The notes beneath the pieces are model-generated. The model was not told where the DNA came from. It did no database searches and was given only the letters and a program-made list of their open reading frames with translations. The position numbers and the translations under genes were made by a program. A DNA stretch of 64,000 nucleotides. Source: Aquificaceae bacterium. GTDB lineage: Bacteria; Aquificota; Aquificia; Aquificales; Aquificaceae. Below are positions 1 through 64,000 of this stretch, piece after piece (position 1 is the stretch's first letter; the number at the start of each line of letters is the position of its first letter). The DNA lies in NCBI GenBank assembly GCA_037481935.1, contig JBBFKQ010000002.1, positions 1 to 64,000 on the forward strand. Direction: 5' to 3'.

Positions 1-10
1 CATCTTAATC

Positions 11-44
11 CTCCCTATGGGTTTTCCATGGGGAGCTTTTTTTT
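11..44 (+). terminator. Rho-independent terminator of a gene left of the window
   Basis: Bases 11-20 pair with 26-35 in a ten-base-pair stem with one G-U pair and a five-base loop, followed by C and eight T residues at 37-44. The T run fits termination of a + strand transcript entering from the left. That gene is outside the window; the TAA at 6-8 may be its stop codon. Confidence 0.8.
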
Positions 45-99
45 ACCATAATTTCTTATAACTTGCAACTCGGGTTATTATAGGTGAGGAGGCGAAGAA

Positions 100-588
100 A
101 TGAAAGTAATATTCGGATTGCTTTTGTTTTTGTTTTTTGCCCACGCTCAGCCACATGGTAAGTCTGTTCAGACGCCCTATACAGTGCCTTTCAAAGTGGT
201 CTATGAGCTGTTTCTGGACCATCCAGAGAAAATAAGGCCAGCGCTGGGGTGGATATCGAACGTTATTTTTGTGCTTACCAACCCACCCTACAACTACAGC
301 CCCGAAGACATTCAGATAGTGGTGGTTTCCCATGGCAGGGAGCTTCCTGTATTCGCTACAAGAAACAGAGACCAGTATGCAGACATAGTGGAGAGGCTTG
401 AGAGCCTGAGCCTGTATGGGGTCAAATTCAAGGTATGCAAGATGGCTGCAGAGCAGATATACGGTCTTTCTGAAAAGGATTTTTATCCCTTTGTGGAGCT
501 TGTCCCCTCTGCCATAACAGAGATAATCCACTGGCAACTGCAGGGCTACGCTCTTATGATTCCTCAAGTTTTTGAGATAAGAAGGTAA
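100..588 (+). CDS. Periplasmic DsrE-family protein
   Basis: A 162-aa protein with a clear signal peptide (residues 1-16, ending AHA before QP). It is followed by a DsrE/COG1416-type fold: the strand-and-loop segment VVVSHGRELPVF around residues 74-85, a single Cys at 113 in FKVCKMA, and a C-terminal helix ending QGYALM. DsrE-family proteins take part in sulfur relay in sulfur oxidisers, but most are cytoplasmic. An exported form may handle periplasmic sulfur or metal; this is inference. The ATG at 100 has a strong GAGGAGG ribosome site. A weak promoter may lie at TTCTTA (53-58) and TATTAT (76-81). The 3' end overlaps the convergent nucleotidyltransferase gene by 25 bp. Confidence 0.75.
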   Translation: MKVIFGLLLFLFFAHAQPHGKSVQTPYTVPFKVVYELFLDHPEKIRPALGWISNVIFVLTNPPYNYSPEDIQIVVVSHGRELPVFATRNRDQYADIVERLESLSLYGVKFKVCKMAAEQIYGLSEKDFYPFVELVPSAITEIIHWQLQGYALMIPQVFEIRR

Positions 589-929
589 GTCCCGAGCCTT
601 CTGAGGGTTTCCTCCGCCTTATTTTTCTCTACCACAATGAGGTCAAACTCCAGCTGTAACCTATCCGCCATAAAGTTAAACACCCTCTCATACACCTTCC
701 AGAAGTTGGACCTGTTGAGGGGCACACTCACCACCGCAAGAAGGTCCACATCGCTTAATCCCCTTTGTTCACCCCTTGCAAGAGAACCAAAAAGATACAG
801 AGCGTCTACCTCTGGAATTTCTCTGGCGAGCTCCTGAGCAAGGCTCTCAAGGTTCCTGAGGAGCTCATCCCTCTTCAGGTATATGAGTTTTGCACCATCT
901 GAGTATATGGTCGCACGCATTGAGTGCAT
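564..929 (-). CDS. MNT-type nucleotidyltransferase antitoxin (MntA-like)
   Basis: A 121-aa minimal nucleotidyltransferase. G48-S49, D60 and D62 form the GSX10DXD signature (GSLARGEQRGLSDVD) of the Pol-beta/MntA family. In characterised HepT/MntA pairs the MNT partner neutralises a HEPN RNase by AMPylating it. I chose the ATG at 927-929 because GAGGAGGA lies about 8 nt upstream; the ATG three codons later has poor spacing, and the longer frame from 1016 has an implausible N-terminus. The gene starts inside the upstream HEPN gene (65 bp overlap), which suggests translational coupling. Confidence 0.85.
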   Translation of the reverse strand: MHSMRATIYSDGAKLIYLKRDELLRNLESLAQELAREIPEVDALYLFGSLARGEQRGLSDVDLLAVVSVPLNRSNFWKVYERVFNFMADRLQLEFDLIVVEKNKAEETLRRLGTYLLISKT

Positions 930-1263
930 CAATGGCTTCCTCCTCCGTGTAGTATTCTGAAGGCTTACCCGCCGGCAGACCGTTAGGGTATCTCGTGGGA
1001 ATGTAGTAAAGGTCAAGCCTCTTTGCTGAGCTTTCTAGCTTGGGGGGAAACTCAAAACCGGCCTGCCTGAGGGCTTTCAAAAGGGCAAGCAGAGAATGAC
1101 CCCAAGGTTCAAAACCCTTATACATGGAGAAGGCTTTTAGAGCTTTTTCTGCAGATTGCTGGGCTGTAAAGCAAGCCCACTCGTAATATCCATGCTCAAG
1201 GTCAAGCTCTGCCTTCTCTCTGTCTCTGAGAGCCTGCTCCCACCAGTCTTTCCAGCGGTTCAT
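865..1263 (-). CDS. HEPN-domain protein (HepT-like toxin)
   Basis: A 132-aa HEPN-domain protein. It shows the family pattern: N-terminal helix with [20 protein letters not shown] at about residues 31-45, and GHSLLALL at 55-62. Near the C-terminus R122 and H127 (RWCKTH) form an RX4H motif, the catalytic signature of HEPN RNases, so it may be an active toxin. The Tyr that follows RX4-6H in the HepT proteins AMPylated by MntA is absent here. It is the first gene of the pair with the overlapping MNT gene and is divergent from glgB with 27 bp between starts. Confidence 0.85.
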
Positions 1264-1290
1264 GGAAAAATTTTAAGCTATCATATTCAC

Positions 1291-3207
1291 ATGGCTGTGA
1301 GCCACCACTTCTCCCTTCTTACGGACTACGATGTTTATCTTTTCAGGGAAGGTTCTCACTGCAGGCTCTATGAAAAACTGGGCTGTCATCTTTTTGAGGA
1401 TGGTGCTTACTTTGCCCTCTGGGCGCCTCATGCAGAGCAGGTTTTTGTCTTTGGAGACTTCAACGGCTGGGACAAGTGGTCTCTTCCCCTGAAAAGAAGG
1501 GAGGATGGCTCTGGCATATGGGAAGGCTTTGTGGAGGGCGTTAGAAAAGGTCATAAATACAAATACCACCTCTACACCCATTGGGGCTACTGGACAGACA
1601 GAGCGGACCCTTTTGGCTTTTTTCATGAAAAACCGCCGGGCACCGCCTCTGTGGTGTGGGACCTCAGCTACAGCTGGCAGGGCGATGAGTGGCTAAGAAG
1701 GAGGAAGGAGCTCAACCACCATCGGGCACCCATAAGCATATATGAGGTTCATCTTGGTTCGTGGAGGAGGGTTCCGGAGGAAGGCAACAGGTGGCTGAGC
1801 TACAAGGAGCTTGCTCCACTTCTTGCCCAGTATGTGAAGGAGATGGGCTTTACCCATGTGGAGTTTTTGCCCGTTATGGAGCACCCCTTTTATGGCTCAT
1901 GGGGTTATCAGATTACCGGCTACTTTGCACCCACATCCCGCTACGGCACGCCCCAGGACTTCATGTATCTTGTGGACTACCTGCATCAGCAGGGCATTGG
2001 CGTCATACTGGACTGGGTCCCCTCACACTTTCCCACAGACGGGCACGGGCTTGCCTACTTTGATGGAACACACCTCTATGAGTATGGAGACTGGAGGAAG
2101 GGCTGGCACCCTGACTGGCATAGCTACATTTTTGACTATGGGAAAGGTGAGGTGCGTTCTTTTCTTCTGAGTTCAGCTCATTTCTGGCTTGAAAAGTACC
2201 ATGTGGATGGACTAAGAGTTGATGCGGTGGCAAGCATGCTCTACCTGGACTACTCAAGGCACGAGTGGGTCCCCAACATCTATGGAGGAAAGGAAAACCT
2301 TGAGGCAATAGACTTTTTGAGAAAGTTCAACGTATGCCTCTACGGGAACTTTGAAGGTATCCAGACGGTGGCAGAGGAGTCCACAGCCTTTCCTATGGTG
2401 AGCAGGCCGGCATACCTTGGCGGGCTTGGTTTTGGTTTTAAGTGGAACATGGGCTGGATGAATGACACCCTCTTTTACATGTCCAAGGACCCCATATACA
2501 GGAAGTACCATCACCATCAGCTCACCTTCAGCATCTGGTATGCCTTCTATGAAAACTTTATACTTCCCCTTTCCCATGACGAGGTGGTTCATGGAAAGGG
2601 CTCATTGATTTCTAAAATGCCAGGTGACTACTGGCAGAAGTTTGCAAACCTCAGGCTTCTTTTTGCCTACATGTGGACACATCCCGGCAAAAAGCTTCTT
2701 TTTATGGGCGGTGAATTCGCCCAGTGGAGGGAGTGGAGCCATGAGGAAAGCCTTGACTGGCACCTGTTAAACTATGATAGCCACAGGGGAATTCAAAGGC
2801 TTGTAAAGGATTTAAACAGGCTCTACAGACAGGAGAGGGCTCTGCACGAGCTTGACTGCGAACACGAGGGCTTTGAGTGGGTGGACTTTTCAGACTGGGA
2901 AGCCAGCATAATAAGCTACCTGAGAAAATCCTCAGAGGGTGAGCTTTTGCTGGTGGTCTGCAACTTCACTCCAGTGCCCCGTTTTGATTACAGGATTGGA
3001 GTGCCAGAGGCAGGTTTCTGGAAGGAGATATTAAACACAGACTCAGAGATATATGGGGGCAGTAATCTTGGAAACCTTGGAGGAGTGCACGCAGAGGAAG
3101 TATCTTTCCATGGAAGACCTTACTCTGTAAGCCTGACGCTTCCACCCCTTGCAGTGGCAGTGTTCAAATGGGTCGGGCGGGAGTCGAACCCGCGACCCAC
3201 GGATTAA
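1291..3207 (+). CDS. glgB: 1,4-alpha-glucan branching enzyme
   Basis: GlgB, 638 aa, family GH13. It moves alpha-1,4-glucan segments to make alpha-1,6 branches in glycogen. An N-terminal carbohydrate-binding module (about residues 20-110, [10 protein letters not shown]) precedes the TIM-barrel. The nucleophile Asp is residue 311 ([11 protein letters not shown]), the acid/base Glu lies in VAEEST (about 362-363), and the third Asp is in [15 protein letters not shown] start at the ATG at 1291; the upstream frame runs antisense to the HEPN gene. The last 12 sense codons and the TAA stop (3205-3207) lie antisense within the tRNA-Lys gene, so the C-terminal tail after AVFKW is encoded by tRNA complement. 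Confidence 0.95.
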
Positions 3208-3241
3208 GAGTCCGTTGCTCTGCCAGCTGAGCTACCGACCC
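3169..3241 (-). tRNA. tRNA-Lys (anticodon CTT)
   Basis: The cloverleaf can be folded by eye on the - strand. It has a 7-bp acceptor stem (GGGTCGG with CCGACCC), a D stem GCTC/GAGC, a 5-bp anticodon stem ACGGA/TCCGT with loop CTCTTAA, and a T stem GCGGG/CCCGC with loop TTCGACT. The anticodon is CTT (3208-3206) and the discriminator is A (3169). CCA is not encoded. The gene shares its 5' half with the 3' end of lpxK on the same strand and its 3' half with the antisense end of glgB. Confidence 0.97.
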
Positions 3242-4175
3242 TTTGCAGTCTATTAATTATAGACCTCTCCAGAATCTCTTTCAATCCATCCACGCTTACC
3301 TCAAAGTCAAGATAAAAAAGGTTCTCTGCGGGCTGGAGCTTGACAAGGTCCTTCAGTGTTGTTATGTAGAGCCTGCCCCTGTCTATATTAAAGCCTCTGT
3401 AGCTGTAGTGGTCAGGAAGTGATATGGTTTTCTCAAGGGCTATGCCCATTCCTGTGAGGATTTTGAAAAACTGCTCGTTGTCCCCAAGACCTGAAAAGGC
3501 TACAAAGCTGAGGTTCCTGAAATCTTCAAGAACACTTCCATCTGAGCTTCTTACCACTTTCCAGCCCCCTCTTCTCATCTTCAATGTTGGTTTTTCTGGA
3601 TGCTTCCAGTCAAAATCTTCAAGCTCTGCGTAAGAAAGCACTATCACATCTGCCCTCTTCATGCTTTTGAGAGGCTCTCTCAGCCTTCCAAAGGGCAAAA
3701 GCCTGTCTGAAAAGTCTCTCTTTCTCAGAAGAAGTATGTTCAGGTCTCTGTGTATTTTTCTGTGCTGAAAGCCATCATCAAGGATTATAAGCTCAGGCTT
3801 TAGCCTCTCAAGGGCATATCTCGTCCCCCTGCACCTGTCTTCGTCCACGAGCACGCTCACCTCTGGCAGAAGCCTTGCCAGCATATAGGATTCGTCCCCT
3901 GCATCTTCCCAGCCCGCCAGCACCCTGCCCCATTCAGAAACCAGCAAGGTGCCCTTAGTTCTTCTCCTATATCCACGCGAGATTATGCATACCCTGAAAT
4001 CCCTGAGAAGAGTGGCAATGTGCCTCACAAGTGAACTTTTACCGCTTCCTCCAAGGGAAAGGTTGCCCACAGAGATAACTGGCAGGGAAAACCTGCACTG
4101 GGAAATTAGCCCATTGTCGTAAGCCCAGTTTCTGAAGCCTATCGCCCAGAGGTATGGGTTGAGAATTTCAGGCAT
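3204..4175 (-). CDS. lpxK: Tetraacyldisaccharide 4'-kinase
   Basis: LpxK, 323 aa, phosphorylates the 4'-position of the lipid A disaccharide at the inner membrane. The N-terminal membrane-associated helix ([13 protein letters not shown]) and P-loop ([12 protein letters not shown], residues 37-48) fit the family, as do ISRGYRR and [13 protein letters not shown] start at 4175, where AGAAGG lies 7 nt upstream; the ATG at 4193 has no usable spacing. The start overlaps the upstream membrane-protein gene by 8 bp. The last 12 codons (from [12 protein letters not shown]) are read from the 5' half of tRNA-Lys, and the TAA stop (3206-3204) is bases 36-38 of that tRNA. Confidence 0.93.
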
Positions 4176-5133
4176 TTCTGAACCTTCTTGCATCCTTTAA
4201 GAGAAGAAGGGCAAGCAGGATACCGCCGATGATGGCACTCAGATATTGTGTTATGAACCTCCAGAGCAAAGAAAAACCTCCAAGAAGAGAAAGTTCAAGA
4301 AAGGGCTCGAAGGCATAAAGCGCTCCCACTTCTCCCACGCCGCTACCTCCAGGAGTAGGGCTTAAAAATATGGCATAAAGAAGCATAAGCTGGTGTTCCA
4401 TAAGAGTTATAAGATATGGTGCTGGGTTCAGGCTTTTGAGAAGAAAAGCTCCCGATGCCAGGAAGGATAGGTAGAGAAGCACGCTGCTGACGCATGCAAC
4501 GAGTATGCTCCCCTTTTTATCCCTGAGGAATATCCTTGAGACCACCACATACCTCTTGAGGGTGTATTTAAACTTCTGCACAAATCTCTGATTTTCTGCG
4601 GTTCTTCTGTTTGAAAAGAGCCTGAAGAGTGCGTATATGAGCAAGCCCAGAAGGAAGAAAAAAAGCAAGATGTAGATTATTCTCACTCCGTGTGAGGGGT
4701 TTCTGTATAAATGAAGAAGAACATATGGAAGAGCCAGTATAAAAAAGGCCATACCAGTTACAGTTTTCATAGTAACTATGCTCATAACCTTGTGCAGTTT
4801 CCCCCCTTTCCTTGAAAGGGTATACACGGACATGAATTCTCCGCCCATATGGGCGGGTGTTATGGTTGCCCCAAAGGTGTTTATGAGAGAGACAACATAA
4901 CCATAGGAAAAGGAATACCTTAGCCTCATAGCCCTTGAGAGCACAAAAAGTCTGAGATTGTCAAAGCTGTGGTAAAAGAACATGAACAGAATGGATAGGA
5001 GCAGATACTTCTTGTCTGCGTGAAGTAGCACACCCAGAAAGTCCTTTGTAAGTGTCTTCTTCATTATGTAAATGAGAGACCCTGCAACGAACAGGAAAGT
5101 AAGAATTATGCCATACAGAATTGACCTGTGCAT
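4168..5133 (-). CDS. Lysylphosphatidylglycerol synthase-type (flippase-like) membrane protein
   Basis: A 321-aa polytopic inner-membrane protein with about eight hydrophobic segments. It carries hallmarks of the LPG_synthase_TM/UPF0104 family: [19 protein letters not shown] (about residues 90-108) and [17 protein letters not shown] near 257. Members without the synthase domain are thought to be lipid or glycolipid flippases. The overlap with lpxK downstream suggests an envelope-lipid role, but the substrate cannot be told. It is divergent from trpG with only 24 bp between starts. Confidence 0.85.
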
Positions 5134-5157
5134 CTACAGGTCTATATTTTAATCCCC

Positions 5158-7039
<1,882 letters not shown>

Positions 7040-7093
7040 AAAAATAAGGTGTATACTTCAACCTGGCTCCTTTCTCTGGAAATATTTATTCCT

Positions 7094-8548
7094 ATGTTTG
7101 ACTATGCAGTAGTTGGCGGTGGTATAGGTGGAGTTCTCGCCTCCGCCCTTCTTTCACACATAGGAAAGGATGTTATCCTTTTTGAAGCCCTTGACTACCT
7201 CGGAGGCTGTGCGGGCACCTTCCGCAGAAAGGGTTTTTATTACAATGTGGGTGCTGCCACCTTTGTAGGGGCAGAGGAGAACCTTCCAGTTGGTAAGATA
7301 GCAAATTTTCTCAAAGTAGAGCTTCCCATAAAGCCAATAGACCCGGCTATGGTAATATACCTTGGTGATAGGGTTATAAGAAGGTGGAAGGACAGAGACC
7401 AGTCCCTTGAAGAGATAAAAAGGGCCTTTCCAGGGCTTGAGCACACCTCCTTCTGGAGGAGAGTCTACAGGGTAAGTGATGCCATGTGGAGCATGTGGTG
7501 CGACAGCCTGCCCTATCCAAGCCTTACATCTCCCCTCAGAAGTCTTTCAAGGCATCCTCTGGACTTTTTTTCCACCCTGTTGTGCAACTTCTTCAGTGCA
7601 AGAAGTGTAGCTGGCGTCTACCTTGGCAAATTCAACTCCGACTACGAGCTTTTTCTCACACACCACACTCTTATAACCGCTCAGGGCTTTCTGGAGGAAG
7701 TGCCCTTTTCCGTGGCATCTCTCGGGCTCACATACCCTAATCTTACCAACTACTACGCAGTGGGAGGTATGGGAAAACTGCTTGATGCCTTTGCCAGCAG
7801 TGTAAAAAACATAAGCATGAAGACCAGGGTAAAAGCCATAAAAAGAAAACCCTGGGGCTTTCTCATAGAGACCAACAGGGGAAACTGCGAGGCAAAGCGG
7901 GTGGTGCTCAACACCACCATATGGAAGGCGGGAGACCTTGTGGAAGAGCTGAGGGAATTCTCTGAGATTGCAAAAAAAAGGTTCTGGAAGTTGTGGGGTG
8001 CCTTTACTATATACATGACGGTAGAGGGAGAGCTCCCGGAGGATTTTGCCCACCACCACTTTATACTTCTGAGAGAGCCCATACCCTATACGGGAAGCAG
8101 GTCTCTGTTCGTGTCCATATCAGAGAGGGACGACCCTGTGCTCAGCAAGGAGGGAACAAGAAGCATCACCGTATCTACCCATACAATGCTTGAGCTGTGG
8201 GAAGGTCTTTCCAGAGAGGAGTATGAAGACAGGAAAGAGAGGGCTCTTGAATACTGCCTTGAGACCATATACCAGTATCTTCCTCAGCTCAGGAGCTTAA
8301 AGAAGGTTTATGTATTTGCAGGCACTCCCAGAACCTTTGAAGTTTACACGGGCAGATACAGAGGTTCGGTAGGCGGTGTGCCCCTCACAAAAGAAAACTT
8401 CCCCTTCTCCTACCCCTCACCCGTTACACCGGTGGAGGGTATCTATCTGGTGGGTGATACTGTCTTCCCGGGTCAGGGATGGCCAGGGGTCAGCATGGGT
8501 GTCATAAACCTTCTTAAGCTCATAGAGAAGGACTTCAAGCTATGTTGA
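7094..8548 (+). CDS. FAD-dependent carotenoid isomerase/desaturase-like protein
   Basis: A 484-aa protein of the CrtI/CrtISO oxidoreductase group. A dinucleotide-binding motif (AVVGGGIGGVLASAL) begins at residue 4, followed by the FAD signature FEALDYLGGCAGTFRRKG. The C-terminal motif GIYLVGDTVFPGQGWPGVS is close to that of carotene cis-trans isomerases. It may isomerise or desaturate a carotenoid precursor; retinol-saturase-like functions are an alternative. I start at the ATG at 7094, where the FAD motif is at its usual distance. No clear ribosome site precedes it. It overlaps the histidine kinase gene by 7 bp, suggesting co-expression. Confidence 0.82.
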   Translation: MFDYAVVGGGIGGVLASALLSHIGKDVILFEALDYLGGCAGTFRRKGFYYNVGAATFVGAEENLPVGKIANFLKVELPIKPIDPAMVIYLGDRVIRRWKDRDQSLEEIKRAFPGLEHTSFWRRVYRVSDAMWSMWCDSLPYPSLTSPLRSLSRHPLDFFSTLLCNFFSARSVAGVYLGKFNSDYELFLTHHTLITAQGFLEEVPFSVASLGLTYPNLTNYYAVGGMGKLLDAFASSVKNISMKTRVKAIKRKPWGFLIETNRGNCEAKRVVLNTTIWKAGDLVEELREFSEIAKKRFWKLWGAFTIYMTVEGELPEDFAHHHFILLREPIPYTGSRSLFVSISERDDPVLSKEGTRSITVSTHTMLELWEGLSREEYEDRKERALEYCLETIYQYLPQLRSLKKVYVFAGTPRTFEVYTGRYRGSVGGVPLTKENFPFSYPSPVTPVEGIYLVGDTVFPGQGWPGVSMGVINLLKLIEKDFKLC

Positions 8549-9528
8549 AGATAAGGCTCAGAGAGTGGCTTTACATACTCCTGCTTGCTTCCCTTCTTGG
8601 CTTTTCCATATCGGGCTTTGTGGCATCACTTCATGGCCAGAGGCTAATGCCTGTTATGTTCCTCGGGCTTATAACCTCGCTCTACATATTTGTGCTTTCC
8701 TTCATTACCACAGAGATAAACAACCGCTGGCTTGTGAGGATGCTTCCAGATTTTCTCAGAACGCCTTTCAGTCTTTTTCTTGCACTGGTTTCCGGTTTTC
8801 TGGGTGCCATGGGTGGATACCTCACCAACGAAGCCCTTGGAATAGTAGACTTGCACCTGCCCATGGGCAAAGCCCTCAGCCTTTCAGTGTTTTTGGGGCT
8901 CATGACCGCATCTCTGGGTTATCTCCTCTACAAGCTGGTCTCTCTGCAGAGAAGAGAAGAAGAGAGCAAGAGACTTTTGCTGGAGGAACACATAAGGAAC
9001 TTGGAGAGCCAGATAAGTCCTCATTTTATGTTCAACACCCTCAACGCACTGGCAGAGCTGGTTCATCAGGACCCGGGCAAGGCGGAAGAGGCCATACTGG
9101 CTCTGGCAAGGCTTTTGAGAAGAAGTCTCCACTTTGAGCCTCTTATAAGTCTGGAGGACGAGCTTAACCTGCTCAGAGACTACTGGAAGGTTATAAGCCT
9201 GAGGTTTGTGGGGAAGATTGACCTTGTTGTGAAAGTAGATGAAGGTCTTCTTAGCCTCAAGGTGCCCAAGTTTTCCCTTCAGGTGCTTGTTGAGAATGCT
9301 CTCAAGCATGGACTCAAGCTAAGGCATGGCAGGGTTGAGGTAAGGGCTTACACCGAAGGCAACAGGAAGATAGTTGAGGTTGTGGACAACGGCGTAGGCT
9401 TTGAACATATAAGAGAAGGGACTGGACTGTCCAACCTGAGGAAAAGGCTTGAGCTGTGCGGGGGCAGACTCAGCTACCGTAGGGATAAGGAATTGACTTT
9501 TTTCAGAATGGAGTTCAGTGAAGAGTAA
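8542..9528 (+). CDS. LytS/YehU-type sensor histidine kinase
   Basis: A 328-aa membrane sensor kinase. The first 135 residues hold about four hydrophobic segments and no recognisable extracellular sensor domain. A short linker leads to a His_kinase domain with H161 in LESQISPHFMFNTLNAL. The ATPase part shows N252 (LVENALKHG), DNGVGF (282-287) and GTGLSNL (293-299). This family pairs with LytTR regulators; the only one in the window begins at 12966 on the - strand. The gene overlaps the preceding CrtISO-like gene by 7 bp. Confidence 0.9.
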   Translation: MLKIRLREWLYILLLASLLGFSISGFVASLHGQRLMPVMFLGLITSLYIFVLSFITTEINNRWLVRMLPDFLRTPFSLFLALVSGFLGAMGGYLTNEALGIVDLHLPMGKALSLSVFLGLMTASLGYLLYKLVSLQRREEESKRLLLEEHIRNLESQISPHFMFNTLNALAELVHQDPGKAEEAILALARLLRRSLHFEPLISLEDELNLLRDYWKVISLRFVGKIDLVVKVDEGLLSLKVPKFSLQVLVENALKHGLKLRHGRVEVRAYTEGNRKIVEVVDNGVGFEHIREGTGLSNLRKRLELCGGRLSYRRDKELTFFRMEFSEE

Positions 9529-9582
9529 AAATTAACCTCTGGAAGGTGGAATAGAAATCTGTCAGAGGAAGGGTGCAGGGTA

Positions 9583-9659
9583 TATTCTCATGAATAGGAA
9601 AAACTTGTAAGGAGGTGTAAGCCATGCAACTACCAGAGGCTTTCAGGTTCATGAGAATA
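9583..9659 (+). promoter_or_regulatory. 12-bp inverted repeat enclosing the start of a micro-ORF
   Basis: TATTCTCATGAA at 9583-9594 is the exact reverse complement of TTCATGAGAATA at 9648-9659. The 53-nt interval holds the GGAGGT ribosome site (9611-9616) and the ATG at 9624. In RNA this would be a 12-bp stem presenting the start site in its loop. The left arm also contains a short dyad (TATTC/GAATA, 9583-9596), so a DNA operator is possible. Confidence 0.5.
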
Positions 9660-9725
9660 GGCTGGTGGATAGTTCACATAATTGGAATAACCCTTGTGTT
9701 TCTGCTCGGCAGATGGACAGCCTGA
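9624..9725 (+). CDS. 33-aa single-pass membrane micro-protein
   Basis: A 33-codon frame with a strong GGAGGTG ribosome site. It encodes a short charged start (MQLPEAFRFMR) followed by a hydrophobic helix of about 20 residues rich in W, I, V and L, ending GRWTA. That is a typical small membrane protein such as an accessory subunit of an oxidase or transporter. I do not recognise a family. The downstream flavin-reductase gene probably starts inside it (13-bp overlap), which supports real translation. Confidence 0.6.
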   Translation: MQLPEAFRFMRIGWWIVHIIGITLVFLLGRWTA

Positions 9726-10306
9726 AAAACAGCCACTACGCCCATGCCTTGCCTCCTCCTGAAGGGACCTCCCCCGCCCTTCAGAAAAATTTTAAGACTC
9801 TACAGGATGCCTACTTTTTGGGTTATGTGCCAAGACCGGTTGCAGTGGTGTGCGTTGGAGAAAACCCACTGGCGGTCGCCTGGCACATGCCCGCAAACAA
9901 AGAGCCCTTTCTGTATGCAGCGGCCATAGCAAGAGAAAACTACAGCCACAGGCTAATCGTAGAGGGCGTGGACTTTACGGTAAACTTCCTGCCAGAAGAC
10001 TACCTTGAGGATATTCTGACTGCAGGGAGACACCATGGAGACCAGACGGACAAGTGGAAACTTTTTAAGAGGCTCAGACCCTTCAGAGCCCTGAAAGTTA
10101 AAGCCCTTGCCATAGAACAATCCCTTCTTTTGTATGAGTGCACCCAGGAGAGGGTTATGGAGCTCCCCGACCACAGCCTTCTTATAGGAAGGGTGGAGCT
10201 CATACACTACAGAAAAGGCAGGCTGAAGCCTGAAAAGGTTAAATATCCCCTTCACATGGGCAAGGCTTATTTCTCAAGAAACTCAAAGGCTTATATTTAT
10301 AAGTGA
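9713..10306 (+). CDS. Flavin reductase-like FMN-binding protein
   Basis: A 197-aa protein resembling the flavin reductase-like/NADH:FMN oxidoreductase fold. It has PRPVAVVCVGENPLAVAW near residues 42-59, then ANKEPFLYAAAI, DFTVNFLPEDYLEDIL, and the C-terminal HSLLIGRVELIHY. It may reduce or bind FMN; the substrate is unknown. I chose the ATG at 9713 because the longer GTG frame from 9665 overlaps the well-supported micro-ORF. It ends in a TGATG junction with the DUF454 gene. Confidence 0.72.
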   Translation: MDSLKNSHYAHALPPPEGTSPALQKNFKTLQDAYFLGYVPRPVAVVCVGENPLAVAWHMPANKEPFLYAAAIARENYSHRLIVEGVDFTVNFLPEDYLEDILTAGRHHGDQTDKWKLFKRLRPFRALKVKALAIEQSLLLYECTQERVMELPDHSLLIGRVELIHYRKGRLKPEKVKYPLHMGKAYFSRNSKAYIYK

Positions 10307-10557
10307 TGAAAAGAGGTGTTTACAGACTTTTTGGCTTTTCTTTCTTCGGGCTCGGCACTCTTGGCATATTCCTTCCCATCTTACCCACAGTCCCCCTGTA
10401 TCTGCTTGCCATAATAATGCTTTCCAGAGCATCCAAAAGGGACATAGTGAGGCTCAAAAAGTTGCCTTTTATAGGTGAAAGGATATACCCATACATCAGG
10501 AAGTCTGTAAAATACCTCAGAAGATGGAATACACGACCGCAAAGTTTATCCATTTAA
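10306..10557 (+). CDS. DUF454 (YbaN-like) small membrane protein
   Basis: An 83-aa protein matching the DUF454/YbaN pattern: FGFSFFGLGTLGIFLPILPTVPLYLLAI followed by a cytoplasmic basic tail with IGERIYPYI. Two hydrophobic segments make up most of its length. Function is unknown in the family. It starts in a TGATG overlap with the flavin reductase stop and overlaps the next membrane-protein gene by 34 bp. Confidence 0.8.
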   Translation: MKRGVYRLFGFSFFGLGTLGIFLPILPTVPLYLLAIIMLSRASKRDIVRLKKLPFIGERIYPYIRKSVKYLRRWNTRPQSLSI

Positions 10558-10964
10558 TCGGCATATTCCTCTGGGCAGGTGCATCGTCTTCTCTGGGGCT
10601 TTTCATGCTCTATTCTATGAGAAGACCTACAGGCTGTGACCAGCACGTACTCAGGAGTTTCTACCGCTGGATGACAAACCTTGAGATACTGGGCTTTGTC
10701 CTCGCTCTGGTTATGGGTCTTTATATGATACATTTGCTGAAATACAGGTTTGATATAAGCTGGCTAAACTACAAGCTACCGCTGGTGCTCGGTGTGCTTT
10801 TGCCCCTTGAAGTTCTCAACTTCTGGTTTGTAAACTTCTACATTCCACGCTCAAAGGACAGGATGAAGGCCTACGAGAAATATGACCTTTTTAACTATGT
10901 GGTTGCCCTTCCCCTCATAGTGGTGTCTCTTGCGGTCATCTACCTCGCAGTAGTAAAACCATGA
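10524..10964 (+). CDS. DUF2269/CopD-like membrane protein
   Basis: A 146-aa protein with four predicted membrane helices. It opens FIHLIGIFLWAGASSSLGL, the pattern of small heme-binding-like DUF2269/CopD membrane proteins, with a conserved His in the first helix and AYEKYDLFNYV before the last. A redox or heme role is inferred from this similarity only. The start lies within the DUF454 gene and the stop overlaps the photolyase ATG (ATGA). Confidence 0.65.
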   Translation: MEYTTAKFIHLIGIFLWAGASSSLGLFMLYSMRRPTGCDQHVLRSFYRWMTNLEILGFVLALVMGLYMIHLLKYRFDISWLNYKLPLVLGVLLPLEVLNFWFVNFYIPRSKDRMKAYEKYDLFNYVVALPLIVVSLAVIYLAVVKP

Positions 10965-12244
10965 GGGCAGTCTACCTCTTTAAAAGAGACCTCAGAGTAA
11001 AGGACAACAGAGGGCTAGCCCTTGCGTCAAAAAATCACAGAGAAATAGTGCCTGTGTTTATCTTTGACAGGGACATACTTACCACCCTTAAGGTTGATTA
11101 CAAGAGGCTGGGATATCTGGTGAGGGCTGTCGCCCTACTTTCCTCCCAGATAAGGCTCTACTGCCTGCAAGCAAGCACAGAAGAAGCCCTGAGAGAGGTC
11201 TTCAGAGTCGCAAAGCCCACCCATCTTTACACCACAGTCTCTTACAGCTGGAGCGGTGTGGAAAGAAACAGGGAAATACGGAAGCTCTGCAGGGAATACG
11301 GTGTGGAATATGTGGAGGTCTTTGACAACTTTCTTGCAGTGCCCGAGGCAATTCCGCAGAGGAAGGTATACACCCCTTTTTATACAGAGTGGACAAAGAA
11401 GGTTGACCTCTCTGAGACATCCCCAGAAAACTTTACCGTTCCCCAACTACCCCTTCCTGCTTTGAAGGACCTCAACCTTGACTACAGCGACCCTTATCCC
11501 TTCTACCCAGAAGACTGCGAGAAAAGGCTCAGCACCTTTCCTTTTGAAAAATACGAAGAGCTCAGAAACTACCCTGCGGTTGATGGCTCTTCAAGGCTTT
11601 CCCCCTGTATAAGGTTTGGGGTGCTTTCTCTGAGAGAAATCTATAAAAGGGCTCACCTCAGAAGTGAGCAGTTTATCAAGGAGCTTGCCTGGAGAGAGTT
11701 CTGGTATCACATAGCCCTTAACTTTCCCCAGTCCAGAGATCTTGAGTTTCAGGTAAAAAGGAGAAACATAAAGTGGGAAAACAGAAAAGAGCACATACGG
11801 GCCTTCTTTGAGGCAAGAACTGGCTATCCCATAGTGGACGCAGGCATAAGGCAGCTGGTAGAAGAAAAATGGCTTCACAACAGGATGAGAATGATAGTGG
11901 GCAGTTTTCTCACAAAGGTTCTGCTCGTAGACTGGAGGATTGGGGAAAAGTTCTTCATGGAGCATCTTCTGGACTACGACGAGGTGGTAAACACGGGAAA
12001 CTGGCAGTGGACCGCCTCCGTAGGTGCAGACCCAAAACCCTTCAGGCTCTTTAATCCCATACTTCAGGCTCAGAGGTATGACCCCGACTGTGCGTACATA
12101 AAGACATATTTACCGGAGCTTTCAAAAGTGCCCTGCCATATGCTCCACGACCCCCTGAGCCACAGACTTCCCTACCACAGACCCATTGTAAACTACTACG
12201 AGAGGATAAAGCTGGCAAAGGAAGCCTACGGGCAAAAAGGCTAA
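10961..12244 (+). CDS. phrB: Deoxyribodipyrimidine photolyase
   Basis: A 427-aa class I CPD photolyase, repairing UV-induced cyclobutane pyrimidine dimers with blue light. An N-terminal Rossmann-type antenna domain (RAVYLFKRDLRVKDNRGL) precedes the FAD-binding helical domain. The latter shows LAWREFWYHIA, GYPIVDAGIRQL, WLHNRMRMIVGSFL and NTGNWQWTASVGADPKPFR, including the Trp residues used for electron transfer and dimer binding. The start overlaps the preceding gene as ATGA. It is convergent with the LytTR regulator, with a 4-bp overlap of the ends. Confidence 0.95.
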   Translation: MRAVYLFKRDLRVKDNRGLALASKNHREIVPVFIFDRDILTTLKVDYKRLGYLVRAVALLSSQIRLYCLQASTEEALREVFRVAKPTHLYTTVSYSWSGVERNREIRKLCREYGVEYVEVFDNFLAVPEAIPQRKVYTPFYTEWTKKVDLSETSPENFTVPQLPLPALKDLNLDYSDPYPFYPEDCEKRLSTFPFEKYEELRNYPAVDGSSRLSPCIRFGVLSLREIYKRAHLRSEQFIKELAWREFWYHIALNFPQSRDLEFQVKRRNIKWENRKEHIRAFFEARTGYPIVDAGIRQLVEEKWLHNRMRMIVGSFLTKVLLVDWRIGEKFFMEHLLDYDEVVNTGNWQWTASVGADPKPFRLFNPILQAQRYDPDCAYIKTYLPELSKVPCHMLHDPLSHRLPYHRPIVNYYERIKLAKEAYGQKG

Positions 12245-12966
12245 ATGTTCAGGTATTCCCTGAGGGCTTTGGCACCCTCCCTGCTGGTCTTGAGGGTTTC
12301 GTTTATCTCCTTAAAGACTATCACATACTTACTCTGCTCTACGCTTTTTAGCTCTTTTACCTTGTTGAGGTTTACAAGATAGGACCTGTGGACCCTGAAG
12401 AAGTTGTAGGGCCTGAGCTGTTCTTCTATCTCGTAGAGTTTCTTGCTAAGGGGCAAAAGCCCTTCCCTGGTTCTGACGCTTACCTCTCCCATCTCCGCCT
12501 GCACGTAGTATATGTCCTCAGGGCTCAGGAATATGACCTTGTTGCCAATCCTTGCTGGTATTATGGGGCGTTCGTTTCTTATAAGGTTTATCACCTGCTG
12601 GGTGTTGTTTTTCTTTTCCAGCACTCTGTCTATGGCTTTGCTGAGGTCTTCCTGAGAAAAGGGCTTGAGAAGATAATCCACCGCAGAAACTCTGAAGGCT
12701 TCAAGGGCATATTCGCCGTATGCGGTGGTGAAGATGATGTATGGTCTTAGCCCCATAGACAGCAGCTCCTTTGCAAGGTCTATACCAGTTCCGTCGGGCA
12801 GTCTTATGTCAAGAAAAAGCACATCGGGCTTCTTTTCCTCTACCACCTTTATAGCCTCTTCGTAGGTGCCAGCCTCTCCCACCACATCCAGCCTGCCGTC
12901 GCTTTTTATCATTCTCCTGAGCCTATGAACCGCAAGGGGCTCATCTTCAACTATAACAGCTCTCAT
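12241..12966 (-). CDS. LytTR-family response regulator
   Basis: A 241-aa two-component regulator. The receiver domain (1-120) has VEDEP at 6-10, phospho-acceptor D53 (FLDIRLPDG), T at about 81 (TTAYGEYA) and K at about 101 (LLKPF). The C-terminal LytTR DNA-binding domain is marked by YYVQAEMGEVSVRT and FFRVHRSYLVNLNKV. I use the ATG at 12966; an upstream ATG at 12996 adds an unconserved extension. The likely partner is the LytS-type kinase at 8542-9528. Confidence 0.93.
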   Translation of the reverse strand: MRAVIVEDEPLAVHRLRRMIKSDGRLDVVGEAGTYEEAIKVVEEKKPDVLFLDIRLPDGTGIDLAKELLSMGLRPYIIFTTAYGEYALEAFRVSAVDYLLKPFSQEDLSKAIDRVLEKKNNTQQVINLIRNERPIIPARIGNKVIFLSPEDIYYVQAEMGEVSVRTREGLLPLSKKLYEIEEQLRPYNFFRVHRSYLVNLNKVKELKSVEQSKYVIVFKEINETLKTSREGAKALREYLNI

Positions 12967-13020
12967 GTATTGTATATTCCATCCCTTTCTGTGCATTTTG
13001 CAACCAGTTTTTTACATTTC

Positions 13021-13055
13021 ATATAAAAGGAGGGCTCCCCCACGGGAGAAGAGCC
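13021..13055 (-). terminator. Probable terminator after the TonB receptor gene
   Basis: Downstream of the receptor stop on the - strand a GC-rich hairpin can form (CTCCC at 35-39 with GGGAG at 44-48, or the outer GGCTC/GAGCC pairing, all plus 13000). It is followed by CCTTTTATAT. The T run is short, so efficiency is uncertain. Confidence 0.5.
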
Positions 13056-13077
13056 TTGGGTATAGCCATGCGGGGCT

Positions 13078-15144
13078 TTAAAAGTGATAGCTTGCACTTA
13101 CGTAAAAGCTCCTTCCGGGCTCTGGAACCTTCACTCCTGTGGCAAAGGGATTTCTTACATATGAAAGGTAGCTGTAGTATTTTTTGTCAAAGAGGTTTTC
13201 AACTCCGGCGTTTAATGTAAGCCCTCTGTAGCTTAAACCAGCCTTGAGGTTCACTATAGCCCATCCGGAGGTTTTCTGCTCTCTGAGGTCTGAATCTACC
13301 CTGTTCTGTGTGGCAGAGGCCACAGCCTCACCCTCCACATACCACATGCCAGTGTCATACCTTAGCCCGAGCCTGCCCCTGAGAGGTGGCACTTCCGCCA
13401 CATCTCTGTCCGTTATACCAATAGCAGGTTTTCTGTCCTTTCTTCCCTCTACATAACTGGCACCTCCGAGAAGGAAAAGGTTGTTCCAGAGGTTGTATGT
13501 GGAGCTGAGCTCAAATCCCCAGAAACGTGCGTCTGTATTGGCGTAAGTCATTGCCCTACCGCCTGCGGGTGCAACCATGGGTATTGGATTTACCACAGGT
13601 TTGTTGTTTACAGTTATATAGTCCTGCACATAACTTACAAAGATTGTGGCTTTTGTCAGAGACCTCTGGGTCTGGTGCTTGAGACCCACATCAAGCTCGA
13701 GATTTTTTGAGGGTTTTAGCTCAGGATTACCTACCCATGCACAGTATGTATTCTGAGGTGGATTGCACATCATGGCCCTGTTGAGGGCAAAGTATCTTTC
13801 CTGCTGGTCTGGCACTCTTACTGCATAGCCAAGGCCAGTGAAAAGCTCAAGCTCCGGCGTAAGGTTGTAAAAGAGCTGAAGGTTTCCTGAGGGATATGTG
13901 TCCGTCTTTGAGGTGCTTCTTGTGTTGTGGTAGGCGTAGTAAAGGTTTGTATTCGCCTTTGAAGAGTCTGCCTCGCTTTTGGTGCTGTCAATCCTTAAAC
14001 CAGCAATGACTCTGAGCTTTGGAGAGAAGGACTTTCTGTATTCTCCATAAACTCCAAAGTTTGTTATGTCAGCATCAGGAATGATAAACTGACGCCCGTA
14101 GTTTCCAGCCATCTGGTTCCACATGTAATTAACTGCATCCCAGTTTCTCCTATAGGCTTCCATTCCAAGGGTAAAGTCAGCAACCTTTGCCTCCAGCCTC
14201 CCTCCATAGGTTTTTGTCTTTGCATCGGTAGCCATAGAGTAGGGACCAGAAGGAGTTCCCATAAAAGTTCTGTATCTATTGTCCATCCAGTGGTCTACTT
14301 TTGTGTAGTAAAACTGGAATTCAAGGGATTTTAGAAGGTCGGATACCTTTCCTATGCTATATTTAAAATTGAACCTGTCAGTTTTGTCGTATATGGCGTC
14401 CATCATGAGAGCTGGATACAGCACATGTCTGGCATCCTGCCTTGTGTAGCCAAGTTCAACCTCGTGGTTTTCCAGGGGCTTAAAACCGAACTTTGTCCAG
14501 TATGTATTTATCTCAAAGGCTTTGGAGTTTATATACTGAGGTCTGTAGTTGGCATACTCTGTGATTCTCTTGCCATCCCCATCCTTGTAGGGCTTTGAAT
14601 ACCTGTAGGAATATCCTGCAAGACCGTAAAACCTCTCGTCCCTGTAAGAAACCACAGGAGAAAAGCTCCTGAAGTCAAAGGAGCCCAGCGTGGCGTTCAG
14701 CCTCAGTCTAAAGCCCATTTCTGGCTTTCTGGTCACTATGTTCACAAGACCCCCAAGGGAGCCCTGATGCCTTATGTCAAAGGGACCCTTTATCACCTCA
14801 ATCGTTTCCACTTCAGAGAAGTCCACATGGAAGGCTGGCGGGTCCATTCTGTTGGGGCATGCACCGTGAACTTCAGATTCATCAATGAGCACGTTTATGT
14901 TGTCTCTCTGGAAGGCTCTTATGACCACATCGTTGGCTATTCCTGCTTTTCTCACCTTGTGGATTCCATCCAGCTTCTGGAGAGCCTCTCCCACATCCTT
15001 GGCAAAGGACTCTCTAACCTCCCTTATCTCAAGACTGTCCTTGAAGGTTTCTTTCTTGCCCTTGACCTCAACTTCTTTGAGTAAAAGCTCCTGAGAAAAG
15101 GCTGGAAAGCTAAGAATTGCACCAAGCAGAAGTGCTCTCTTCAT
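13078..15144 (-). CDS. TonB-dependent outer-membrane receptor, copper (OprC/NosA) type
   Basis: A 688-aa TonB-dependent receptor. A signal peptide (1-17, ending AFS before QE) leads to a TonB-box-like LKEVEVKG. The plug (about 35-145) has IEVIKGPFDIRHQGSLGGLVNIVTRKPE, and a 22-strand-type barrel ends in a C-terminal aromatic (SASYHF). The plug motif ACPNRMDPP (95-103) matches OprC/NosA copper receptors, so copper import is the best guess; other metals cannot be excluded. It lies 12 bp downstream of the histidine-rich DsrE-like gene in the same operon. Confidence 0.88.
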   Translation of the reverse strand: MKRALLLGAILSFPAFSQELLLKEVEVKGKKETFKDSLEIREVRESFAKDVGEALQKLDGIHKVRKAGIANDVVIRAFQRDNINVLIDESEVHGACPNRMDPPAFHVDFSEVETIEVIKGPFDIRHQGSLGGLVNIVTRKPEMGFRLRLNATLGSFDFRSFSPVVSYRDERFYGLAGYSYRYSKPYKDGDGKRITEYANYRPQYINSKAFEINTYWTKFGFKPLENHEVELGYTRQDARHVLYPALMMDAIYDKTDRFNFKYSIGKVSDLLKSLEFQFYYTKVDHWMDNRYRTFMGTPSGPYSMATDAKTKTYGGRLEAKVADFTLGMEAYRRNWDAVNYMWNQMAGNYGRQFIIPDADITNFGVYGEYRKSFSPKLRVIAGLRIDSTKSEADSSKANTNLYYAYHNTRSTSKTDTYPSGNLQLFYNLTPELELFTGLGYAVRVPDQQERYFALNRAMMCNPPQNTYCAWVGNPELKPSKNLELDVGLKHQTQRSLTKATIFVSYVQDYITVNNKPVVNPIPMVAPAGGRAMTYANTDARFWGFELSSTYNLWNNLFLLGGASYVEGRKDRKPAIGITDRDVAEVPPLRGRLGLRYDTGMWYVEGEAVASATQNRVDSDLREQKTSGWAIVNLKAGLSYRGLTLNAGVENLFDKKYYSYLSYVRNPFATGVKVPEPGRSFYVSASYHF

Positions 15145-15156
15145 TTCTATACCTCC

Positions 15157-15597
15157 TCACCAGGATATGACCCTCACTCTGTCTTCTGAAAGGAGACCAA
15201 AGATGGTATCTGGCTTTCCAAATTCTGCGCCCTCTATGAGCTCCCTGACTCCCAGCATCTGAGCACAGTGAGGACATACATAGACTTTCCCGCCCTTTGA
15301 TATGAAGTCTCTGAGCATCTTCCCTGTCTGAGCGTGTTTTGCCTTGGCATCTGCAAGTCTTACACCTTCCGAGTTGAGCCAGAGAACTGTTTCATTGCCC
15401 CTCTGAAGGGATATGGTGGCGAACCTTATAGCCATGAGGGCTGAAGGTGCTTTGTCCCTTGTAAGGTTTACCACCACCTTGATGTTATCCTGAGCCTGCT
15501 GTTGCTGATGCTGTTGGTGGGAGTGTGCCAGGCTTTGCTGTGAAAGGGCGGGCATTACACCCAGGATACCTGCCACAAGCAGTGTTCTGATTCTCAT
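15157..15597 (-). CDS. Periplasmic DsrE-family protein with His/Gln-rich N-terminus
   Basis: A 146-aa exported protein with a signal peptide of about 20 residues. A His/Gln-rich stretch (HSHQQHQQQQ, 25-34) could bind metal. The DsrE-like domain has VVVNLTRDKAPSALMAIRFA, VLWLNSEGVRLAD, and a CPHC motif (108-111) followed by MLGVRELI. CxxC plus histidines next to a copper-type receptor suggests periplasmic copper or sulfur handling; this is inference. It is the first gene after the strong promoter at 15629-15657. Confidence 0.82.
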   Translation of the reverse strand: MRIRTLLVAGILGVMPALSQQSLAHSHQQHQQQQAQDNIKVVVNLTRDKAPSALMAIRFATISLQRGNETVLWLNSEGVRLADAKAKHAQTGKMLRDFISKGGKVYVCPHCAQMLGVRELIEGAEFGKPDTIFGLLSEDRVRVISW

Positions 15598-15614
15598 GAT
15601 TTTACCTCCAATTT

Positions 15615-15657
15615 AATGTTTAATTAACATTGTAATGCACAATATGACCTCTGTCAA
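15615..15657 (-). promoter_or_regulatory. Strong sigma-70 promoter with overlapping dyads for the DsrE/TonB operon
   Basis: Read on the - strand, TTGACA (15657-15652) and TACAAT (15634-15629) are separated by exactly 17 bp. Three dyads overlap it: ACCT/AGGT around the -35, ATTGT-N5-ACAAT (15629-15643) covering the -10, and AATGTT-N5-AACATT (15615-15631) at the expected start of transcription. The layout fits a metal-responsive repressor or activator, whose identity cannot be told from the window. Confidence 0.75.
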
Positions 15658-15679
15658 GGTTTAAAAGAAGAGTCAAGAG

Positions 15680-16186
15680 TTACTTATAGACCTTTCTTCT
15701 GAAAAGGTCTTTGGGGGATATAAGCCTTTCAAGAAAAACCCTGCCCTCAAGGTGGTCCAGTTCATGTTGAATTACCACAGCCTCAAAGCCCTCCGTTTCA
15801 AACTCCACAGGTTCTCCTCTCTGGTCAAGTGCCCTTACCCTTATCCAGTAATGTCTCTTTACATTTCCCGTATAGTCTGGAACGCTCAGACAGCCTTCCC
15901 TTACTACCAGTTCACCATCCTGCTGGACTATCTGGGGGTTTATGAGCACCATAAGTCCATGGCTAAGTTTGTTTTCCTTATGTTTTGAGCCAGAAGTGTC
16001 CACTACTATTATCCTCTTGTGGACGCCCACCTGTGGGGACGCTATACCCACACAACTTGGAGATGTTTTCATGGTGTAGATGAGGTCCTCAACAAAGTCT
16101 TGCAGTTTCTTGTCAAAGGATACCACCTCAAGGGAAGGCACCTTTAACCTTTCATCGGGATAGGTTATTATGGGAAGTCTCCTCAC
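15680..16186 (-). CDS. def: Peptide deformylase
   Basis: Def, 168 aa, removes the formyl group from N-terminal Met of new proteins. The three family motifs are present: CVGIASPQVG (motif I, with Ser in place of the usual second Ala), EGCLS with metal ligand C99, and QHELDH with H141, E142 and H145. Length is normal. The start overlaps the end of the ACT-domain gene by 4 bp. Confidence 0.96.
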   Translation of the reverse strand: MRRLPIITYPDERLKVPSLEVVSFDKKLQDFVEDLIYTMKTSPSCVGIASPQVGVHKRIIVVDTSGSKHKENKLSHGLMVLINPQIVQQDGELVVREGCLSVPDYTGNVKRHYWIRVRALDQRGEPVEFETEGFEAVVIQHELDHLEGRVFLERLISPKDLFRRKVYK

Positions 16187-16701
16187 AGCTTTTCTTCCTC
16201 TTCCCTCTCTATGCTTATGTCTACGCCCATTGATTCCCTTAATCTTTCAAGCTCAGGCCTGAGAACCTCCTCCATATCTTCCTTCCCCTCAGCCTCTATG
16301 ACCATCACATAGAGATTTCCCCTCTTTTCTGTCCTAAGGTCGCTGATGTTTAGCCCAAGGTCTGCAAGCGTAGATGTAACTCTGTAGACTATCCCCGGCC
16401 TGTCAGAACCGAAGACGATTATCCTGTAAATTGCCTCCGTCTGAGGATAGACTACCTCCTCCAGTTCCCTGCACACCATAAAAAGCTCGTAATTCTGTCC
16501 AACTTCCTGAAGACTCTGAAGTATATCTTCTGCGGTTGTATCTCTTTCAGAGGCAACTATGAGCATTATGGTAAATTCACCGTTGAGCCTGGTCATGGAA
16601 GAGTCCTCAAGGTTCAGACCCATCCTATAAAGAGCCTTTGAAACACCTGCAACTATGCCGGGTCTGTCCTTACCAAATATGGAGAGGATAAAAAACTTCA
16701 T
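16183..16701 (-). CDS. Double ACT-domain regulatory protein (GcvR-like)
   Basis: A 172-aa protein made of two ACT domains. The first (1-80) begins FFILSIFGKDRPGIVAGVSKAL and the second (about 88-165) YRIIVFGSDRPGIVYRVTSTL. Both carry the Gly of the ligand-binding loop (DRPGIV). Such proteins, like GcvR, sense amino acids, usually by contacting a regulator or enzyme. It is coupled to def by a 4-bp overlap and divergent from the 103-aa gene with 14 bp between starts. Confidence 0.88.
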   Translation of the reverse strand: MKFFILSIFGKDRPGIVAGVSKALYRMGLNLEDSSMTRLNGEFTIMLIVASERDTTAEDILQSLQEVGQNYELFMVCRELEEVVYPQTEAIYRIIVFGSDRPGIVYRVTSTLADLGLNISDLRTEKRGNLYVMVIEAEGKEDMEEVLRPELERLRESMGVDISIEREEEEKL

Positions 16702-16715
16702 GCTAAGATTTTAAT

Positions 16716-17027
16716 ATGGATGAGCTGGAATTTCACATATCAGAAGTGGCAAGAATCCTCGGTCTTGCAGAGCCCATGGGTTTTATGCTTTCTTACGAAT
16801 TTGGAGACATATGGATAGATGTCTATATGGAAAAAACCTCTGAGGGTTGGGCTGGCAGGACCTACACCATAAGCGTTCCCAGAGAAAAGGCTGGCAGGCT
16901 CCAGAAGCTGGTGGAAAGCATAGGGGGTGCGCCTGAGGATGTAATGTCAGACTCTGAGAGGGCTTATGTGAGCCTCTCTTACGAGGACTGGGAATCTGCA
17001 AGTCCTGTTATAATGAGCCTACTATGA
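16716..17027 (+). CDS. Conserved-looking protein of unknown function
   Basis: A 103-aa acidic protein that I do not recognise. It has no signal peptide or membrane segment. An N-terminal helix (ELEFHISEVARILGL) is followed by alternating hydrophobic strands (FGDIWIDVYME, RTYTISV) and a C-terminal YVSLSYEDW. Its stop overlaps the ATG of the following dehydrogenase gene (ATGA), so the two are probably co-translated. The 14-bp gap to the divergent ACT gene leaves little room for separate promoters. Confidence 0.6.
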   Translation: MDELEFHISEVARILGLAEPMGFMLSYEFGDIWIDVYMEKTSEGWAGRTYTISVPREKAGRLQKLVESIGGAPEDVMSDSERAYVSLSYEDWESASPVIMSLL

Positions 17028-17902
17028 GACTGGGTTTTATAGGACTTGGAAGCCTTGGAAGGGCAATAGTAAAGAGGCTTGTGGAGCAGGGTGTTGATGT
17101 GCTACTCTGGAACAGGACAAGGGAGAAGGCACTTGAGCTTGGTCTTCCAGTTGTGGAAAGTCCTGCGGACCTCATAAGGCAGGTGGACAGGGTTTTTATC
17201 ATAGTCTTTGACTCTCAGGCTTCTGAGGAGGTAATATTTGGAAAGGGAGGGCTGGTTGAAGGTGGAGTTAAGGGCAAAACCATAGTGGATATGACCACAA
17301 ACCACTATGCCTACGCCCGAACCGCCTACGAAGAGCTCAGTAAACTGGGTGCCTTCTACCTTGATGCACCCATACTTGGAAGCGTTATACCTGCCCAGAA
17401 GGGTGAGCTCACGGTGCTTGTAGGCGGGGACAGGGAAAGGTTTGAGGAAAACAGGCACATCTTTGAAAAGTTCTGCAAAAACATATTCTACGTGGGAACC
17501 GCTGGCAATGCCAGCAAACTCAAACTCATAAACAACATAGTCCTGGGAGGCTTCATGCAGGTTCTCTCTGAGGCAATAGCCCTCGGGGAGCTGGCTGGCT
17601 TTAGCAGGGAACTACTTATAAACATACTTGAGAGCGGTGCAGGAAAATCCTACCTTCTTGAGGTTAAGAAAAAGAAACTCCTTGAAAAGGACTATTCGGT
17701 TCACTTCTCAGTGGACCTCATACACAAGGACCTCCACTATGCAGAGGACATGATAAAGGACCTCGGAGCCTTTAGTTTCAGCGTGCAGAATGTAAAGAAC
17801 GCCTACGCCCTCGCTAAATATCTGGGAATGGGGGGTGAGGACTTTTCAGTCCTCGTGGAGCTCTACAGAAGGCTCAGAGCTCAAAATCCTTCAGATACTT
17901 AG
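17024..17902 (+). CDS. NAD(P)-dependent beta-hydroxyacid dehydrogenase family protein
   Basis: A 292-aa protein of the 3-hydroxyisobutyrate dehydrogenase/GLYR1 family. The Rossmann motif [12 protein letters not shown] starts at residue 4. The substrate-binding loop [22 protein letters not shown] and catalytic Lys region [16 protein letters not shown] follow. Possible substrates include succinic semialdehyde, glyoxylate or tartronate semialdehyde; the sequence does not decide. The 3' end overlaps rpoD by 29 bp, convergently. Confidence 0.88.
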
Positions 17903-19586
17903 CCCTTGCAGGGTGCCTGAGCTTTCTTATGGCCTTTGTCTCGAGCTGTCTTATCCTTTCCCTTGTCACGTTAAACATCTTACCTATCTGTTCAAGGGTA
18001 TACTCTATGCCATCCACAAGACCGTATCTATACATGAGTATCTCCTTCTCCTTTTCTCCAAGGGTGCTGAGCACCTTTATGAGCTGTTCCCTGAGAAGTC
18101 TTCTTGAAACCTGTTCTTCGGGGGATGGCACGCTCTTATCCTCTATAAAGTCCCTCAGGTGGGTTTCCTCATCGTCGCCTATAGGGGTCTCAAGGGAGAC
18201 AGGCTCCTGAGAAACTCTCATTACCTTTCTCGCCTTTTCCGGTGATATGCCCAGATACTTGGCAATTTCCTCGGCGGTGGGCTCCCTGCCCAGCTCCTGA
18301 AAGAGCTTTTTGTGTGCCTTTGTTATGTCGTTTATGGTCTCTATCATGTGGACGGGTATGCGTATGGTCCTTGCCTGGTCCGCTATTGCCCTTGTTATCG
18401 CCTGACGAATCCACCATGTGGCGTAGGTGGAGAACTTGTAGCCCTTTCTGTAATCGTATTTGTCCACAGCCTTCATAAGACCAATGTTTCCTTCCTGTAT
18501 GAGGTCAAGGAAGTGAAGCCCTCTGTTTACATACTTTTTGGCTATTGAGACCACAAGCCTCAGGTTGCACTTTACCATAACCTGTTTTGCCTGAGTTACC
18601 CTTGTCCTCCCCTCTCTTATTATGTGTATGACCCTCTGAAGCTCCTCGGGAAGGATTCCCATCTCACGCCTCAGTTCCTCTATCTCCCTCCTGAGAGTAA
18701 GGTATTCATCCCTTAACATATGAAACCTTGCAAAGCCATAACCTGCCCTTTCAGCCTTTTTTTGCAAGAGGGGGTCTTCATCGTATTTCTGTATGAGTTC
18801 CTCTATGTCCGGATGTATGCTCTCCAGCTTCTTTTTTCTGACTTCAAACTCTTTGAGCTTTCTTGTGTATCTGTTGTAGAGGTTCAGAAGCTCGTCCGCA
18901 ATGCGTTCAAACTTGGAATGCTTGAGCTTCATATCTTTCAGTATCCTGTTCATTCTGGCGTGTCTTCTCAGATATTCCTTCTTGTATTCTGGTGTCGCGT
19001 AAAAAAGGTAAGAGTCTCTCCAGTAAAGAGCCTCTTTGTATGCCTTTGCCAGCTCAAAGCCCTTTTCTATGAAGTATCTCTCTAAATGTTCATGGCTTTC
19101 TTCATATTCCTCAAGGGTCTTGCTCTCATCCACTGTGTCCATGAGGTCACTGGCTTTTAGCTTGCCGTTGCATACCTCCCCCCAGTCTTTCAGAACCCTG
19201 TCTATCAGAAAAGAGGTTCTCAAAAGTCCCCTTCTCATTACCTTTCTTCCAATCTCTATCTGCCTTGCATACATTATCTCCTCTTCCCTCTTGAGAAGGG
19301 GTATCTTGCCCATATCTTTGAGATACAGCCTCACCGGGTCTCCATCCTTACCTGTAAGAAGAAGGCTCTCAGTGGAAACAGTAAATGCCTCATCCTTTTC
19401 CAGCTCTTCTACAGCCTCCTCTGTTTCCACTATCTTTACGCCCCTCTCCTGAAGGAAGTCCATTATTTCTTCGTAAAGCTCCGTGTCCACAAGCTCAGGT
19501 CCAAGAAGGTCGTTAATCTCGTCGTAGGTCACATACCCCTTTTCACTGATATCAATAAGCTTCTTCATGAGCTGCTTGTAAATCAT
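17874..19586 (-). CDS. rpoD: RNA polymerase primary sigma factor (sigma-70)
   Basis: RpoD, 570 aa. Region 1.2 is at about 83-115 ([16 protein letters not shown]). A large non-conserved region (about 120-330) rich in charged helices follows. Region 2 spans 333-410, with the -10 recognition and melting helix [15 protein letters not shown]. Region 3 is at about 411-480. Region 4 (500-565) ends with the helix-turn-helix [20 protein letters not shown]. Sigma region 1.1 is short. The ATG at 19586 has AAAGGAGG seven bases upstream. The TTGACA/TATAAT promoters in this window agree with its conserved regions 2.4 and 4.2. Confidence 0.97.
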
Positions 19587-19766
19587 GCAAAACCTCCTTT
19601 ATGAAGATTTATGCCAGTAAAATCCATCCCTCTGTGCCACAGGTTCTCAGATATCTGATGTCTGCTAAGATAGGGGTTGTTGTATAATTCCTTCTCTTTA
19701 CCCGTGCTTTTCAATCCCAACTCCATAACTTTCTAAAATATACTCAGGCATACCCTCTCTGGCAAC

Positions 19767-20282
19767 TCAAATTATAGTAAACATATCCTCAAGGCTCCTT
19801 CGCGGTGTAGGTGCTGGTTCTTCTGCAGGGTATCCCACAGTGAGTATTGCCACAGGCTTCCACTCTCTGGGAGCAAAAAGACAGGACTTCAGGCCAGCCT
19901 CTTCAAAGGCTCCGACCCAGCAAGTTCCAAGCCCAAGGGCTACAGCAGAAAGCTGGGCGTAAGCACAGGCTATGGTGGCATCCTGCACAGAGTATAGTTC
20001 CGCCCCCCTCTTGCCATACTTTAAAGCACTCCTTGAGGGGTTTGCAAAGAAGACAAAAACTGCAGGGGCTTCCGCTATGAACCACTGACTCAAAGCCCAG
20101 CGTGCCACCTCCATTCTTTTATCTTCATCAAGAACCAGAACAACCTCATATGCCTGAAGGTTTCCCGCAGAAGGAGCGCTTCTTACCGCCTCCATTATTT
20201 TCCTCAGCTTTTCTTCTTCAACAGGTCTTTTCTGATAGCTTCTTATGGAATGTCTCTTTTTCAGAACCTCAAAAAACTCCAT
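19767..20282 (-). CDS. Nitroreductase-family flavoprotein
   Basis: A 171-aa FMN-dependent nitroreductase-family protein. It begins FEVLKKRHSIRSYQKRPV with the FMN-binding Arg-Ser-Arg-type segment, then SAPSAGNLQAYEVVLV, and ends with LGLGTCWVGAF and VGYPAEEPAP. The physiological substrate is unknown; family members reduce quinones, nitro compounds or flavins. It overlaps the upstream phosphoribosyltransferase gene by 14 bp. Confidence 0.9.
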   Translation of the reverse strand: MEFFEVLKKRHSIRSYQKRPVEEEKLRKIMEAVRSAPSAGNLQAYEVVLVLDEDKRMEVARWALSQWFIAEAPAVFVFFANPSRSALKYGKRGAELYSVQDATIACAYAQLSAVALGLGTCWVGAFEEAGLKSCLFAPREWKPVAILTVGYPAEEPAPTPRRSLEDMFTII

Positions 20283-20904
20283 CTTTCAGAATCTCCTCTA
20301 CTTCTGAGTCCTCAATCTGTCTGAAGTCCCTGTAAAACATGCCCACCGCAAAGCTGCCACCCTCAGAGGTATGCAGGCAGTAAACCTCATCAGCGTGCTT
20401 CTTCAACCTTTCTGCGCTCTCTGCAGGGCAGACTGGCACAGCCACAATAACCTTCTTCGCCCCCTTTCTTCTAAGGTATTCAACTCCGGCAATTACCGTC
20501 TGACCCGTGGCAATGCCGTCGTCCACCACGAGAACTCTCCTGTCTTTAACTTCTGGCTGTTTACCACCTAAAAATTTTTTTTCCCTTTCCCTTATCTTTT
20601 TCAGTTCCTCCTGTGCAACCCTGTCAATGTCCTCCTGAGAGAGCCTGAAATACTCTACCGTCCATCTGTCTGTGTATATGCGTCCATCGGGGTCTATGGC
20701 TCCGAAGGCCAGTTCAGGGTTTGAAGGAACACCCAGCTTTCTCACTATAAGTAGGCTGAGGGGAACGCCGAGGGCTTTTGAGACTTCCTTTGCCACCACC
20801 ACACCACCCCTTGGAATCCCAAGAACGAGGTCAGCCTGAAAGCCCATGTCCTTAAGATGCTCTCCAAGGATTCTACCCGCCTCTTTTCTGTCTGCAAAGA
20901 CCAT
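20269..20904 (-). CDS. Phosphoribosyltransferase domain protein
   Basis: A 211-aa type I phosphoribosyltransferase-fold protein of the COG1926 kind. The PRPP-binding motif VLVVDDGIATGQTV lies near residue 125, and the N-terminal part has VLGIPRGGVVVAKEV. It resembles stand-alone domains of unknown substrate more than a specific nucleotide-salvage enzyme. It is the first gene of a two-gene unit with nitroreductase. Confidence 0.85.
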   Translation of the reverse strand: MVFADRKEAGRILGEHLKDMGFQADLVLGIPRGGVVVAKEVSKALGVPLSLLIVRKLGVPSNPELAFGAIDPDGRIYTDRWTVEYFRLSQEDIDRVAQEELKKIREREKKFLGGKQPEVKDRRVLVVDDGIATGQTVIAGVEYLRRKGAKKVIVAVPVCPAESAERLKKHADEVYCLHTSEGGSFAVGMFYRDFRQIEDSEVEEILKDGVF

Positions 20905-20920
20905 TTTATAATTTTAAACC

Positions 20921-21208
20921 ATGGCAAAACACAGAAAAGCCAAGGTAAAACTTGAGCATCACCTTCTGGAAGGTCTGGAAGAATATCTGGAAAAACTCTC
21001 TGGTCTGGATTCTGTCAGTTCAATAATACCGGGCAGGATATCAAGGCAAAATGGGGGAAGGGGTTCAAGGGGACTTTTTTTAAAATACAGGACAAACTCC
21101 GGCTACAAGCTCCTCTACAAAATTGGCACCTCCGTTCAGGAAATCTTTGTAGTCTGCAAGGACCCACAGGCCTTTGAAAAAGCCTTTAGAGAGAAGGTGC
21201 AACTATGA
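20921..21208 (+). CDS. DUF2103-like putative metal-binding protein
   Basis: A 95-aa basic protein with KHRKAKVKLEHHLLEGLEEYLEKL at the start and YKLLYKIGTSVQEIFVVCKDP at the end. This pattern recalls the DUF2103 family, described as predicted metal-binding. The call is from memory of the family and is moderate. Its stop overlaps the next gene as ATGA, so it is likely co-expressed with the HlyD-like adaptor. Confidence 0.6.
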   Translation: MAKHRKAKVKLEHHLLEGLEEYLEKLSGLDSVSSIIPGRISRQNGGRGSRGLFLKYRTNSGYKLLYKIGTSVQEIFVVCKDPQAFEKAFREKVQL

Positions 21209-21696
21209 GATTTTTACCCTTATTCCTTCTTTTCATAAACTTGTTGATGGCTCAGGAGGTCAGGGTTTCTGCCATAGTGCAGGGCAGGGTGGAGAGGGTT
21301 TTTGTAAAGGATGGTCAGAGGGTGGAGAGAGGAGACATGCTTGTGCAGATAGACCCAGTTCTTTACACAACTCAGAAGAAGGGTCTGCAGGCTCAGCTCA
21401 GCTCTCAGAAGGTTAGCCTTGAGAAGGTGGAGAGGGACTTCAGAAGGCATGAGGAGCTCTTCAACAGGGGACTTCTCTCAAGGAGCGAATATGAGGACTG
21501 GAAGAGCAAGTATGAAAAGGAGCTTGCAAACTATGAAGCCCTGAGAGCTCAGCTTGAGAGGACTGAAAAGCTCATAGAATACTGCACAATAAAGTCTCCT
21601 GTTAGAGGCGTGGTAAAGAAGCTCTTGGTCAGAGAAGGGCTCTTTGTGAACGGCACGCTGAGCCCAGAGCTTCTTCTGATTATTGAAGAGCGTTAA
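21205..21696 (+). CDS. Short HlyD/MFP-type periplasmic adaptor protein
   Basis: A 163-aa exported protein. A signal peptide (1-16, ending LMA before QE) is followed by a biotinyl-lipoyl-like half motif (GRVERVFVKDGQRVERGDML), a coiled-coil hairpin (about 58-125), and the second half motif (CTIKSPVRGVVKKLLVREGLFV). It lacks the beta-barrel domain of full efflux adaptors, so it is about half the usual length. No transporter gene lies next to it, and the end abuts a convergent gene, so it ends naturally. Confidence 0.8.
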   Translation: MRFLPLFLLFINLLMAQEVRVSAIVQGRVERVFVKDGQRVERGDMLVQIDPVLYTTQKKGLQAQLSSQKVSLEKVERDFRRHEELFNRGLLSRSEYEDWKSKYEKELANYEALRAQLERTEKLIEYCTIKSPVRGVVKKLLVREGLFVNGTLSPELLLIIEER

Positions 21697-22356
21697 TTAT
21701 CTCACCACTTCCCACTCGGTGATAAGATGGCTCCCTCTTTTGAAATGGGACCTGAGTCTGAGATGGAGCAAATTCTTCAGGCTTTTGAAGCCTTCACCCC
21801 CCACCAGCGTTGGCACGTTTTCTCCGCCCACTATAACGGGCAGATGTATGAGCCTTATCTCGTCCACAAAGCCCCTTCTTATAAACTCCCAGTTTATGGA
21901 GGCACCACCCTCCACCATGAGGCTTCTTATCCCCCTTTCATAGAGGATAGGCATGAGCCTCTCAAAGTCCACAAGGTCCTCACCCACCACCAGCACTTCA
22001 GCCCCCAATGACCTTATTTTCTGCACCCTCTCCTCTGGTGCCCTGCTTGTGGTGACTATTATGGTGGGTGCATCCTTTGAAAAGATGTTGGCATCCAGCG
22101 GCACGTTGGCGGTGGAGCAGGGTATGATTCTGGTGGGGTTTTTGCCCTCCACATATCTTACAGTGAGACTGGGGTTGTCCGTCCTTACCGTTTCACACCC
22201 AACCATTATGCCTTCCACCTTGGCCCTTATCTCATGAAGATACCGGTATGCTTCCTGGTCCATGAGGGTCATGAGCTCCTTGCTGGAGGCCCCCCTGTAA
22301 AGTGTAAGCTTTCCATCCACACTTACCTCAGAAACTATTATCACATAGGGTCTCAT
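21697..22356 (-). CDS. 2,5-diamino-6-(ribosylamino)pyrimidinone 5'-phosphate reductase (archaeal/fungal type)
   Basis: A 219-aa RibD C-terminal-domain reductase without the deaminase half, like archaeal and fungal RIB7. It opens [19 protein letters not shown], then VGCETVRTDNPSLTVR and LMVEGGASINWEFIRRGFVDE, the NADPH and substrate signatures. It would reduce the ribosylamino pyrimidine in riboflavin synthesis. It overlaps the CDP-alcohol phosphatidyltransferase gene by 4 bp and is the third gene of the ilvC unit. Confidence 0.87.
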   Translation of the reverse strand: MRPYVIIVSEVSVDGKLTLYRGASSKELMTLMDQEAYRYLHEIRAKVEGIMVGCETVRTDNPSLTVRYVEGKNPTRIIPCSTANVPLDANIFSKDAPTIIVTTSRAPEERVQKIRSLGAEVLVVGEDLVDFERLMPILYERGIRSLMVEGGASINWEFIRRGFVDEIRLIHLPVIVGGENVPTLVGGEGFKSLKNLLHLRLRSHFKRGSHLITEWEVVR

Positions 22357-22976
22357 TCGTATTCTCTCCCGTAATGTTTATACAGGTAAAGTATCCTCAG
22401 AAGAAGCGAAGCCATGGTAAGCACTGCTATAAGCTTTATTCCAAACTCAAGGCCCAGAGGGGCGTGGAACCTCTCAAAAAGGGTAAAGATTATAAGCGTT
22501 ATGTGGGTTTCTGGCCTTCCAAAAAAGCCCACCCCTTCAAGTGGGTCCTTTATCTTGCCCTTTGTTCTTTCCTCGTAGCCTATCTCCGCATACACCACGG
22601 GTTTTATAAAAGAGTGGAGCATGGAGGCGGTCACTACAGTTATGGCGGTGAGTGGTCCTGCATAAAAGTATCCCACTGTGCCCAGCACAAAACCGTCCAC
22701 CCATTTGTCTGCAAGCCAGTCAAAAACTGCGCCGAACTTGGAGGCTTTTTCTGAAAGCCTTGCCACCATACCATCCGCAAGGTCAAAGAGCCCAGAAAGA
22801 AAAAGCAGGCTTGCGGCAGTAAGAAACTTTCCGTGGTAAAAGGCATAGGCAGAGGCCATTCCGAGGGCAACCGAGAGGAGGGTTATCAGATTTGGAGGCA
22901 GATGAAGTCTGTAGAGCGCAACCCCCACAGGGGTATAAACCTTCTTTAGGGCTTCTCTTCTCTTTGTAAGGTTCAT
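22353..22976 (-). CDS. CDP-alcohol phosphatidyltransferase family protein
   Basis: A 207-aa polytopic membrane enzyme. The complete family signature is visible: D65, D68-G69, A72-R73, G82, D86 and D90 (from DLADGMVAR to DWLAD). It transfers a phosphatidyl group from a CDP-lipid to an alcohol. The overall sequence resembles archaetidylinositol-phosphate-synthase-like members more than PgsA, but the acceptor is uncertain. It overlaps ilvC upstream by 4 bp. Confidence 0.85.
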
Positions 22977-23974
22977 TTAAGCTCCTTACCTGTAATCCAC
23001 GGCATCATACGCCTGAGCTCTTCACCCACCCTTTCTATGAGATGATGTCTGTCTCTTTCAAGAAGGGCGTTAAAGACAGGTCTTCCTGCCTGATTTTCCA
23101 GTATCCATTCACGGGCAAACTCAGCTCTCTGTATTTCCTCCAGTATACCCTTCATAAGGGGCTTGACGGCCCTGTAAATCCTATCTCCCCTTGTCACATC
23201 CCCATACTTGGCGGTGTCCGATATGGAATACCTCATGCCTGCTATCCCATACTGGTATATCAGGTCTACTATGAGCTTGAGTTCATGAAGGCACTCAAAG
23301 TAGGCAACCTCCGGCTGATACCCCGCCTCCACAAGGGTCTCAAAGCCTGCCTTTATGAGCGCAGTAACACCACCACACAGCACGGACTGCTCTCCAAAGA
23401 GGTCAGTTTCTGTCTCCTCTCTGAAGGTGGTCTCTATCACGCCTGCCCTTGTGGCACCCAGAGCCTTTGCATAGGCAAGGGCCTTGTCTCTGCATGTGCC
23501 CGAGGCATCCTGATATATGGCAAGGAGGGCTGGAACGCCCTTTCCCTCTTCATACATCCATCGCACGAGATGTCCTGGACCCTTCGGCGCCACCATAAAA
23601 ACGTCCACATCCCTTGGTGGCACTATCTGTCTGAAGTGTATGTTAAAGCCGTGGGCAAAGGCCAGGCTTTTTGAGCTGTCAAGAAAAGGCTCAACGCTCT
23701 CTCTGTAGAGCTGTGGCTGGACCGTGTCTGGTGTCAGAAACATTATTATGTCTGCTTCCTGAGTTGCTCTCTCTGGCTGGAGAACAGGAAAACCATCTGC
23801 AATAGCCTTCGCCTTTGACCTGCTACCCTCATAAAGACCGATAAGGACCCTCACACCACTGTCTCTCAGGTTAAGTGCGTGTGCATGCCCCTGACTTCCA
23901 TAGCCCAGTATGGCAACAGTCTTGCCAATCAGGGGTTCAAGACTTGCATCTTGGTCGTAATAAACCTTTGCCAT
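22973..23974 (-). CDS. ilvC: Ketol-acid reductoisomerase
   Basis: IlvC, 333 aa, second step of valine and isoleucine synthesis. The N-terminal NADPH-binding domain opens [19 protein letters not shown] with [17 protein letters not shown]. The knotted C-terminal domain has [12 protein letters not shown] with metal ligands and [11 protein letters not shown]. Length is typical of the short class I enzyme. It is the first gene of a unit with the phosphatidyltransferase and the riboflavin reductase. Confidence 0.97.
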
Positions 23975-24007
23975 CCTTATCCTCCAGAGCTTTTAAGGAA
24001 TTATACA

Positions 24008-24466
24008 CTACTTTTCAAACTTGAAAAATACAGAGATGTAATCTCTGCCTATCTTGTATCTGTTTATGAGGAGCTTATCCCTGAACTGTTTTGGTATCTT
24101 TTCGTAGGTATCGGTGAGAACAACAGCTGGCATCATATCCATGCCAAGATATTCGCCCTCTAGCATGAAACCACTGAGCCCCTTTATATCCTCAAGCCCA
24201 TCCCTTGAAAGCAATCTGAAGAGGGCCCACTGCTTTGAGTTTTCCCTGTCCTTCCTTACCCTGCCGTCTGCATCCGAAAGCCTTATCTCCTGAGTTTTAC
24301 TCAGAAAAAGCACTTTCTTCTTCCGTATTATCCTGAATATTCCATCCCCTATCTCAAAGTCAATACCAGGATATGCCCTGCGAAGCTCCTCCGGAGTTAG
24401 CCTAATTTCAAGCTCTGCGTCTATGAGGTTTCCAAAATTCAAAAGGTCTTCAATAAATATGCCCAT
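24008..24466 (-). CDS. Protein of unknown function
   Basis: A 152-aa soluble-looking protein that I do not recognise. It has charged helices (LTPEELRRAYPGIDFEIG), a central basic strand (GIFRIIRKKKVLFL) and a C-terminal YISVFFKFEK. I prefer the ATG at 24466, since the longer frame begins within TTTTATACT-type promoter sequence. It is divergent from the diguanylate cyclase gene with 30 bp between starts, which suggests shared regulation. Confidence 0.6.
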   Translation of the reverse strand: MGIFIEDLLNFGNLIDAELEIRLTPEELRRAYPGIDFEIGDGIFRIIRKKKVLFLSKTQEIRLSDADGRVRKDRENSKQWALFRLLSRDGLEDIKGLSGFMLEGEYLGMDMMPAVVLTDTYEKIPKQFRDKLLINRYKIGRDYISVFFKFEK

Positions 24467-24496
24467 GAGTATAAAATATATTTTCAAGGGGAAGAA

Positions 24497-25504
24497 ATGA
24501 ACAGGTGCGAACTTTATTTAAAAATAACGAGGGGGTTGCCTCTCAAGGACGAGGAGGTTAAATTGCTCGGAGAGATAATAAGAGAGGAGCTAAAGTTTCT
24601 TGTGAGGAACAACATACTGCCCACGCCAAGAAACTATGAGAAGTGGTTTCTGGTATTTTGCCACCTTCTTGAGAAGGGAAGGCTGCCTTCAGATGCAGAG
24701 CTGGTGGAGATATACCAGAGTATGTATAACGGTGAGAAGATAAGCGATGTTAAGTTTGATGTGGAGATGACTCTTGAGGTGCTGAGCAAGCTGGTGGAAG
24801 AGTTCCACAGACTCATAAAAGAGCACAGAGAATACGCCGATAAAAAGGAAGAAGAGCTATCAAGTATAGAGAAAAAGGCGATTGAAAGTGAGCTGACCCC
24901 ACTCATACTGGAGCTTCTCATGCACTTAAGGGACATAAAGGCTCAGAACGAGAGGTTCCTCAAGAGAATAGAAGAGCAACAGCATATGATAGAGGAGCTC
25001 AGGGAGAGGCTGGAGCAGGCAGAGGCAGAGGCAAACATAGACTATCTTACCAATACCTTCAACAGGCGGTCCTTTGAAAGGGCGCTCAAGGAAGCCTTTG
25101 ATGAGTATAAGAAAAGATATGCTCTCTTCTCTCTTGTCCTTATTGACCTTGATGGCTTCAAAAAGATAAACGACCTATATGGTCATTCTGCGGGGGATTT
25201 GGTTCTAAGGCGTATAGCACATCTGTTCAGACAGAGTCTGAGGGCCAAGGATATACTGGCAAGATGGGGGGGTGACGAGTTTGCAGTGCTGATGCCGGGG
25301 ACAAGGAAAGAACAGGCAATAAATGTGGCTGAAAGGCTGAGAAAAGCCGTTGAAGACCTTGAGATAATAGTTGAAGGGCAGAAGATTAGACTCTCCTTCA
25401 GCTACGGTGTGGTAGAGTCTGAGGACAGGTTCTCCAGCCTGGAAGATATGATAAAAGAGGCTGATGAGCTCATGTATCAGCAAAAGAAAAACAGGGCTTT
25501 ATAG
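24497..25504 (+). CDS. Diguanylate cyclase (GGDEF) protein
   Basis: A 335-aa cytoplasmic protein. The N-terminal 190 residues are helical, including ARNN-type segments and a long coiled coil (about 100-185), with no membrane helix. The C-terminal GGDEF domain has an intact active site (258-262, WGGDEFAVLMPG), so it should make cyclic di-GMP from two GTP. An RXXD inhibitory site (249-252) lies five residues before it, predicting product inhibition. The signal sensed is unknown. The ribosome site is AAGGGG. Confidence 0.92.
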   Translation: MNRCELYLKITRGLPLKDEEVKLLGEIIREELKFLVRNNILPTPRNYEKWFLVFCHLLEKGRLPSDAELVEIYQSMYNGEKISDVKFDVEMTLEVLSKLVEEFHRLIKEHREYADKKEEELSSIEKKAIESELTPLILELLMHLRDIKAQNERFLKRIEEQQHMIEELRERLEQAEAEANIDYLTNTFNRRSFERALKEAFDEYKKRYALFSLVLIDLDGFKKINDLYGHSAGDLVLRRIAHLFRQSLRAKDILARWGGDEFAVLMPGTRKEQAINVAERLRKAVEDLEIIVEGQKIRLSFSYGVVESEDRFSSLEDMIKEADELMYQQKKNRAL

Positions 25505-26839
25505 GTTTTTCCTTATTTCTCTCCTGTATGCCCAGTAGAAGATGAGAGCCCTCAGGGTAGTTTCAAGGCTCATGAAGACCCAGGGGACTATGGGGTTGGG
25601 CAACACCTTTAACACCAGCAGGGAGGGGATAATCCTGAACAGCCAGAAGGATGAAAGGTTAACCACAAGGGGTATGTGGGTTTTCCCCATACCCTTCAGA
25701 GAACCTGAGAAGATACTGGCGTAAGCCATCTGAGGCTGAGACAGGGCAACTATTACAAGATAGTAAACCGCATACTCTATCACTTCTCTATCTCGTGTGA
25801 ATATAAGGGAAAAATACTGTGGAAAAAGGGCTATTAAGAGCCCTATAAAACCCATTACCAGTGCTGTGGTATGGGCACTTACCCTCACCCCATAGTCAAG
25901 CCCTCTGAAGTTCCTTGCACCGTAGTTCTGACCTGCAAGGGTGGTTGAGGCAATCATCATGCCAAAGCCTATCATGAAGGAAAGGCTCTCCACCCTCAGT
26001 CCCACCTGATGGGCCGCCAGTGCCTTGTCTCCAAACTGGGCTACAAGTCCCACGAAGATGTTGAAGGAAAGGCTCGTAAAGGCCCTCTCTACAGCTGTGG
26101 GCGTTCCAATGCGGAGCATCTGGAGCAGGATGTCCCCTCTCAGGCTCATCCTGACGGGGAAGGGCTTTCTGTGTCTTGCATACAGGTATGCGTAGAATAC
26201 AAGCCCCACAAGCTCTGAGAGGGCTATGCCCCAGCCTGCTCCTGCCACCTCAAGCCTTGGAAAGCCAAACTTTCCGTATATGAGAAGATAGGCAGAGCCT
26301 ATGTTGACCACGTTCATGAGAAGGGCAACTTTGAAGGGAGTTTTTGTATCTCCATATCCGTTGTATGCTGCATATAGGGCGTTTGTGGCAAAGCCCACTG
26401 TTATGAAGAGAAAAACGGGCTCTAAATATTCTCTCGCAAGGCTAACCACCTTCTGGGAAGCACCAAAGGTCAGCATAAGGTATGACACGAGCTCCTCGCC
26501 CCAGAAGGTGAGTGGAAGGGCTATCAGGAAGGAAAGGGCAATTCCCCACAGAAGTGCAGGAGATGGGTCTTTACCCGCACCCACCCTCTGAGCGACGAGC
26601 ACGGAAGTGCCCGTGTAGGCAAGTGCCATCAGGGAGTATATAAACCAGAGCATACTGGCAGAGTATCCCACCGCCGCCACCGCAGAGGCAGAAAGCCCTG
26701 AGACAAGGATTATGGAAAAGGCACTTTCTATTGTGTAGAGCAGGTTTGAAAGGATTATGGGAAGTGCCAGCTTAAGGACTCTTCTGGCAACCCTCAGTTT
26801 TCCCTCTGAGGGGTCTATGAGAATTCTGTTATCGGGCAT
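25499..26839 (-). CDS. MATE-family efflux transporter
   Basis: A 446-aa protein with about 12 hydrophobic segments in the two-bundle MATE/NorM arrangement. It has ALPIILSNLLYTIESAFSIILV at the start, MNVVNIGSAYLLIYG in the middle and GTPTAVERAFTSLSFNIFVG at the second bundle. It should export drugs or metabolites by Na+ or H+ antiport. It overlaps the patatin gene by 11 bp and the end of the GGDEF gene by 6 bp. Confidence 0.92.
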   Translation of the reverse strand: MPDNRILIDPSEGKLRVARRVLKLALPIILSNLLYTIESAFSIILVSGLSASAVAAVGYSASMLWFIYSLMALAYTGTSVLVAQRVGAGKDPSPALLWGIALSFLIALPLTFWGEELVSYLMLTFGASQKVVSLAREYLEPVFLFITVGFATNALYAAYNGYGDTKTPFKVALLMNVVNIGSAYLLIYGKFGFPRLEVAGAGWGIALSELVGLVFYAYLYARHRKPFPVRMSLRGDILLQMLRIGTPTAVERAFTSLSFNIFVGLVAQFGDKALAAHQVGLRVESLSFMIGFGMMIASTTLAGQNYGARNFRGLDYGVRVSAHTTALVMGFIGLLIALFPQYFSLIFTRDREVIEYAVYYLVIVALSQPQMAYASIFSGSLKGMGKTHIPLVVNLSSFWLFRIIPSLLVLKVLPNPIVPWVFMSLETTLRALIFYWAYRREIRKNL

Positions 26840-27575
26840 AGGACCTCATTACCTGCATGGTTTTCTCATAGCCAAGTCTGTATATTTCTTCCGCTTTGAG
26901 GAGACTGAGGGGCGAATAGGCGTATAGCTCTGGCTCTATGACCACATGGCAGAGCTCTTTTCTCTTTTCCACGTTGGACCGGACCGCCAGCAGAAAACTT
27001 CTCACAAGTATCTGAAATATATTCCCAACTTTTTCTATTGGTGCGTTCGGGTTTACATCCACACCTACGAGAAGGCCTTCCATGTCTATTAGAGGTTCAA
27101 CGGGTAAGTTGTTGGTTATTCCTCCATCCATCAGGAGATGGCTTCTGTATCTTACAGGTTCAAATATGCCCGGCAGGGCACAGCTACCTAAAAGGATGGG
27201 GAAAAGACTTCCACTGTCAAAGTAATGGGTCTTGCCGCTTTTCAGGTCCACCGCACCTATGAAAAGCCTTTTCTTTAACTCCTCTATCCTGTCCACAGAT
27301 AGCATGCCTCTGAGGTAAACTTCTGCACCTTTCAGGGACACAAGCCCAAGCCTCGGCACAGTGGGTCTGAGATACCTGAGCCAGTCCCTTGACTTTACCA
27401 CTCTGAGCATCTCCTCCGGACTGTAGCCGTCGCAGTAAAAGGCTCCAACAAGAGCCCCTGCACTTACACCACTGACAGCTGATATCTCAAAACCCAGCTC
27501 CTCAAGAGCTTTTATGACGCCTATATGGGCTATGCCACGGGATGCTCCACCTGAGAGGGCAAGGTTAACCTTCAT
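26829..27575 (-). CDS. Patatin-like phospholipase
   Basis: A 248-aa patatin-family serine hydrolase of the RssA/YchK kind. The oxyanion loop GGASRG is at 9-14. The nucleophile S38 lies in SGVSAGALVG, and the dyad D150 in LLMDGGITNN. It would hydrolyse phospholipid acyl esters. No signal peptide is seen. It overlaps ispF by 11 bp and the MATE gene by 11 bp, all in one run. Confidence 0.92.
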   Translation of the reverse strand: MKVNLALSGGASRGIAHIGVIKALEELGFEISAVSGVSAGALVGAFYCDGYSPEEMLRVVKSRDWLRYLRPTVPRLGLVSLKGAEVYLRGMLSVDRIEELKKRLFIGAVDLKSGKTHYFDSGSLFPILLGSCALPGIFEPVRYRSHLLMDGGITNNLPVEPLIDMEGLLVGVDVNPNAPIEKVGNIFQILVRSFLLAVRSNVEKRKELCHVVIEPELYAYSPLSLLKAEEIYRLGYEKTMQVMRSYAR

Positions 27576-28038
27576 GCATTAAAAGGATAGTGCAAAAACA
27601 GGCAATGCCTTCTTCTGTGCAAAAGCCTTCTCTGCTCTTTCCCTTTATTGAGATGTTTTCCTGGGCTGTCTCAAGGAGCTCCGAGAGTTTTTTCTCTATA
27701 AGACCCTTGTAGGGTGCTATTCTGGGTTGGTCTGCGATGAAAAGGCAGTCAAGGTTGACTATCCTGTAGCCCCTTGCCTTCATCCTGCGCAGGGCTTCCT
27801 GAAGGAAGAGCACCGAGTCTGCATCCTTCCACCTGGGGTCCGTGTCGGGGAAAAGCTGTCCTATGTCTGGCTCCCCAAGGGCTCCCAGTATGGCGTCAGT
27901 TATGGCATGAAGAAGCACATCTCCGTCAGAATGTCCTTTGAGCCCCTTTGGAAATTCTATACGCACACCACCCAGTTTTAGAGGTTTACCCTCCTCAAAC
28001 CCGTGGGAGTCAAAGCCAAGCCCTATTCTTATGTTCAT
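27565..28038 (-). CDS. ispF: 2-C-methyl-D-erythritol 2,4-cyclodiphosphate synthase
   Basis: IspF, 157 aa, fifth step of the MEP isoprenoid pathway. Metal ligands D10, H12 (GFDSHGF) and H44 (GHSDGDVLLHAI) are present, as are the GEPDIGQLFPDTDP loop and the C-terminal CTEEGIACFCTILL. Length is normal. It overlaps DUF420 by 4 bp and patatin by 11 bp, so isoprenoid supply is tied to a membrane-linked operon. Confidence 0.96.
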   Translation of the reverse strand: MNIRIGLGFDSHGFEEGKPLKLGGVRIEFPKGLKGHSDGDVLLHAITDAILGALGEPDIGQLFPDTDPRWKDADSVLFLQEALRRMKARGYRIVNLDCLFIADQPRIAPYKGLIEKKLSELLETAQENISIKGKSREGFCTEEGIACFCTILLMHEG

Positions 28039-28463
28039 CTGTTGAGAAACTGCATGAAGTAAAAGATAAGCCAGCCGGTTACGGCCACATAAATCCAGAC
28101 GAAGGCGGTTATGGGTGCTATTTTTCTGTGCTTTTCAAAAAGGCCTTTGAGGGCATACCTGAGAGTTATGACCGCAAGGGGGAAGTTCACTATGGCAAGG
28201 GCGGTATGCGACCAGAGAATGAAAAGAAAAAGCCCCCTATAGGGTCCTTCATACTTCCCCACCGGCACAAGCCCCTGAGCCTGAAGGACGTTCCTCAAAA
28301 TGTAGAGGAAAACGAAGATGAGCGCAAACACGGAGGCGGTTATCATGGCCTTTTTGTGGGCTTCCCTTTTCCCTGCCCTGATAAGGAATACACCCAGAAC
28401 TATCGCCAACCCGCTTATGGATATGGTGAGCATACTCAGTATGGTTACAAAGGTTGTGAGCAT
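28035..28463 (-). CDS. DUF420 membrane protein (CtaM-like)
   Basis: A 142-aa protein with four membrane helices. It fits DUF420, whose member CtaM aids assembly of heme-copper oxidases. Conserved features include HKKAMITAS after the first helix, FLYILRNVLQAQG, and SHTALAIVNFPLAVIT with membrane His residues. A TATAAT on the - strand (28476-28471) is only 7 bp from the ATG, suggesting a leaderless operon mRNA. Oxidase genes are not in the window. Confidence 0.85.
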   Translation of the reverse strand: MLTTFVTILSMLTISISGLAIVLGVFLIRAGKREAHKKAMITASVFALIFVFLYILRNVLQAQGLVPVGKYEGPYRGLFLFILWSHTALAIVNFPLAVITLRYALKGLFEKHRKIAPITAFVWIYVAVTGWLIFYFMQFLNR

Positions 28464-28470
28464 ACGCTCT

Positions 28471-28476
28471 ATTATA
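28471..28476 (-). promoter_or_regulatory. -10 element of the DUF420-ispF-patatin-MATE operon
   Basis: TATAAT read on the - strand lies 7 bp before the DUF420 start codon. No good -35 lies 16-18 bp upstream; TTAAAC sits at 20 bp. If used, the transcript starts at or next to the ATG and has no ribosome site. Confidence 0.5.
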
Positions 28477-28550
28477 CAACCAGAAGTCTACCGATGGTTT
28501 AACGAATTTTTAACAATTAACACCCATATTGGCTTAAAAGGAGGTGGGCT

Positions 28551-28694
28551 ATGATAGTTCAGGTTAGGGTGAAGTTACACAGAGGGGATGTGGAAGGTAT
28601 CATCAGAAGAGTTTTTATATGCCCCGCAACATCCAGTCGTAAAAAGGGCAGGGCTGCGATGTCACATATCAATTCTAAAAAATACAAAGCGTAA
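28551..28694 (+). CDS. Possible 47-aa basic protein
   Basis: A short frame with a very strong AAAGGAGGTG ribosome site. It begins MIVQVRVKLHRGDVEGIIRR and continues basic (SSRKKGRAAM) to KKYKA. It lies in the 323-bp gap between the DUF420 start (28463) and fasciclin (28787). I recognise no family; the opening strand-and-helix pattern could also be the remnant of a longer gene. The rest of the gap is A/T-rich and holds the DUF420 promoter. Confidence 0.4.
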   Translation: MIVQVRVKLHRGDVEGIIRRVFICPATSSRKKGRAAMSHINSKKYKA

Positions 28695-28786
28695 AAATTA
28701 CTGATTGAAACATAGAAATGAACACTTTCAAAGACCTGTGGTATTCATGAAGATTTTTTTAATTAAAACCATCAGGAGGTGTAGTC

Positions 28787-29302
28787 ATGCTAAGAACTGT
28801 TTTCTTCAAAAAGGCCCTTCTTGGCACTGCAGTTTTTTCCTTTGCCCTTGGGCTGGCTGTAGCCGGTATGCACGAAAAGGGCGGTCAAAAGGCAGCGGCA
28901 AAGCCTAACATAGTCCAGACTGCCCAGCAGGCAGGTCAGTTCAAGACCTTGCTCACAGCCCTCAAAGAGGCCGGTCTTGAGGAAACTCTGGCAACCAAGT
29001 GCTGTTTTACCGTCTTTGCACCCACCGACGAAGCCTTTGCTAAGGTGCCAAAGGACAAACTGGACGCCCTTCTCAAAGACAAGGAAGCTCTCAAAAAGGT
29101 CCTTCTCTATCATGTAGTTGAAGGCAAGGTCTACTCGAAAGACCTCAAAGACGGACAGAAGGTAAAGACCCTTCAGGGTCAGCAGGCAACCATAAGCCTT
29201 AAGGGCGGTCCAAAGATTGACAATGCCAACATAGTAAAGCCAGACATAGAAGCCTCCAACGGCGTCATTCATGTCATAGATACGGTCATAATGCCCAGGT
29301 GA
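28787..29302 (+). CDS. Secreted fasciclin (FAS1) domain protein
   Basis: A 171-aa exported protein. The signal peptide (about 1-26, ending AVA before GM) is followed by a single FAS1 domain. It shows the H1 motif [17 protein letters not shown], the [10 protein letters not shown] segment (H2) and the C-terminal [17 protein letters not shown]1 proteins act in adhesion or surface interaction. The ribosome site GGAGGTG fits the ATG at 28787. A Cys-Cys pair precedes FTVF, unusual and possibly a disulfide. Confidence 0.92.
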
Positions 29303-29334
29303 GCCACTTGCCCCTTCGGGGGCTCTCATATAAA

Positions 29335-30285
29335 ATGCTCTATGTGAGAGCCTTTCCGAGACCAAGGGTAGTAGTCAGTGCATGCCTTAACCTCAAGCCC
29401 GTCAGGTATAACGGTCAGGAGGTCAGAGACGAGTTTGTGCTCAGGCTTCTTCCATACTGCGAAGTGATAGAGGTCTGTCCTGAGGTTTCCATAGGTCTTG
29501 GCGTTCCAAGGGACAGGATAATAGTTTATAAAAAGGATGAGGGTTTTGGTCTCTCTCAGCCATCAACGGGGCTTGAGCTCACCGACAAGATGGAAAGCTT
29601 TACGGGGGAGTTTCTCAGGAGTCTCAGAGATATTGATGGCTTTATACTCAAGAGCAAATCCCCATCCTGCGGTGTTTCCAACACAAAGGTATACAGAAAC
29701 CCAGAGGGGAAGGAGTTTTACTCAAAGGGAAAGGGGTTTTTTGCCATGAGGGTGCTGGAAAACTTTCAAGACCTTCCCGTAGAGGATGAAGGCAGGCTAA
29801 AGAGCCCAGAGCTCAGAGAGCATTTTCTAACAAGGCTTTTTGCCCTTGCGGACCTGAGAGAAAGCACAGGGAGAATGCAGGAGGTAAGTGAGCTTATGGA
29901 GTTTCATCAGAGATACAAGTATCTCTTAATGGCCCACTCTCAGGTGAAGTTAAAGGCTATGGGGAGGCTGGTGGCTAACGCGAAAATGGAAAACTTCAGA
30001 GAAACTCTGGAGGAATACAGAAGGCTTTTCATAGAAGCTCTCAAGAGAAGGCCCTCGGTGGGTCAGCATGTGAACACCATAATCCACATCTTCGGACATC
30101 TCTCAAAAAACTTCAACCCACAGGAAAAGGCCCACTTTATGAGGCTTGTAGAAAACAACAGGGGAGGAAAGATAGACAGGAAGATACTTTTGGAGTTTCT
30201 AAGGAGCTACGCCTACAGGTTTGAAAACCAGTATCTTATGACTCAGACCTACCTTCAGCCCTACCCGGAGGATCTCCAGAATTAG
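29335..30285 (+). CDS. DUF523-DUF1722 fusion protein
   Basis: A 316-aa two-domain protein. The N-terminal DUF523 (about 1-140) has [29 protein letters not shown] and [16 protein letters not shown], with several conserved Cys. The C-terminal DUF1722 (about 175-310, YbgA-like) has [11 protein letters not shown] and [20 protein letters not shown]523 is sometimes called a 2-thiouracil desulfidase-like domain; function here is open. I prefer the ATG at 29335, which starts right at DUF523; a GTG at 29299 overlaps the fasciclin stop. Confidence 0.88.
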
Positions 30286-31955
30286 TCTTCGTCCAGAAGC
30301 TCTCCGTCTTCCAGCGTGTAGTAGGGTCTTTCGTAGCTTGAGTAGTAGTAGGGAGTATATGCAATAAACTCGCCGGCGCATGTGTCCACGCCCTTGAAGG
30401 CAGGGAAGACGTTCCACCTCACCCTGAGGCTTCTTACCTCCTCTTCTGAGACCCCTCGCAGTCTTGATATCTCTCTGTCAGAGTATCCCATCTCTTTGGC
30501 AAGCCTAAGAAGGTCCAGAGTAAGCTCCTGCTCTCTCAAAACCCTTTCAAAGTCCACAATCTGTTTCATGTTTTCTAAGAACCATGGGTCAATCTTTGAA
30601 AGCTCGTATACCTCTTGCACCCTGTAGCCCCTTCTGAAGGCAGCAGATATATACCATAGTCTGTCGGGATTTGGCACTCTGAGCCCTCTTCTGAGTTCCT
30701 CCTCCTCAAGGTCTGAGTAGTCTGGAAAGGCAAGACCGTAAACATCCTGCTCAAGGCTTCTTATGGCTTTGCCAAGAGCCTCCTTGAAGGTTCTGCCTAT
30801 TGCCATAACCTCACCCACAGACTTCATCATGGTGCCGAGGGTTCTCTCCGTTCTTGGAAACTTGGCGAAGTCAAAGCGTGGTATTTTTACCACCACATAG
30901 TCTATGGAGGGTTCAAAGGAAGCAGGCGTATGCTTTGTTATGTCGTTCTTGAGCTCATCAAGAGTGTAGCCCACCGCCAGCTTCGCAGCAACCTTTGCTA
31001 TGGGAAAGCCCGTTGCCTTTGAAGCGAGGGCGGAGGAGCGAGAAACCCTGGGGTTCATCTCTATCACATAAAAGTCTCCGTTCTCCGGGCTCACTGCAAA
31101 CTGTATGTTGGAGCCACCCGTGTCCACCCCTATCTCCCTCATAACCTCAATGCAGGCATCCCTCAAGATTTGATACTCCTTGTCTGTCAAAGTCTGTGCC
31201 GGTGCTACAGTGATGGAGTCTCCCGTATGGACACCCATAGGGTCAAAGTTCTCAATGCTGCAGACTATTATCACGTTGTCCTTTGAATCCCTTATCACTT
31301 CAAACTCAAACTCCTTCCATCCAATAAGAGACCTGTCTATTAGCACCTGACCTATGGGGGAAGTTTTGAGGGCTACTTCTACTTTCTCTTTAAACTCCTC
31401 CATGTTATAGGCAATAGAGCCCCCTGTGCCTCCAAGGGTGAAGGCAGGTCTCAGGATTGCTGGAAAGCCGACCTCTCTCACCCTTTCAAGGGCCTCCTGA
31501 AGGGAAGATACCACCACGCTTGGGGGGACCTTCAGACCTATCTTCTCCATAGACTTTCTGAATAGGTCTCTATCCTCTCCTTTTTTTATGGCTTCATAAT
31601 TGGCACCTATGAGCCTGACACCGTATCTTTCAAGAATTCCCTCCTCGTAGAGTTTTACCGCGAGGTTGAGGGCTGTCTGCCCCCCAAGGGTTGGCAGAAG
31701 GGCGTCGGGTCTCTCAACCCTTATGATTTCTTCCAGCACCTCCACCGTGAGGGGCTCAATGTATGTCCTGTGGGCAAACTGAGGGTCTGTCATAATGGTG
31801 GCAGGGTTTGAATTAACCAGCACCACCTCGTAGCCTTCTGAAATTAGAGCCTTGCACGCCTGAGTGCCCGAGTAATCAAACTCTGCCGCCTGACCTATTA
31901 CTATGGGCCCCGAGCCTATGATGAGTATCTTTTTTATGTCGGTGCGTCTGGGCAT
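30282..31955 (-). CDS. carB: Carbamoyl-phosphate synthase large chain, N-terminal half
   Basis: A 557-aa protein equal to the first half of CarB. An ATP-grasp carboxyphosphate domain (about 1-400) is marked by [34 protein letters not shown] and [18 protein letters not shown]. The oligomerisation domain (to about 550) follows. It ends in the linker between the halves. The second ATP-grasp half (carbamate kinase) and allosteric domain must be encoded elsewhere, as in Aquifex aeolicus, where CarB is split. It is divergent from uvrA over 32 bp. Confidence 0.95.
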
Positions 31956-31987
31956 TAAGGTTTATATTTTATACTATTCTGCAAGGG

Positions 31988-34771
31988 ATGTTTGACCACA
32001 TACTCATCCGCGGTGCCCGCCAGCACAACCTCAAAAACATAAACCTTGATATACCAAAAAACAGGCTTGTAGTTATAACAGGCCCCTCAGGTTCTGGCAA
32101 ATCCTCTCTCGCCTTTGATACTATATACGCAGAAGGGCAGAGGAGGTATGTGGAGTCCCTTTCCTCTTACGCAAGGCAGTTTCTTGGAGTGATGGAAAAG
32201 CCCGAAGTGGACATAATAGAGGGTCTGTCTCCCGCCATTGCCATAGACCAGAAGACCACCTCCAGAAACCCACGCTCCACGGTGGGAACGGTCACAGAGA
32301 TTTACGACTACATGAGGGTGCTCTGGGCAAACGTGGGAAAGCCCCACTGTCCTGAGTGCGGGAGGCTCCTTGAAGGGCTTTCTGCCCACGAGATTCTGGA
32401 AAAGGTCTGGGAAAGATACAGGGGAAGACGCATAGCTGTGCTTTCCCCACTTGTGAGGGGTAAGAAGGGAGAGTTCAGGGAGCTCTTTAAAGAGCTTGAC
32501 CGCATGGGCTTTTCAAGGGTAAAGGTGGACGGTGAATACATGCGTATTCTGGAAGTGCCACCTCTTGACAAAAATAGAAAGCACCACATAGACCTTGTGG
32601 TAGACAGGCTGACCCTTGAAGAAGAGGAAAGAGCAAGGCTTCTGACCGCAATGGAAAGAGCTCTGGAGCTCTCAAAGGGACTCCTGAAGGTGGAAGATGT
32701 GGAAAGCCAGAGGGAGGAGGTCTTCAGTGAGCGCCTCACCTGTCCGGACCATGGCTTTTCCATACAGGAGCTATCTCCAAGGCTCTTTTCCTTCAACTCT
32801 CCATACGGTGCCTGCCCTGCCTGCAAGGGACTGGGCGTAAAGTGGGAGGTGGATGTAAGGCTACTTGTAGATGAGAAAGAGCCGGCGGTGGATGCCTTCA
32901 GAATAACGGACTCTTCCTTCTTTGACTACCTGAGATATCCTGTGATGAACCTTCTGAGAAAGCTGGGCTACGACCCGAGGATACCCTTCAAGGAACTCCC
33001 TCAGAGCGTAAGGAGCCTTCTTCTGTATGGGGGCTCTGTGGAGGGTGGAAGTTTTGAGGGTATTGTCAAGCACCTTGAGAGGAGGTTTCTTGAGGAGGAG
33101 TCTGAGAGGCTCAGAGAAGAGATTGCAGAGTTCATAAGAGAAAAGCCATGTCCCGAGTGTGGTGGTGCCAGACTTAAACCCGAAGCCCTTTCTGTGCTGA
33201 TAGAGGGCAAAAGTATATGGGATTTGGTGCGGATGCCCATAAGGGAGGCAAGGGAATTCTTTGATAACCTTATATACAGGCTCGGTGGTAAGGACCTCCT
33301 GGTGGCGGAAAGACTCATAAAAGAGATATCGGACAGGCTCGGCTTTCTGCTCAATGTGGGGCTGGATTATCTTGACCTGGCGCGCAGTGCCACCACCCTC
33401 TCTGGTGGAGAGATGCAACGCATAAGACTTGCCACCCAGATAGGCTCAAAGCTCACTGGCGTTCTGTATGTGTTGGACGAGCCTTCCATAGGACTACATC
33501 CCAGAGATACAGACAAGCTCATAAACACCCTCAAAGACCTCAGAGACCTTGGAAACACGGTCATAGTAGTGGAGCATGACCCAGAGACCATCCTCAGTGC
33601 TGACTGGGTCATAGACATGGGTCCGGGGGCTGGAAAGAAGGGGGGTGAGGTGGTCTTTCAGGGAAGGGTGGAGGAGATGTTCTATGACGAAAGGTCTCTT
33701 ACGGGGGCATATCTCTCTGGCAGGCTCTCCATAGAAGTGCCCTCTGTGAGGCGAAAGCCAAATGGCAGATGGCTCAGGATAGCGGGAGCAAGAAAGCATA
33801 ACCTCAAGAACATTACCGTGGAAATACCCGTGGGTCTTCTGGTGTGTATCACTGGAGTTTCTGGAAGTGGTAAATCCACGCTAATATACGATATCCTGTG
33901 GGAGTATGCGAGAGCGGTCTTTTACGGTGGCACGCCGCAGCTGGAGGGCTTTGACCGCATAGAGGGACTTGAGCACTTTGACAGGGTCATAAACATAGAC
34001 CAGTCCCCCATTGGCAGAACGCCAAGGTCAAACCCTGCCACCTACACCAAAGTCTTTGACCACATAAGGGAGCTCTTTGCCCAGACACCGGAGGCAAGGG
34101 CAAGGGGCTACAACGCAGGAAGGTTCTCTTTTAATGTCAAAGGTGGAAGGTGCGAAGCCTGTCAGGGAGAGGGAGTCATAAAAGTGGAGATGCACTTCCT
34201 GCCCCCCGTGTATGTGCCCTGCGATGTGTGTAAGGGCAAAAGATACAACAGAGAGACCCTTGACATCCTATACAAGGGCAAGAGTATAGCCGATGTGCTG
34301 GACATGACGGTGGACGAGGCCTACGAGTTTTTTGAAAACATTCCCCCAGTGAGGAGAAAGCTACAGCTTCTTAGAGATATAGGGCTTGGCTACATAAGGC
34401 TGGGACAGCCAGCAACCACCCTCTCCGGGGGTGAAGCCCAGAGGATAAAGCTCTCAAGGGAGCTATCTAAAAAGGAAGCTGGCAGAACCCTGTATCTGCT
34501 GGATGAACCCACCACAGGGCTCCACATGGATGATGTGAAAAGGCTCATAGACATACTACAGAGGCTTGTGGAGAAAGGCAACACGGTGGTGGTCATAGAG
34601 CACAACCTTGATGTAGTCAAGTGTGCAGACTGGGTTATAGACCTGGGACCAGAGGGAGGGGACAGGGGAGGTTATCTGGTGGCTGTGGGCACTCCGGAAG
34701 AGGTGGCGGAAAACCCACACTCTTACACTGGATATTATCTGAAAAAGGTGCTACAGGGTGTTAAGGCTTGA
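31988..34771 (+). CDS. uvrA: Excinuclease ABC subunit A
   Basis: UvrA, 927 aa, damage-recognition ATPase of nucleotide excision repair. Two ABC modules are visible with Walker A motifs [13 protein letters not shown] and [13 protein letters not shown]. Each has an ABC signature ([14 protein letters not shown] and [14 protein letters not shown]). Zinc modules contain [26 protein letters not shown] and [22 protein letters not shown] (31970-31975) lies 13 bp before the start, with GCAAGGG as ribosome site. Confidence 0.97.
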
Positions 34772-34796
34772 AGACAGGCTTATAATTTAAAACGTG

Positions 34797-35159
34797 ATGT
34801 TGAACTATGAAGTATAGAGAATGCTTGAAGAGGAGCTGGGTAAAGAAAAGGCAGATAGAGTGGCAAAAGTGCTGGAGGAGAGCCTGAAGGTCATAGAGGA
34901 GAAGGCAAGGGAGCAAAAGCCCATTCTCAAAGCTGAAATAAAAGAGGAATTAACAAAGGAACTTGTGACCAAGGAGGAGCTTCAGATAGTCAAGCTGGAA
35001 CTGGAAAGGAGAATTGACGTCCTTGAGGCTAAGCTGGAAGGAAGAATTGACAGGCTTGAGCTTTACCTGAAAATCCTCATAGGTCTTGTGGTGCTTGGGC
35101 TTACCTTGCTTAATCCTGTCTTTGTGGAGTTTGTAAAAACCATCTTTGGTCTGAAATGA
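34797..35159 (+). pseudogene. Coiled-coil single-pass membrane protein with amber-interrupted N-terminus
   Basis: The frame opens at ATG 34797 as MLNYEV, meets TAG at 34815, and continues from ATG 34821 as a 112-aa protein. The part after the stop has a long charged coiled coil (about 1-85) and one C-terminal membrane helix (LKILIGLVVLGLTLLNPVFV). It is a clear paralogue of the protein at 57319-57705: NYEV*RMLEEELGKEKA here against PYEVYKTLEEELGKEKA there, and both carry EQKPILKAE and ELTKELVTK. The TAG thus replaces a Tyr codon. Translation may restart at 34821, so the protein could still function. Its stop overlaps the next gene as ATGA. Confidence 0.75.
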
Positions 35160-35608
35160 GGCAGGTTGCAGTTATTGGCTCATCCACGGCGGAGCCTGAA
35201 AGCGAAGAATACCAGCTGGCATACCAGCTCGGAAGAGAGATAGCTAAGAGAGGCTTGATAGTGGTCTGCGGGGGGCGTGGGGGCGTGATGGAGGCGGTAT
35301 GCAGAGGAGCTAAGGAAGAAGGAGGTCTTACAGTAGGGATACTGCCCTCCTACACCGGCGAGGAGGCGAACCCTTATGTGGACATAAAGATAAGAACTGG
35401 CATGAACTGGAACAGAAATCCTCTTGTGGTTGCCAGTGGGGATGTGGTTGTCGCCATAGGAGGAAACTGGGGAACCCTCTCTGAGATTGCCTACGCCCTG
35501 ATACTTGGAAAGCCCATAATAGGCTGCAGAACTCACCGAGTTGAAGGAATAATTCAGGCGGAGCACCTTGAGGAAATCCTCCTTTTTCTTGACAGACTCC
35601 TCAGTTGA
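35156..35608 (+). CDS. TIGR00725/LOG-like nucleotide-binding protein
   Basis: A 150-aa Rossmann-fold protein of the TIGR00725/YpsA-LOG superfamily. It starts VAVIGSSTAEPESEEY, carries VVCGGRGGVMEAVCRGA and ends with VVAIGGNWGTLSEIAYAL, a variant of the PGGXGTXXE motif. Relatives include cytokinin phosphoribohydrolases (LOG) and putative nucleotide-sugar binders; the substrate is unknown. The ATG overlaps the coiled-coil gene's stop, making a two-gene unit. Confidence 0.85.
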   Translation: MRQVAVIGSSTAEPESEEYQLAYQLGREIAKRGLIVVCGGRGGVMEAVCRGAKEEGGLTVGILPSYTGEEANPYVDIKIRTGMNWNRNPLVVASGDVVVAIGGNWGTLSEIAYALILGKPIIGCRTHRVEGIIQAEHLEEILLFLDRLLS

Positions 35609-35651
35609 AAATTCCTCTCAACAGACCATATTTATAGTGGAGGGTTGAAAG

Positions 35652-36005
35652 ATGGACCAGGAACTATTCTTTCTTGAAGACCTGCTCTTTAAAAGCACCG
35701 CTCAGGAGATAGAAGAAAGATATGAGGAGGTGGTCCAGCTCTATGCCCACGACCCGGAAATTCTCAACATTGCCAAAAGCATAAAGGGTATGTGCGACTA
35801 CATAATGCAGACCTACAGGGAGATTCCAAACCCCGAGAAAAAGCTTGAAGAGAGCCTCTACACAACCCTCTATCAGGTGCTGAGAGACCTGAATATCACA
35901 CTCTACGACCTTTCCATAGCGGAGGGCGAACAGATATACTACGTTCTATCCTCCGCCTACCAGAAGCTCAACGGAGCCAACAACCTCTTAGAGAGGCTCG
36001 TCTAA
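35652..36005 (+). CDS. Helical protein of unknown function
   Basis: A 117-aa acidic protein, almost wholly helical, with LFFLEDLLFKSTAQEIEERYEEVVQLY, a central IAKSIKGMCDYIMQTYREI and C-terminal YYVLSSAYQKLNGANNLLERLV. I do not recognise a family and see no signal or membrane segment. GGAGG precedes the ATG by 10 bases. Its 3' end overlaps the convergent YihY-like gene by 18 bp. Confidence 0.65.
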   Translation: MDQELFFLEDLLFKSTAQEIEERYEEVVQLYAHDPEILNIAKSIKGMCDYIMQTYREIPNPEKKLEESLYTTLYQVLRDLNITLYDLSIAEGEQIYYVLSSAYQKLNGANNLLERLV

Positions 36006-36749
36006 TCTCCTGATAAAGCATACACCCAGAAGAAGGCAGAAAAAGGAGTAATAAAGCCACACAAGAAAAAGAAGTGGTGAGCCTATAACGCTATAAAGAG
36101 GGCTTGCACTTAGCAGTTTTACCACGATAAGTGAAAAGAGTTTATTCAGAAGCAAAAGCAAAAAGGCAACAAAGGCAGAAGCAAGGAAAACTTGCCTTCT
36201 GGGGCGAAAGTATGAAGAGTAAAGCATGCCGAGTATGGAGAAAAGAAGCATAAAGTTGAGTAGCTCTGTAAGCCTCTGATATAGGCTGCCAAGGTATGAC
36301 TTGCTCAGGGCAAGCAGGGCTACTGCAAGGGATAGGACTGCTGTGTAGAGAACAAGCAGAAAAGGCATGTATACCCAGAAGAAGACCTCACTCTCTAAGG
36401 GCTTTTTCCGGTAAACAAAGCCAAAGGATATGTTGAGAGTCTTGGCAAAAGAGAGGGAAAAGTAATATGCAAGAGCAAGGGACAGAAGCGAACCAGAGGC
36501 TCTTTTTTCGTAAATGGGCAGGAGCTTGTCAAAGACCAGCTCCGCATGAGAAGGGAAAAGACCCTTCGCATACTCATAAACCCTTACAGGTTCAAGAAGA
36601 GGCAGATACATGGACACAAAGCCAAGAAGCATTATCACAGAGCCCACAACGGTAAGAAATTGATAGGTGAGCGAGGCACTGTGATAGCCAAGGTTTTCTC
36701 TGAAGGAATCCAGGAGGGAGAAAAGGAGAGCCCTAAAAAACCTTCGCAT
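35988..36749 (-). CDS. YihY/BrkB-family inner-membrane protein
   Basis: A 253-aa membrane protein with six or more hydrophobic segments and the YihY pattern: NLGYHSASLTYQFLTVVGSVIML, ALAYYFSLSFAKTLNISFGFVYRKKP, and GSPLLFLVWLYYSFFCLLLGV. The family was once called ribonuclease BN; its role is unclear and likely membrane-related. The start overlaps the end of kamA by 17 bp, so they are transcribed together. Confidence 0.85.
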   Translation of the reverse strand: MRRFFRALLFSLLDSFRENLGYHSASLTYQFLTVVGSVIMLLGFVSMYLPLLEPVRVYEYAKGLFPSHAELVFDKLLPIYEKRASGSLLSLALAYYFSLSFAKTLNISFGFVYRKKPLESEVFFWVYMPFLLVLYTAVLSLAVALLALSKSYLGSLYQRLTELLNFMLLFSILGMLYSSYFRPRRQVFLASAFVAFLLLLLNKLFSLIVVKLLSASPLYSVIGSPLLFLVWLYYSFFCLLLGVCFIRRLDEPL

Positions 36750-37845
36750 CTTCTATGGTGTATTTCACGTAACCGTTAATTGGGCTTTTGAAGGTGTAGG
36801 TGTTTCCCTCCCTGTGCAGTATGTAGCTGGGGCTTATGGGAACCTTTCCCTTACCGCCGGGGAGGTCTACCGCATAGGTGGGTATTCCCATGCCCGATAT
36901 TCTGCCTCTGAGAAACTCCATTATTTCAAGACCCTTCTCAAGGCTCGTTCTGAAGTGCACAGCCCCCTTGACAGGGTCACAGTGAAAGAGATACACTGGA
37001 CGCACCTTTATTCTCAGAAGCTTTCTCATTAGCTCAAGCATAACCTCAGGCTTATCATTCACACCCTTTAAAAGAACTGTCTGATTGTTAACTGGCACTC
37101 CGTGTTTCAGAAGGTTCTCAACAGCCTCTGCGGACTCTTCTGTAATCTCTGCAGGATGGTTGAAGTGTGTGTTTATCCATACAGGAGAGTGCCTTTCAAG
37201 AAGCTTCAGAAGTTCTTTATCAAAAAACCTCTGGGGTGCAAGCACGGGAAGCCTTGTGCCAATCCTTATGACTTCCACATGGGGAATTTCTCTTATTTTT
37301 GAGAGCACATAGCTCAGCTTTTCGTTGCTCACCGAAAGAGGCTCACCGCCGGAGAGGAGCACTTCCCTTACCTCTTGGTTAGCCCTCACATACTCTATAA
37401 ACTTGTCAATTTCCTCCCTTGTCCTTGACCTTTCACCCTCCTGAAAAATCCTCTTTCTCATGCAGTGCCTGCAGTAGACTGCGCAGAAGGTGGTGAGGGT
37501 AAAAAGCACCCTGTCAGGGTATCTGTGCGTAAGCCCCGGGATGTCTCCCTCTTCCCTGAAGGGGTCCGGCTCTCCCATGCTCTGAACCCTTTCCTCCACC
37601 TCCACCACCCTTGGAATTGCCTGAAGCCTTATCGGGTCGCTTGGGTCGCTTGGGTTTATAAGAGAAAGGTAATAGGGCGTTATAGCCATGGGATAGAGCC
37701 CTTCAGTGCGGTCTATGCCCTCTTCCTCTTCTGGTGTTAAATCTATGTATCTTCTTAACTCCTCCTTTGTCCTTATCCTGTTTTGCACCTGCCAGTGGTA
37801 GCTATGCCAGAGCTCCTCGGGAACATGGGAAAAAAACCTTCTCAT
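36733..37845 (-). CDS. kamA: Lysine 2,3-aminomutase (radical SAM/PLP)
   Basis: KamA-type enzyme, 370 aa, converts L-alpha-lysine to beta-lysine. The radical SAM cluster Cys are C121, C125 and C128 (CAVYCRHC). The PLP lysine lies in DLPGGKGK, and both substrate carboxylate-contact Asp residues are kept ([11 protein letters not shown] and the Asp of DLPGG). The motif has Lys in place of one Gly of the common PGGGGK. It may supply beta-lysine as a solute or for EF-P modification; no epmA homologue is in the window. Confidence 0.92.
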
Positions 37846-37849
37846 GGCA

Positions 37850-37865
37850 GAGATATAATTATCTC
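37850..37865. promoter_or_regulatory. Dyad over a -10 element between kamA and the sirtuin gene
   Basis: GAGATA-TAAT-TATCTC forms a perfect 6-bp-arm dyad (37850-37865) that fills most of the 24-bp gap between the two divergent starts. TATAAT at 37854-37859 reads as a -10 on the + strand, 10 bp before the sirtuin ATG, implying a leaderless mRNA. The symmetry could let one factor or promoter act on both genes. Confidence 0.5.
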
Positions 37866-37869
37866 ACAT

Positions 37870-38559
37870 ATGAAACTTGCTGTCCTCACTGGTGCAGGCA
37901 TATCTGCAGAAAGCGGTATTCCCACCTTCAGAGGAAAAGATGGTCTCTGGAGAAATTTCAGACCTGAGGAACTGGCAACTCCGGAGGCTTTTGCAAGAAA
38001 TCCTGTGCTTGTGTGGGAGTGGTATCTTTGGAGAAGGAGTATAATCGCAAAAGCGGAGCCAAATGAAGGACACATGGTCCTTGTAGAGCTTGAAAGAAGG
38101 CTTGGCGATGGCTTTTTGCTCATAACCCAGAATGTGGATGGGCTTCATCAAAAGGCGGGCTCACAGAGGATTGTGGAACTGCATGGAAACATATGGAAAG
38201 TCAGATGTCTTGCCTGCGGGCTTGTGTATTACGATTACAGAACCTCTTATGAGGACCTTCCACCCAAGTGCAGAGGATGTGGTGGTCTTATCCGTCCTCA
38301 CGTGGTCTGGTTTGGAGAAAGCCTCCCAGAGAATGCTCTCAGCACCGCTTACCTGTGGGCTCAATCATGCCAGGTATTTGTATCCATAGGCACATCTGCA
38401 GTGGTATATCCCGCGGCAGAGCTTCCCTTCATAGCCAAGAGGTATGGCGCAAAGGTCATAGAAATAAACCCAGAAAGCACGCCCCTTTCTTCCATAGCGG
38501 ATGTTATAATTAGAGAGCCAGCCAGCACAGGCGTAAAAAAACTTCTGGAGGTCTTATGA
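37870..38559 (+). CDS. cobB: NAD-dependent protein deacylase (Sir2 family)
   Basis: A 229-aa sirtuin. The NAD site [15 protein letters not shown] starts at 8 and [12 protein letters not shown] at 87. H105 (ELHGN) is catalytic. A zinc site is made by C113, C116, C134 and C137. Y52 and R55 (YLWR) match the Tyr-X-X-Arg pair of class III sirtuins, which predicts desuccinylase as well as deacetylase activity. I start at ATG 37870, since the upstream frame is antisense to kamA. It ends in a 4-bp overlap with thyX. Confidence 0.93.
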
Positions 38560-39485
38560 AGATTCACCTGATGGGTTCTGACCAAAGGATTGTTAGGTGT
38601 GCACGTGTTTCTTTTGGTAAAGATGAAGAGGTTGACAGGGAAAGAGACACAAGGCTCATAAAATACCTTCTTCAGCACAGGCATGCTTCGCCCTTTGAAC
38701 ATGTGGTTATTGCCTTTGAGGGCAGCAGGGAACTATGGCTCAGCATACTCAATAAACTTCCAAGCCCTGCGGTGCAGGTTTATTATTCTGGAGGATACCT
38801 GTGGGTAAACCTCAGAAACTACATAAATGCTGTGGAGCTATTCCCGCCAGAGGTTGAAGGTCTCCTCTGCGAAAGATTGCCGGCAACAACTGCAATCATG
38901 AGGGGTAAAGAACCGGATGGCTACTCCACAGATACAGCCTACATGAAGGAAAGAAGAGAAACCTCCTCCGGCTGGGTAGGTCTTGTGGACAGCCTTGAGC
39001 TGGGGACGGATATGGACTACTATGCCTTTGTGGTGGAGTGTCCCCTCTTTGTTGCCCGCCAGTGGCACAGGCACAGGTTTGGCTCCTACAACGAGGTTAG
39101 CAGAAGGTATGTGAGCTACGAGCCTGAATTTTACGTTCCTGAGTATCTGAGAAAACAGGCAAAGAGCAACAAACAGGCTTCCCTTGAAGAACCTGTGGAG
39201 GAGCCATGGAACTCCCTTTTCCTCAAAAAGATAAGGTGGTATATACAGGACCTTCAAGAGCTATACAGGGCAATGACAGAAAAGGGAATTGCAAGGGAGC
39301 TGGCAAGGGGCATACTGCCCCAGTTTATGAAGACAAGGTTTTACTGGACCGTTCCCAGAGTATCTCTTGACAACTTTATAAGCCTGAGAACCCATGAGGG
39401 TGCGCAGAAGGAGATAAGAGAGTTTGCAATGGCTATAAAGGAGCTCGTGGGTTACAGAGGAAGCGATAAAAGCCTCAGACTGTAG
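38556..39485 (+). CDS. thyX: FAD-dependent thymidylate synthase with internal insertion
   Basis: ThyX, 309 aa, makes dTMP from dUMP using FAD and methylenetetrahydrofolate. The signature RHRX7S is at 172-182 ([11 protein letters not shown]), preceded by LFVARQW. The N-terminal motif [13 protein letters not shown] is at 42-54. In common ThyX these two motifs are about 20-25 residues apart; here about 115 residues separate them, so an extra segment of roughly 100 residues is inserted. The C-terminal [19 protein letters not shown] is normal. It overlaps cobB (4 bp) and the convergent rpmA (11 bp). Confidence 0.92.
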
Positions 39486-39741
39486 CAGCCTCCAGAGGAA
39501 GGACGCTTACTACCTTTTTATTTCTTCTGCTTTCAAACTTAACAACGCCATCAACCAGAGCAAAGAGGGTGAAGTCCGAACCCATACCCACATTTACGCC
39601 GGGATAAACCTTTGTCCCTCTCTGTCTTATGAGAATATTTCCTGCCCTGACAAGCTGACCATCATGCCTCTTTACGCCAAGCCTTTTGGAATGACTGTCC
39701 CTTCCGTTTCTTGTTGAACCTCCACTTGCCTTGGATGCCAT
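39475..39741 (-). CDS. rpmA: 50S ribosomal protein L27
   Basis: L27, 88 aa, near the peptidyl-transferase centre. It has the typical start [20 protein letters not shown] and later [27 protein letters not shown] and [15 protein letters not shown]. No extra N-terminal Firmicutes-type extension is present. AAAGGAGG lies before the ATG. It follows rplU directly and its 3' end overlaps thyX. Confidence 0.98.
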
Positions 39742-39742
39742 A

Positions 39743-40042
39743 TCAGACCTCCTTTATATCCTTTATCAGTATCTCTGTGTAAGGCTGTCTGTGTCCTCTC
39801 CAGCGTTTGTAGTTCTTTTTTGCCCTGAACTTGAAGACGGTGACTTTCCTTTGTCTGTCGTGGGAAAGAACCTCAGCCACAACCCTACCCTTACCAAGCT
39901 CTACAGAGCCGTCTTCTTTTCTCAAAAGTATGGGGGTTAACTCGATGGTTGAGCCAGCATCGTAGGGCAACCTCTCTACCCTCAATTTCAGACCCTTTTC
40001 AACCTTATACTGTTTTCCACCTGTTTCTATAATTGCGTACAT
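39743..40042 (-). CDS. rplU: 50S ribosomal protein L21
   Basis: L21, 99 aa, starting [17 protein letters not shown]. It contains [25 protein letters not shown]-type basic segments and [14 protein letters not shown] at the end. The longer open frame upstream is the lipoprotein gene read in another frame, so I start at 40042, where GAGGTAGG precedes the ATG. The order rplU-rpmA is universal. Confidence 0.97.
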
Positions 40043-40066
40043 CCTACCTCTCCGAAAGAAAAAGCT

Positions 40067-40094
40067 AAAAAAACGCAAGGGGGGCAATGCCCCC
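40067..40094 (-). terminator. Terminator between the PAQ lipoprotein gene and rplU
   Basis: GGGGGC (40080-40085) pairs with GCCCCC (40089-40094) in a 6-bp stem with a 3-nt loop. On the - strand it is followed by CTTGCG and a run of seven T (40073-40067). It would separate lipoprotein transcription from rplU, so rplU needs readthrough or its own promoter. A shorter T run on the other side makes weak activity on the + strand possible. Confidence 0.8.
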
Positions 40095-40100
40095 AGGTTT

Positions 40101-40325
40101 TTATTTCTTCTGCTCTCCTGCGGGCTGCTGCTGTTCTGCAGGCTTCTGCTCTGCAGGTTGCTGCTGTTGCTGCTGTTGCTCCGCAGGCTGTGCAGGCTGA
40201 GCTGGCTGTGCAGGCTGCTCCTGTGCAGGCTGAGCTGGCTGTGCAGGCTGTTCAGCAGGCTTTTGCTGGCAGGATGCTGCCAGGAGTGCAAGGCTTGCAA
40301 CTCCGAGTGCTATGAACTTCCTCAT
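40101..40325 (-). CDS. Small lipoprotein with Pro-Ala-Gln repeats
   Basis: A 74-aa lipoprotein. The signal peptide MRKFIALGVASLALLAASC carries a lipobox with Cys at 19. The mature part is low-complexity: QPAQPAQPAQ-type triplets and AEQ/Q runs ending in GEQKK. It has no folded domain. Such tails may act as flexible spacers between outer membrane and wall or as periplasmic anchors; this is inference. AAAGGAGGTA precedes the ATG, and a strong terminator follows. Confidence 0.85.
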   Translation of the reverse strand: MRKFIALGVASLALLAASCQQKPAEQPAQPAQPAQEQPAQPAQPAQPAEQQQQQQQPAEQKPAEQQQPAGEQKK

Positions 40326-40373
40326 TTTAGCTACCTCCTTTATAGGTTATATAAGCTAACATTATACAGCCTG

Positions 40374-40850
40374 TCAAGTTAGACTGTCAAGTTCCTTGAG
40401 AAGGGACCCTACGTGCCCCTTTGCCTTTACATTGTAGAGAGCCTTTAATATCTTACCCTCTGGAGCTATCACAAAAGTGCTCCTGATAACACCCTCTGTT
40501 TCCTTCCCATACATCTTCTTTTTGCCATAAGCTCCATAAGCCCTCAAGACCTCTTTTTTAGGGTCGCTGAGAAGGGTAAAGTTCAGTCCGTATTTTTCCC
40601 TGAACTTTCTATGGGACTGAACACTGTCTGGGCTTATACCTACCACCCTGAAACCTTTTGACTTCAGGCTGTTGAGGTTATCTCTGAAATCACATGCCTC
40701 CTGAGTGCAACCCGGAGTGTCATCCTTTGGGTAAAAGTAAAGTATGAGTGGCGAAGAAAGAAGGTCTTTAAGGCAAAACCTTCCTTCCCTTCCTTCTTCA
40801 TCTATTCCTTCAAGACAGAACTCTGGAGCAAGGTCTCCTTCTTTCAGCAT
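40374..40850 (-). CDS. bcp: Thiol peroxidase of the Bcp/PrxQ type
   Basis: A 158-aa peroxiredoxin reducing H2O2 and organic hydroperoxides via thioredoxin. Peroxidatic C48 lies in PKDDTPGCTQEAC and the resolving C53 five residues later, the pattern of Bcp/PrxQ. I start at ATG 40850; the longer frame adds an unconserved part next to cfiA. It is transcribed with cfiA upstream, 43 bp away. Confidence 0.93.
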   Translation of the reverse strand: MLKEGDLAPEFCLEGIDEEGREGRFCLKDLLSSPLILYFYPKDDTPGCTQEACDFRDNLNSLKSKGFRVVGISPDSVQSHRKFREKYGLNFTLLSDPKKEVLRAYGAYGKKKMYGKETEGVIRSTFVIAPEGKILKALYNVKAKGHVGSLLKELDSLT

Positions 40851-40893
40851 GCTAATATTATACGACAGGTGGGGGGACCTGCCCCCACCATTC

Positions 40894-42855
40894 TCATCCG
40901 TATGTGTCACCTTCGGGTTTAACTGCCTCTATCCTCAGGAGAGCATCATCGGGAGTTACATTGTCCCCGGGCTTTACGAATATCTTCTTGACCACGCCCG
41001 TTATGGGAGCATGTATTTCATTTTCCATCTTCATGGCTTCCACTATGGCTACCGTCTGTCCTTCAGAAACTGGCTGACCTTCCTGCACGAGAACCCTGAC
41101 CACCCTTCCGGGCATGGGTGCAGTGGCGTCTCCGGGCTGGGTTGCTTTTGGTATGCCCTTTTCCTCCGCCTGAGCCACAGCCTGAGGCACACCTCCAGAG
41201 GGTATGGCTTCAAGCTGAGGAGTTAGCTGGACTTCCTCCAGTCTTCCGTCAACCCTCACATAGTATTTTCTTGGTTTTCCTGGTTCAGCGTGGGCGCTCA
41301 CGCCCTCAACTTTAACTTTGAACTTCTCACCATGGTATATAACCTCAAACTCCACAGGGGCTGCGCCGGGGACAGTGCCGGGTTTTACCTCTGTGGCTTC
41401 TGCAAGCTCTTCCATAGGCTCTGCCACCAGTTCTCCCTTCTCCCTTGCCGCAAGAAAGTCCTTTGCCTGCATGGGGAAAAGGGCATACAGAAGCACCTCT
41501 TCATCTGTGGGCTCCTTTCCAAGAAGGGCCCTTGTCTCCTCGTAGGCCCTGTCCCAGTCAGTGGGGTCTGCAAGGTCTGCAGCCCTTATGGAAAAGTCTG
41601 GCTCTTTTCCTGGTCCCAGTATTTTCTCAGCCAGTTCTCTGGAAATTGGACCCGGTGGCTTTCCGTATTTGCCCTCCACGTAGTCTCTGACTTCCTTGGT
41701 TATTACCTTGTATCTTTCACCGGATATTACATTCAGAACTGCCTGAACACCCACTATCTGAGAAGAGGGAGTCAGCAGCGGCGGATATCCAAGGTCTCTT
41801 TCCACGTTTGGAACCTCTTCAAGAGCCTCCTCTATCTTATCTATGGCGTTTGCTTCTATGAGCTGAGCTACCATGTTGGATATCATTCCACCCGGTATCT
41901 TGTGTATAAGCACCTTGGCGTTCACGCCTGCGTATTCCGTCTCATACTTTTTGTATTTTTTGCGTATCTGCTTCGTAATCTCGGCACATTCTTCTATTTT
42001 CTTTAGGTCCAGTCCCGTGTCAAAGGGTGTGCCCTCCAGCATGGCAACAACGGACTCCGTTGCGGGGTGGGATGAACCAAAGGCGAGGGGTGAAAGGACT
42101 GTGTCCACCATGTCCACGCCAGCCAGTATGGCCATCATGTGGTTTACTATGGCTGTTCCGCTCATGTCGTGGTTGTGAAGAAGAACTGGGAGCCTTCCAC
42201 CAGTAGCTTCTTTTATCCTCTTTATGATGGTGTAGGTCTCAAGGGGCATGATTATGCCCGTTGCATCCTTAAAAGACAGCCAGTCCGCACCCATCTCCGC
42301 AATCTCGAGGGCATACTCCACCCACTTTTCTATGGTATGAACTGGGCTCCTTGTGTAGCTTATCTCTGCGTGGGCTTCCCCGCCCAGCTCCTTTATTGCC
42401 CTCACTGCAGTCTGTATATTTCTGTTGTCGTTGAGGGCATCAAAGACCCTGAAGACGGTTATACCGTTGGCAATAGACCTTTCCACAAACTTGTAGACCA
42501 GTTTGTCAGACTTGGGCCTGTATCCCACGATATTCTGACCCCTGAAAAGCATCTGCAGTTTAGTGTTTGGCATGACCTCCTTTATGCGCCTGAGCCTTTC
42601 CCATGGGTCCTCTTTCAGGTATCTCAGGCAAACGTCATAAGTGGCACCGCCCCACACCTCAACCGCATAGAAGCCCACCTTGTCCAGCTTTTCACACAGG
42701 GGAAGAAGGTCATCGGTTCGCACGCGCGTTGCCAGCTTGCACTGCTGTCCGTCTCTTGGTGTGAGGTCTGTGATAAGTATCTTTTTCTTGAAGCCAGACC
42801 TTTCCAGCTCCTTGAGCTGTGCCTGAATCTCTTCCATTATCTCCACAGCCTGCAT
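40894..42855 (-). CDS. cfiA: 2-oxoglutarate carboxylase large subunit (biotin carrier and carboxyltransferase)
   Basis: A 653-aa protein with a carboxyltransferase TIM-barrel (about 25-300; ITDLTPRDGQQC, then FRVFDALNDNRNI), a conserved linker domain, and a C-terminal biotinyl domain with K609 in EAMKMEN. The family also includes pyruvate carboxylase B and oxaloacetate decarboxylase alpha. The size and pairing match CfiA of Hydrogenobacter, which makes oxalosuccinate from 2-oxoglutarate and bicarbonate in the reductive TCA cycle. Substrate is inferred from the organism group. The start lies 12 bp after cfiB. Confidence 0.85.
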   Translation of the reverse strand: MQAVEIMEEIQAQLKELERSGFKKKILITDLTPRDGQQCKLATRVRTDDLLPLCEKLDKVGFYAVEVWGGATYDVCLRYLKEDPWERLRRIKEVMPNTKLQMLFRGQNIVGYRPKSDKLVYKFVERSIANGITVFRVFDALNDNRNIQTAVRAIKELGGEAHAEISYTRSPVHTIEKWVEYALEIAEMGADWLSFKDATGIIMPLETYTIIKRIKEATGGRLPVLLHNHDMSGTAIVNHMMAILAGVDMVDTVLSPLAFGSSHPATESVVAMLEGTPFDTGLDLKKIEECAEITKQIRKKYKKYETEYAGVNAKVLIHKIPGGMISNMVAQLIEANAIDKIEEALEEVPNVERDLGYPPLLTPSSQIVGVQAVLNVISGERYKVITKEVRDYVEGKYGKPPGPISRELAEKILGPGKEPDFSIRAADLADPTDWDRAYEETRALLGKEPTDEEVLLYALFPMQAKDFLAAREKGELVAEPMEELAEATEVKPGTVPGAAPVEFEVIYHGEKFKVKVEGVSAHAEPGKPRKYYVRVDGRLEEVQLTPQLEAIPSGGVPQAVAQAEEKGIPKATQPGDATAPMPGRVVRVLVQEGQPVSEGQTVAIVEAMKMENEIHAPITGVVKKIFVKPGDNVTPDDALLRIEAVKPEGDTYG

Positions 42856-42867
42856 GCCTTACCTCCT

Positions 42868-44286
42868 TTAGAGTCCATGGTATGCGGCTATAGCCGCAGA
42901 TATAAAGGCTACAAAATCTTCCTTGTTTCTCACCTCCTCATACTCAAAGAGATGAGGATGTGTTTCAAGATATTTTGTGTTAAATCTGCCTGCCCTGAAA
43001 TCTGGGTCTTTCATGATTTCTATGAGAAGTGGTATGGTGGTTTTTATGCCCGTTATCTCATAGGTCTCAAGGGCCGCCTTCATTCTGTCTATGGCAACTT
43101 CCCACTGGGGTGCCCAGACTATGAGCTTGGCTATCATGGAATCATAATAGGGTGAAATCTCATATCCCCTTGATGCGGCGTGCTCTACTCTTATGCCAAA
43201 GCCACCGGGAGCATAGTATCTCTCTATGGTCCCTATGCTGGGGGCAAAGTTCTTCTTGGGGTCTTCTGCGTTTATCCTGACCTCTATGGAGTAACCGTTG
43301 AACTTTATATCCTCCTGTCGGTATCTAAGTGGCTCACCCGCTGCAATCCTGAGCTGCCACTTAACTATGTCCACTCCTGTTATCATCTCGGAGACAGGAT
43401 GCTCCACCTGAATACGGGTGTTCATCTCAATAAAGTATATGTTGCCCTTCTCATCCGCCACAAACTCCATAGTGCCGGCGCTGTAATAACCAATCTCTTT
43501 TGCCGCCTGTGCCACAAGCTCACCGTAATAAGCCCTCTTGCCGGGTGTTAAGAGGAGCGAGGGTGCGATTTCCACCAGCTTCTGGTTCCTCCTCTGTATA
43601 GAGCAGTCCCTTTCTCCAAGGTGTATCACATTTCCATATTTGTCTCCCAGCACCTGAAACTCTATGTGGTGTGGGTTTTCTATGTATTTTTCAAGAAGAA
43701 GGTCTCCCCTTCCAAAGGCCTTCAGAGCTTCGTTGTAAGCACTTTCGTAGTTTTTCAGAAGCTCTTCTTCATTCCTGCATATCCTTATACCTCTTCCACC
43801 TCCACCTGCAGAGGCCTTCAGAAGCACGGGATAGCCTATCTCCCTGGCGATGTGCCTTGCCTCCTGTTCATCTTTGAGTATTCCATCGCTCCCCGGCACA
43901 GTGGGAAGCCCGGCCTTTTTGGCTATTTCCTTTGACCTTGCCTTGTCTCCCATAAGCTCTATGACCTTCCAGTGAGGACCTATGAAGTTTATGCCCTTCT
44001 CCTCGCAGAGCCTTGCAAAGTTTTCATTCTCTGCAAGAAAGCCGTATCCGGGGTGGATGGCGTCCGCACCCACTTCAAGGGCAAGGTCCACGATACGCTC
44101 TGCGTTCAGGTAGGTGTCCAGCGGGTTGACCCCTATCATGTAGGCTTCGTCCGCCATCTTCACATGCCTTGCGGTAGACTCTATTTCGTTGTATATGGCG
44201 ACGGTGCGTATACCCAGCTCCTTGCAGGCTCTTATGACCCTGCAGGCTATCTCACCCCTGTTGGCGATAAGAACCTTATTAAACAT
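42868..44286 (-). CDS. cfiB: 2-oxoglutarate carboxylase small subunit (biotin carboxylase)
   Basis: A 472-aa biotin carboxylase. It begins FNKVLIANRGEIACRVIRAC, has the ATP-grasp loop KASAGGGGRGIRIC and the catalytic region FIEMNTRIQVEHPVSEMITG. It carboxylates biotin on CfiA using ATP and bicarbonate. The 472-aa length equals Hydrogenobacter CfiB. It is followed by cfiA 12 bp later and preceded by osmC by 10 bp, so the three form one unit behind the TATAAT at 44742-44747. Confidence 0.88.
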   Translation of the reverse strand: MFNKVLIANRGEIACRVIRACKELGIRTVAIYNEIESTARHVKMADEAYMIGVNPLDTYLNAERIVDLALEVGADAIHPGYGFLAENENFARLCEEKGINFIGPHWKVIELMGDKARSKEIAKKAGLPTVPGSDGILKDEQEARHIAREIGYPVLLKASAGGGGRGIRICRNEEELLKNYESAYNEALKAFGRGDLLLEKYIENPHHIEFQVLGDKYGNVIHLGERDCSIQRRNQKLVEIAPSLLLTPGKRAYYGELVAQAAKEIGYYSAGTMEFVADEKGNIYFIEMNTRIQVEHPVSEMITGVDIVKWQLRIAAGEPLRYRQEDIKFNGYSIEVRINAEDPKKNFAPSIGTIERYYAPGGFGIRVEHAASRGYEISPYYDSMIAKLIVWAPQWEVAIDRMKAALETYEITGIKTTIPLLIEIMKDPDFRAGRFNTKYLETHPHLFEYEEVRNKEDFVAFISAAIAAYHGL

Positions 44287-44296
44287 GCCCTGCCTC

Positions 44297-44713
44297 CTAA
44301 AGAAGCTCTATCCTGTATTCAATGGGTGCTACCCTGTTTATCATGTAAGCTATGGAGCATGTGCCGGGGTTGTATATGGTCTTATCAAGAGCCTTCCTCA
44401 CGTCCTCTTCAGAAACTTCACCTTTAACTTTTACAAAAAGGTATATCTTTGTGAAAACCTTTGGGTAGCCCTCGGTGATTCTCTCGGCATCCGTTTCTAT
44501 CTCTATGTGTTCAGTATGCTTGCCCTCCTTGTGAAGGGCTTCGTAAAGGTGTATGCCCACACAGCCCGCTATGGAGTGGAAAAGAAGCTCAGGAGGTCTT
44601 ATACCCCTGCCCTTACCACCCACGTAACCCGCTGCGTCTATGGGCACTTCCCTGCCAGACTCGCCCGTGCCCACAAAGTGAAAATCCTCCTTCTGAACCA
44701 CCTTCACCTTCAT
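44297..44713 (-). CDS. OsmC-family protein
   Basis: A 138-aa OsmC/Ohr-superfamily protein. It has MKVKVVQKEDFHFVG at the start, RPPELLFHSIAGCVGIHLYEAL with the first conserved Cys, and TIYNPGTCSIAYMINR with the second. The two Cys fit thiol-dependent hydroperoxide reduction; OsmC-like members of unknown role also exist. I start at ATG 44713, with AGGAGG seven bases upstream. It leads the cfiBA operon. Confidence 0.87.
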   Translation of the reverse strand: MKVKVVQKEDFHFVGTGESGREVPIDAAGYVGGKGRGIRPPELLFHSIAGCVGIHLYEALHKEGKHTEHIEIETDAERITEGYPKVFTKIYLFVKVKGEVSEEDVRKALDKTIYNPGTCSIAYMINRVAPIEYRIELL

Positions 44714-44741
44714 GCCTGCCTCCTGAAAATAGTGGGTAAAA

Positions 44742-44747
44742 ATTATA
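44742..44747 (-). promoter_or_regulatory. -10 element of the osmC-cfiB-cfiA operon
   Basis: TATAAT on the - strand, 28 bp upstream of the osmC ATG. A TG dinucleotide three to four bases before it resembles an extended -10; no good -35 is seen at 17 bp. The spacer contains TTTTTGAAAAA, an A/T dyad. Confidence 0.5.
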
Positions 44748-44781
44748 AGCAAATTTTTCAAAAAGTGGTGGTTTTGGTCAT

Positions 44782-44810
44782 AAAAAAATAAAGAGCCCCC
44801 TGCCGGGGGC
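44782..44810 (-). terminator. Terminator after phoX
   Basis: GCCCCC (44795-44800) pairs with GGGGGC (44805-44810) around a 4-nt loop. On the - strand it is followed by TCTTTA and a run of seven T (44788-44782). It closes the phoX transcript 23 bp after the gene and isolates the cfi operon. Confidence 0.85.
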
Positions 44811-44832
44811 GGTGGATGTATGCGTGGACCTT

Positions 44833-46791
44833 TCAGGCAAAAATGTCCCTTCCGTCCTTCCTCCAAACTGCTATGACAGAAGGCCTTGGAACCTGCACAT
44901 TGTCCCCGTAAGGCCATCTAGAGGAAGGCTGGTTGGGATTACTGCCACCCTCCGCCTCTCCCGGATGCTGTATTGCACAGAAGAAGGTCTTCCAGTCATC
45001 GGAAAACTCTGGACCACATATTTCACAGCCCGGAACCCCTGAGAGGAACATCTTAAATTCCTTGTTTATAGGATTAAGCACGTAAACGCCATCGTTTTTC
45101 CTTAGCCTCACTGAGCTTGGGTTTCCATCTGTGGCAATCCATACATTGCCAAGTCTATCTATAACAAAGTTGTCTGGTGCAGATATTGCAGGTGTTGAGG
45201 AGCTTGCAGGCTGACCGTATATCACAAGCCTGTTGTTCTGGTCGGAGGCGTTGGGGTCACCACACAGAACTGGTATATTCCATGTAAAGGTGACCGAGGC
45301 AGGATTGCCGTTTGCTTCCCTTATTTCCAGTATGTGTCCCATTACGTTGTTGGCTCTGGGGTTTGCCCTATCAACCCCTGGTTGCCCGCTTGCTCCTCTC
45401 CTTTCGTTGTATGTGAGCGCTACCCATGCACTTCTGGTCACTGGATTCCATTCTATGTCTTCTGGCCTGTCCATTTTCGTAGCTCCAAGGGCATCTGCAG
45501 CTGCTCTTGTATTTATGAAACACAGAACTGGGTCATTTTTGAAAGCGTCCGGCAGGCTTGAATTTGGAGTTATTCTAAAGCTCCCGTCAGCATTTCTTTC
45601 CACTCTGGCTATGAGAAGCCACTGCCCGCTCAGGTCGTCGTTGAATTTTGCCGCATATAAATCTCCTTCATCAAGTAATCCAAAGTTTGCTTCCCTGTTG
45701 TTTGGGTTAAAAGCACCCTTTGTTATGAACTTGTATATATACTCAAAGCGTTCATCATCACCCATGTAAAAAACCACCCTACCATCAGGTGCAATAGCGT
45801 AAGTAGCGGCTTCGTGTTTCATCCTGCCCAGGGCTGTTCTTTTTATCGGTGCTCTATTAGGATTAAAGGGGTCAACTTCTACAACCCATCCGAACCTGAA
45901 GGCCTCCCTGGGTTCTCTTTCTATGTTGAACCTTTCATGTCCATTCTTATAAAAGCCGTAGTAATCCGCGAAGGTGGATGGAACACCATATCTCCTATGT
46001 ATGCTCTTTATGAGGTCTGCATCCTCGCCAGTTATGTTGTCTCTATTTCCTCCAAAATAGCTGTGAAAGTTTTCTTCACAGGTCAGCACCGTTCCCCAGG
46101 GAGTTTTACCTGCGGCGCAGTTGTTCAGGGTTCCGAGGACGAAGGTTCCCTGGCTGTCATAAGAAGTTCTCATCAACCTGTGTCCTCTGGCGGGTCCGGA
46201 TATATCGCACCTTGTAGAACCAGTTATTCTTCTGTTGTAGGGGGAACCCTTTACATACTCCCAGCTGCCATCGCTTTTCCTTCTTATCTCCACAACCGAC
46301 AGCCCGTGGGCTTCCAGCATAAGGTTTGATTCCTCTCTGGTAGGTCTTCCTGCAGAGGGTGCGTTGTTGGTTATGAAGGGTTCGGGAAACATGAGTTCTG
46401 GATTGCAGTATTCATGATTTACCACAAGTATGTGCCTTCCATCTTGGGTTTTCAAATAGCCAACAAAGTCGCAGTTATAGCCAAAACAATTTCTCTGACG
46501 CTCCACGTCCTGTGCAGTTGGTCCACTCTGTCTTATCCTGTTCCAGTCAAGATTTGGCCCGCTATCCAGGGCATCTCCCCATCTTATAACCACATTATGG
46601 TTGAAGTCCTCAGGGAGAGTTATTCTGTCTTCGGTATTAGGCTGAATAGTTCTAAAGGTGAGAGGTTGGGTATCTCCACTACCTCCGCCACAGGAGAGTA
46701 GGGCAATGCCGGCACTACCATAAAGGGCACCTTTCAAAAGGTCCCTTCTGCTCATTGCTCTTGAAAGCACATCACCAAAGTATTCACTCAT
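44833..46791 (-). CDS. phoX: PhoX-type alkaline phosphatase (DUF839), Tat exported
   Basis: A 652-aa PhoX-family protein, a Ca/Fe-dependent phosphomonoesterase that frees phosphate in the periplasm. The Tat signal SRRDLLKG is at 14-21. C34 in ALLSCGGG could be a lipobox, so it may be a Tat lipoprotein. Family features include HEYCNPELMF, AHGLSVVEI, CEENFHSYFGG and DNFVIDRLGNVWIATDG. The gene has its own Pho-box promoter upstream and a terminator downstream. GGAGGT precedes the start. Confidence 0.92.
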   Translation of the reverse strand: MSEYFGDVLSRAMSRRDLLKGALYGSAGIALLSCGGGSGDTQPLTFRTIQPNTEDRITLPEDFNHNVVIRWGDALDSGPNLDWNRIRQSGPTAQDVERQRNCFGYNCDFVGYLKTQDGRHILVVNHEYCNPELMFPEPFITNNAPSAGRPTREESNLMLEAHGLSVVEIRRKSDGSWEYVKGSPYNRRITGSTRCDISGPARGHRLMRTSYDSQGTFVLGTLNNCAAGKTPWGTVLTCEENFHSYFGGNRDNITGEDADLIKSIHRRYGVPSTFADYYGFYKNGHERFNIEREPREAFRFGWVVEVDPFNPNRAPIKRTALGRMKHEAATYAIAPDGRVVFYMGDDERFEYIYKFITKGAFNPNNREANFGLLDEGDLYAAKFNDDLSGQWLLIARVERNADGSFRITPNSSLPDAFKNDPVLCFINTRAAADALGATKMDRPEDIEWNPVTRSAWVALTYNERRGASGQPGVDRANPRANNVMGHILEIREANGNPASVTFTWNIPVLCGDPNASDQNNRLVIYGQPASSSTPAISAPDNFVIDRLGNVWIATDGNPSSVRLRKNDGVYVLNPINKEFKMFLSGVPGCEICGPEFSDDWKTFFCAIQHPGEAEGGSNPNQPSSRWPYGDNVQVPRPSVIAVWRKDGRDIFA

Positions 46792-46836
46792 CTCAATACC
46801 TCCGGATACTTTTGAATAAATAGATTAGGGAAGAAT

Positions 46837-46875
46837 TGTTAAAAAACCTTTAAGGTTCTGTTAAGATTTTGTTAA
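46837..46875 (-). promoter_or_regulatory. Pho box of four 11-bp tandem repeats upstream of phoX
   Basis: On the - strand a TTAACA-type core occurs four times at exact 11-bp spacing (46875-46870, 46864-46859, 46853-46848 as TTAAAG, 46842-46837). This matches the direct-repeat sites of PhoB/PhoP regulators. The most upstream repeat overlaps the thiO stop codon (46874-46872). A possible -10 (TAATCT) follows about ten bases after the last repeat, where an activator replacing the -35 would need it. Confidence 0.85.
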
Positions 46876-47912
46876 GAGAATCTATTTGGTGAAAACACAC
46901 CTGTGAAATGTAAAACCCTGCCTCCTATGTATTCCTTGACGATGTTTGCAGTCAGAGGTGCATGAAGTATGCCGTTCCTGTGGTGCCCTGTGGCTACGAA
47001 ATAGCTCTCTCCAGCTTCAAATATTGGCTTTTCATCTGGTGTTGCTGGTCTGTAGCCATAGTGCATGTTCATAATCTGTGCCTGTGAGAGGGAAGGTGCC
47101 ACACGCACAGCACCTTCGGAAAGTCTGTTTAAGCCCTCAAGCGTGTTTCCACCCAGAAAGCCCACATCCTCTGAGGTGGCGCCCACATAGAGGTATCTTT
47201 TCCTGGGAATGAGGTAGGATATGGAGGAGTAGAGGACTTTTGGCAGCCCTGAACTTTTCAGTTTCATTCCCTGCCCCTTTATGGGATAGACTGGAAGGTC
47301 AAAAAGCTCTCTTGTCCAGGCACCCGTGGAGAACACGTAGAAGTCTCCCGTGTAATCGGATTTAAGACCCCTGAGCCTTTTAACTTCTCCCCCCTCTTTT
47401 ATAACTTCTGTAATTTCATCTATAACAAAATCAACCCCAAGCCTTCCCATGGCAGAGAGGAGGGCATCCATCAACATCTCCGCATCTACCCAAGCCTCCT
47501 CAGTGTAATTAATAAGAGTAATAACCTCTGTGGAGAGTTGGCTGGCTTCAGAAGGCTCTACAAACTCAACTCCATAGCCTGCTTCCCTGTATCCTTCAGC
47601 TAACTCCAGAAGTCCCTCTTCACCCTTCAGCACAACTCTGTATATACCTTCCTGCCAGAAGTCTACACTTTGTCCTGAGACTTCCTTCACGAGCCTGAGG
47701 AACTCGGGATATTCCTTCAGACTACCGTAAGAGAAATCAAAGAGGTCTCCCCGCAATCCTTCAGAAAAAGGTGCCAGCATGCCACCTGCCACCCAGGAGG
47801 CTGCCTCCTCTGGGTTTCTTGTTATGACCTGAACCTTGTGTCCCTCAAGGGCAAGAAGGAGGGCAGAGCTAAGACCTATCACGCCACTTCCAACCACGAT
47901 GATTTTTCTCAT
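46872..47912 (-). CDS. thiO: Glycine oxidase (FAD-dependent amino acid oxidase)
   Basis: ThiO-like, 346 aa, D-amino-acid-oxidase fold. It opens KIIVVGSGVIGLSSALLLAL (FAD) and has AASWVAGGMLAPFSE, PVYPIKGQGMKL and the C-terminal GYRPATPDEKPIF plus TGHHRNGILHAPLTA. ThiO makes iminoglycine for the thiazole of thiamin. No other thi gene lies next to it. It is divergent from the 144-aa unknown gene with 19 bp between starts. Confidence 0.9.
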   Translation of the reverse strand: MRKIIVVGSGVIGLSSALLLALEGHKVQVITRNPEEAASWVAGGMLAPFSEGLRGDLFDFSYGSLKEYPEFLRLVKEVSGQSVDFWQEGIYRVVLKGEEGLLELAEGYREAGYGVEFVEPSEASQLSTEVITLINYTEEAWVDAEMLMDALLSAMGRLGVDFVIDEITEVIKEGGEVKRLRGLKSDYTGDFYVFSTGAWTRELFDLPVYPIKGQGMKLKSSGLPKVLYSSISYLIPRKRYLYVGATSEDVGFLGGNTLEGLNRLSEGAVRVAPSLSQAQIMNMHYGYRPATPDEKPIFEAGESYFVATGHHRNGILHAPLTANIVKEYIGGRVLHFTGVFSPNRFS

Positions 47913-47931
47913 GGTATATAATTTACCTATT

Positions 47932-48366
47932 ATGGGTGAACTTAAAAGAAAACTTGATACAGATTATGTTTACTTTGCGGAAGTTGAATTGCTTTTTAAC
48001 TACGGGGTGGGTTATCCCGACCTTATAATCAAGCTAAGGGAGAAGGTTTACCAGGAGGGTCTGGAAGACAGTGTGTATGTGAAAAAAGCGGACAGAAAGC
48101 TCTTTCAGAATGTGCACAGGTTTCTTGAACTTCTTGAGGGTTCTGATGAGCCCATGCAGGATGACGACAGCCAGCCCATACAGAAGTGGTGGTGGCACCT
48201 TCACAAGATAGCAAAGGGAAGATATCCCAGCCTTATGCTCAGGGAATATCTGAGAGAGGTTTACAGGAAAAGAAGGAAATACTGGAAAGTAAAGGAGAAG
48301 GGTCTTTATTCTGTAAGGCATTCAACCAGTGAGGCGCTTGAAGGTTTGCACTTTGCCCGTAAATAA
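47932..48366 (+). CDS. Protein of unknown function coupled to pheA
   Basis: A 144-aa basic protein not recognised. It has a helical start (MGELKRKLDTDYVYFAEVEL), a central acidic stretch (SDEPMQDDDSQP), three consecutive Trp in IQKWWWHLHKIA and a basic C-terminal REVYRKRRKYWKVKEKG. No signal or membrane helix. I start at the ATG 47932; the frame further upstream is antisense to thiO. Its stop and the pheA ATG overlap as TAATG. Confidence 0.7.
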   Translation: MGELKRKLDTDYVYFAEVELLFNYGVGYPDLIIKLREKVYQEGLEDSVYVKKADRKLFQNVHRFLELLEGSDEPMQDDDSQPIQKWWWHLHKIAKGRYPSLMLREYLREVYRKRRKYWKVKEKGLYSVRHSTSEALEGLHFARK

Positions 48367-49457
48367 TGGATGACCTAAAGAATTTAAGAAAAAAGATAGA
48401 TAGCATTGACGAAGAGATTTTACGCTTGCTTAATGAAAGGGCAAAACTTGCAAAGAAAGCCGGTGAAATAAAGAAGAGAATGGGGCTTGAGGTTCACGCA
48501 CCAGAGAGGGAAAGGGAGATAATAAACCGGATAATAATGCTCAACAGGGAACTTTACGGAGAAGAATTTCCGGCAGAGGCGGTAGTGCACATATACAGGG
48601 AAATAATCTCCGCCTGTCTTTCTCTTGAGAAGGAACTCAGGATTGCTTACCTCGGTCCAAAGGCAACCTTTACCCATCAGGCTGCCCTTGAATACTTCGG
48701 CTTTTCGGCCCATTACGTGCCAGTGAGCACCATAGGGGATGTCTTCAGGGAGGCGGAAGTGGGCAGGGTTGATTATGGCGTGGTTCCCGTAGAGAACACA
48801 ACAGAAGGGGTGGTCAACTATACTCTTGACATGTTTCTAGAGTCTGACCTCAAAATTGTGGGGGAGATAGTGATACCCATAAGGCTCAACCTGCTTTCCA
48901 CTGCCAGCAGTTTAGAGGACATAAAAACCATATACTCCCACAGGCATGCCCTTGCCCAATGCAAAGAATGGCTTAGGAGACATCTTCCTGAGGCAAACCT
49001 CATGGAAACTGAAAGCACTGCCAAAGCCTGTGAGCTTGTAATGGAGCTTGAAGATGCTGGAGCAATAGCAAGCGAGGTGGCTGCCTACACATACCATCTG
49101 AACATACTGGCAGAGAGCATACAGGACAATCTCAACAACTATACGAGGTTTCTGGTCATAGGTAAAAGGGGCATGAAGCCCACTGGCAAGGATAAAACGA
49201 GCCTCATATTCGCCATAAAGGATGAAGCTGGAGCTCTCTACAGAGCCCTTGAGAGCTTCTACAGATATGGTGTGAACCTTACCAAGATAGTTTCAAGACC
49301 TTCAAGAAAAAAGCTATGGGACTATGTGTTTTTTGTGGACCTGGAGGGTCATGCAGAAGAAGAGAGTGTGAGAGGTGCTCTGGAGCTACTAAAGGAAAGA
49401 GCCCAGCTGGTCAAGGTTCTTGGTTCATACCCAAAAGCTCTTCTACAGGAGGGCTAG
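48366..49457 (+). CDS. pheA: Bifunctional chorismate mutase/prephenate dehydratase
   Basis: P-protein, 363 aa. The chorismate mutase domain (1-88) begins LRKKIDSIDEEILRLLNERA. The prephenate dehydratase domain (about 95-275) shows LGPKATFTHQAALEYFG, NTTEGVVNYTLDMF and the catalytic TRF (NNYTRFLVIG). The C-terminal ACT domain (about 278-360) has KDEAGALYRAL and KIVSRPSRKK for phenylalanine feedback. It makes phenylpyruvate. It overlaps the DUF58 gene by 15 bp, convergently. Confidence 0.96.
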   Translation: MDDLKNLRKKIDSIDEEILRLLNERAKLAKKAGEIKKRMGLEVHAPEREREIINRIIMLNRELYGEEFPAEAVVHIYREIISACLSLEKELRIAYLGPKATFTHQAALEYFGFSAHYVPVSTIGDVFREAEVGRVDYGVVPVENTTEGVVNYTLDMFLESDLKIVGEIVIPIRLNLLSTASSLEDIKTIYSHRHALAQCKEWLRRHLPEANLMETESTAKACELVMELEDAGAIASEVAAYTYHLNILAESIQDNLNNYTRFLVIGKRGMKPTGKDKTSLIFAIKDEAGALYRALESFYRYGVNLTKIVSRPSRKKLWDYVFFVDLEGHAEEESVRGALELLKERAQLVKVLGSYPKALLQEG

Positions 49458-50306
49458 TTCGGTAAGGAGCCTTTTCCTGTGAGAATTGCCCGTTGAAGGC
49501 TCTATTGTTCTGTTGGCAAGCCTGAGTCCTACAGCCTTCCCCTCTGAGGTAAGCTTTATTATTAAATGGGTGAGCTTTGAGATACGCTCTTCCAGACTGC
49601 CATCTACTATATCCAGACTGAGCATGACCGGTGGTGCTGACTCCTCTACCATCTCCTTCACATACAGATTTCCAGTTTTGGCAGAGAGCTTCCAGTGTAT
49701 GAGCTTGATGGGTTCGCTGGAATACTCTCTTACCCCATGCAGTTCTTCATAACCCCGTTTTCTGCTCTGGAGGTTTGAATGCCCTCTTTCTCTTAGAGGG
49801 ACGCTCAGAAACTTTTCCCTTGCAGGGACTGGATGCGGGAACACTATAAGGTTCAGGGGAATTTCAAGCCTGTAGAACCTTTCAAAAAGGCCCACCGGGA
49901 AAGTAGAGCTCACCTCAATGTCAAGGATAGGATGTAGCCCTCTTTTTTCAAAAACTACGGGCAGGTTGCCTTCAACCTCCCCCTGGACAAGGGGAAATAC
50001 GCAATCACTTCCTTCTTTTCTTATTACTATGAGAAAGGAGGGTAATCTTTTTCTGTTTTTGACCACAACCTTGAAGGATGCCCTTGAGCCTGCATAGACT
50101 TCATCTGGAGGGATAAGGACCACTTCAAGCCCTCTCAGGTTATAGAGAGAGATAATCCCGGAAAGTAGCATAAAAGACAGCATGTAAGAGACCACGAGGT
50201 ATAGCAGATTGTTGGCGGTGTTTACCGCCGCCACCCCAAGGAATATAGTTATACCAATAAATATTAGACCAGCTCTGTTAACCCTGACCCTGTATCTTAC
50301 CTTCAC
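49443..50306 (-). CDS. DUF58 protein
   Basis: A 287-aa protein with two adjacent N-terminal membrane helices (about 10-50). A DUF58 domain follows, marked by [29 protein letters not shown], and the C-terminal part resembles a von Willebrand A-like fold with [13 protein letters not shown]58 genes often sit with MoxR ATPases, but none is here. I choose GTG 50306 as start because no ATG lies near; it is within the stomatin gene (29-bp overlap). A TTG just before is an alternative. Confidence 0.78.
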
Positions 50307-51144
50307 CAAAGAATACCCTGAAAAGCTCCGTGGGTATAGGAACAAGAACGGTGTTTCCGGGCTTGTTGGCCACGTTCTGAATGGTCTCAAGATATCTGAG
50401 CTGTATGGCTATGGGCTGGGTTGCCAGTATCTGTGCCGCTTCTGCCAGCTTCTGAGCTGCCTGATATTCGGCCTCTGCGGTTATTATCTTTGCTCTTCTT
50501 TCCCTTTCGGCTTCTGCCTGTCTTGCCATTGCTCTACGAAGCTCTTCTGGCAGGTCTATTCTTTTCAGCTCAACGGCCACCACCTTTACTCCCCAGGGGT
50601 CTGTCTGTCGGTCAATTATCTCCTGTAATTGCAAGTTTAGCTTTTCCCTCTCTGAAAGCAGCTCGTCAAGCTCTGCAGCACCGCATACGCTCCTGAGGGT
50701 TGTCTGGGCTATCTGGGATGTGGCATAGAGATAGTTTTCTACCTGAACTATAGCCCTGACAGGGTCAACTACCCTGAAGTAAACCACCGCATCCACGCTC
50801 ACGGACACGTTGTCTCTGGTTATTATGTCCTGAGTTGGCACATCAAGGGTGACCGTTCTCAGGTCCACCTTAACCATTCTGTCAATTACGGGGATAAGGA
50901 TGAAGAGTCCCGGTCCCTTTGCACCAATTACCCTTCCAAGCCTGAAGATAACAGCCCTCTGATACTCTGGAACTATCTTTACCGCAACCGCAATAAAGAT
51001 AACTACCGCTATAGCTATCACTATAAGGGGTGAAAAACCCATGGCTAATCCTCCTATGAATTTAAGTATGTCTCCTCCCGCTATGCTGGCAAGCACCACG
51101 AGGACAAAAAGCAAAAAGGGCAGAAGGTCAAGTATGGGCTTCAT
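50278..51144 (-). CDS. Stomatin-like SPFH/Band 7 membrane protein
   Basis: A 288-aa protein with two N-terminal hydrophobic helices (about 6-27 and 35-57). The SPFH domain follows with [49 protein letters not shown] and [20 protein letters not shown]-terminal coiled coil rich in A, E, R ends the core. Such slipins form membrane microdomains and guard membrane proteases. It is in a run with ilvD upstream and DUF58 downstream; a NfeD partner is not next to it. Confidence 0.92.
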
Positions 51145-51157
51145 GGGCTAAATTATA

Positions 51158-52825
51158 TCATGCCTCCAGCACCGCACCTCTTGATGCAGAGGCCACGAAC
51201 CTTACATACCTCCTCAGCCATGGGCTTCTTATATCCTTCTGCTTTGGAATAAAGTTTTCCATCCTTCTTCTGAACTCCTCCTCCGGTATGAGAAGCTCAA
51301 GCCTCCTGCCAGGAATGTCTACGAGTATTTCGTCTCCATCCTGCACTATGCCTATGGGTCCCCCTGCGGCCGCCTCTGGGGCTATGTGTCCTACGCAGGC
51401 ACCCCTCGTGCCCCCAGAGAACCTTCCGTCTGTGATGAGAGCCACCTTATCTCCCAGACCCATACCCATTATGGCAGAGGTAGGCGAGAGCATCTCCCTC
51501 ATACCCGGACCGCCCTTTGGTCCCTCATAGCGTATTACCACCACATGCCCGGACTTTACCTTCCCTCCAAGAATACCCTCTATGGCCTCCTCTTCTGAAT
51601 CAAAGCATATGGCCTTTCCTCTGAAGACAAGCATTCTGGGGTCCACACCTGCGGTCTTTACCACAGAGCCTTCTGGTGCAAGGTTTCCAAAGAGTATGGC
51701 TATGCCTCCTTCTTTAGAATATGGCTCTTCTACTCTTCTTATGACCTCTCCATCCGCATCTGGGGCTTCTTCTGCGATTTCTCTGAGGGTTTTCAGGCTG
51801 ACTGTTAGTCTGTCTGGATGAGGCAGGTATCCGCCCTTTATAAGTTCTTTTACTATGGCAGGCATGCCACCTACGTTGTCAAGGTCCTGTATGTGGTAGT
51901 GGGAAGCGGGGGAAATCTTGCATATGTTGGGCGTTCTTTTTGATATGTCATTTATCCTGGCAAGGTCGTATTCCACACCTGCCTCACGGGCTATGGCAAG
52001 GAGATGAAGAATCGTGTTGGAAGAACCTCCCATGGCAATGTCTACCGCAAAGGCATTGTCAAAGGTTTCCTGTGTGAGAATGTCTCTGGGTCTTATGTTT
52101 CTTCTTATAAGCTCCATTATCTGCCTTGCTGCCCTGCGGGCAAGGAGCTCTCTTCTGGGGTCCACTGCAGGTATAGTGCCGTTGCCCGGCAGACCAAGAC
52201 CAAGCACCTCGGTGATACAGTTCATGGAGTTGGCAGTAAACATACCAGAACAACTCCCACAGGTGGGGCAGGCATGCTCTTCTATGACCTTTAGCTCTCT
52301 TTCTGTGATTTTCCCAGCCTGAAGCTGACCTATTCCTTCAAAGACACTTATGAGGTCCACCTTTCTGCCGTTTACCTCCCCCGCAAGCATTGGACCACCG
52401 CTTATAAAAATCGTGGGAATGTTTAGCCTTGCGGTAGCCATGAGCATACCGGGCACTATCTTGTCGCAGTTGGGTATGCATATGAGGGCGTCCAGCTGGT
52501 GGGCTTCCACCACCGTCTCTATGGAGTCTGCAATGAGCTCCCTTGAGGGCAGGGAGTAATGCATGCCATAGTGCCCCATGGCTATGCCGTCATCCACGCC
52601 GATGACGTTGAACTCTATGGGAACACCGCCAGCCTTTCGCACCTCGTCCTTTATGGGCTGAACAAACTCCCTGAGATGCACATGTCCGGGGATTATGTCT
52701 ATGTATGAGTTGGCAATGCCTATGAGGGGCTTGTCAAAATCCTCATCTTTTAGCCCGCAGGCTCTCAGTAATGCCCTGTGTGGAGACCTCTCTATGCCCT
52801 TCTTAACTCTGTCGCTCCTGAGCAT
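51158..52825 (-). CDS. ilvD: Dihydroxy-acid dehydratase
   Basis: IlvD, 555 aa, Fe-S enzyme of valine, leucine and isoleucine synthesis. Iron-sulfur cysteines occur in PNCDKIVPGMLMA, and CPTCGSCSGMFTANSMN. Other signatures are GHVHLREFVQPIKDEV at the start and LITDGRFSGGTRGACVGHIAPEA near the C-terminus. I use ATG 52825 with GGAGGTG upstream. It starts 23 bp inside the coiled-coil nuclease gene. ilvC is 29 kb away in another operon. Confidence 0.96.
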   Translation of the reverse strand: MLRSDRVKKGIERSPHRALLRACGLKDEDFDKPLIGIANSYIDIIPGHVHLREFVQPIKDEVRKAGGVPIEFNVIGVDDGIAMGHYGMHYSLPSRELIADSIETVVEAHQLDALICIPNCDKIVPGMLMATARLNIPTIFISGGPMLAGEVNGRKVDLISVFEGIGQLQAGKITERELKVIEEHACPTCGSCSGMFTANSMNCITEVLGLGLPGNGTIPAVDPRRELLARRAARQIMELIRRNIRPRDILTQETFDNAFAVDIAMGGSSNTILHLLAIAREAGVEYDLARINDISKRTPNICKISPASHYHIQDLDNVGGMPAIVKELIKGGYLPHPDRLTVSLKTLREIAEEAPDADGEVIRRVEEPYSKEGGIAILFGNLAPEGSVVKTAGVDPRMLVFRGKAICFDSEEEAIEGILGGKVKSGHVVVIRYEGPKGGPGMREMLSPTSAIMGMGLGDKVALITDGRFSGGTRGACVGHIAPEAAAGGPIGIVQDGDEILVDIPGRRLELLIPEEEFRRRMENFIPKQKDIRSPWLRRYVRFVASASRGAVLEA

Positions 52826-53462
52826 TTTGCACCTCCTCAAAGTTCAGTATGTCCATGTATTCCCACTCTCTGTAAGCCATGGCGTATATGCCGGCCTTAG
52901 ACAGTAGCTTTACAAAATCCTCGTTTAAGTTCAAACTTCCCATGATTAGGGTCAGCCTTTTGTCTGCATACTCTGGAAAGTATTGTAAAAACCTTCTTGC
53001 CTTTTCTTTGAACTCCTCTATGTGCTTCTCCCTTGGCGTGGACTTGACCTCAAGGAGAAAGACCCTGTCCTGACAGACCGCTATGGCGTCAAACTCCTCG
53101 TATATACCCCTTTTCCTGTCTGTGTATTCAAGCCTGAGGGCTGTCTTTTCTGGTTCACAATTGAAGTATTTTCTTATCACTGGCCTGAGTGCAGGAAACA
53201 CAATATCCTCAACCACAGTCCCCAGCTTGTTGGCTATCTCACCCCAGCGTTTGTTATTTTCTCTTCTGTTTTCTTCTATCCTGCGGTCTGTCTCTGCCCT
53301 GTATTCGGCGATCTTGCGATCCGTGTCAGCTCTATATTCTTCTATCTTTCTATCAGTATCTGCAGAATATCTCATGACCCACTTTTTAAAGTCAGCCATT
53401 TCCTCTATAAACCACTCAAACTTTCTCTCCAGCCTGTCTACCCTCTCTTCAACCCTTTCCAT
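52803..53462 (-). CDS. Coiled-coil PD-(D/E)XK nuclease-like protein with 11-residue repeats
   Basis: A 219-aa protein. After a helix of 30 residues come four 11-residue units (about 33-76) of the pattern R-A-D-T-D-R-K-I-A-E-Y, a hendecad coiled coil. The C-terminal domain (about 85-210) has YEEFDAIAVCQDRVFLLEVKS, an Asp followed by Glu-X-Lys, typical of the PD-(D/E)XK fold of the DUF3782 type. Nuclease activity is inferred. It overlaps the nuoH stop by 1 bp (TAATG) and ilvD by 23 bp. Confidence 0.78.
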   Translation of the reverse strand: MERVEERVDRLERKFEWFIEEMADFKKWVMRYSADTDRKIEEYRADTDRKIAEYRAETDRRIEENRRENNKRWGEIANKLGTVVEDIVFPALRPVIRKYFNCEPEKTALRLEYTDRKRGIYEEFDAIAVCQDRVFLLEVKSTPREKHIEEFKEKARRFLQYFPEYADKRLTLIMGSLNLNEDFVKLLSKAGIYAMAYREWEYMDILNFEEVQNAQERQS

Positions 53463-54472
53463 TACTGTAGAATATAGGCAAGGACTGCAGTGAATACTAC
53501 GTTAACTATGGATATGGGTAGCATTATCTTCCAACCTATTTCGGTAATATCCTTTGCCTGAAACCTGGGAAGCGTCCAGTGAAGCCAGAGAACAAAGAAA
53601 ACAAGGGCAAACATCTTTATAAGAAACCACAGATAGGGAGAGAGAGGACCGAATATGTGCGGACCAGACCATCCCCCAAAGAAGAGCACCACCGCAATGG
53701 CAGAAAGAGCCATCACATTGAGATACCACTCAGCCAGAGGAAAGACCCCAAACCTCATACCTCCATACTCCACGTTATAGCCAGTAACCAGCTCTGCCTC
53801 AGCCTCCTGAATGTCAAAAGGCACCCTTCCAGACTCTGCCAGCATACAGAAAAGGTAGAGTATGAAAGCAACAGGCTGATACACTATAAACCACACACCC
53901 CTCTCTATCTGTGCCTGAACGATGCCCGTGGTGCTCATAGTGCCCGCAAGCAGAATAACCCCAAGCACCGAAAAGCCAAGCACCACCTCGTAAGAGATTA
54001 TGACCGCCGCCTTCCTGAGAGAGCCTATAAAGGCATACTTGGAGTTAGAAGCCCATCCGGAAAATATGGTGCCATACACCGCCAGAGAGCCAAAGGCAAA
54101 GACCAGAAGTAGAGCGATGTTTACGTCCGCAATTATGGGCTTTATCTCGTAGCCAAAGAGCGTAAAGCCCGGACCAAAGGGTATTACAGAAAACAAGAGA
54201 ATGGCGGGAGCCACTGCCATAACTACCGCAAGGTAGTAAACCACCTTGTCCGCATTCTGGGGAATAATAGACTCCTTTGTAAGGAGCTTTATTCCGTCCG
54301 CCAGAGGCTGGAGCAGTCCAAAGGGACCCACCAGCTTTGGACCCATCCTTGCCTGAATGTGCCCCGCCAGCTTCCTCTCAAACCATGTGAGATAGGCACC
54401 TATACCAAGGAATACACCAAGGACTACGAGGATTTTAACAAGAGTTATCACAATAGAAAGCCAGAGCTCCAT
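53462..54472 (-). CDS. nuoH: NADH-quinone oxidoreductase subunit H
   Basis: NuoH, 336 aa, eight-helix membrane subunit of complex I that forms much of the quinone channel. Motifs are YLTWFERKLAGHIQARMGPKLVGPFGLLQPLADG, SGWASNSKYAFIGSLR, and RVPFDIQEAEAELVTGYNVEYGG. The ATG at 54472 overlaps the Uma2 stop by 1 bp. nuoI and later subunits do not follow; a nuclease-like gene and ilvD do. Confidence 0.96.
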   Translation of the reverse strand: MELWLSIVITLVKILVVLGVFLGIGAYLTWFERKLAGHIQARMGPKLVGPFGLLQPLADGIKLLTKESIIPQNADKVVYYLAVVMAVAPAILLFSVIPFGPGFTLFGYEIKPIIADVNIALLLVFAFGSLAVYGTIFSGWASNSKYAFIGSLRKAAVIISYEVVLGFSVLGVILLAGTMSTTGIVQAQIERGVWFIVYQPVAFILYLFCMLAESGRVPFDIQEAEAELVTGYNVEYGGMRFGVFPLAEWYLNVMALSAIAVVLFFGGWSGPHIFGPLSPYLWFLIKMFALVFFVLWLHWTLPRFQAKDITEIGWKIMLPISIVNVVFTAVLAYILQ

Positions 54473-55002
54473 CACATGCCCTCCACTATTTGAGAAACTT
54501 TCCATCTCACTCCCCCAAAGAACTCCACCTCCTCCTCAAAAGTGTAAACTGCAATCCTTCTTTCCTCATCCACCACCAGCACAAGCCTTTTGAGAAGGTC
54601 CACAAACACTATCCTGCCTACCCCAAAGCTCATGTAGTCTCTCAACTTTTCTTCAAAGTATTCCATTGAGGTCTCCTCTGCGATAACTTCCACCACAAGG
54701 TCAGGTGGCTCGTGCAGAAGCCCTCTGGGAATCTCTCTGAGCCTTTCCTTTGAGTAAAAGGCTATATCAGATGCCCTGAGTGTAAGAGGCTCTCTGTTTA
54801 TCACAAGTCCCACCTCCCCAGAAAGCACATAGCCCCTGCCTCTCAACTTTTCTCTGAGCACTGCACTTATCTCCGCCACCGCATACCCATGCCATCCACC
54901 TGCTGGGGACATCTCTACGAGCCTCCCTTCTACAACTTCATACCTGCCCTCCTTAGGCAGTAGAGGTATATCCTCGTAGGTTAGCAATTCCTTTACAGTC
55001 AT
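54472..55002 (-). CDS. Uma2-family (DUF820) putative endonuclease
   Basis: A 176-aa protein of the Uma2/DUF820 family, a PD-(D/E)XK fold. It shows EGRYEVVEGRLVEMSPAGGWHGYAVAEI, RASDIAFYSKERL, and the catalytic pattern PPDLVVEVIAEET with a Lys at FEEKLRDYMSFGVGRIVFVD. Function is unknown; the family is abundant in cyanobacteria and thermophiles. It sits inside the nuo cluster, overlapping nuoCD (4 bp) and nuoH (1 bp). Confidence 0.88.
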   Translation of the reverse strand: MTVKELLTYEDIPLLPKEGRYEVVEGRLVEMSPAGGWHGYAVAEISAVLREKLRGRGYVLSGEVGLVINREPLTLRASDIAFYSKERLREIPRGLLHEPPDLVVEVIAEETSMEYFEEKLRDYMSFGVGRIVFVDLLKRLVLVVDEERRIAVYTFEEEVEFFGGVRWKVSQIVEGM

Positions 55003-56756
55003 CTGTCCGTTTCTCCCACCACTGGGTCAAGGCTTCCAAGAAGGGCTATGGCGTCAGCAATCGTGCCGTCCTGTATGAGCTTTGGGAAGATGGAAAGATT
55101 ATAAAGAGCCCCTGACCTTATTCTGAGCCTATAAGGTTTGGAGCCACCGACCGAATATATGTAAAAGCCCAGCTCGCCTCTGGGGTTTTCTCCGCTGGCG
55201 TAGACTTCCCCTGGGGGTGCGGACTCCCCGTGAACCACTATGCGGAAGTTCTTTACCATATCCTCAAGGTCCATGAAAACATCTTCCTTTGGTGCCATCA
55301 CTGCAGGATGTTCCTTGTTTACATAAGGTGCGGACTTCGGCATTTTTTCCAGCCTTGCTACACACTGCTCTATGATTCTGAGGCTCTGCACCATCTCCTC
55401 CATACGCACCAGATAGCGGTCGTAAACATCTCCTACCTCTCCAACGGGGATGTCAAAGTCCACCTCGTCGTAAGCTGCATAGGGCTCAAGTTTTCTCATG
55501 TCGTAAGGCACTCCAGAGCCTCTGGCAACGGGTCCAGTAAGGCCGTAGTTGAAAACATCCTCCCTGCTGATAACTCCTATATCCTTTGTCCTTCTGAGCC
55601 ATATGCGGTTTCTGGTAAGGAGGTTGTGGTATTCTTTGAGCCTGTTGGGAAAGTCCTTTACAAAGGCCTTTACCACGTCAAGAGTGCCTTCCGCAAGGTC
55701 GTAATGCACTCCTCCAATTCTTAAAAAGGCAGAGGTGAGCCTGAAGCCTGCGTTGCCCTCTATGATGTCCATTATCTTTTCCCTTTCTCTAAAGGCATAC
55801 AGAAACACAGTAAGAGCCCCAAGGTCAAGGGCACCCGTGCCAAGCCACAGAAGGTGGGAGTTTATCCTCTGAAGCTCTGCAAACATGGTCCTTATGTATC
55901 TTGCCTTTTCTGGCACTTCCACCCCAAGGAGCTTTTCAACTGCGGTCACGTAAGATAGCTCGTTGCATATGGCGGATATGTAGTCCATACGGTCTGTGTA
56001 AGGCAGGAACTGGAAGTAGTAAACATTCTCTGCAATCTTTTCCATGCCCCTGTGAAGTTGTCCCAGTATAACATCTGACTGAACAACCCTCTCCCCATCA
56101 AGGTCAAAGAGAAACCATATGGTGCCGTGAGTTCCCGGGTGGAGTGGTCCCCAGTTGAGCACAAGCTGAGCCTTTTTCTGAAGCCTTGATTTTTCAGTCC
56201 TTTCCAGGTCTTCAAGGGTTGCAACCCTCGTGTGCATAAGCTCATAGTCATGACTGGGTGGGTCAGTCCTGCCAGCATAGAGCTCCGTCAACGATGGAAG
56301 CTCAACCTCTGGAATACCCTCCATTGGGAAATCTTTTCTGAGGGGATAATATGGATAGCCTTCCCACATGAACATCCTTCTGAGATTCTCATGCCCCTCG
56401 TAGACTACGCCAAACATGTCGTAGGCTTCCCTCTCTGCCCACCTTGCACAGGGCCAGAGCCTTTCAAGAGAGGGAAGTTTTCCCTCCTTTGCCCATGTCT
56501 TTACTATTACCCTTTCGTTGGTGTCCGGGTTGTAAAGTATGTATATGCCCTGAAATCTTTCTCTTCTATCGGGGAAGTCTATACATGTGTGGTCTATAAA
56601 GAGCCTGTAGCCCTCTTTTTCTCTCAAGTGTCTTAGCAGTTCTAAAAGTCTTTCCTGCCGGACATGCAGGTTTGTGGTGTGCTTTGTAAACTCCAGCTCC
56701 ACATCCTTGAACTCAAACTTGACTCTGTCTGCAGCAGCTCTGTTCATCCAGGGCAT
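54999..56756 (-). CDS. nuoCD: NADH-quinone oxidoreductase fused subunits C and D
   Basis: A 585-aa fusion. The NuoC part (about 1-175) has CARWAEREAYDMFGVVYEGHENLRRMFM and PLRKDFPMEG. The NuoD part (about 195-585) has LVLNWGPLHPGTHGTIWFLFDLDGE, RGMEKIAENV, the quinone-site region GWLGTGALDLGAL-like and GESAPPGEVYASGENPRGELGFYI. Both sit in the peripheral arm. The fusion and length resemble Aquifex proteins. The stop overlaps the Uma2 start. Confidence 0.95.
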   Translation of the reverse strand: MPWMNRAAADRVKFEFKDVELEFTKHTTNLHVRQERLLELLRHLREKEGYRLFIDHTCIDFPDRRERFQGIYILYNPDTNERVIVKTWAKEGKLPSLERLWPCARWAEREAYDMFGVVYEGHENLRRMFMWEGYPYYPLRKDFPMEGIPEVELPSLTELYAGRTDPPSHDYELMHTRVATLEDLERTEKSRLQKKAQLVLNWGPLHPGTHGTIWFLFDLDGERVVQSDVILGQLHRGMEKIAENVYYFQFLPYTDRMDYISAICNELSYVTAVEKLLGVEVPEKARYIRTMFAELQRINSHLLWLGTGALDLGALTVFLYAFREREKIMDIIEGNAGFRLTSAFLRIGGVHYDLAEGTLDVVKAFVKDFPNRLKEYHNLLTRNRIWLRRTKDIGVISREDVFNYGLTGPVARGSGVPYDMRKLEPYAAYDEVDFDIPVGEVGDVYDRYLVRMEEMVQSLRIIEQCVARLEKMPKSAPYVNKEHPAVMAPKEDVFMDLEDMVKNFRIVVHGESAPPGEVYASGENPRGELGFYIYSVGGSKPYRLRIRSGALYNLSIFPKLIQDGTIADAIALLGSLDPVVGETDR

Positions 56757-56764
56757 GTTTCACC

Positions 56765-57301
56765 TCATACGGTTATTTCTCTTGGAATGAGTCCCTGACG
56801 CTCTATATCTTTCTTAAACTCCTCTAAGGCCCTGTCGTATTTTTTAACACCCTTTTCCTTTATTTTTTTCTGAAGCTGGAGTATGCCATACAGAAGTCCC
56901 TGAGGGTGTGGTGGGCAACCGGGAATGTATACGTCAACGGGTATTATCCTATCCATGCCCTGAAGGGTTGAGTAGGTAGGGAAAGGACCACCCGCCGAGG
57001 CACAACCTCCCATGGTAATGCACCACTTGGGGTCTGGCATCTGTTCCCATAGAAGCTTGAGCATGGGAGCGACCTTGTTGACCACCGTGCCTGCCACTAT
57101 GAGAAGGTCTGCCTGTCTGGGAGAGGCCCTGAAGATAACCCCCAGCCTGTCAAGGTCAAACCTTGATGCTGCAGCGTGCATCATCTCTATAGCACAACAG
57201 GCAAGCCCTATGGTAAGCGGCCACAGAGCGTTACGCCTGCCCCAGCTCAAAAGCTCATCCACAGTGGTAAGCACAAAGCCGTTAGAATTGAGCATAGCCA
57301 T
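56765..57301 (-). CDS. nuoB: NADH-quinone oxidoreductase subunit B
   Basis: NuoB, 178 aa, carries iron-sulfur cluster N2 next to the quinone site. The adjacent Cys pair in [10 protein letters not shown], the Cys in MGGCASAGG and that in [13 protein letters not shown] are the ligands. A basic C-terminal tail follows. It begins 17 bp after the coiled-coil membrane gene and ends 9 bp before nuoCD. Confidence 0.96.
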
Positions 57302-57318
57302 GGTAAAACCTCCTTACC

Positions 57319-57705
57319 TTAAAAGTTTAAAACTATTTCTAAGATAATTCCCAGTGCATCCCTGTTAAAGACCGCCACCAGTAATGTCAGAATTATGAGC
57401 CACACCCTGATGAGCTTAAACTCCTCAGTAAACTTTGCCTGCAGCACCTTGACCTCCGCCCTTACTTTCTCTACCTCGGCCATAACCCCTGCGATTTCTG
57501 CCCTTACTTCTGCGATGTCCGCCTTCGTTACGAGTTCTTTGGTCAGTTCATCTCTCAACTCAGCCTTCAAGATAGGCTTTTGTTCATAGGCTCTTCTCTC
57601 TATGGCGGTGAGCGTCTCTTCAATAACTCTGCCAATCTTCTCCGCCTTCTCCTTTCCCAGTTCCTCTTCAAGAGTTTTGTAAACTTCATAGGGCGGGACT
57701 GCCAT
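57319..57705 (-). CDS. Coiled-coil single-pass membrane protein, paralogue of 34797-35159
   Basis: A 128-aa protein with an intact N-terminus (MAVPPYEVYKTLEEELGKEKA). A long coiled coil (about 25-100) rich in E, K, A and R follows, and a C-terminal helix (VWLIILTLLVAVF) lies near the end. Conserved blocks EQKPILKAE and ELTKELVTK are shared with the paralogue at 34.8 kb. The layout recalls DUF1640/CCDC90-type proteins. It lies between nuoA and nuoB in the same direction; a role in complex I is possible but unproved. Confidence 0.75.
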   Translation of the reverse strand: MAVPPYEVYKTLEEELGKEKAEKIGRVIEETLTAIERRAYEQKPILKAELRDELTKELVTKADIAEVRAEIAGVMAEVEKVRAEVKVLQAKFTEEFKLIRVWLIILTLLVAVFNRDALGIILEIVLNF

Positions 57706-57731
57706 GGCTTCTTAAATTATATGCCCTGCTT

Positions 57732-58088
57732 TCAGAACTGCCACTTGAAGGCTCCCTTTCTCCATTCGTAGGCAAGACCAAGTGTGAGGATAAAGATAAA
57801 AAGGAGAGCTCCCACAAGTCCATAAAGTCCAACCTCTTCAAAGACAACTACCCATGGAAAGAGAAATGCCACTTCAATGTCAAAGAGTATTAGGGATATA
57901 CCCAGAAGGTAGTAGCCCTGCTTGAAGACGCCCCTCGCCTCGGGGTCATACAGAGGCACACCGCATTCGTAAGGATAGTCCTCCATCTTTTCCTTAGTCT
58001 TTGGACCCAGAAGGTCATTGAGGAAGCTAAAGGCAAGGCCAACAAATACTGCGATCAGGAAAAAGAGAAGAATACCTAAGTATTCCAT
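57732..58088 (-). CDS. nuoA: NADH-quinone oxidoreductase subunit A
   Basis: NuoA, 118 aa, three membrane helices. The loop between helices 1 and 2 has PYECGVPLYDPEARGVF with the conserved Cys near the quinone site, then ISLILFDIEVAFLFPWVV with the conserved acidic residues. I use ATG 58088. It is the first gene of the cluster, 52 bp downstream of metK on the same strand. Confidence 0.96.
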   Translation of the reverse strand: MEYLGILLFFLIAVFVGLAFSFLNDLLGPKTKEKMEDYPYECGVPLYDPEARGVFKQGYYLLGISLILFDIEVAFLFPWVVVFEEVGLYGLVGALLFIFILTLGLAYEWRKGAFKWQF

Positions 58089-58140
58089 GGCTTTAATTCT
58101 ACCACCTTTGCTACATAATTTCAAAAGTTTATGAGCTATC

Positions 58141-59343
58141 TCAGGCTACCGGATATAGCCCCTCTACAAAGCCCTTCCATACATCGGGCATCCTTTCCAG
58201 CTCCTCCTGTGCTATCTTCTTCACCAGCGGCTCCAGCATGCTCAGGTCTTTCTTGCTCCTTACGCTCACATCCAGCACTTGAGGCTCGTTTATGGGCTTT
58301 CCTATCTGTGAAACTATGTAGCAGTATGATTCTTCAACCTCCTCTATCTCCTTTACCACCCTCTGGGCTATGAGGTTTGCCACCCTGTTGTATATCTTTC
58401 CTATGTGGGATATGGGGTTTTTGCCTGCTGCTGCTTCGAGGCTCATGGGTCTGTAGGGAGTTATGAGACCGTTCACCCTGTTGCCACGACCCACCTGACC
58501 ATCATCCCCCTGTTCTGCAGATGTGCCTGTAACGGTAATGTATACGGAGCTATTCTCCCTGCTGTCTGCAGTGTTTATAAAAACTTCAACTTCTTTACCC
58601 ACGGCTTCCTCCACCCTTTTCTTGACCTTTCTGTGCACTTCTTCTTTCTTCTGAAAGTAATCCTCTATATCCTTTATATACTTTCCTACAAAGGCAAGGG
58701 CTATGGTGAGTCTGAACTTGTTCCTTATGCGCACGCCCATAACCTTTATGTCTTCCCCTATTTCTGGATGTTCCCTTTTGATTTCTTCAGAGTTGAGAAA
58801 CCTCTCTGCCTCAAAGACTGCCTTCTCGAGGCTGTCAAGGGGTGCATAGCCTACACCAAAGGATGTGTCGTTTGCCAGAGGCACCTCACCCCTTTTCTGA
58901 AACCTTTCAAAGAGCTCCACCAGGTCCTTGCTTCCAGGCTTTATCTTGGTATGGATTACCACATGCCTTTCCACATCAAGGTTCTTTATATTTTCACTCA
59001 GCCACTTTTTTGCACTCTCAACCGCAAGCTCGTGGGCATCAAGCCTTTTGCTGTCCTTTTCCAGTATGGCTCTTCCCACAAGGTATATTTCTATGGGCTC
59101 TATAACCTCACCACCGCCAAACTCCGCCTTCGCCACTCCACCCACGAGAAGAGCCTTGTCCACGTTGTGATGCATGACAGCACCGTATTCCTTCATATAC
59201 CACAGACAGAGCTCTCTTGAGAGATTCTCTGCAAGGTAGTCGCATATGGTATCAGGGTGTCCGGTGCCCTTACGCTCCACTATTTCTGCATCAAGCTCAT
59301 AAACGGGTTTAAAAGTCATGGGTGTTATCACTATGTTTGCCAC
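58141..59343 (-). CDS. mat: S-adenosylmethionine synthetase, archaeal type
   Basis: A 400-aa archaeal-type MAT (PF01941), unlike bacterial MetK. Signatures are IVERKGTGHPDTICDYLAE, the His-Asn MHHNVDKALLVGG, GTSAEQGDDGQVGRGNRVNGLITPYRPMS and AAGKNPISHIGKIYN. It makes AdoMet from Met and ATP, which radical SAM enzymes here (KamA, HemN) consume. The start is GTG at 59343 with GGAGGT upstream; a TATACT lies further upstream on the - strand. Confidence 0.94.
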   Translation of the reverse strand: MANIVITPMTFKPVYELDAEIVERKGTGHPDTICDYLAENLSRELCLWYMKEYGAVMHHNVDKALLVGGVAKAEFGGGEVIEPIEIYLVGRAILEKDSKRLDAHELAVESAKKWLSENIKNLDVERHVVIHTKIKPGSKDLVELFERFQKRGEVPLANDTSFGVGYAPLDSLEKAVFEAERFLNSEEIKREHPEIGEDIKVMGVRIRNKFRLTIALAFVGKYIKDIEDYFQKKEEVHRKVKKRVEEAVGKEVEVFINTADSRENSSVYITVTGTSAEQGDDGQVGRGNRVNGLITPYRPMSLEAAAGKNPISHIGKIYNRVANLIAQRVVKEIEEVEESYCYIVSQIGKPINEPQVLDVSVRSKKDLSMLEPLVKKIAQEELERMPDVWKGFVEGLYPVA

Positions 59344-59413
59344 CTGTTACCTCCTTGGGAAGTTCTGAATAGAGAAAGTATAACACAGACCTTTACTGCA
59401 GTCTTCTTGCGGT

Positions 59414-59469
59414 ATAGTCTTGACAGACTATTAGAATATGCTTATAATTGAATATATGATAAAAATCAT
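59414..59469 (+). promoter_or_regulatory. Consensus sigma-70 promoter with two dyads for the rhodanese gene
   Basis: TTGACA (59420-59425), a 17-bp spacer and TATAAT (59443-59448) form a perfect consensus promoter. A 7-bp-arm dyad (ATAGTCT-TGAC-AGACTAT, 59414-59431) covers the -35. A second (ATGAT-AAAA-ATCAT, 59456-59469) lies just after the -10, near the expected start. Both are candidate operators. Confidence 0.85.
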
Positions 59470-59484
59470 CAAAGGAGGTGAATC

Positions 59485-59955
59485 ATGAAAAAGGCGGTGC
59501 TTGCCCTTGCAATTGGTGCTCTCACATTTGGTGGAACGGTATTTTCCTACGACAAGGAGCTTGCCAGACGCTTTAACGGTATGTTTTCTCAGATGACTCC
59601 AGAAGTTATAAAGCAGAGACCCTGCCAGATAACCACACAGCAACTCCTCCAGATGATACAGAAAGGTGAAGACTTTGTGATTCTTGACGTGAGGACGCCT
59701 GCGGAGATGGCGGTCGTTGGTCCAACTTGGAAAAATACCCTCTACATACCAATGCATGAACTCTTCAAGGAAGAGAACCTCAACAGGCTTCCAAAAGACA
59801 AAAAGATAGTGGTGGTGTGCCACACCGGAGACAGGGCTGCAGCGGTTGTTACCGCTCTGAGAGCCCTTGGCTTTGACAAAGCCTTTCAGTTCAGAGGCGG
59901 CATGACAGAGCTTGCAAAGGAAGTGGGAAGAGCGGCTACTGAATACGTGAAGTAA
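59485..59955 (+). CDS. Periplasmic rhodanese-like sulfurtransferase
   Basis: A 156-aa exported rhodanese. The signal peptide covers about 1-21. The domain has FVILDVRTPAEMAVVGP, and the active-site loop CHTGDR with persulfide-forming C112 and R117. A second Cys (C47) lies in the N-terminal part. It may move sulfane sulfur in the periplasm of a sulfur oxidiser; the acceptor is unknown. AAAGGAGGTG precedes the ATG, and a terminator follows. Confidence 0.92.
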   Translation: MKKAVLALAIGALTFGGTVFSYDKELARRFNGMFSQMTPEVIKQRPCQITTQQLLQMIQKGEDFVILDVRTPAEMAVVGPTWKNTLYIPMHELFKEENLNRLPKDKKIVVVCHTGDRAAAVVTALRALGFDKAFQFRGGMTELAKEVGRAATEYVK

Positions 59956-59963
59956 TCTCCTCT

Positions 59964-59978
59964 GGGGGCTACGCCCCC
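59964..59978 (+). terminator. Hairpin after the rhodanese gene
   Basis: GGGGGC (59964-59969) and GCCCCC (59973-59978) form a 6-bp GC stem with a 3-nt loop, 8 bp after the stop codon. Only TT follows, so it may act as an mRNA-stabilising hairpin or a weak terminator. Confidence 0.55.
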
Positions 59979-60006
59979 TTCTGAAAACAGACTATATTTA
60001 TCTTCT

Positions 60007-61377
60007 ATGAAAACCATCTTTAACGAAGCTCTCATAAGGAAGTATGACAGACCCGGTCCAAGATACACAAGCTATCCACCTGCCACCGAATTTCACGAGG
60101 GAGTCACTGAAGAAGACTACAGGAGAATGCTCCTGCAAAGCAATCTTTCTAAAAGACCTCTGTCCCTCTACTTTCACATACCCTTCTGTGAAAGCGCCTG
60201 CTGGTTCTGTGGATGCAACGTGATAATATCCCACAGAAAGGATGTGACCAGAAGGTATCTGGATTATCTCTACAGAGAAATGGACATGCTTAAGGGTTAT
60301 CTTGACTCCTCAAGGCCGGTAGTTCAGCTTCACTGGGGCGGAGGGACTCCAAACTTTCTGAGCAACGAAGAGATAAGGGAGTTTTTTGGAAAGATAAGGG
60401 AAGTTTTTAACATATCTGTAGATGCAGAAATAAGCGTGGAAATAGACCCCAGATACCTCTCCCATGGTCAGCTGGAGACTCTGAGAGATGTAGGATTTAA
60501 CCGCATAAGCATGGGCCTTCAGGACCTTGACCCTGATGTTCAGAAAGCCATAAACCGCATACAGCCTTACGAACTCATGGAAAGGGTAATGAGAGACCTC
60601 AGAAGCCTTGGCTTCAAGAGCATCAACATAGACCTCATATACGGGCTTCCCTATCAGACCCCAGAAAAGTTCAGAAAAACCATAGAACAGACCATAGCCC
60701 TTGACCCTGACAGGGTTGCAGTCTTTAACTTTGCCTACGTGCCATGGCTCAAGCCTCTTCAGAGGAAAATTGACCCATCAACCCTCCCCCCACCGGAGGA
60801 CAAGCTCACCATACTGGAGATGACCATAGATATGTTTCAGAGGGCGGGCTATGTCTTCATAGGTATGGACCACTTTGCCAAGCCAGAGGACGAGCTTGCT
60901 CAGGCTCAGAGAGAAGGAAGCCTCTGGAGAAACTTTCAGGGCTATACCACAAAAAAGGGTGTGGACCTTATAGGCATAGGTGCCACCTCTATAGGCATGC
61001 TTCACGAGGGTTATTTCCAGAATTACAAGACCATAAGGGAATACTACCTTGCCCTTGATGCTGAAAAACTTCCCATCATGAGGGGCTGCCTTCTCACTCA
61101 GGAGGATATGATAAGGCGTGAGGTTATAATGGACCTTATGTGCAACTTCCAGTGCAGTTTTGAAAGGATAGAGTCCATCTTTGGCATAGACTTTGAACAG
61201 CACTTCTCCTCAGAGCTTGAGGAGCTGCAGGACATGGAGAGAGATGGTCTTCTAAAGGTAGAAGACAGAAATATAAAAGTTCTGCCAGAGGGCAGACTTC
61301 TCATAAGGAACATAGCCATGGTCTTTGACCAGTATGTGAAGGCAAAGAAGGAGCAGAGATTTTCAAGAACCATATGA
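60007..61377 (+). CDS. hemN: Oxygen-independent coproporphyrinogen III oxidase
   Basis: HemN, 456 aa, radical SAM decarboxylase of heme synthesis. C61, C65, C68 and C70 ([10 protein letters not shown]) form the CX3CX2CXC motif specific for true Hem[13 protein letters not shown] at 15-26, [11 protein letters not shown] and [13 protein letters not shown] are also family marks. Length is normal. The stop overlaps the ABC ATPase ATG by 4 bp. Confidence 0.96.
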
Positions 61378-62285
61378 GGGGTGAGCTTCTTAGCGTAGAG
61401 AGAGTTTCAAAAGCCTTTACCACTGGCCTTTTTTCCAGGAGGTCTGTATGGGCTGTGAGAGAGGTGAGCTTCTATGTGAAGGCAGGGGAGATATTTTCCC
61501 TTGTGGGAGAATCTGGTTCTGGCAAGAGCACCATAGGTAAGATAATCCTAAGGTTGGAAAAGCCAAGCTCTGGAAGAGTCCTCTTTGAAGGTCAGGACCC
61601 CTTTAGTATGGGTAAGAAATACACAAGGTTTGTATCCGTGGTATTTCAGGACCCGAGAAGCTCTCTTAACCCACGCATGAAGGTCAGAGACATTGTAGAA
61701 GAACCTCTGCTGGTGCATGGCGAAAGGGACAGAAAGGAAAGGGTCCTGGAGGCTCTGAGGATGGCAGGGCTTGAGGAGGGTTTTATGAATAGAAAGCCTG
61801 AGGAGCTCTCCGGGGGTCAGAGGCAGAGGGTTGCCATAGCAAGGGCAATAGTCCTCAAACCCAGATTAATTGTTGCAGATGAGCCCACTTCATCCCTTGA
61901 TATGAGCTACAGGGCAGGCATACTGGAGCTCTTCCTCAGGCTAAGAGAAGAAGGGATAAGCACACTGCTCATAACCCACGACATAAGGGCAGTTGAGGCA
62001 GTATCCGACAGGGTTGGTGTTCTTTACAAGGGAAAGCTGATGGAGGTTGGTCCCTCAAGAGAAGTTCTCAAAGCTCCTCTACACCCCTATACGCAATACC
62101 TTATAAGCACCATGCCTGTTAGACATCCCTCTGAGAGAAGGGAGAAAACTGAGGACCTTTCCTCTGATGATTTTGAAGCACTGTGCCCTTTCTTTCCTCA
62201 GTGCAGGCACAGGTTAAAGGAGTGTGAGGATGGGGTCAAGGAGGTAAGCCTGAATGGACGCATCGTCTCCTGCAATCTATACTGA
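61374..62285 (+). CDS. Oligopeptide-type ABC transporter ATP-binding protein (OppF/DppF-like)
   Basis: A 303-aa ABC ATPase. Walker A is GESGSGKS (45-52), Q-loop [14 protein letters not shown], signature LSGGQ (145-149) and Walker [11 protein letters not shown] (167-176). The C-terminal oligo/dipeptide module has [12 protein letters not shown], and Cys-rich [17 protein letters not shown]. No permease or binding-protein gene lies next to it, so it probably pairs with remote subunits. It overlaps hemN (4 bp) and the next gene (32 bp). Confidence 0.92.
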
Positions 62286-63501
62286 AATTCTCATATTCCT
62301 GTCTTTGCTCTTAATGTCAGGTTTTTTCAGCTCTTCCGAGGTTGTTTTCTTTGGGGCAAACAGATACCTGCTCAAATTGAGGGAAAGGAGGAGAATATAC
62401 AGGGCTCTTCTCAGGCTGCTTTCAAAGCCCAGAGAAGTCCTGCTTACCATACTGCTGGGGAACGAGCTTGTGAACATACTTATCTCTTCTTACGGGACAA
62501 AGCTCTTTGTGGATTTCATGGGTCCCAAGGGTGCAGGATTTGCCGTTGTCTTTTCGAGCCTGCTCATATTCGTGTTTGGTGAGGTGATTCCAAAAAACAC
62601 AGTTCTTCCCTTCACCACAAGGCTCGCACCCTTCTATTACATACCCTTTGTTTTAATCCACGGACTGATGCGGCCAGTTCGTATGGCTTTTACAGGACCA
62701 GTGAGCAGGCTTACGGGGCTTTTTGATGTGGAAGAGAAAAGCAAGGAGGCAGGGGAGATTTTTATGGAAATACTTGAAACTGGGGTTTCCCTTGGCTATT
62801 TTGATAAAAAGGACGTGGAAACAGTGGAAAGAGCGATGAGCCTCAAAGACACTACAGTAAAAGAAATAATGACGCCCAAACCAGATATATTCATGCTGCC
62901 TGAAGAAGTTACCCTGGAGGAGGTTCTTGATGAAATAATTCAGAAAAAACACAGCAAAATACCCCTTTTCTCAAAGAGCCCTGATAATATGGTGGGAATA
63001 CTATACATTAAAGACATAGTGCCCCTGTCTAAAAATCTTAAGAGGCCTCTCGGGGATTTTAAAAGGGATGCTCTCTTTGTGCCGGAGATACTCAGCATAA
63101 CAGACCTGATAAAAGAGATGAGAAGTCAGGGAACGCAGACCGCCCTGGTGGTGGGAGAGCACGGAGAAATCTCCGGTCTTGTGAGCGTCTACGATATCAT
63201 GAAATACCTTTTTGGTGATGTGCCAGAGAGCTGGGAGGAAGACATAGTCAGGGTTTCAAAGGATACTTACATAGTAAGCGGTTGGGTTGATGTGGAGACA
63301 GCTGCGAGAAGGATAGGCTTTAGCCTTCCAGAAGATTACGAATACGATACAATAGGTGGTTTTGTGATGGCAAGGCTTTCAAAGGTGCCTGAGGAAGGAG
63401 ACCAGTTCTTTCACGATGGTTTCAAGTTTGTTGTGGATAAAATGGAGGGCAACAGGATACTGAGCCTTTTTATTACGGCAAAGGCGGAGGAAAAATCGTG
63501 A
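62254..63501 (+). CDS. CNNM/CBS/CorC-domain membrane protein (hemolysin C family)
   Basis: A 415-aa protein. The N-terminal CNNM (DUF21) membrane domain has GFFSSSEVVFFGANRYLLKL, GNELVNILISSYGTKL and FGEVIPKNTVLPF. Two CBS repeats (about 205-330) follow (KEIMTPKPDIFMLPEEVTL, SVYDIMKYLFG), then a CorC/HlyC domain (about 335-412, SGWVDVETAARRIGFSLPE and DTIGGFVMARL). The family is linked to Mg2+ or Co2+ efflux. It overlaps the ATPase gene by 32 bp and rpoN by 4 bp. Confidence 0.92.
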   Translation: MDASSPAIYTEILIFLSLLLMSGFFSSSEVVFFGANRYLLKLRERRRIYRALLRLLSKPREVLLTILLGNELVNILISSYGTKLFVDFMGPKGAGFAVVFSSLLIFVFGEVIPKNTVLPFTTRLAPFYYIPFVLIHGLMRPVRMAFTGPVSRLTGLFDVEEKSKEAGEIFMEILETGVSLGYFDKKDVETVERAMSLKDTTVKEIMTPKPDIFMLPEEVTLEEVLDEIIQKKHSKIPLFSKSPDNMVGILYIKDIVPLSKNLKRPLGDFKRDALFVPEILSITDLIKEMRSQGTQTALVVGEHGEISGLVSVYDIMKYLFGDVPESWEEDIVRVSKDTYIVSGWVDVETAARRIGFSLPEDYEYDTIGGFVMARLSKVPEEGDQFFHDGFKFVVDKMEGNRILSLFITAKAEEKS

Positions 63502-64000
63502 AGGAAAAGGCTATCAGGGTCATAACCCAGCCAAAGACAAGCCTGCTTCTGAAGATAGAAAACAGCCTTGACCTGCTTTTAAAGACGTCAGAGGAGCTTC
63601 TGCAGGAGCTGGAGTTAAAGCAGGAAGAGTTGCCCCACATAAAGCTCACCCTCAGAACAAAGCCAAGATGGTTCTACAGGGAATACACGGAGCCCCAGCC
63701 CACTCTTACCCAGAGTGAAATAAGCAGGGTTGAGCAGCAGGTCCGATACGAGTTTGACGGCACTGACCTTGAGATAGCCCTTGAGATACTGTCTGGTTTG
63801 AACCACAAGGGCTTTTTCTCCGGAAAGATTGAGGAAATAGCCGGGTTCTATGGCGTGAGCCCTGATTATGTGGAGGATATAAGAGAGTTCATCATGAGAG
63901 AAATAGAGCCTCTGGGAGTTGCCAGCAAGAATCTTGAGGAGTTTATTCTGTTGCAGCTTGAAGAGCTGTATCCTGGCGAAGACAGTCTTCACAGGGAAGT
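63498..64000 (+). CDS. rpoN: RNA polymerase sigma-54 factor, N-terminal part (cut by window end)
   Basis: The frame starts at GTG 63498 (overlapping the CorC stop) and runs off the window; 167 full codons are visible. The core-binding part matches RpoN: ALEILSGLNHKGFFSGKIEEIA, GVSPDYVEDIREFI and EPLGVASKNLEEFILLQLEEL. The N-terminal 45 residues (TQPKTSLLLKIENSLDLLLK then ELLQEL) are a weak version of activator-response region I, poor in Gln. Regions with the helix-turn-helix and RpoN box are outside. Confidence 0.8.
   Translation, partial: MKEKAIRVITQPKTSLLLKIENSLDLLLKTSEELLQELELKQEELPHIKLTLRTKPRWFYREYTEPQPTLTQSEISRVEQQVRYEFDGTDLEIALEILSGLNHKGFFSGKIEEIAGFYGVSPDYVEDIREFIMREIEPLGVASKNLEEFILLQLEELYPGEDSLHRE

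Follow-up and report, generated by a model that had tools for sequence, protein, structure and literature searches.

In the window, that is, the whole stretch of 64,000 nucleotides under analysis from a deep-branching, thermophilic member of Aquificaceae, the alkaline phosphatase gene phoX is preceded by a direct repeat which is highly likely to be a functional Pho box with an activator-dependent promoter for phoX; from its sequence, it very probably acts as a genuine phosphate-starvation switch. The minus strand at 46876-46837 reads CTTAACAaaatCTTAACAgaacCTTAAAGgtttTTTAACA and contains four units with an exact 11-bp period, followed by a predicted -10 hexamer, a Shine-Dalgarno-like sequence and the phoX start codon, in that order. 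The features of the locus are as follows (gene calls are simple ORF calls, and gene starts are estimated):

46872-47912, minus strand: gene for a thiO-like glycine oxidase, the 3' end of which holds the box
46876-46870, minus strand: unit 1, CTTAACA, then spacer aaat
46874-46872, minus strand: thiO stop codon TAA, within unit 1
46865-46859, minus strand: unit 2, CTTAACA, then spacer gaac
46854-46848, minus strand: unit 3, CTTAAAG, then spacer gttt
46843-46837, minus strand: unit 4, TTTAACA, the last unit of the box
46827-46822, minus strand: predicted -10 hexamer TAATCT, 9 nt after unit 4
46803-46798, minus strand: Shine-Dalgarno-like GGAGGT of phoX, read from the sequence
44833-46791, minus strand: phoX, encoding a PhoX-family alkaline phosphatase of 652 aa, predicted to be Tat-exported and probably a lipoprotein; its ATG at 46791 lies 45 bp downstream of the box

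An earlier note on this DNA had described a four-repeat Pho box with TTAACA-type cores at 46837-46875, the first repeat overlapping the thiO stop codon. These coordinates are borne out, the initial C of unit 1 extending the box by one base (46876). All four units are indeed in the 11-bp register on the minus strand, and the stop codon does sit inside unit 1. The TTAACA core holds for three units; the third is degenerate, TTAAAG, and CTTAAAG is often found as the third unit among four-unit boxes. With tandem direct repeats, an 11-bp period and a core of the Pho type, as compared with published boxes (PMC1906773), the element satisfies the definition of a Pho box at the sequence level.

The identification of phoX in the earlier note was also correct. 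The product matches the PhoX domain PF05787 over its full length (481.7 bits, cut-off 24) and is a true homolog of the Pseudomonas PhoX of solved structure (PDB 3ZWU), with which it aligns over nearly the full length (376 bits), retaining the active-site segments TCEEN, GRxKHE, YMGDDER, and MDRPE. The leader SRRDLLKGALYGSAGIALLSCGG carries a twin-arginine motif (SRRDLLK), a hydrophobic stretch and a probable lipobox ALLSC-G, all recognized by visual inspection, which for the motif and the stretch included related sequences; therefore, the protein is likely a Tat-exported lipoprotein. In this probable trait, as well as in its length and its Aquificaceae lineage, it differs from the Pseudomonas enzyme. 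Placement of the DNA in Aquificaceae is supported by the nearest named relatives of this phoX. The upstream gene, co-directional with phoX and 80 bp away, contains a PF01266 domain and scores 246.4 bits against the ThiO model TIGR02352, just below the cut-off of 250.8; hence its assignment as thiO is probable rather than certain.

In core and spacing, the phoX box is closest to the box of cyanobacterial SphR, and it can be regarded as a further example of a known Pho-box type. The SphR box has the consensus CTTAACCT and consists of 8-bp direct repeats with a 3-bp linker (PMC1906773). Common traits are the CTTAAC core, the 11-bp period, the multiple tandem units, and the position before pst and phosphatase genes, whereas the Aquificaceae boxes mostly comprise two or four clean units, do not have a fixed T as the eighth base, have the -10 element at a fixed distance of 9 nt, and come from another phylum. 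The PhoB box of E. coli is likewise formed by 8-bp repeats with a 3-bp linker, upstream of a -10 element TAN3T/A at 10 bp (PMC1906773). It resembles the Aquificaceae box in the 11-bp period, the replacement of the -35 element by the box, and the -10 element close downstream; moreover, a candidate regulator with a recognition helix nearly identical to that of E. coli PhoB is encoded in the genome (see below). However, the Aquificaceae core is CTTAACA, not of the CTGTCA type, and the regulator and kinase genes do not form a phoBR operon. The PhoP box of Bacillus subtilis is made of TTAACA-type repeats with a spacing of about 5 bp, looser than in the Aquificaceae box. The hexamer and the approximate spacing are thus alike, whereas the candidate Aquificaceae regulator is nearer to PhoB models.

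The genome was scanned by pattern searches, each with a reversed-pattern control. The three-unit pattern yielded 10 matches (none in the control), the two-unit pattern 20 (two in the control), and two units followed by a -10 element, with at most two mismatches, 11 (one in the control). Boxes of the same design, all with the -10 element at 9 nt, were found at eleven genes or operons:

window 46876-46837, minus strand: phoX
C2:90912: pstSCAB
C11:16554: phoU and a kinase gene
C1:41264: phoD, a second Tat-type phosphatase
C2:74365: DUF2334/glycosyltransferase/PsiE operon C2:74427-78866 (L073:1928-6367); four units, the third CTTAAAG, as in phoX
C2:78851: ORF of 68 aa
C2:82970, minus strand: P-type ATPase operon C2:79949-82946 (L073:7450-10447)
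C2:86483: cluster of a Ras/MglA-type GTPase and an EAL-GGDEF protein, C2:86537-90941 (L073:14038-18442)
C1:211034, minus strand: secreted protein of 214 aa, C1:210343-210987 (L083:4344-4988); three units
C1:184507: arsenate-reductase-like low-molecular-weight phosphatase, C1:184538-184993 (L082:2039-2494)
C2:215631: DUF302 protein

The box is thus common to the pst, phoU and phosphatase genes of the genome. The earlier note had proposed that a scan for the repeat should bring up other Pho genes and named pstS, phoU, and phoR; pstS and phoU do carry the box, whereas the best candidate for PhoR has no box linked to it, and that for PhoB is an orphan regulator. The repeat common to pstSCAB, phoU, phoD, and phoX strongly supports the reading of the element as a Pho box, and together with the constant spacing it would unite these genes, the kinase gene next to phoU, and several other operons in one regulon. 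The DUF2334 operon encodes, in addition to the DUF2334 protein, a 748-aa GT4 glycosyltransferase with a PHP-like N-terminus, a 371-aa GT4 protein, and a PsiE-family protein scoring at the margin of the family cut-off; lying under a four-unit box, it is a candidate for glycolipid synthesis in phosphate starvation. The P-type ATPase operon includes three small genes, and its box coincides in part with the 3' end of a CZB-domain gene. The GTPase cluster, which also contains small unknown proteins, extends from its own Pho box to that of pstS. No Pfam match was found for the 214-aa secreted protein, possibly a phosphate-starvation protein. As arsenate is a phosphate mimic, phosphate control of the arsenate-reductase-like gene would make sense.

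Several matches were set aside. Those at C1:236674, C3:187709, C4:160084, C8:83730, and C6:95934 are probably due to chance (they have two mismatches and lie for the most part within genes or in an unrelated context), as is C3:111077 before ilvB, which lacks the -10 element at 9 nt. A perfect two-unit box with a -10 element, conserved in the genus, lies antisense to the iscU start (C2:109310-109327, minus strand; L074:17310-17327); it was rejected as probably not a Pho site, its spacer being the Shine-Dalgarno sequence of iscU (GGAGGTG backwards).

Four OmpR-type regulators are encoded in the genome. Only for one of them (C8:43532-44203) is PhoB the best-scoring NCBIfam model, and its PhoB score is the highest of the four (236 bits, under the equivalog cut-off of 296.2). 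E. coli PhoB accounts for the top three PDB entries matched by its DNA-binding domain, and the recognition helix, DRTVDVHIKKLREKL, is nearly identical in the two proteins. This orphan PhoB candidate is likely the activator acting at the box. When phosphate is limiting, the phosphorylated regulator would occupy the 11-bp direct repeats in head-to-tail order along one side of the double helix. In this position it would substitute for the -35 element and direct RNA polymerase to the -10 hexamer, which begins 9 nt after the box, with phoX then transcribed independently of thiO, whose last codons contain the box. The role of PhoR is likely played by an orphan kinase (C3:192712-193698, 328 aa, 281.7 bits against a cut-off of 334.2), the sequence of which is without an obvious membrane segment; in nine of nine genomes of a related family, its relatives are encoded in the same orientation as phoU and 13-49 bp downstream of it. 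In the genome under study, phoU is followed by a different kinase, an NtrY-like protein with HAMP and HisKA domains (C11:17274-19001; L076:2775-4502), and this type of kinase is kept behind phoU throughout the genus and in most of the family; it could be the signaling partner in place of the C3 kinase. Besides this second kinase, it counts against the Pho reading that both the PhoB and the PhoR candidates score under the curated cut-offs, and that some of the box targets have no known link to phosphate.

Alternatively, the box could be bound by another regulator of the OmpR/PhoB family with a repeat of about 11 bp (encoded in C5, C3, or by the second such gene in C8) and serve another signal, e.g., metals or envelope stress. 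Eleven-bp direct repeats are common to this regulator family, of which the genome has four members, and the P-type ATPase, arsC-like, and DUF302 targets would suit metal or stress responses. Nevertheless, such an assignment seems improbable, as pstSCAB, phoU, phoX, and phoD are found together among the targets, the remaining three regulators reach lower scores with PhoB models and have a different recognition helix, and the C5 regulator gene lies upstream of a kinase gene of its own and a SCO1-like gene, as would be expected of a metal regulator.

In a survey of 926 genomes from 2026, PhoP as well as PhoR went undetected in 228 genomes of taxa including Aquificales (PMC13170248). Its authors cautioned that their procedure favored genes in clusters with phoU or pst, and that divergent or unclustered homologs might escape (PMC13170248); the genome considered here is a case of this kind. 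No described Aquificales Pho regulon was found in the titles and abstracts searched, subscription papers being outside the search. On the PhoB reading of the box, a lineage surveyed as lacking PhoP/PhoR probably has a complete phosphate switch of the ordinary type. The sites are sequence evidence that at least one genus of Aquificaceae runs a PhoB-type phosphate response, and point to its regulator, its likely kinase, and about ten target operons; moreover, the exact promoter layout (repeat, 9 nt, -10) could be used for annotation in this poorly studied group of thermophiles. A broader proposal, for and against which we would argue with about equal conviction, is that Aquificaceae have a complete Pho system missed by synteny-biased surveys, with the genes for PhoB and a soluble-looking PhoR dispersed in the genome, apart from pst and phoU, and with a regulon reaching beyond phosphate uptake to the glycosyltransferase operon (which could swap phospholipids for glycolipids), the arsenate-reductase-like gene, and the Ras/MglA-type GTPase with the EAL/GGDEF protein beside pstS.

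The promoter layout is fixed. The box takes the place of the -35 element, and TANNNT starts exactly 9 nt past the last unit in 12 of the 14 candidate sites of the genome (the eleven listed above and the rejected iscU-antisense match), the two others being the ilvB site and a weak site of the window at 28498. This spacing is not built into the result, since the searches that first turned up several of these sites did not include a -10 element, and it is the position expected of an activator replacing the -35 element, as for E. coli PhoB. The offset of 9 also occurs in 19 of 24 upstream regions of phoX and phoU in relatives, which were chosen by protein similarity, not by motif. Matches to the composite pattern outnumbered those to the reversed control in 14 genomes of the genus (127 vs. 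3), in other genera of the family (34 vs. 2), and in other families of the order (30 vs. 3). The box is conserved upstream of both phoX and phoU in relatives; in most members of the genus that have phoX, the units before it keep the 11-bp register and the flanks differ. Distant PhoX homologs from other phyla (L016-L045) were also considered; repeats of this kind were not found in the upstream regions inspected, a subset of L016-L032. A metagenome-assembled genome titled "Acidobacteria bacterium" (RFFP01000022.1) contains a phoX 77% identical to that of the window in the same thiO-Pho box-phoX layout; therefore, its label is probably wrong and it probably belongs to Aquificaceae.

The same comparison bears on the proposal that the repeats are simply the 3' end of thiO, kept by coding constraint or as a transcript end signal, and that phoX is read through from thiO with no promoter of its own. 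The overlap of the box with the end of thiO and the short distance between the co-directional genes would fit this. Of 13 thiO-phoX pairs, 8 have the TAA of thiO within an in-register unit, and two more have it within an out-of-register CTTAAAG. In two relatives (L144 and L152), the stop codon of thiO lies farther off, at 318 and 345 bp, yet the box remains with phoX and does not follow thiO; therefore, the box belongs to phoX, and its embedding in thiO is an economical overlap. As, moreover, a -10 element at the fixed spacing and a Shine-Dalgarno sequence come after the box, and the same box precedes unrelated genes, read-through from thiO is very improbable as the explanation.

The array is far beyond chance. 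It matches four CTTAACA units at 11 bp in 25 of 28 core positions, whereas the best match in 60 first-order Markov simulations of 128 kb each was 20 of 28. A position weight matrix built from 62 sites of other genomes, recognized phoX sites being left out, gave 32.2 bits for 46876-46859, the top site of the window; the runner-up had 20.8 bits, and no simulation exceeded 14.8. Although the units are rich in A and T, and TTAA often occurs where genes stop, an accidental array in an AT-rich junction between genes is hardly conceivable given these simulations, the matrix from other genomes, the reversed-pattern controls, the conservation, and the G+C content of the window (48%, hence not AT-rich). 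The runner-up, a weaker second box TTTAACGaattTTTAACA at 28498-28515 (plus strand) without TANNNT at 9 nt, precedes a short ORF, with its start at 28552, and a gene for a fasciclin-like secreted protein (28787-29302).
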